Below are positions 1 through 22,335 of a stretch of DNA of 22,335 nt, piece by piece. Below the pieces are notes generated by a model. That model searched no databases. It saw nothing but the letters and a program-made list of their open reading frames with translations, and was not told the DNA's origin. Numbering within the stretch: position 1 is the first letter of the stretch; every line of letters begins with the position of its first letter. The position numbers and the translations under genes were made by a program. The DNA is from Methanomicrobia archaeon (GTDB lineage Archaea; Methanobacteriota_B; Thermococci; Methanofastidiosales; NM3), in contig JAUVXU010000020.1 in the NCBI GenBank assembly GCA_030603445.1, positions 1-22,335 of the forward strand. The letters are read 5' to 3'.

Positions 1-75
1 TTGTGATAGCTTGTCGCCTAATGCAGCAACGTTTTTGTACTGTTGCTTTAGGATATACTTCTCAAATGATGTCAT
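1..75 (-). CDS. IS transposase, N-terminal fragment (runs off window)
   Basis: Read on the minus strand from ATG at 75, the sequence is open for 25 codons to the window edge. It begins MTSFEKYILKQQY and continues with ALGDKL. From memory this opening resembles DDE transposases of archaeal insertion sequences in methanogens (IS5/IS1182-like, typically MTSF...Y..v..LGDrL). Only the extreme N-terminus is visible, so no catalytic residue can be checked and the family is tentative. A strong TATA box (94-104) lies about 25 bases upstream of the ATG, which points to a leaderless mRNA starting at or next to the start codon and supports this as a real gene start. The IS end must therefore lie to the right of about 104, inside what reads as the 5' end of the kinase fragment on the other strand. 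Confidence 0.6.
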   Translation of the reverse strand, partial: MTSFEKYILKQQYKNVAALGDKLSQ

Positions 76-93
76 ATGAAACCATGTAAACCA

Positions 94-104
94 AAGTATA
101 TAAA
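94..104 (-). promoter_or_regulatory. TATA box of the transposase
   Basis: On the minus strand these bases read TTTATATACTT, a near-ideal archaeal TATA box centred about 24 bases upstream of the ATG at 75. This spacing is the usual TATA-to-start distance for leaderless archaeal transcripts. Confidence 0.6.
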
Positions 105-125
105 CCTAACCAATAGAGGTAGGTT
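103..125. repeat. short stem-loop, possible IS end
   Basis: AACCT A ACC (103-111) pairs with GGT AGGTT (118-125) around a 6-base loop, leaving one bulged A. It lies just beyond the transposase promoter, where a terminal inverted repeat or IS junction would be expected. The other IS end is outside the window, so this cannot be tested here. Confidence 0.3.
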
Positions 126-495
126 AATCAAAAAACTCTATAACATATCAGTTCAAAGGGACACTATCCCCTTGGCGAAAGGAGATCAACAAAGAATGGA
201 AATAGTGTTTAACAACCTATTTGAAAACGCAGTAGATCATGGAAAAGCAGATACAATTTATATCACTTCAGAAAGAATAGATGATAATTTTATAATATAT
301 GTAAAAGACAACGGCAAGGGCATTCAAGACAATAAGATAAATAAAATCTTTGATATAGGCTATTCTACTGGCAGTACTGGATTTGGGCTTGCAATAGCTA
401 AAAAAATAGTTGAAGCACACAACGGTAAAATATCTGTGACCTCAAAAGAAGGGAAAGGAACTACTTTTGCCATAATTCTTCCAATAGAAAAATAA

Positions 496-684
496 TAAAA
501 AAAGAATTTAATGGCATATAGAACATTTCATCAGAAAAGAACATATTCTATTAAATAACTGTGGTTTTGAAAATACCTCGTTTTATACTCATTTTATGTA
601 AATATAAACATATAATAGTAAATATTATACATTCTTACTAAAAAATAAATAGTATGAGAAATATAATTAGCAAACGGCAATTAC
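496..684. other. AT-rich intergenic spacer with possible promoter
   Basis: No coding frame was recognised in this very AT-rich stretch. AATATAATT near 660-668 is a candidate TATA box for the peptidase gene and would place transcription start near 690. That would favour the ATG at 706 over 685. A second candidate lies near 621-630. Confidence 0.35.
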
Positions 685-3600
685 ATGGTACAATGCTATT
701 GGCGTATGTCTAGTAGATTTTTTATTATTGGCCTATTGGTAATCTTGCTACTTATCCCCCTGCAGACTACGTCTGCTGAAGACGACTTCTTGGAGTTGTC
801 ATTTGGTGCAAACCCATTCCAGATAATGGGGGGATACCCTTACGATATTATAGACATGGAAAGCTTTGTAGCATCTGGTGAAATGGGAACGCCAATGCTT
901 CCTCAACAGGTGCTAGATATTGAGATACCTTCAAGCGCAGACCCAAATACCCTTTCTCTGGAAATCATTTCTTTAGAATCGATGCAGCTTGAAGGCACTT
1001 ATGATATTGGTCCTGCCCCAGAGCCTGCAACGCCTGAAGAAAGTGTAGAAACGGGATTAGTGGATGGAAAGAATCAAATGGTGTATGGTGCAGATGAATA
1101 TTATCCCTACTCCCCCGCTAAGATACAAAGGATCTATCAATCAAATGAGGTCACTATAGCACAGATAATCTTCACCGCCATGGCCTACAACCCTATGCAG
1201 CATGCACTACTTCTAAACACTTATGTAACTGTAAGGGTATCATGGGATACGAAGCATGTGCTTGGAAGCTTCCCGCCGCCTCCTTCTTACAACGGTTATA
1301 TCATTGTAACAACGAACCATCTAAGGAACAACTCAACAGTTATGGTGCCTATCTTCACAAATTGGCTCCAATCCCGTGGTTTTAATATACAGGTCATAAC
1401 AGAGGATGACTATGGGTATGCTCCCGGTCAGCAAAGGGCAATAAATATCCGAAACTGGTTGATAACAAATCAACATGCAAAGAAGATAAGGTACGTCCTG
1501 CTAATAGGGAATCCTGATCCGGACGACCCTTCTTCAAATGATTCTTACGGGGAAATACCCATGTTGATGTGCTGGCCCCAGGGTTCTCCTCCAAAAGGTT
1601 CAGGCGTTCCAACAGACCATTTCTATGCAGACTTGAATGGGAATTGGGATTACAACAGTGACCAGTTCTACGGCGAGTTCGGCCCTGACGGCACCGAGAT
1701 GGGATTCGGGGTGGACTTCGGCCCGGAAGTATATGTTGGAAGAATACCTGTCTACTTCAACAGCGTGGAGGAACTAGACCTGATACTCAATCGGACCATA
1801 TCATACAACGGGGCAAATAAGAGCATGCTTCTACCGATGGCAATCAGCAATTTTACAGGGGAAGTAAAGCCAGATATGACAACATTTGGGGCACGCACTG
1901 ATGGGCGCGATATCCCAAAAGAGGCAATTGATAACATCGCAAATCCTCAAGGCTATACTAATTATGTCATGCATGAAATCCATGGGATCGCCGGAGTCCC
2001 CACAAGCGCCTATGAATATGACGGCCCCCTCACACATTCAAACGTCATCTCCTTGTGGCCTAACGACTACGGCATAGTGTTCTGGTGGGGCCACGGCTAT
2101 AGCCAGGGTGCCATTAGCAGGATATGGTCAAGTGATGATGGGGACGGGGTGCCGGAGCATTTTGAGATACTGTCTCCATCATTTATTACGTCTGGAGACT
2201 TTTATAACATGTCTAAACAGACTAAATCATTCGTATACATGTGCGCTTGTTGCAACGGATGGCCAGAAGACCCCAATAACATAGGTTTTGCGGCCCTTTT
2301 CACCGGCGCGATCACAACAGTCAGCGCAACGAGAATAAGTTATTATGTGATGGGCAGCTGGAATATGGCGGGAGCCAGGGTCAACACAGACCTCGGGTAT
2401 GAGTATGTTGACAGGCTAGTAAATCAGGGCGTATCTGCAGGGGAAGCTCTTTTTGAGGCGAAAAACGCCCTTGTGGACCTGTATGGCTGGATGGGCTTTA
2501 GTTGGCAGAACCTAATGGACTTCAATTTATACGGTGAGCCCTCCCTCACACTGCAAAACCCCGCACAACCTGCATCCCTTACCTGCTCGCTTGCCTTATC
2601 CCCAAATAATGTGACCACAGGACAGCAAGTTATAGTCAATATGGCTGTTACAAACAACGGCGGCTCAACGGCCTCAAACGTCATCCCATCCGCCCTTACC
2701 ATCATGACCACAGGAACTGTTAGTGCCACATTCATTAATGCTCCAACATCAGCTGCCACACTATTAGCGGGACAACAACAACAGTTCAGTTGGACGCTGC
2801 AAGTTAGTGCAGGTGCAAGCGGAGGCACATTGTGGGTCACAGGAAACGCAACAGGCGCTGATTCTTCTACAAGCATGTCCATATCTTCCAGCACATGCAC
2901 TTCCTCTGCTATCGCAGTTTCCCCATACTCTACTCTGCATGCCACCATTTACACGACAAAGAGCGGACAGAACTGCACAGTATACTTGCAGGTAACCAAC
3001 CAAGGTCCTATAACGGCCATGCAAGTGACGCCCCACATTTCAACAGTATTGTCAGGCACTTCGTATATTAGCTCCGTAACATCCACATCCAATGCGCCTG
3101 TATCGATATTAGCGGGCGGTACAACCACATTTAGTTGGAGTTTTGTCATCAACCCTGGAACAGGCGGCGGCGGGGCAACATTCACAGGATATGCCGCTGG
3201 CACAGATTCTAGCGGACCTATTCAGTCCAACGCATCTTCTACCTCAGTATCGTTCCTGACACCTGCATCGCTAAATGTCACCATTGTCGCTAATCCGGAG
3301 GATGTAGCTATTGGGGGAAAGATAACAGTCACAGTACATATCACAAACGAAGGGCAATCAGATGCCATAAACATCAGTATTAATTCATGGGATATTGACG
3401 GGAATGAAAATGTCAATCTGTTACAGGGCCCATCACCATCATCTATTACCATCCCTGGGCTTTCATCGGGCACTATCGTGTTCAAATACAGTGCTCTTGG
3501 CCCCGGAAGAGTTATTTTCCAAGGGGATTTAGTTGGTATTGATAACGAAAGTGGAACAAACATATATTCTTCCCAGTTCGGTTCTAATGCTGTAACGATA

Positions 3601-3858
3601 TCCTCATCCATTTTCTCTTATTTCCTTTCAGAAAAGCTCATGCGGCTAAATAACTTCTGGATATGCATACGTACTGGGATGCCTGTTTTGTGGGATGATG
3701 GTTCAGTACCGTTACTAAATCAGTTATCTGGCCAGATGGAAGGTGTAATAAGCCTTGATGACATGCTATATGTCATGGACCAACTCAATGCTGCCATAGA
3801 TACCATGGAACAGATAAACCTGTATTTAGGGTGCGGATGCGACGTATTATCCTCTTAA
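685..3858 (+). CDS. Secreted gingipain-like (C25) cysteine peptidase with CARDB-like repeats
   Basis: 1057 residues from the ATG at 685. An in-frame ATG at 706 gives a more conventional signal peptide (short basic start, FIIGLLVILLLIP core, cleavage near TSA|ED), and neither start has a clear ribosome site. Residues about 32-195 resemble a C25 propeptide. About 200-625 is the Peptidase_C25 caspase-fold region. The catalytic dyad appears intact: His470 in WWGHG, and Cys522 in ACCNG, which matches the gingipain ACxNG motif. Three CARDB/DUF11-like beta-sandwich repeats follow, at about 630-740, 747-855 and 858-970, each with a VTNNG/VTNQG/ITNEG-type core. The last 85 residues form an unrecognised domain ending in CGC, with no visible PGF-CTERM or other anchor. 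It is an endopeptidase acting outside the cell. The ABC exporter starts 115 bases downstream on its own promoter; a functional link is not shown. Confidence 0.88.
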   Translation: MVQCYWRMSSRFFIIGLLVILLLIPLQTTSAEDDFLELSFGANPFQIMGGYPYDIIDMESFVASGEMGTPMLPQQVLDIEIPSSADPNTLSLEIISLESMQLEGTYDIGPAPEPATPEESVETGLVDGKNQMVYGADEYYPYSPAKIQRIYQSNEVTIAQIIFTAMAYNPMQHALLLNTYVTVRVSWDTKHVLGSFPPPPSYNGYIIVTTNHLRNNSTVMVPIFTNWLQSRGFNIQVITEDDYGYAPGQQRAINIRNWLITNQHAKKIRYVLLIGNPDPDDPSSNDSYGEIPMLMCWPQGSPPKGSGVPTDHFYADLNGNWDYNSDQFYGEFGPDGTEMGFGVDFGPEVYVGRIPVYFNSVEELDLILNRTISYNGANKSMLLPMAISNFTGEVKPDMTTFGARTDGRDIPKEAIDNIANPQGYTNYVMHEIHGIAGVPTSAYEYDGPLTHSNVISLWPNDYGIVFWWGHGYSQGAISRIWSSDDGDGVPEHFEILSPSFITSGDFYNMSKQTKSFVYMCACCNGWPEDPNNIGFAALFTGAITTVSATRISYYVMGSWNMAGARVNTDLGYEYVDRLVNQGVSAGEALFEAKNALVDLYGWMGFSWQNLMDFNLYGEPSLTLQNPAQPASLTCSLALSPNNVTTGQQVIVNMAVTNNGGSTASNVIPSALTIMTTGTVSATFINAPTSAATLLAGQQQQFSWTLQVSAGASGGTLWVTGNATGADSSTSMSISSSTCTSSAIAVSPYSTLHATIYTTKSGQNCTVYLQVTNQGPITAMQVTPHISTVLSGTSYISSVTSTSNAPVSILAGGTTTFSWSFVINPGTGGGGATFTGYAAGTDSSGPIQSNASSTSVSFLTPASLNVTIVANPEDVAIGGKITVTVHITNEGQSDAINISINSWDIDGNENVNLLQGPSPSSITIPGLSSGTIVFKYSALGPGRVIFQGDLVGIDNESGTNIYSSQFGSNAVTISSSIFSYFLSEKLMRLNNFWICIRTGMPVLWDDGSVPLLNQLSGQMEGVISLDDMLYVMDQLNAAIDTMEQINLYLGCGCDVLSS

Positions 3859-3939
3859 ATAACAAAAAATAAGCTGCTACGCCTGAAGAGATGCAAAAAT
3901 CATTAAATATAGATGAAAATATACTTTTACCATACATAC

Positions 3940-3947
3940 TTTATATC
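3940..3947 (+). promoter_or_regulatory. TATA box of ABC exporter operon
   Basis: TTTATATC lies about 30 bases upstream of the ATG at 3974. It is a good archaeal TATA box and predicts a leaderless or few-base leader transcript for the three-gene exporter. Confidence 0.5.
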
Positions 3948-3973
3948 TGAAAAATCTGCATTGAAGTGATAAA

Positions 3974-4825
3974 ATGATAATCGAAGCAAATGACCTTACA
4001 TACAGTTATGGTAAAAACCTTGCTGTAGACCATATATCATTCTCTGTTGACCAAGGCGAAATACTAGGTTTTCTTGGCCCAAACGGATCAGGAAAAACGA
4101 CGACAGTAAAGATGCTGACAGGGCAGATAACACCACAGGAAGGCGGCGCAAAGGTATTAGGGCACGATGTGTCAAAAGACCTAAAGATAATCCATGAAAA
4201 GATAGGTGTCTGTTTTGAGGAAAAGAATCTGTACCCTAGGATGTCTGTCAAGGAGAACTTGGAATTTTTTGCCGACTTGTTTGATTCAAGCATGAATGTT
4301 GACGATCTAATGAAAAAAGTAGATATATCAAAATGGTCAGACAAACGTACAGAAACACTGTCAAAAGGGATGCAACAAAGGGTGATGTTTGCAAGATCCC
4401 TGATAAACGATCCAGACGTACTTTTCCTTGATGAACCAACATCAGGCCTTGACCCCATCTCTGCAGACCAAATACGAAAGATGATATTAGAAGAAAAAAG
4501 AAAGGGAAAGACCATCTTTTTGACGACGCATAACATGATGGAAGCTGACGTCCTATCAGACCAAGTTGCATTTATAAACGAAGGGAAGATAGTTGCACTT
4601 GATACACCTGAAAATCTAAAGTTAAAGTTGGGGCTGCGAAACCTAAAAATAAAGATTAGAACAGGAAAAAAATTTATAGAGGAAACGCTTCCTCTTGACG
4701 GGCCCGATACGCCTCAAAAGGCAAAGAAACTGTTAGAGAACAAGAATATCGCAACAGTGCACACCCAGGAAGCGACCTTAGAAGAGGTCTTTATAAAGCT
4801 AACTGGGAGGAAGCTCGGACGATGA
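3974..4825 (+). CDS. ABC transporter ATP-binding protein
   Basis: A 283-residue ATPase of the ABC-2/NatA type that drives the two permeases encoded next. Walker A GPNGSGKT is at residues 35-42, the signature is LSKGMQQR, Walker B is VLFLDEPTSGLD, and the switch histidine is in LTTHNM. About 70 residues follow the core and end in the ATLEEVFIKLTGR tail typical of drug/sodium-type exporter ATPases. The stop overlaps the next start (ATGA), so the genes are translationally coupled. The substrate cannot be told from sequence. Confidence 0.92.
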   Translation: MIIEANDLTYSYGKNLAVDHISFSVDQGEILGFLGPNGSGKTTTVKMLTGQITPQEGGAKVLGHDVSKDLKIIHEKIGVCFEEKNLYPRMSVKENLEFFADLFDSSMNVDDLMKKVDISKWSDKRTETLSKGMQQRVMFARSLINDPDVLFLDEPTSGLDPISADQIRKMILEEKRKGKTIFLTTHNMMEADVLSDQVAFINEGKIVALDTPENLKLKLGLRNLKIKIRTGKKFIEETLPLDGPDTPQKAKKLLENKNIATVHTQEATLEEVFIKLTGRKLGR

Positions 4826-5883
4826 ATAGTTCATGCATAAAGGCCATTGCAAGAAAAGATGCTAAGATGGCCATGCGAAACAAACTTTTATTACTTGCAC
4901 TTTTTAGCGGGATACTATTCTCGCTTGTATATTATGCCCTTCCATCTTCTATTGACGAAACATATTCATTGGCAGTGTATGACGAGGGTTCGTCCCAGAT
5001 ATTTCCATCTATATCAGGAATAAGTTCAGAAGGCATGAGCTTTGATACGTTTTCAACGGAGAAGGATTGTGAAAATGCAATACAAAATGGAAATTATATT
5101 GCAGGTATAATACTTCCGGAAGACTTTGATTCGCTTCTTTTATCAGGGCACGCGCCGCATATCACTCTGATTTTCAATTATGATGTAAGCGAAGGAACGA
5201 TTAATTCGATAAAATATTTTATCCAAACCCTAATTGATGTTGTAGCATTTGGAAAGCAGCCGCTGCAGCTTCAGACCGAAATTTTAGGGCAGGACATGTC
5301 AGGGATGCGCACCCCTTTAAGGGACCAGTCCCTGCCGCTATATATCCTGATGGCCCTTATGATGGAGATGTGGACAATATCCACACTTGTTGTTGAGGAA
5401 AACGCCTTAGGGACCTTAAAGGCCGTCCTTGTGACCCCTGCCTCCCCATTTGACGTAATAACTGCAAAAGGCATTGTAGGGTGCATCTACTCACTTGGGG
5501 TTGTTGTGGTAATACTAATACTTACACAAAGCCTGAGGGGAAGCCTCCCTGCCTTGTTTATCGGAATATTACTAGGCGCCGTGATGGCTGTTAGCATAGG
5601 GCTGTTTCTTGGAAGCCTGACAAAAAACATAACGGGTTCGTATATCTATGTGGCAGTGCCAATGCTTGTGTTCCTCTTGCCCGCATTACTAATACTCATA
5701 CCAGACGTATCCCTCTCAGCACTAAAGGTCATCCCAACATATTACCTGGTAAATTCCTTTGACAACATACTAAACAATGGCGCAGGATTATTTGATGTAT
5801 GGAAAGATTACCTTGTCATCGGTATATGCGATGCACTGTTCTTTGTTGCCGGCGTATATGCGCTCAGGAGGCAATACAAATGA
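4822..5883 (+). CDS. ABC-2 type permease, first of a paralogous pair
   Basis: 353 residues. One N-terminal transmembrane helix (about 20-41) is followed by a roughly 130-residue extracytoplasmic domain and then five to six helices in the C-terminal half. This is the NatB/ABC2_membrane_3 layout. The cytoplasmic-coupling segment between helices reads EENALGTLKAVLVTPASPFDV, and the same segment recurs in the next gene, so the two permeases arose by duplication and probably form a heterodimer with the upstream ATPase. The start overlaps the ATPase stop by four bases, and its own stop overlaps the next start as ATGA. Confidence 0.88.
   Translation: MNSSCIKAIARKDAKMAMRNKLLLLALFSGILFSLVYYALPSSIDETYSLAVYDEGSSQIFPSISGISSEGMSFDTFSTEKDCENAIQNGNYIAGIILPEDFDSLLLSGHAPHITLIFNYDVSEGTINSIKYFIQTLIDVVAFGKQPLQLQTEILGQDMSGMRTPLRDQSLPLYILMALMMEMWTISTLVVEENALGTLKAVLVTPASPFDVITAKGIVGCIYSLGVVVVILILTQSLRGSLPALFIGILLGAVMAVSIGLFLGSLTKNITGSYIYVAVPMLVFLLPALLILIPDVSLSALKVIPTYYLVNSFDNILNNGAGLFDVWKDYLVIGICDALFFVAGVYALRRQYK
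5866..5871 (+). promoter_or_regulatory. Ribosome binding site deciding the start of the second permease
   Basis: AGGAGG lies 8 bases before the ATG at 5880. It supports that start over the longer frame beginning at 5799, whose extra 27 residues are Cys/Arg-rich and unlike a permease N-terminus. Confidence 0.6.
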
Positions 5884-6896
5884 GCCATAACAGGGTGCTT
5901 TCTATGGCAAAAAAGGATATAATACTCACCACCAGGGAGAGCTTTTTCCTTTATATGGTAATGATGCCAATAATAGCGACACTTGTAATTAACGCCGCCC
6001 TAGGTTCTGTTGGGGCATCAAATCCCACTTTGGCGGTGTATGGGGATGAGAACGTTGCCTCCCTGCTTATGAGCGAGCAGTCCGTTGACGTTACATTGTT
6101 CTCATCCATTGAAGCCCTTCAAGATGCTGTAATGAAAGGAGAATATGATGCGGGACTTATTGTGTCACAAGACCCTAAGCTCTTGTTCTCAGGAAAAAGC
6201 CTGCTAAACGAAAGGGCCATACTGTGGGCTACTACGTCATATGCGCTAAAGGAAAGCTATGGGGAGCCTGATACTATGATTTTTGACACCAGGATACTAA
6301 GCGAAGAGGGTCTTCCGTTGAAAGTTAGGTTAATACCATTTCTGCTGATATTATCAGCTATGATAGGCGGGCTCATAATCTCCTCCTCGCTAATCGAGGA
6401 ACGAGAGCAAAAGACCCTTGATGCCGTACTTGTGACGCCTATGACGCCATTTGAGGTCATCATGTCAAAGTCTTTGTATGGTCTTTTCCTTGGTTTGATG
6501 CTTGGGGCTATAATACTTGTTCTAAACAACTCGCTTAATAGTCCGCTTGTAGTGCTTTTCTTGTTGTTTGGCACCCTCTTTACTGTTGGCCTGGGCCTTA
6601 TAGCGGGGGTTGTCATGGACAATATAACAGACCTCATAGCAAGAATGAAGCTCTTCCAGCTATTTATTCAGCTTCCTGCGTTTATAGTGCTTTTTCCACA
6701 GATACCCCAATGGCTTGGCAAGTTTGTTCCAACTTACTATTTTATCAATCCTATACTGGAGATCACACAAAAAGGCGCTGTTTGGGCAGATGTTTGGTGG
6801 CAGTGGGCAATACTTGTTGTTTGTGATATTTTGATTCTTCTGCTAGCATCCAGGGTGTTAAGGAAAAGGATGACTGGCGAACGTATATCCCACTAA
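5880..6896 (+). CDS. ABC-2 type permease, second of a paralogous pair
   Basis: 338 residues from the ATG at 5880, which overlaps the upstream stop (ATGA) and follows AGGAGG. The fold matches its neighbour: a first helix at about 18-36, a short extracytoplasmic domain, and then a C-terminal membrane half beginning near LIPFLLILSAMIGGLI. The coupling segment EEREQKTLDAVLVTPMTPFEV closely parallels the first permease. The final helix is followed by a basic tail. With the ATPase at 3974 it makes a complete heteromeric exporter. The substrate is unknown; antibiotic, peptide or lipid export are all possible for this family. Confidence 0.88.
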   Translation: MSHNRVLSMAKKDIILTTRESFFLYMVMMPIIATLVINAALGSVGASNPTLAVYGDENVASLLMSEQSVDVTLFSSIEALQDAVMKGEYDAGLIVSQDPKLLFSGKSLLNERAILWATTSYALKESYGEPDTMIFDTRILSEEGLPLKVRLIPFLLILSAMIGGLIISSSLIEEREQKTLDAVLVTPMTPFEVIMSKSLYGLFLGLMLGAIILVLNNSLNSPLVVLFLLFGTLFTVGLGLIAGVVMDNITDLIARMKLFQLFIQLPAFIVLFPQIPQWLGKFVPTYYFINPILEITQKGAVWADVWWQWAILVVCDILILLLASRVLRKRMTGERISH

Positions 6897-7025
6897 TGCA
6901 TAGGCTAAAAGTGATCAAAAGCATGGAGCTATGAGTTATTGTCTATTTTCAAGATATGGTGATTTTTGCAAATCAATGCATAATGGTGAAAAATATTAAG
7001 AAGAGACTTGATCCAATCCATAAAT

Positions 7026-7030
7026 GGTGA
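7026..7030 (+). promoter_or_regulatory. Ribosome binding site of the flavin-reductase gene
   Basis: GGTGA ends four bases before the ATG at 7035. It favours this start over an in-frame TTG at 7008. A weak TATA-like AAATATTA near 6990-6998 would give a leader of about 15 bases. Confidence 0.5.
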
Positions 7031-7034
7031 AACA

Positions 7035-7610
7035 ATGCAAAAGAAAACTTTGGGTTCAAAACCTTTTGTATACCCTATGCCTGCTTCAATAGTGGGTGCA
7101 GACGTAGACAAAAAGCCAAATTTCATGACTATAGCGTACTGTGGCGTTGTAAATAACGGGCCTGCGATGGTGGCCATAGGCTCCAATCCTAAACATCACA
7201 CCATGAACGGAATTAAAGAGAACAATACTTTTAGTGTCAACATTCCCTCTGAAGAACTTGTTGAAAAAACTGACTTCGTAGGCACGTACTCAGGCAAAAA
7301 TATTGACAAATCAGAAGTGTTCGAAGTATTTTATGGCAAGCTTAAAACAGCCCCCTTGATAAAGGAATGCCCAATAAATATGGAATGCAAGGTAGTAAAA
7401 ATGATGGACTTAGGGGGAAGCGACACCATAGTAATCGGCGAAGTGGTCGAGTCTTACTGCGCCAAGGAGCATATGACAAATGGTCAGCCCGATATAACTA
7501 AATTTAAGCCTCTGCTCTATACGACGGGAGATAAAAAATATTGGGGAATAGGCAAGTTCTGCGGCGATGCATGGAACATCGGCAATAACTACAAGATCAA
7601 AAAAGATTAG
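7035..7610 (+). CDS. Flavin-reductase-like FMN-binding split-barrel protein
   Basis: 191 residues from the ATG at 7035. The order of segments fits the flavin-reductase-like/flavoredoxin family: PMPASIVGADVDKKPNFMTIAYCGVVNN (shown here as PMPASIVG then NFMTIAYCGVVNN) near the N-terminus, AIGSNPKHHTMNGI for FMN contact, FSVNIPSEELVEKTDFVGTY, and a C-terminal region with GKFCGDAWNIGNN. These proteins bind FMN non-covalently and pass electrons from NAD(P)H or ferredoxin-type partners. In anaerobes they are often general redox carriers. Other entries usually run 180-200 residues, so this one is full length. It is monocistronic and convergent with the minus-strand ABC operon. The exact partner is unknown. 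Confidence 0.85.
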   Translation: MQKKTLGSKPFVYPMPASIVGADVDKKPNFMTIAYCGVVNNGPAMVAIGSNPKHHTMNGIKENNTFSVNIPSEELVEKTDFVGTYSGKNIDKSEVFEVFYGKLKTAPLIKECPINMECKVVKMMDLGGSDTIVIGEVVESYCAKEHMTNGQPDITKFKPLLYTTGDKKYWGIGKFCGDAWNIGNNYKIKKD

Positions 7611-7651
7611 CATTTCAAAAAATAAACAGAAGCGCACAACTCATCAAATGA

Positions 7652-7668
7652 AAAGGCGCCTTGCCTTT
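7652..7668. terminator. Small hairpin between convergent genes
   Basis: AAAGGC (7652-7657) pairs with GCCTTT (7663-7668) across a five-base loop, with T-rich sequence following on the plus strand (7671-7680). It sits between the convergent stops at 7610 and 7685 and could end transcription from either side. The stem is short. Confidence 0.35.
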
Positions 7669-7684
7669 GATCTTTCTATTCATA

Positions 7685-8443
7685 TTATACTACGCTTTTC
7701 TTTGCGAATCGGTTCATGGCTAGTGCCACAGCTGCTAAGGCTATGCCGACAAGCACCGCTGCAGCATGCCAATGCGATATCCCATTGTCCCAAAATGGCA
7801 CCGTGCCGGCATCTATTATGCCTGCTGCAAACGAGCGCAAATAAAACATTATTGTTACGTAGGGTATTCTACCCGGCATGTTTGCAAGCATCACTTCCCA
7901 TATAAAAGTAAATAGCAATCCTATCATCAAGGGATGCTTGAAGGTAACCCCCATAAGATTGAAAAACGCCCCATAGACAACAACACCAATAAACGCTAAT
8001 AAAATAAAAGCTCCCAGTATGTCAAGATTGGCAGATATTCCCCCCTTTGTCAGCCCGACAATAAGATATGAGGCAGTTATAGGTGCAGATATTAGTATAA
8101 ATGCCACTGGAACGTATCCAATGAATCGCCCGATAACAAGTTTTCTTCGTGAAAAGCTCCTTGTAACAAGATAGCTTATCGTTTTGTTTTCTATCTCATC
8201 CCTGATAAGGGCGGTCCCGTTAATAAGTGCGATTATGGGCATTACCAGTTGAAGGTATACAATAAGCGTGAAGTCTGAATAAAAATCATACGGCATCATA
8301 TTATCCGAGGTGCTATATGCCCAGTAGGCAACTAAGGCCAAGGGGATGCACCCCAACACTAACAGGGCCACGAATCTGCGCGTGCGTAAGAGCTGCCAGA
8401 ACGTCATCTTCACTAACGCCAATGTTGCTTTCGTGCTTCTCAT
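7685..8443 (-). CDS. ABC-2 type permease (last gene of four-gene ABC operon)
   Basis: 252 residues with about six transmembrane helices. The cytoplasmic loop reads GTALIRDEIENKTISYLVTRSFSRRK, a sequence typical of ABC-2 permeases that lack a large outside domain (shown as RDEIENKTISYL plus SRRK). The ATG at 8443 overlaps the stop of the upstream ATPase (ATGA), and GGTGA precedes it by four bases, so translation is coupled. It presumably pairs with the ATPase at 8440-9351 and possibly also with the 9354-10178 permease. No substrate signal is visible. Confidence 0.87.
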   Translation of the reverse strand: MRSTKATLALVKMTFWQLLRTRRFVALLVLGCIPLALVAYWAYSTSDNMMPYDFYSDFTLIVYLQLVMPIIALINGTALIRDEIENKTISYLVTRSFSRRKLVIGRFIGYVPVAFILISAPITASYLIVGLTKGGISANLDILGAFILLAFIGVVVYGAFFNLMGVTFKHPLMIGLLFTFIWEVMLANMPGRIPYVTIMFYLRSFAAGIIDAGTVPFWDNGISHWHAAAVLVGIALAAVALAMNRFAKKSVV

Positions 8444-9351
8444 TTCCTCACCACCCTATCAAAGATCGCTTGCAAATCATTATCCACAGGCAGTACGCCG
8501 TTAATGTCAAATCCCTCTTTTGATGTCATATCAGGCAAAGCGCCGTAAAATGCTGAAGGGTTCTTGGTCTTTACTAATAAGCTACTATCTGTTTGGATAT
8601 CAGCGCCGTGTACAAGCTCTCTTTGCATAAGGGCTGCGCCTAGCTCTCCAGGCCTGCTGCTATGCAGTATGATGGAGTGAGTATAGTCCTCCACGATATC
8701 AAGAATATGGGAAATGTCTCCTTGCAATATCATCTTCCCTTCACTCATCAGCACAACAGATGGGGCAATACGCTCAACCTCGTAGAGGATATGGCTGCTT
8801 AGTACAACGTGCATACCCTTTTTCGCAAGGCCGGATATTAGCTCAAACAGTTTAACCCTAATGACAGGGTCAACGCCGCCGAAAGGTTCGTCAAGTATTA
8901 GTAGCTTGGGGTCGTGCAATAAGGCCTGTGCAATCTTTACGCGTTGTTTCATCCCTTTGCTATATGTTCCAATAGGGCGTTTTTGCACTTCAAGTCCAAC
9001 GATATCTAGGCATTTATATGCTCTATCAACTGCATCATCCTTGTCATATCCGTGCATCATGGCCATTGAAGTAAGAAAATCCACCGCACCTTTGGAAAAG
9101 TAGAGCGACTCGTGTTCTGGACAATACCCGATCTTTTGCATCAGGGACGGATTATCAAAGGGATCTTCCCCTAGCACATGAAGGGATCCATTATCCTTTT
9201 GCATCTGTCCTGTGAGGAGTCTGATAAACGTGGTCTTTCCGGCACCGTTAGGGCCCACCAACCCTGTTATCCCGCTACCAATATCAACAGAATATTTGTT
9301 CAGGCCGACGACCTCGCCATACCATTTTGACACCTGGTCCGCAGCTATCAT
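8440..9351 (-). CDS. ABC transporter ATP-binding protein
   Basis: 303 residues from the ATG at 9351. A longer frame to 9444 exists but would overlap the upstream permease by about 90 bases with implausible sequence. GAGGTGA lies upstream of this ATG, inside the end of the previous gene, and an in-frame TTG at 9357 is an alternative. Walker A GPNGAGKT is at 33-40, the signature is YSKGMKQR, Walker B is LLILDEPFGGVDP, and the switch histidine is in LSSHIL. PEHESLYFSKGAVDFL follows the Q-loop region. The C-terminal third has low similarity to common domains. The start lies two bases past the stop of the upstream permease. Confidence 0.9.
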   Translation of the reverse strand: MIAADQVSKWYGEVVGLNKYSVDIGSGITGLVGPNGAGKTTFIRLLTGQMQKDNGSLHVLGEDPFDNPSLMQKIGYCPEHESLYFSKGAVDFLTSMAMMHGYDKDDAVDRAYKCLDIVGLEVQKRPIGTYSKGMKQRVKIAQALLHDPKLLILDEPFGGVDPVIRVKLFELISGLAKKGMHVVLSSHILYEVERIAPSVVLMSEGKMILQGDISHILDIVEDYTHSIILHSSRPGELGAALMQRELVHGADIQTDSSLLVKTKNPSAFYGALPDMTSKEGFDINGVLPVDNDLQAIFDRVVRK

Positions 9352-9353
9352 GT

Positions 9354-10178
9354 TCAAATCCTCACCTCTCTTCGCACAAGCGAGTAATACAGGATAAATG
9401 CACAAATTGACATGATGAAAAAGAGCACGCCCCCAGAGTACCATTGTGGGAATGAGTGCATTGACCCAAGGCGGAAGAAATACGTGCCTACCACATCTAT
9501 GTTATCCCATATAGAAATAAGGCGGATGTACTGGTTCGTGGAAAGTGTCTCCAATATGGATGCTGCAAGTTCTGAGAATATCACAAGGAAAAAAATGGAT
9601 GCGCCTGCATACTTCCTGTCGCGAAGAAGTGTGGAAAGCGCTGATACCAACAATGTCATGAAAACTGCCAAAAACAAGCCCATGGCCATGCCAGCAGCAA
9701 ATACCCATGCACCATGCTGCAATGTGGAAAAAGATATCTCAACAGATATTAGTGCAACAGCAAATATAGCAACGAATGCAACGATAGTAAGCATTGATAA
9801 AGCAAGCATTATCGTGACAACACGGCCAATCACGTATCCCTTGCGCCCAATCCCCTTCGTAAAATAGAGCACTATGCTAAAATCCTTCATGTCATCAGAG
9901 ATTATGCCTGCACCAACAACAGCCACCAAGAGAAGAAGGAACATCTGGATGTCTTTGAAGAATGAAAAATAAAATAAAGGTACAAATGCATCCGGAAGCG
10001 CCAAAGCTTCAAATAACCTTGGCATCACAAGCAATGCATATGATATTAGCAGTATAGCAATTGTCCATTTCGAACGCATGGTCCGCTTGAATCCTGTCTT
10101 GATGAAGAACTTCATCCTGTCACCAGAACTTGTCCTATCTCCCTCCCAAGAACTGTATGACTGTCCGAACCTACTCAT
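9354..10178 (-). CDS. ABC-2 type permease (second gene of ABC operon)
   Basis: 274 residues from the ATG at 10178, which overlaps the previous gene's stop by eight bases. GGTGA at 10185-10189 sits six bases before it. GTG at 10184 and the Met at residue 22, also preceded by GGTGA, are alternatives. I prefer 10178 because the N-terminal YSSWEGDRTSS segment matches the Y..W.G.. pre-helix motif of this permease family. About six helices follow. The first runs about 36-55, and the coupling loop is ISDDMKDFSIVLYFTKGIGRK. It probably works with the ATPase at 10171-11094. Confidence 0.87.
   Translation of the reverse strand: MSRFGQSYSSWEGDRTSSGDRMKFFIKTGFKRTMRSKWTIAILLISYALLVMPRLFEALALPDAFVPLFYFSFFKDIQMFLLLLVAVVGAGIISDDMKDFSIVLYFTKGIGRKGYVIGRVVTIMLALSMLTIVAFVAIFAVALISVEISFSTLQHGAWVFAAGMAMGLFLAVFMTLLVSALSTLLRDRKYAGASIFFLVIFSELAASILETLSTNQYIRLISIWDNIDVVGTYFFRLGSMHSFPQWYSGGVLFFIMSICAFILYYSLVRREVRI
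9362..9368 (-). promoter_or_regulatory. Ribosome binding site inside upstream gene, sets ATPase start
   Basis: GAGGTGA on the minus strand lies within the last codons of the upstream permease, ten bases before the ATG at 9351 and four before a TTG at 9357. It rules out the longer frame as the start and implies coupled translation. Confidence 0.55.
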
Positions 10179-11094
10179 CGCCACTCACCACCTGCAAGAA
10201 TATGTCCTCAAGGGAGCGTGAATGTGGCGACATGTACCTTACTTGTGTCCCGGTCCTAGAAGCAGTCCTAAATATTGTGCCGGAAACGTCCGTTCCTTCT
10301 ATTATAAGATTTCTTCCATCTTCGTGCACTATAAGGCCCGCCTTTTTAATCTCCTGCGAAAAACTACTCCTGTCGCCCTTGATCCTTACAACGGTCTGTT
10401 TAGACCCAAGAATTGCATCAAGGCTGTCATAGAGCAGCACTTTTCCGCCATCAAGTATTATGACGTCCTTGCACACATACTCTATATCCGGGAGCAGATG
10501 CGAGCTTAGCACTATCGATTTGCCGATTGATACGACGTCCCTCAACAGTTCAAGCATTTCTTTACGCCCCTCAGGGTCAAGGCCGTTTGTCGGTTCATCA
10601 AAAAATACAAGCTCAGGGTCGTGGACCAGCGCTTGGGCCAACTTTACTTTCTGCTTCATACCAGTGGAAAACTCCTTTATCTTCCTGTACCTGGCCTCGC
10701 CCATGTCTACATAATCTAATATGTCATGTGTACGCTCCATAGCGACGTCTGATGGCAGGCCCGAAAGCTGGCCCATGTAAGAGACAAAGCCTACTGCAGT
10801 AAATCCTGATGGTAAACAGTCGTGTTCAGGCATGTAACCAACATTGTCCAGCTGCAAGAGAGGATCAATAGAACTGTTCAATAGGGAATACGACCCCGTA
10901 GTCGGGGATAAAAGATTGAGCAGCACCTTAATAAGCGTGCTTTTTCCAGCCCCGTTTGGCCCCAGCAGTCCTATAGAACCGTTTCTAACCTCAATAGATG
11001 TTGGCTGCAGCGCCTGAACTGAGCCAAATGCTTTAGAAATATTATTAGTTGAGAAGGCAAATGGTGCCTCGTTTTGCGTTAACATTAAAGACAT
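10171..11094 (-). CDS. ABC transporter ATP-binding protein (first gene of ABC operon)
   Basis: 307 residues. Walker A GPNGAGKS is at 45-52, the signature is FSTGMKQK, Walker B is LVFFDEPTNGLDP, and the switch histidine is in LSSHLL. The PEHDCLPSGFTAVGFVSYMG stretch after the Q-loop is shared in style with the second ATPase of this operon (PEHESLYFSKG), so the four genes look like two diverged copies of an ATPase-permease pair. A TATA box at 11121-11133 puts transcription start a few bases before the ATG. An in-frame ATG three codons later is an alternative start, since AGGAG is only one base from the first ATG. Confidence 0.9.
   Translation of the reverse strand: MSLMLTQNEAPFAFSTNNISKAFGSVQALQPTSIEVRNGSIGLLGPNGAGKSTLIKVLLNLLSPTTGSYSLLNSSIDPLLQLDNVGYMPEHDCLPSGFTAVGFVSYMGQLSGLPSDVAMERTHDILDYVDMGEARYRKIKEFSTGMKQKVKLAQALVHDPELVFFDEPTNGLDPEGRKEMLELLRDVVSIGKSIVLSSHLLPDIEYVCKDVIILDGGKVLLYDSLDAILGSKQTVVRIKGDRSSFSQEIKKAGLIVHEDGRNLIIEGTDVSGTIFRTASRTGTQVRYMSPHSRSLEDIFLQVVSGDE
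10185..10189 (-). promoter_or_regulatory. Ribosome binding site for the 9354-10178 permease
   Basis: GGTGA on the minus strand lies six bases before the ATG at 10178, within the 3' end of the upstream ATPase gene. It supports the overlapping ATG over the upstream GTG at 10184. Confidence 0.5.
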
Positions 11095-11120
11095 GCTCCT
11101 TATTATTCGTATGAGAAAAT

Positions 11121-11133
11121 ATTATATATAAAA
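11121..11133 (-). promoter_or_regulatory. TATA box of the four-gene ABC operon
   Basis: On the minus strand this reads as a TTTATATATAAT-type box about 33 bases upstream of the ATG at 11094. It predicts a very short leader. Confidence 0.55.
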
Positions 11134-11193
11134 GCATTACGCCTGATTTCCGTATACAAAAACACGTATAGCCACATCCGATGCAATTGCATA

Positions 11194-12753
11194 TTAATTC
11201 TTCTCAATTATTATTGGTGTTATCCCTAAAGGTATGGCAGAAGAAGACACAATATCCGTTGGCGTGATTATCGGCTCACCACCTTCTAATTCTGTGATGA
11301 TATATGTAATAGCATACTGGCCGCTTCCAAGTATCTCGCTAAGGTCATGGGGCATAAATACGTCTCCTTCCCTATCCCAAACAATATATTTTATCGCGCC
11401 ATCAACGTTGCATTCATATATCTTGAGATTATCTTTGCCCACTTCTTTAATTGAATTAAATCCGCCAATCTCCTCGCACAATAACTTATATGTGTAGTAA
11501 GAGGGTTTTCGGCTCCAGTCTGATTCCAAAAGGCTCATGACCTCCCAAGGCCCATGCCAGTATCCTCCCTCTGTTGCTCTTAAGCCCCATCTCTGGCGCT
11601 CCACGCCGTTTGCAGCACTCATGACAAAAAGCTTTATAACAAATTCGGCATTCTCCTTTGGCGTCCAGAAACCAAAATATGTATCCCCTTGTGGAGAATC
11701 GTCGCCTGGCGCGTTTTTAAATGGGCCGCCGCCTTCACAGACCCATATAGGTTTTCTGCAGTTGTATTCTTCCATTCTGTCATGAAGCCATGCAAGCTTT
11801 CCTTCAAGAAACGTTTCCTTGGGTTCGTATAGATGGATGTCTACTATATCATAATAATCGCATTGGCTTAGGATCTGCTCATACCCTTCTTTTTCCTGGC
11901 GTATGAAAGGATGCAGCAAAAGCACCTCTCTTCGAAACTTGATGCCGCCCCACACACCCGCTTCATCATCTTCGATATATCCGTCGACAAAGGCGAACAT
12001 TCTCCCATAGTTTCCTGCAAGACCAGGTATGATGACCTGGGCTTTTGGGTCAGCTCCTTTGATAGCACCATGAACAGCTTTAAGCGCCTCGATGTACGTA
12101 TCCACATCAGGCCATCCAGGCATAGGGTATTCTTCGATAAAGTGCCAGTTGCGAACAGCATATGAAAGCCCCGGCATATCATCAATGCCATCGCCATCGT
12201 ATCGCTCCACTGCAATAGAGATAAAATCGGCAAAATCAGTCAGGGAATCACCATGGGGATACAGTTCGTATTCTATAGAGACGTGGTCGTCTCGCATCAA
12301 CGATATCAGGGCCGAGGTCGGATCCGTATACTGGGTTGTCGCCATTTTTTCCAAAAGCAGATTTTCCAATATCTCCCTTTTTTCACCAAAGGCGTTCATC
12401 GCTGGCGACAAGACCATTGTAATGTCAATACCCATTGACTGGAGCCATGAGACTTCGCTGTCTAGGTCTGACCAGTCGTATACGCCTGGTTCAGCCTCTA
12501 TTGCAAACCATGGGACATGCGGCTGTAAAGACACCCAAGAAATGCCCAGGTCCTCAACAATGGCCATGTCTATAGGATTTGAGTGCATGCTAAGCATGGT
12601 AAGGCCAAAGAACATGTTCTGCTCTTCAAATGGATACGGGGAAGGCGTATCGCTTGGCGGCAACGTTGTTATCTCAACATCCCCACCTCCCACACAACCT
12701 GTGACAAGTACGGTAATAAAAAGCAGTGCCAGGACAAAACGTGAACAATTCAT
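11194..12753 (-). CDS. Lipoprotein with glycoside-hydrolase (clan A-like) TIM barrel
   Basis: 519 residues. The signal peptide ends in a lipobox LVTGC with Cys20 as the lipidation site, followed by a Gly/Thr/Pro linker to about residue 45, so the enzyme is anchored on the outer face of the membrane. Residues about 50-420 read as a beta/alpha barrel of the GH39/GH5/GH42 kind: the GVYDWSDLDSEVSWLQSMGID opening (quoted here only as YDWSDLD), NWHFIEEYP at strand 4 with Glu208 as candidate acid/base, DIVDIHLYEP at strand 6, and PIWVCEGGG at strand 7 with Glu340 as candidate nucleophile. The usual Asn before the acid/base Glu is replaced by Glu207. The C-terminal 80 residues are beta-rich. A TATA-like stretch at 12773-12783 would give a leaderless mRNA. 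The sugar substrate is unknown. Confidence 0.75.
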   Translation of the reverse strand: MNCSRFVLALLFITVLVTGCVGGGDVEITTLPPSDTPSPYPFEEQNMFFGLTMLSMHSNPIDMAIVEDLGISWVSLQPHVPWFAIEAEPGVYDWSDLDSEVSWLQSMGIDITMVLSPAMNAFGEKREILENLLLEKMATTQYTDPTSALISLMRDDHVSIEYELYPHGDSLTDFADFISIAVERYDGDGIDDMPGLSYAVRNWHFIEEYPMPGWPDVDTYIEALKAVHGAIKGADPKAQVIIPGLAGNYGRMFAFVDGYIEDDEAGVWGGIKFRREVLLLHPFIRQEKEGYEQILSQCDYYDIVDIHLYEPKETFLEGKLAWLHDRMEEYNCRKPIWVCEGGGPFKNAPGDDSPQGDTYFGFWTPKENAEFVIKLFVMSAANGVERQRWGLRATEGGYWHGPWEVMSLLESDWSRKPSYYTYKLLCEEIGGFNSIKEVGKDNLKIYECNVDGAIKYIVWDREGDVFMPHDLSEILGSGQYAITYIITELEGGEPIITPTDIVSSSAIPLGITPIIIEKN

Positions 12754-12819
12754 GAGACCACTCGTTTTAAAGATATTAATAATTAATGTAAATTATAGGC
12801 AAATTCATTGAAAAAATGT

Positions 12820-14814
12820 TTAACGGTTTAGTATCCACATGATGACATCTTTATCTGTAATAATATAGAATCTGCCTATTTTCTCAGCATTCTCAAATGG
12901 CGTGAAAGTAATGTAGGCATCCGGCAACACCCATTCATTATCAGATGCCACTTCCCACCATGCGCCCTGGTCAGTACGCAGATTAGTGAGCGTGACCACC
13001 ATGTCCGGCACCCATATTATATTGCTATGTATGATTGCGTCCTCATCCAATACTTCCTCAAGATAATCTGCCATTATCTCGCAATCCTCATCATAATGTT
13101 TTTCAAACAATATGCCATCATCATTTGTCCAAAGCATCATTGCTGCATTGCTTCCGGTGATATTTATCATTACGGGCGGCCATGTGGTAGAAACTAGGGA
13201 TATTGAAGGAACTAGCATAAGTGCTATCAAAAGGGCATACTGCCTTTTAGATGATAATTTGTCTTTCATATACACGCCAATGCAAATCGCCCATAGCGGC
13301 GTCGTGTGGATCCAATACCTCCCCCCGTAAAAGAGGAGTATGGGCAAAGTGCCCATTAGTATTAATTTTATCACGCGCTGTTCTGGCACAGAATTGTCCA
13401 TATGCCTATATGCAAGAAGGCCGAGCACGAGCAGGATGGGATTTATTATCTGCAAAGACAAGATGCCTATAAACAGCCATTTTACCGAGAGAAGCTGATC
13501 AGTCGTGGAAGTGAAGGAAGCCTGATTGGACAGTATCCTTTGCAGCCAAGGCGTATACAAAGCGATTGACGCACCAGCTATTAGCACATAATTCTTCCTG
13601 TATTCCGGGTATTTTAAGACTACAAGAAGCAATGCGAATAGTATCACGAAAGGAAAGGAGAGATGAGAGTAAAGCATTATTGTCATTATAGCGATTGATG
13701 GGACGATTTTTTTGTAGGTGAAACAAAGGATCAGTAAAGGCAAAAGCATGGTGATTATGCATGAGGGAAGCGCCATTGTTGATACCATCATAAAACCCAT
13801 ATCTACGCTAAGAAAGAATACGGAAAACGCTGCAACCTTCGAACCAAAGAACTTCCTTGCCAAAATAAATGTAGTAACAAGGCAAAGTGGGTATATTAGC
13901 GCCTGAAATACCTGTCCGCCCCAGATGACATTATCAGGCCTTCTTGCTATTGCGGCTATTGACAAGTGCAAGAAAGGAGGGTACAAGTGCGGCCTTCCGG
14001 CAGGTGCAAATTCCCAAAAGTCCCATAAGGGGATTACTCCTAGCTCGAGTATTTTTCTAGAAATTGCAAGATGGTACCAAAGGTCTATCACATTAGGGGA
14101 GAACTTGTGGACATTAAAGGCAAATGATACGCCTATTATAAGGATGAATGCTATAGCTATCCTGTCCCAGAACGTATCTTTTTCCCCTAATAGATGCGTC
14201 ATTGCCTCTTCGTGGCCCACCTTTTTTGCCAGATAGGCCATAAGGGAGAACAGGACGCCAATAACGGCAAAAATCAGTGTGTAAAGATACCCTGCGCTTA
14301 CAAAAGCTATCAGGCCAGCTATTGTTGCAAGGACCGCTATAACTCTACCGGCCGTCCCTTTCTTCCATAAGGTAAGTACTACTGGGCCAAAGCCAAGTGT
14401 TGCTATTATAAATGGGACCTTGTAGTAGATGCCATAAAATTTTTTGAATGCCAACTGTATAAAATAGTAGAAGAGGGGAAATATGCGAAAGATACTGCCC
14501 TTTGGCTTCTCATCTGCCGAATACGACCCTACTAACGCATATATAAAATTTAGTATCCTCCCGATTACTAGTAGAACAATGTATATGGCATAGAGGCGCA
14601 AATGTATAAGCAGTAAAACGGCCAAAATTATAAGGAGTATTGTGCATAGCGTGAAGGCGTGCCTTCTCTTGTCTTTTCCTCTGTTGGAATAAACATATTC
14701 TGCAAGGGGGAATATGCCAAGAGTAAGCGCCCAGTATGCAGGAAGGTGCCATCCCTTGCCTGCTGCCTTTATGCTGAAGCGCTCAATATATCCAAAAAAC
14801 CTCTCCATTAGCAT
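12820..14814 (-). CDS. Multi-spanning GT-C type glycosyltransferase (PMT/ArnT-like)
   Basis: 664 residues. The N-terminal part (to about 210) has roughly six hydrophobic helices and a basic loop. The main GT-C part then starts with a helix at 218-234 and the first outside loop carrying DLWYH (244-248) and HLYPP (276-280). These resemble the acidic and Y-P-P motifs of lipid-linked-sugar transferases. Further helices run to about 545, and a soluble outside domain of about 120 residues ends the protein. This layout suggests transfer of a sugar from a polyprenyl-phosphate donor on the outer face of the membrane. The extra N-terminal membrane block is unusual for plain PMT proteins. The gene lies 66 bases upstream of the glycosidase lipoprotein on the same strand, which may point to a shared surface-glycan role. 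ATG at 14808 is an alternative start. Confidence 0.7.
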   Translation of the reverse strand: MLMERFFGYIERFSIKAAGKGWHLPAYWALTLGIFPLAEYVYSNRGKDKRRHAFTLCTILLIILAVLLLIHLRLYAIYIVLLVIGRILNFIYALVGSYSADEKPKGSIFRIFPLFYYFIQLAFKKFYGIYYKVPFIIATLGFGPVVLTLWKKGTAGRVIAVLATIAGLIAFVSAGYLYTLIFAVIGVLFSLMAYLAKKVGHEEAMTHLLGEKDTFWDRIAIAFILIIGVSFAFNVHKFSPNVIDLWYHLAISRKILELGVIPLWDFWEFAPAGRPHLYPPFLHLSIAAIARRPDNVIWGGQVFQALIYPLCLVTTFILARKFFGSKVAAFSVFFLSVDMGFMMVSTMALPSCIITMLLPLLILCFTYKKIVPSIAIMTIMLYSHLSFPFVILFALLLVVLKYPEYRKNYVLIAGASIALYTPWLQRILSNQASFTSTTDQLLSVKWLFIGILSLQIINPILLVLGLLAYRHMDNSVPEQRVIKLILMGTLPILLFYGGRYWIHTTPLWAICIGVYMKDKLSSKRQYALLIALMLVPSISLVSTTWPPVMINITGSNAAMMLWTNDDGILFEKHYDEDCEIMADYLEEVLDEDAIIHSNIIWVPDMVVTLTNLRTDQGAWWEVASDNEWVLPDAYITFTPFENAEKIGRFYIITDKDVIMWILNR

Positions 14815-14832
14815 AATACGAACTTATATAAT

Positions 14833-14844
14833 TATAAATCTTGT
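14833..14844 (-). promoter_or_regulatory. TATA box of the glycosyltransferase gene
   Basis: The minus strand has a TTTATAAT-type box centred near 14838, about 25 bases before the ATG at 14814. A leaderless mRNA is likely. The box lies between this gene and the end of the lux-like operon. Confidence 0.4.
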
Positions 14845-14853
14845 TTTAAAAAG

Positions 14854-15849
14854 TTAGATATGGCCGTTATCCTTATACCAATTAATGGCCTCCTCTAGGC
14901 CGGAGTGCAGACCATAATCTGGTTTAAATCCAAGCTCGCTCTTTATTTTTTCTATTGAGTACGCCCGATCCACACTCACAGCTTCAATAGTGCTGGCGTT
15001 ATATAAGAAGTTATAATTTCCTATGACCTTATTTACGGCCTGTATCGGTGCAATAAGAAGCTTTGCCAGTAGCTTTGGCAGGTGTAATTTAGGGGCTTTC
15101 CTGCCTGAGAGCTCTGCTAACATGCCATACACCTGATTGTACGAATAAGCCTTTTCATCACTTACAATGTATGTCTGATGAATTGATGCGTCCCCACTTT
15201 CTAGTGCTAGTGCAAAAGCCTTGGCAACATCCTTGACGTGGACGAACTGTACAAGATTATCCCCGCTTCCAACTATGAAAAGTGTAGCTATCGAGTTTTT
15301 TGCAAATGATGTTATCATCCAGTAAGAGACGTCATTTATGTTTCGCGGGCCGTATATGCCGGATGGCCTAATAATTGTATAATCCAGACCCATCTTAGCG
15401 TGCTTTCTTACCACTTCTTCTGCGGCAAGCTTTGACTTGCCGTAATCATATTGTGGATTCGGCTTATCCTCTTCAGTTCCCGGCAGTTCTTCTACAGGGC
15501 CTGTAGCCTCAGTGGAACTGCAGTACAGAAACCTCTTCACCCCGTTTTCTAATGCGGCCTCAATAAGTGTGTGCGTGCCTTTGACATTGATGGAATGATA
15601 AATCTCTTTTTTTCCATTAAAAGTATAATACGCCGCCAGGTGGCATATGGCATCAACACCCTTTGTTGCATCCTTTAGGCTTTTTGGGTCGCTTAGGTCT
15701 GCATGGCGGATTTGTCCGCCTAGTGCCTCAAGCAATCTTGTGTCACTTGTCTTTCTGACAATGCATACTACCTCATGGCCCCTTCTGGCAAGCTCCTCTA
15801 CCAAGTAGCCGCCCAAAAATCCTGAAGCTCCTGTAACTGCAACTTTCAT
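14854..15849 (-). CDS. Extended SDR: NAD(P)-dependent reductase/epimerase
   Basis: 331 residues. The Rossmann motif TGASGFLG is at 6-13, CHLAAYYT is at 69-76, the active-site serine/threonine lies in CSSTEA (110-115), and the catalytic Tyr136/Lys140 pair is in YGKSK. IRPSGIYGPR and FVHVKDVAKA follow in the usual order for extended SDRs. The overall look is nearer to dihydroflavonol-reductase or 3-beta-hydroxysteroid-dehydrogenase-like enzymes than to sugar epimerases, but this is a judgement from motifs. It is the last gene of the lux-like operon, starting four bases after the LuxC-like stop, with its GTGAT ribosome site overlapping that stop. It could reduce the aldehyde or a keto group of the LuxC product (inference). 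Confidence 0.88.
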   Translation of the reverse strand: MKVAVTGASGFLGGYLVEELARRGHEVVCIVRKTSDTRLLEALGGQIRHADLSDPKSLKDATKGVDAICHLAAYYTFNGKKEIYHSINVKGTHTLIEAALENGVKRFLYCSSTEATGPVEELPGTEEDKPNPQYDYGKSKLAAEEVVRKHAKMGLDYTIIRPSGIYGPRNINDVSYWMITSFAKNSIATLFIVGSGDNLVQFVHVKDVAKAFALALESGDASIHQTYIVSDEKAYSYNQVYGMLAELSGRKAPKLHLPKLLAKLLIAPIQAVNKVIGNYNFLYNASTIEAVSVDRAYSIEKIKSELGFKPDYGLHSGLEEAINWYKDNGHI

Positions 15850-15853
15850 CTTA

Positions 15854-17308
15854 TCACATCAAGGGTTTTGCATTGTTTCTGTAGTAGACCATGTAGGTGA
15901 ATATTGAAGCGATGTTTATTCCATCGTATGGTTCTGCTGACCTTCTAACAAACATGTCTTCTAGCTGCGTGACCCGATATATCCCCGTATGGGCTAGCTT
16001 TTGCAATATTCTCTTCTCATTGTCTATAGAAAGAGACAGCCCCACCGTCTGCACCTTATCAACGCCAAAGAACGCCATGCGCTTAGGCACATCCTTAATG
16101 ATGTCTATTGACAAGTCCAGCTCATCGACAACTATTATCTCTATGAACCTTCTCCTGTTAAAGATGTTAAACTCAGGCAAAGACATCATGATGTCCTCTA
16201 AAGCGCTTTTTTGCCTTGACACCACTATTGTCCATGGGTTGTCTTTATCTTTTGAGGAAAATATCTTTGAGCCCTTAAATAGCAGCATCTTTCTTGCGCT
16301 TTGCAATGTGAACTGGGAGCCTTTCGGGGCTCTTAGCGGTATGTCCTTAGAGATCTCATCTAATGCCATGCCGACAGCAGCTGCAAATTCGGTGGCCTTT
16401 TCCATTGATCCCACAAATACCGCCTGAGTTGGCGAACTACAAAGCTGCTGGTCGTAAAGCACCATATTTAATGCCAATCCTTTGATAGCACCAGCGGCCT
16501 TTTCTTCATCGATAACTGCAATGCCTGTAAGCGGCCCGTTGATAAGGTATGTTGGATGATTGGGATTACTTGCAACCTTTTTCCCGACCTCTGTTCTAGC
16601 CGGGTCGGCGCCCCAGAAGTTTACGACGCCTAAAGGGGCATTTTCCAAAAGATGGCCCAAACACTTGCTATCGTGCGTGAAATAACTTATGATAAGGGCA
16701 TCTGATAGTGCTTTTGCCGCTTTGGAATTATCGGAAATGTCATGAAGCGCCTTAAACACCTCAACTACCCCTACGTGGTTTGAGATCGATGGTTTTAGTA
16801 TTGTAAGATTTCCTGTTACGAGGGAAAGTGTTGTTGGAATAAGCGGCGGTATCACCGAGTTTCCTGAACTAATGATAAATATCGGCCCTGACGGGAGATA
16901 CCTGTAATATTCGCCATCCTCCACTTCTACGAACTTGTGCAGCCCTTCATGTCCTCCTGAAAAAGAGCATGAGAGATTCCTTAGTATATTGTCTTTTGCA
17001 AATACGTGCGGCACAAGGGAAAACTCAATATCAATAAGCTCCTTGCTGTATCCTGTTGATTTGGACAGTGACTGCTTTAGCCAGTCATATTTGCCGGAAG
17101 CTGTGTTATCCTGCCATATCCTGCCTACGTTATCTAATGCCTCAATCCTATCCGCTACAGGTATTTCGGCTAGTGTTTCCTGTACGGATTGCGCCTTTTG
17201 GAGCAGCGCGTCAATAGATTTTATGCTCACCTCAGATATATTGTGCTCGCCAGTGGTCTTGTCTAGTAGTTCTATCTCTTCGAAAGTATGCAGTGGTTTG
17301 ATATCCAT
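15854..17308 (-). CDS. luxC-like: LuxC-like acyl reductase (aldehyde-forming)
   Basis: 484 residues, the usual LuxC length. It belongs to the ALDH-fold acyl-CoA/acyl-protein reductase family (PF05893 type). The dinucleotide-binding half includes YRYLPSGPIFIISSGNSV (residues about 135-152) and LTILKPS (168-174). The nucleophile is Cys290 in DQQLCSSPTQ, matching the cysteine that carries the acyl group in bacterial LuxC, and GADPARTEVG is at 233-242. The enzyme takes an acyl group from LuxE, forms a thioester and reduces it with NAD(P)H to an aldehyde. It follows the LuxE-like gene by 13 bases and precedes the SDR by 4. No luciferase or LuxD gene is present in the window. Confidence 0.87.
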   Translation of the reverse strand: MDIKPLHTFEEIELLDKTTGEHNISEVSIKSIDALLQKAQSVQETLAEIPVADRIEALDNVGRIWQDNTASGKYDWLKQSLSKSTGYSKELIDIEFSLVPHVFAKDNILRNLSCSFSGGHEGLHKFVEVEDGEYYRYLPSGPIFIISSGNSVIPPLIPTTLSLVTGNLTILKPSISNHVGVVEVFKALHDISDNSKAAKALSDALIISYFTHDSKCLGHLLENAPLGVVNFWGADPARTEVGKKVASNPNHPTYLINGPLTGIAVIDEEKAAGAIKGLALNMVLYDQQLCSSPTQAVFVGSMEKATEFAAAVGMALDEISKDIPLRAPKGSQFTLQSARKMLLFKGSKIFSSKDKDNPWTIVVSRQKSALEDIMMSLPEFNIFNRRRFIEIIVVDELDLSIDIIKDVPKRMAFFGVDKVQTVGLSLSIDNEKRILQKLAHTGIYRVTQLEDMFVRRSAEPYDGINIASIFTYMVYYRNNAKPLM

Positions 17309-17321
17309 ATGCTTCCCGCCG

Positions 17322-18581
17322 TTATTTTGACATCATCTCTTCAAGAGTTCCCCCGCATGCGCGCTGGAGGTCCCAACCCTCTTCTACGGTAAATCTTCTC
17401 TTGTAGACGTATTCTTTACCATAATACCTTTCTGAAGGATGTGATTCCATAAGGTCGCCTGGATAAAACACTTCAAGCCATGAAGTTACAAATGGATTAA
17501 AGACGCCAAGCACTCCTTCCTTGCCATCCTCATCCATTGGTTCAAGCGTGTTTTTGTCTAGCAGGAACACGTGTGATAACGGATGCGGCACCTTGTCCAT
17601 TACGCCAAAACGATCTATCATCGCTGTTAATGTCTCTGTCATGCCAAGCACGTCCATAAACGGCACGCGCCTCTTGTTGCTATTCTTATCAGAGCTTGTG
17701 AAGTGTTTTCTTGATAGGTCAACTATCTTGTCGTATGCAGGAAGGTCGCTGGCCCCCTTGCTGCCTCCGCCAGTAATGATTGCTCCCCCTTCCTTTAGAT
17801 CGACAGGAGGGGAACCTGTGGCCATCTTGTAAGCCAGCTTCCTGAAGATGCCCATGGTCTCAAACTTCTGGGACATTAAGTACATCCCTGCAGGAGCGGT
17901 GAAAAACAGCTTTGGCCCTTCCTTTATTTTCAAGAACTTTACGATGTTCTCCTTGTTTGGGACAAGTTTTTGCCATAACGATACGTTGTCGTCAGTCTGC
18001 TTCATATCCATGCCGTAAATTAGATCTAGCCCCTTGTTCTCAAGTGCTAAGTATACTGAAGCGATAAAATAAAGCCTGTCCTGAAGCTCTGGTGCTGCCA
18101 TAAACAGTGCGGTGCCTTTTCCCTCTTCAAGGTAATCGCCATATACATATTCAAAAATGTCAGTGTTCGCTTTCATCATTATGTCAAGGTCCAAAGGGCT
18201 GCGATATACCCTTACTGGCATCTTGCCTGTTGTCCCGCTTGAAGTATATGTTTTGCCATCTGATTCTAAGTCCTTTATCAAAAATGGTTTTTGGCCATCC
18301 CCTCTTAGCATGTCTGAAGGAACTGCAAGCTTGGCTAGATCTGCAAAATCAGCACTTTTTGGAACGATGTTCAAATTCTCAAAAAGATTGGCATAATAAT
18401 CATTTTTCTTGCTAAAATAAGCCAGGCAATCCCTTAGAAGCCCTTTGCGAATCTTTGTCAGCTGGTCTGGGGATTTTTTGAACAGGCCATCATTCTTTAC
18501 TAGATCATGGACTTTTTTTACATATGGGTCTTTTAGAAGCTTACTTTTTGATGCTAGGGTCTTTATCTCTTCAGCTTTCAT
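17322..18581 (-). CDS. luxE-like: LuxE-like acyl-protein synthetase
   Basis: 419 residues from the ATG at 18581; an in-frame GTG at 18587 overlaps the GGTG ribosome site and is less likely. The adenylate-forming motif SSGTTGK is at about 114-120, and a second acyl-adenylate motif LGMTETLTAMIDRFG follows near 310. The protein ends WDLQRACGGTLEEMMSK, in which Cys409 sits where LuxE family members carry the acyl-accepting cysteine. Together these fit LuxE: activation of a carboxylic acid with ATP and transfer to its own cysteine, then to LuxC. It is the first gene of the operon, with a TATA box at 18613-18623 and a palindrome between that box and the start. It is diverged from Vibrio LuxE, with about 50 extra N-terminal residues, so the true acid substrate may differ. 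Confidence 0.85.
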   Translation of the reverse strand: MKAEEIKTLASKSKLLKDPYVKKVHDLVKNDGLFKKSPDQLTKIRKGLLRDCLAYFSKKNDYYANLFENLNIVPKSADFADLAKLAVPSDMLRGDGQKPFLIKDLESDGKTYTSSGTTGKMPVRVYRSPLDLDIMMKANTDIFEYVYGDYLEEGKGTALFMAAPELQDRLYFIASVYLALENKGLDLIYGMDMKQTDDNVSLWQKLVPNKENIVKFLKIKEGPKLFFTAPAGMYLMSQKFETMGIFRKLAYKMATGSPPVDLKEGGAIITGGGSKGASDLPAYDKIVDLSRKHFTSSDKNSNKRRVPFMDVLGMTETLTAMIDRFGVMDKVPHPLSHVFLLDKNTLEPMDEDGKEGVLGVFNPFVTSWLEVFYPGDLMESHPSERYYGKEYVYKRRFTVEEGWDLQRACGGTLEEMMSK

Positions 18582-18600
18582 TAACACACCTATGGCTTTT

Positions 18601-18623
18601 AGAATATTCTAAGAATATATAAC
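18601..18623 (-). promoter_or_regulatory. Promoter of the lux-like operon with palindrome
   Basis: The minus strand carries the TATA box GTTATATATTC at 18613-18623, about 37 bases before the ATG at 18581. The perfect 10-base palindrome AGAATATTCT lies at 18601-18610, between the TATA box and the predicted transcription start near 18592. A repressor there would block the promoter. AT-rich palindromes occur by chance, so support is modest. Confidence 0.4.
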
Positions 18624-18857
18624 TTTCTTGCAATTAAAAAATAAAGCTCCCTATTTTTAATATGAAATAATCAAAATAATTGGCATGCCTTGTAATATTA
18701 TGGATAAATGCTTAGAATTATATAACACAATAAGACAATGCTTGAAAAGAAAATAATTAAAAATACAGATAAATAGAAGTCGTTTAGAGCAATCTTAATA
18801 ATTATTGCTGCTGTAATGATATATGCTAGGTACCTTGATAAGCTAAACGGGATATAA

Positions 18858-19142
18858 ATGAAAAAAATGTTGTGGTGGATGATAGCTGGCACAAAAGGGG
18901 GAATAAATCGTGCCAGGATAACTAACATGTTGCATGATAGGCCGTATAATGCAAATCAACTAGCCAAGAAGCTAGATCTAGATTACAAAACCATAAGACA
19001 CCACCTTAAGGTCATGGAGGACAACAATATTATTACGTCATCTGGGGGGGAAAAATACGGGGAAGTCTATTTTCTTTCTACCATGATGGAGAAAAATTAC
19101 GATATTTTTGAAGAGATTTGGGAGAAAATTGGAAAAAAGTAA
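18858..19142 (+). CDS. Winged-helix (ArsR-like) transcriptional regulator
   Basis: 94 residues. The order [15 protein letters not shown], then [20 protein letters not shown] (32-51), then [10 protein letters not shown] and KYGEVYFLS is the archaeal winged-helix type with a recognition helix around DYKTIRHHL and a wing at 60-73. There is no cysteine or histidine metal site, so it is probably not a metal sensor. The gene is divergent from the lux-like operon (277 bases between starts) and is the first of four same-strand genes leading to an ABC exporter. It is a candidate repressor of that exporter through the inverted repeat at 19550-19576 and possibly of the lux-like promoter. A TATA-like GATATATGC near 18819-18825 precedes it. 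Confidence 0.85.
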
Positions 19143-19184
19143 TTAAACTGCCTAGTATAAATATGGGATTAAAGAGGGAAAAAT

Positions 19185-19499
19185 ATGTTAACGGAAGGAT
19201 GGATAGTGTATATTGTTCTTATGGTTGAAGTTGTCAACCTTTGCTTGATAAGCGGACTTCTTTACATTTACTGGAAAAGCTACAAGAGATTAAAATCCAA
19301 GTTTACGATAGGCCTTGTGTTTTTTTCCACAACCTTCCTGATAAAAAGCATCATACTTATTATCGGCCTTCTTGCATTCATCTTATTTTCCGCTTTGCCT
19401 CAGCATTATGCGGGGGACAGATCCCCTTTTCCCTTGTTTTTGGTCAATGTCATAGAATGCATCGCCCTGTCAATTTTACTTAAGATAACTTGGGAATAA
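19185..19499 (+). CDS. Small three-helix membrane protein, unknown function
   Basis: 104 residues with hydrophobic segments at about 6-27, 41-67 and 82-100. A basic loop (KSYKRLKSKF, 31-40) separates the first two, so that loop probably faces the cytoplasm, and the loop before the last helix holds HYAGDRSPF. The layout recalls small archaeal membrane proteins often found beside winged-helix regulators, but I cannot name a family with confidence. It starts 42 bases after the regulator. A TATA-like TATAAATAT centred about 25 bases before its ATG could also give a separate leaderless mRNA. It may act with the regulator as a membrane sensor (inference). Confidence 0.7.
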   Translation: MLTEGWIVYIVLMVEVVNLCLISGLLYIYWKSYKRLKSKFTIGLVFFSTTFLIKSIILIIGLLAFILFSALPQHYAGDRSPFPLFLVNVIECIALSILLKITWE

Positions 19500-19530
19500 T
19501 TTGGTCTAGATTTGGGCATAAATCTGGAAA

Positions 19531-19542
19531 AATTATATTTAA
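19531..19542 (+). promoter_or_regulatory. TATA box of ABC ATPase-permease pair
   Basis: AATTATATTTAA is centred 26 bases upstream of the middle of the inverted repeat described next and about 39 bases before the ATG at 19575. It predicts transcription start near 19562. Confidence 0.45.
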
Positions 19543-19549
19543 GCAAATG

Positions 19550-19576
19550 ATGCTACTTCATTTAGTGAAGTATCAT
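19550..19576. promoter_or_regulatory. Operator-like inverted repeat over the predicted transcription start
   Basis: TACTTCA (19554-19560) and TGAAGTA (19566-19572) form a perfect 7-base inverted repeat with a five-base spacer. Extended to 19550-19560 and 19566-19576 the arms match at 10 of 11 positions. The centre falls at the predicted transcription start, and the right arm reaches the ATG, a typical repressor position in archaea. The winged-helix protein encoded at 18858 is the obvious candidate to bind. As RNA it could also form a small hairpin at the start codon. Confidence 0.5.
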
Positions 19577-20528
19577 GGCTCTATCTGAATATGCAATTGA
19601 AACTAAAAATCTTGTGAAAAGCTATAATAACAAAGTTAATGTTCTTGATAGCATTTCCATAAAGATAAAACGAGGGGACGTGGTCGGTTATCTTGGCCCA
19701 AACGGCGCCGGAAAGACCACGACAATAAAAATACTTACAAACCTGCTAAACCCTACCTCCGGGCATGCATATATCGACGGCATCGATGTTAACAAGCACC
19801 CAAAAGAGGCGCTTCAAAACATCGGTGCCCTTGTAGAAGTTCCCGGGGTCTATGGATATCTTACTCCTCGTGAGATGCTGTCCTATTTTGGAAAGATCTA
19901 TAGAATGGATAATAAGGAGATAGATGAAAGGATAAAAGAGGTCCTGGAGATAGTTAAGCTATCAGACCAGGAGCACAATAAGCTAAGCTCTTTTAGCACC
20001 GGGATGCAGCGAAGATTCGGAATAGCAAAGGCTATTTTAAATAACCCTGAGATAGTTATTTTAGATGAACCTGTTCTTGGCCTGGACCCAAAAGGGATAA
20101 AGGACATAAGAAAGCTAATAAGGCGCTTTCGAAACGATGGCATGACGGTCCTTTTGAGTTCGCACCTATTGCAAGAGGTCAGTGAAACATGCAATGAGGT
20201 CATATTTTTAGATAAAGGCAATATAGTTACATCTGGTTCTATTGAAGATATCAAAAATAAAATAAATTTTAAGACAATAAATGTCAAGTTCTTAAATCCC
20301 CTTTTGAAAAAAGATATTAAAAAGATATCATCTATTGAAGAAGTGTCCTCTATTGAGAAGATAAATGAGCATTTTCAAATATACTTTGATGGAGAGTCGC
20401 AAACAAGTTCAAAGATCCTATCAAGCTTAAGCTCCTACGGCTTTGAAATAGTTTCGTATACGCCGCAGAGGATGGGGCTTGAGGAGTTCTATATTTCTGT
20501 CATGGGCGATGAGCGGGGGGTGAAGTAG
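19575..20528 (+). CDS. ABC transporter ATP-binding protein
   Basis: 317 residues. Walker A GPNGAGKT is at 41-48, the signature is FSTGMQRR, Walker B is IVILDEPVLGLDP, and the switch histidine is in LLSSHLL. The C-terminal 90 residues form a variable accessory domain ending in the GLEEFYISVMG tail found in exporter ATPases of the BcrA/NatA class. The permease gene follows directly after the stop. A TATA box and the operator-like repeat lie just upstream, so the pair is probably inducible. Confidence 0.92.
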   Translation: MALSEYAIETKNLVKSYNNKVNVLDSISIKIKRGDVVGYLGPNGAGKTTTIKILTNLLNPTSGHAYIDGIDVNKHPKEALQNIGALVEVPGVYGYLTPREMLSYFGKIYRMDNKEIDERIKEVLEIVKLSDQEHNKLSSFSTGMQRRFGIAKAILNNPEIVILDEPVLGLDPKGIKDIRKLIRRFRNDGMTVLLSSHLLQEVSETCNEVIFLDKGNIVTSGSIEDIKNKINFKTINVKFLNPLLKKDIKKISSIEEVSSIEKINEHFQIYFDGESQTSSKILSSLSSYGFEIVSYTPQRMGLEEFYISVMGDERGVK

Positions 20529-21347
20529 GTGGCATCGTTTAAAAGCGGGATCTTAGAAGATGTTTTTGACACCTATCTTTCCACAAGATTTGAACTAAGA
20601 AAACATATGCAAAGAAAAAGGATCCTTACGGTTGCGGCATTAGCCCTTCTGATGCCCCTGATCTTCTATGTTGTCCCTAAGGTCTGGGATGTGGCATTTT
20701 TTGATACTGCTGCATCTTTTGCAAATTCCAATTTAGGCTTTGTTAATCTATTGATAATAATCTCTGGGGCGATGTTTGCTGGAGACGTCGTATCAAGCGA
20801 GTTTGAGAACAGGACAGGACTGATGCTGTTCCCTTCACCACAAAAGCGGACATCCATATTTGTTGGTAAATATGTTGCTGCATTAATTGCCACATACCTT
20901 GCTGTCTCACTTTACTACGTAGTAACGGCACTAGAGATAATGCAGATATACGGCACAGGTGCAATCCCAGTAGATTTTACTAGATCGTTTCTGCTCGCCT
21001 TGCTCTACTCAACTAGCGCAGTTAGCATAATGTTCTTCTTTAGCAGCATTCTAAAACGCGCCATTATCTCATCGTTTGTCGGATTCTTCATGCTTATGAT
21101 GATAATGCCCATCATATCTGCCGTCTTAAACATGGTTAGCGTGGACCCGTGGTTTTTAGTGACACATTCATCCGGGCTAATAACGGACGTATTCGGGGTC
21201 GTGAGCGAAGTTGGCAACGACTTTGGCCCGAGAAGATTTATGGTATTCAAACCGGAGCTCTACACAGGAATAAAGGTCATGGCAGCTTATGCGGTCACCT
21301 TCTTTTTAGCAGGCATAGCAATTGCGAACAGAAGAAGGATGGAATAG
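20529..21347 (+). CDS. ABC-2 type permease
   Basis: 272 residues. It starts with GTG at 20529, immediately after the ATPase stop, with a GGGGGTGA ribosome site inside that gene. There are about six helices (first near 34-50, then about 74-90, 115-135, 153-175, 178-203 and 245-263). The coupling motif SSEFENRTGLMLFPSPQKRT after helix 2 is the hallmark of ABC-2 permeases of the ABC2_membrane_2/5 type. It is the membrane partner of the ATPase at 19575. A long hairpin follows its stop by six bases. Confidence 0.88.
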   Translation: MASFKSGILEDVFDTYLSTRFELRKHMQRKRILTVAALALLMPLIFYVVPKVWDVAFFDTAASFANSNLGFVNLLIIISGAMFAGDVVSSEFENRTGLMLFPSPQKRTSIFVGKYVAALIATYLAVSLYYVVTALEIMQIYGTGAIPVDFTRSFLLALLYSTSAVSIMFFFSSILKRAIISSFVGFFMLMMIMPIISAVLNMVSVDPWFLVTHSSGLITDVFGVVSEVGNDFGPRRFMVFKPELYTGIKVMAAYAVTFFLAGIAIANRRRME

Positions 21348-21353
21348 TGCTTC

Positions 21354-21396
21354 TATTGGCGGCCCATAATAAGCTATTTTATGGGCTTCGCCAATA
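21354..21396. terminator. Long hairpin after the ABC operon
   Basis: TATTGGCG (21354-21361) pairs with CGCCAATA (21389-21396), and GCCCATAA (21362-21369) pairs with TTATGGGC (21379-21386). The only interruption is a 2-base bulge (TT), giving 16 base pairs around a 9-base loop. It begins six bases after the permease stop. No T-run follows directly, so it may be an RNA-stabilising 3' end, a terminator or the remnant of a mobile element rather than a classical terminator. Confidence 0.5.
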
Positions 21397-21415
21397 ACGC
21401 GATACAATTTCATAG

Positions 21416-21449
21416 GCTTGGCTTTGCTCCAATGCTCGTTGGATAGGAA
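21416..21449. other. Second small stem-loop in the right-hand spacer
   Basis: TCCAA (21428-21432) pairs with TTGGA (21439-21443) around a six-base loop. Outer sequences GGCTT and AAGCT could add a few pairs including a G-T. With the longer hairpin before it, this makes the 21350-21450 stretch unusually structured for a spacer. No RNA family was recognised. Confidence 0.25.
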
Positions 21450-21540
21450 GCTAAAAACGGGGGTTAACTATAATCCTTTATACTTTATAAATTATAAATC
21501 AAAATATTTTCTCTTAAAATTAAGATATACCAGCAACATT

Positions 21541-21551
21541 TTTAATATATG
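21541..21551 (+). promoter_or_regulatory. TATA box of the DUF4011 gene
   Basis: TTTAATATATG lies about 22 bases before the ATG at 21568, the spacing expected for a leaderless transcript starting at the start codon. Confidence 0.45.
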
Positions 21552-21567
21552 ATAATAAATATATTTG

Positions 21568-22335
21568 ATGGATTCAATCGCTATCCAAAATAATATAGAA
21601 GCATGGAAACAAAAATTGTTAGATTTATCAAAATACAATAATATGATAAATTATAAAATAAAAAAAACTAAATCTATTCAAATTTTTTCACCTTCATTAG
21701 CAAAAATTTTGGATGATATTGAAAATTTGGAGGATATTGATCTTCTAAAAGATTTCGAATCAGAAAGAAATGAAAAACAATGGATTCCTTTGGGTGAAGA
21801 GAAAATTATACAAAAAAAGTTAACTAATTTATTTAGATATAATCGAACAAGTGAAAATGAAAAAGGTATCACAAATTGTTTTTTATCATTATACAATCTT
21901 CACTATACAGAGTCAGATAACTCACAAGAATGGATACGTGCCCCATTGTTTTTCAAGAAAATATATCTTGAAAAAAATAATAGAGTAAATGTTCACAATT
22001 ATAGGATTAAATTCTGTGACGAAGAAATAATGGAAAATTATGCATTAATGGAAAAATTAAATCGAGATTTTAATATTATACTACCCAAAACTGATGGAGA
22101 TATTCCATTATACATAGATAATATTAGTAAAATATTTGCAGAAAAAGGGTGGTATGTGACCCCCAATATTATAATTGATAATTTTTCATATCAGAAACAA
22201 ATAATGTATCAAGAATTAGTAGATAATCCTGAAAAATATTACGCTTCCTCTTTGATAAATAAATTCCTTAATATTGATGAAGATGAGAAAGAAGGCAACC
22301 TTGTACCTCTAGATTATTCATCTGATGTTAATGGC
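21568..22335 (+). CDS. DUF4011-type helicase/defence protein, N-terminal part (runs off window)
   Basis: The frame is open from the ATG at 21568 to the window edge, 256 codons without a stop. The first segment, IEAWKQKLLDLSKYNNMINY, fits the W..KLLDLS.rN.LlN opening of DUF4011 proteins. It is followed by the EKGITNCFLSLYNLHY segment, by RAPLFFKKIYLEKNNRV (a variant of the APL...P..L.r...v strand), and by FSYQKQIMYQELVDN near 210. These proteins usually continue into a superfamily 1 helicase and often a Vsr-like nuclease. They are found in defence islands (the Hhe type in current defence catalogues, from memory). None of the helicase part is visible here. GC is near 17-27% in sampled lines, far below the genes to the left, which suggests transfer. 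Confidence 0.72.
   Translation, partial: MDSIAIQNNIEAWKQKLLDLSKYNNMINYKIKKTKSIQIFSPSLAKILDDIENLEDIDLLKDFESERNEKQWIPLGEEKIIQKKLTNLFRYNRTSENEKGITNCFLSLYNLHYTESDNSQEWIRAPLFFKKIYLEKNNRVNVHNYRIKFCDEEIMENYALMEKLNRDFNIILPKTDGDIPLYIDNISKIFAEKGWYVTPNIIIDNFSYQKQIMYQELVDNPEKYYASSLINKFLNIDEDEKEGNLVPLDYSSDVNG

What the first reader, a model, noticed from the sequence alone, without database searches (positions are those of the whole stretch)
14854..18581. Luciferase-free LuxE-LuxC fatty-acid-reductase operon with an SDR in an archaeon
Seen: three tightly spaced genes (gaps 13 and 4 bases) encoding a LuxE-like synthetase with SSGTTGK and a C-terminal Cys, a LuxC-like reductase with Cys in LCSSP, and an SDR with Tyr136/Lys140. 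Known: LuxE and LuxC relay an activated acyl group through these cysteines and reduce it to an aldehyde; in luminous bacteria they work with LuxD and luciferase LuxAB. Neither LuxD nor LuxAB is in this window. Inference: the operon makes an aldehyde, and possibly an alcohol through the SDR, from an endogenous carboxylic acid. In an organism with isoprenoid lipids the substrate is an open question and could be an isoprenoid acid, a scavenged fatty acid or an envelope component. The neighbouring glycosyltransferase and glycosidase hint at an envelope role.
Basis: partly seen in the sequence, partly recalled or inferred. Interest (0 to 1): 0.75.

Follow-up and report, generated by a model that had tools for sequence, protein, structure and literature searches.

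The report
Archaeal LuxE-LuxC-SDR acid-reduction operon
This methanogen-like archaeon carries a conserved three-gene set, related to the enzymes that make the aldehyde fuel of glowing bacteria, which probably turns an unknown carboxylic acid into an aldehyde and then an alcohol without making light; the same set, unremarked in the papers I could search, sits in many other methanogens and in probable Odinarchaea.

Summary
On the minus strand lie LuxE-like (17322-18587), LuxC (15854-17308) and extended SDR (14854-15849), with gaps of 13 and 4 bases. The LuxE-like protein has no Pfam match even at E 10. As a family profile, however, its best solved relative is LuxE itself (7xc6_E, E 5.5e-6), and its C-terminal Cys411 aligns with that of Pfam-positive archaeal LuxE. 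LuxC Cys290 (YDQQLCSS) aligns with the known acylation site YDQQACFS. The nearest solved relative of the SDR is 3wj7 (Gox2253). The genome has MCR and no detectable luciferase-family gene.

The same trio, in the same order, occurs in 28 archaeal genomes: Methanofastidiosia-like methanogens, MCR-bearing methanogens of a second phylum, and probable Odinarchaeum. The neighbouring glycosyltransferase and glycosidase are not conserved, so the envelope hint falls. In 14 of the 28 loci a UbiA prenyltransferase follows, which suggests a lipid link, but it is absent from the other lineages.

Best reading: ATP activation, Cys-to-Cys acyl relay, reduction to an aldehyde, then to an alcohol by the SDR. 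The substrate is unknown. Luciferase-free LuxE/LuxC is already known in bacterial glycan loci; the divergent LuxE, the fixed SDR partner and the archaeal spread are new to me.

The parts
17322..18587 (-). LuxE-like acyl-protein synthetase (421 aa from GTG; 419 aa from ATG 18581), first gene of the trio
   Evidence: no Pfam at E 10; profile hits 7xc6_E LuxE E 5.5e-6; hhalign 99.5% with PF04443-type archaeal LuxE
18222..18242 (-). SSGTTGK adenylate-forming motif (residues 116-122)
   Evidence: SSGTTG at least 95% conserved in 27 loci
17355..17357 (-). codon of Cys411, putative LuxE acyl-transfer cysteine (QRACGG)
   Evidence: invariant in 14 family members; aligns with the C-terminal Cys of archaeal LuxE; LuxE Cys364 is the known site in P. 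phosphoreum
15854..17308 (-). LuxC acyl reductase (484 aa)
   Evidence: PF05893 123 bits; PDB 7xc6_A E 2.8e-11; model of moderate confidence, best match 7xc6_A Z 20.6
16439..16441 (-). codon of Cys290 of LuxC (YDQQLCSS), putative acylation and reduction site
   Evidence: aligned with YDQQACFS of 7xc6_A, whose Cys286 is the known acylation site
14854..15849 (-). extended SDR oxidoreductase (331 aa), third gene of the trio
   Evidence: PF01370 168 bits; best solved relative 3wj7, full length, E 3.4e-35
15430..15444 (-). YGKSK: SDR Tyr136 and Lys140 (YxxxK)
18615..18622 (-). TTATATAT, possible archaeal TATA box 41 bases upstream of the LuxE ATG
   Evidence: read from sequence; not tested statistically

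Best explanation
The three genes form one enzyme module that reduces a carboxylic acid. The LuxE-like enzyme activates the acid with ATP as acyl-AMP and takes the acyl group onto its C-terminal Cys411. The acyl group moves to Cys290 of LuxC, which reduces it with NADPH to an aldehyde. The SDR then reduces the aldehyde to an alcohol. Shown here: homology, position of the cysteines, presence of the SDR active site, and strict co-conservation of the three genes in order. Inferred: the reaction sequence, the cofactor and the SDR's role. The acid is unknown; a lipid or isoprenoid acid is my leading guess, at about 35-40%.
For: LuxC over the PF05893 cut-off; fold and sequence match to LuxC of the LuxC-LuxE complex; catalytic Cys aligned. 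LuxE family profile: best PDB hit is LuxE chain E of the same complex, and profile-profile match to PF04443-type LuxE with the C-terminal Cys aligned. SDR closest to 3wj7 over its full length, which I recall as Gox2253, an NADPH-dependent reductase of C7-C10 aldehydes. Trio in 28 genomes (window included), LuxC-SDR junction overlapping by 4 bases in most of the 27 others, pairwise distances of the three proteins correlated at 0.91-0.96.
Against: No activity is known for any archaeal member. The SDR family is broad: sugar-nucleotide epimerases and dehydratases, OleD and HpnA also match it. One genome (G889) has LuxE-LuxC without an adjacent SDR. The LuxE model was unusable (pLDDT 31.5), so its pocket was not examined. 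Distance correlations of this size are also expected for any co-inherited genes.
Confidence: 0.68

Rival explanations
1. Glycan pathway: the trio makes a modified sugar acid, hydroxy acid or deoxy sugar for a surface glycan. LuxE/LuxC reduce a short hydroxy acid, and the SDR acts as an epimerase, dehydratase or reductase on that or a sugar-linked intermediate.
For: Luciferase-free LuxE/LuxC sit in flagellin glycosylation islands, and a LuxE domain is reported in V. cholerae RfbN for the O-antigen tetronate. The SDR matches sugar epimerases.
Against: No glycosyltransferase or nucleotide-sugar gene was seen conserved next to the trio in the other loci read. The SDR's best full-length solved relative is 3wj7 (Gox2253), not a sugar enzyme.
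Confidence: 0.17
2. Isoprenoid or lipid pathway with UbiA (a narrower form of the best explanation, not exclusive of it): the alcohol made by the trio, or the acid it uses, is the partner of a UbiA prenyltransferase, giving a prenyl ether or prenylated cofactor.
For: UbiA follows the SDR in the same direction in 14 of 28 loci, with a convergent radical SAM gene in 11. In other Methanofastidiosales a different LuxE-LuxC pair is divergent from a UbiA gene in 6 loci, and G003 has UbiA two genes from LuxE.
Against: That UbiA/radical SAM pair has no close counterpart in the window genome, its family or the Odinarchaeum-like genomes. In family f37 it lies on another contig, and G856 keeps it after losing the trio, so the two units can be separated.
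Confidence: 0.3
3. The LuxE-like protein is really a PaaK-type CoA ligase and LuxC takes an acyl-CoA, so there is no acyl-protein relay.
For: No Pfam LuxE match; the next PDB hits are phenylacetate-CoA ligases.
Against: LuxE ranks first (E 5.5e-6 against 0.016) and the ligase match covers only the N-terminal part. The C-terminal Cys is invariant and aligns with LuxE. The gene was beside LuxC wherever the contig allowed, apart from the truncated copies in G002 and G856.
Confidence: 0.1
4. The pair runs backwards, oxidising an aldehyde to an acid and conserving ATP.
For: LuxC has the aldehyde dehydrogenase fold.
Against: LuxC acts as a reductase in the known system; nothing in the context suggests an aldehyde source.
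Confidence: 0.04

Closest known systems
LuxC-LuxE fatty acid reductase of luminous bacteria (PDB 7xc6, Photobacterium phosphoreum)
   Same: Homologous reductase and synthetase, both acyl-site cysteines in place, genes adjacent.
   Different: No luciferase-family gene found; LuxE too divergent for Pfam; an SDR is the usual third gene; archaeal host.
Luciferase-free LuxE/LuxC genes in flagellin glycosylation islands and O-antigen loci
   Same: LuxE/LuxC used without light production.
   Different: Those sit with glycosyltransferases and acyl carrier or fatty-acid genes; no such context is conserved here.
Pfam-positive LuxE-LuxC pairs of other archaea (f4 Methanofastidiosales; FIST-LuxE-LuxC genomes)
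   Same: Same two enzyme families side by side.
   Different: Distant proteins (22-28% identity to f4), no SDR, other neighbours (UbiA or FIST).
Gox2253 (PDB 3wj7), SDR of Gluconobacter oxydans
   Same: Full-length match, E 3.4e-35.
   Different: Not part of a LuxE-LuxC operon as far as I know; substrate here unknown.

Membership tests
LuxC (PF05893) | Score over the curated cut-off | tested here: met
   123.1 bits against 21
LuxC (PF05893) | Acylation cysteine in YDQQ-C | tested here: met
   YDQQLCSS aligned with YDQQACFS
LuxC (PF05893) | NADPH-dependent acyl reduction | not testable with these tools
   needs enzyme assay
LuxC long-chain equivalog (NF052251) | Score over the equivalog cut-off | tested here: not met
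   56.5 bits against 750
LuxE (PF04443, Pfam sense) | Match to the Pfam profile | tested here: not met
   no match at E up to 10
LuxE (homology sense) | Detectable kinship with known LuxE | tested here: met
   7xc6_E E 5.5e-6, top hit; hhalign 99.5%, E 4e-22
LuxE (homology sense) | C-terminal acyl-transfer cysteine | tested here: met
   C411 invariant in 14 rows and aligned with the archaeal LuxE Cys; the printed alignment to 7xc6_E itself stops before it
LuxE (homology sense) | Acyl-AMP and acyl-protein formation | not testable with these tools
   needs enzyme assay
Extended SDR | Rossmann glycine motif and YxxxK | tested here: met
   TGASGFLGG, Tyr136 and Lys140, PF01370 168 bits
HpnA hopanoid-associated epimerase (TIGR03466) | Score over the equivalog cut-off | tested here: not met
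   179.5 bits against 367.65
Bioluminescence (lux) operon | luxAB luciferase | tested here: not met
   no PF00296 match in a 96% complete genome
Bioluminescence (lux) operon | luxD thioesterase | not tested
   no LuxD family search was run on the genome

The most novel reading that the evidence does not exclude
An unrecognised archaeal lipid or cofactor pathway of methanogens with MCR, in which LuxE-LuxC-SDR makes a specific alcohol that becomes a building block, in some lineages the acceptor of a UbiA prenyltransferase, for a membrane lipid or lipid-soluble carrier not yet described.
Probability: 0.2. Interest if true: 0.8.

Novelty: new variant of a known kind. Interest (0 to 1): 0.56.

Why it matters
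A LuxE branch that Pfam does not see, paired with LuxC and nearly always with one SDR, runs through two groups of methanogens and probable Odinarchaea. Archaea build membranes from isoprenoids, so a dedicated acid-to-alcohol reductase there points to a product nobody has assigned. Because the operon is so compact and consistent, its chemistry can be tested directly with three purified proteins.

Tried and rejected
Structure of LuxE: the model from three sequences was unusable (pLDDT 31.5), so no fold search was made with it. Plasmid tblastn with LuxC and LuxE: no match. Viral contigs with the LuxC family: none. The one scan of genome contigs used patterns too narrow to reach the other phyla and found only three close relatives; wider distribution came from the genome search. 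Envelope role from neighbours: rejected, neighbours not conserved. Bioluminescence: rejected, no luciferase-family gene. Butanetriol/pentanetriol tetraether backbone as the product (lipids first linked to Methanomassiliicoccus luminyensis): considered, but nothing ties the trio to it, and Bathyarchaeia are now reported to make these lipids too; I did not test Bathyarchaeia for the trio specifically. Joint transfer into family f1 from another archaeal lineage: the three f1 members form a clade for LuxE (97/98) but not for LuxC or SDR; a clade is not rejected (p-AU 0.229 and 0.063), so undecided.

Full report
What is there. Three minus-strand genes follow each other in the window: LuxE-like 17322-18587, LuxC 15854-17308 and SDR 14854-15849, with 13- and 4-base gaps. 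LuxE could start at GTG 18587 or ATG 18581. A TTATATAT element lies 41 bases before that ATG, and a divergent ArsR-type regulator gene starts at 18858; neither was tested for function.

The organism. The window is contig C26 of a 1.62-Mb, 96% complete genome. Its close relatives with the trio include a record titled Candidatus Methanofastidiosia archaeon, and Thermococcus-like genome sizes dominate the rest of its class (my inference). The genome encodes MCR alpha, so it is very probably a methanogen or a related MCR user. No luciferase-family gene was detected.

LuxC. It scores 123 bits with PF05893. Its best solved relative is LuxC of the P. phosphoreum LuxC-LuxE complex, by sequence (E 2.8e-11 for the family profile) and by fold (Foldseek E 5e-13, VIA Z 20.6, rmsd 4.7 over 402 residues; the model is of only moderate confidence, mean pLDDT 61.5, and the Cys region is below 50). 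Cys290 in YDQQLCSS aligns with YDQQACFS, whose Cys286 is the published acylation site.

LuxE. No Pfam model matches at E up to 10, and NCBIfam gives only a weak N-terminal FlxY hit. The family alignment nevertheless picks LuxE chain E of 7xc6 first in the whole PDB (E 5.5e-6), ahead of phenylacetate-CoA ligases (0.016). Profile-profile comparison with Pfam-positive archaeal LuxE gives 99.5% probability and aligns QRACGG with the C-terminal Cys motif of those proteins. Cys411 is invariant in 14 members.

SDR. Extended SDR with TGASGFLGG and Tyr136/Lys140. Broad epimerase and 3-beta-HSD families match; the equivalog models HpnA, SdmB and OleD are all far below their cut-offs. Its best solved relative over the full length is 3wj7. 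A paper in the library cites the Gox2253 structure by Yin et al. 2014; that 3wj7 is that entry and that Gox2253 reduces C7-C10 aldehydes rests on my memory, as the paper is not held.

Distribution. The trio in the same order and strand was found in 27 other genomes: G001 and G004 of the same family; two Odinarchaeum-like genomes (G123 is a single 1,418,269-base contig, matching the published 1.418-Mbp closed Odinarchaeum chromosome; identity inferred from size and phylum); and 23 genomes of the phylum of G302. Eleven genomes of that phylum were tested for MCR alpha and ten have it, so they are methanogens or close kin, probably Methanomassiliicoccales (inferred, not named by the tools). The two Odinarchaeum-like genomes have no MCR. 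LuxC and SDR overlap by 4 bases in most loci. G889 has LuxE-LuxC without an adjacent SDR. G002, 92-95% identical to G001 in the flanks, lacks the 4.1 kb that hold the end of LuxE, LuxC and SDR, and its LuxE is also split; either a recent natural loss or an assembly fault. The module therefore looks accessory rather than essential.

Neighbours. The window's glycosyltransferase-like and glycosidase-like genes were not seen beside the trio in the other loci read, so the envelope hint is dropped. In families f97 and f190, 14 loci have a UbiA prenyltransferase after the SDR, 11 of them with a convergent radical SAM gene; f1, f14, f176, f37 and f194 loci lack it. Close counterparts of this pair were not found in the window genome. 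G856 keeps the pair with only a LuxE remnant. The association is real but not obligatory.

Trees. LuxE and LuxC of the trio form one clade each, on very long branches from other archaeal LuxE and LuxC (100/100). The f1 members are a clade for LuxE and unresolved for LuxC and SDR. Whether the trio spread between archaeal phyla by transfer, or came from bacteria, is open: bacterial genomes could not be searched with the family profile.

Function. Known LuxE activates an acid with ATP, holds it on a C-terminal Cys and passes it to a Cys of LuxC, which reduces it with NADPH. With both cysteines conserved and a likely aldehyde-reducing SDR as the third gene, the simplest account is acid to aldehyde to alcohol. 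The steps are inferred by homology; none was shown here.

Novelty. Luciferase-free LuxE/LuxC is known from flagellin glycosylation islands (PMC4875605, PMC7874193) and O-antigen synthesis (PMC4772473). I found no paper in the library on this operon in methanogens or Asgard archaea. I file it as a new variant of a known kind.

Noticed in passing
L063 4302-8361; L064 7796-12260; L065 4049-8167; L066 1-6846; L071 2863-5338: A FIST-domain protein gene lies directly upstream of LuxE (and LuxC in most) in five other archaeal genomes: a second, different LuxE-LuxC arrangement.
   Followed up: partly
L026, L068, L069, L070, L075, L076: Other Methanofastidiosales (family f4) carry a distant LuxE-LuxC pair divergent from a UbiA prenyltransferase gene.
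   Followed up: partly
L113 12839-14778 and similar loci: A MenA/BchG-like UbiA gene and a convergent radical SAM gene form a conserved pair in the second methanogen phylum; it persists in G856 after loss of the trio.
   Followed up: partly
L023 (G002) against L021 (G001): A 4.1-kb stretch containing LuxE end, LuxC, SDR and two more genes is missing in G002 between flanks 92-95% identical, and the remaining LuxE is split by a frameshift.
   Followed up: partly
window 12820-14814 and 11194-12753: The large membrane protein next to the trio has no Pfam match, and the lipobox-bearing glycosidase-like protein has only a sub-threshold GH42 match.
   Followed up: no
window 685-3858: A 1057-aa secreted-type protein with a peptidase C25 (gingipain-like) domain and CARDB/DUF11-like repeats.
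   Followed up: no
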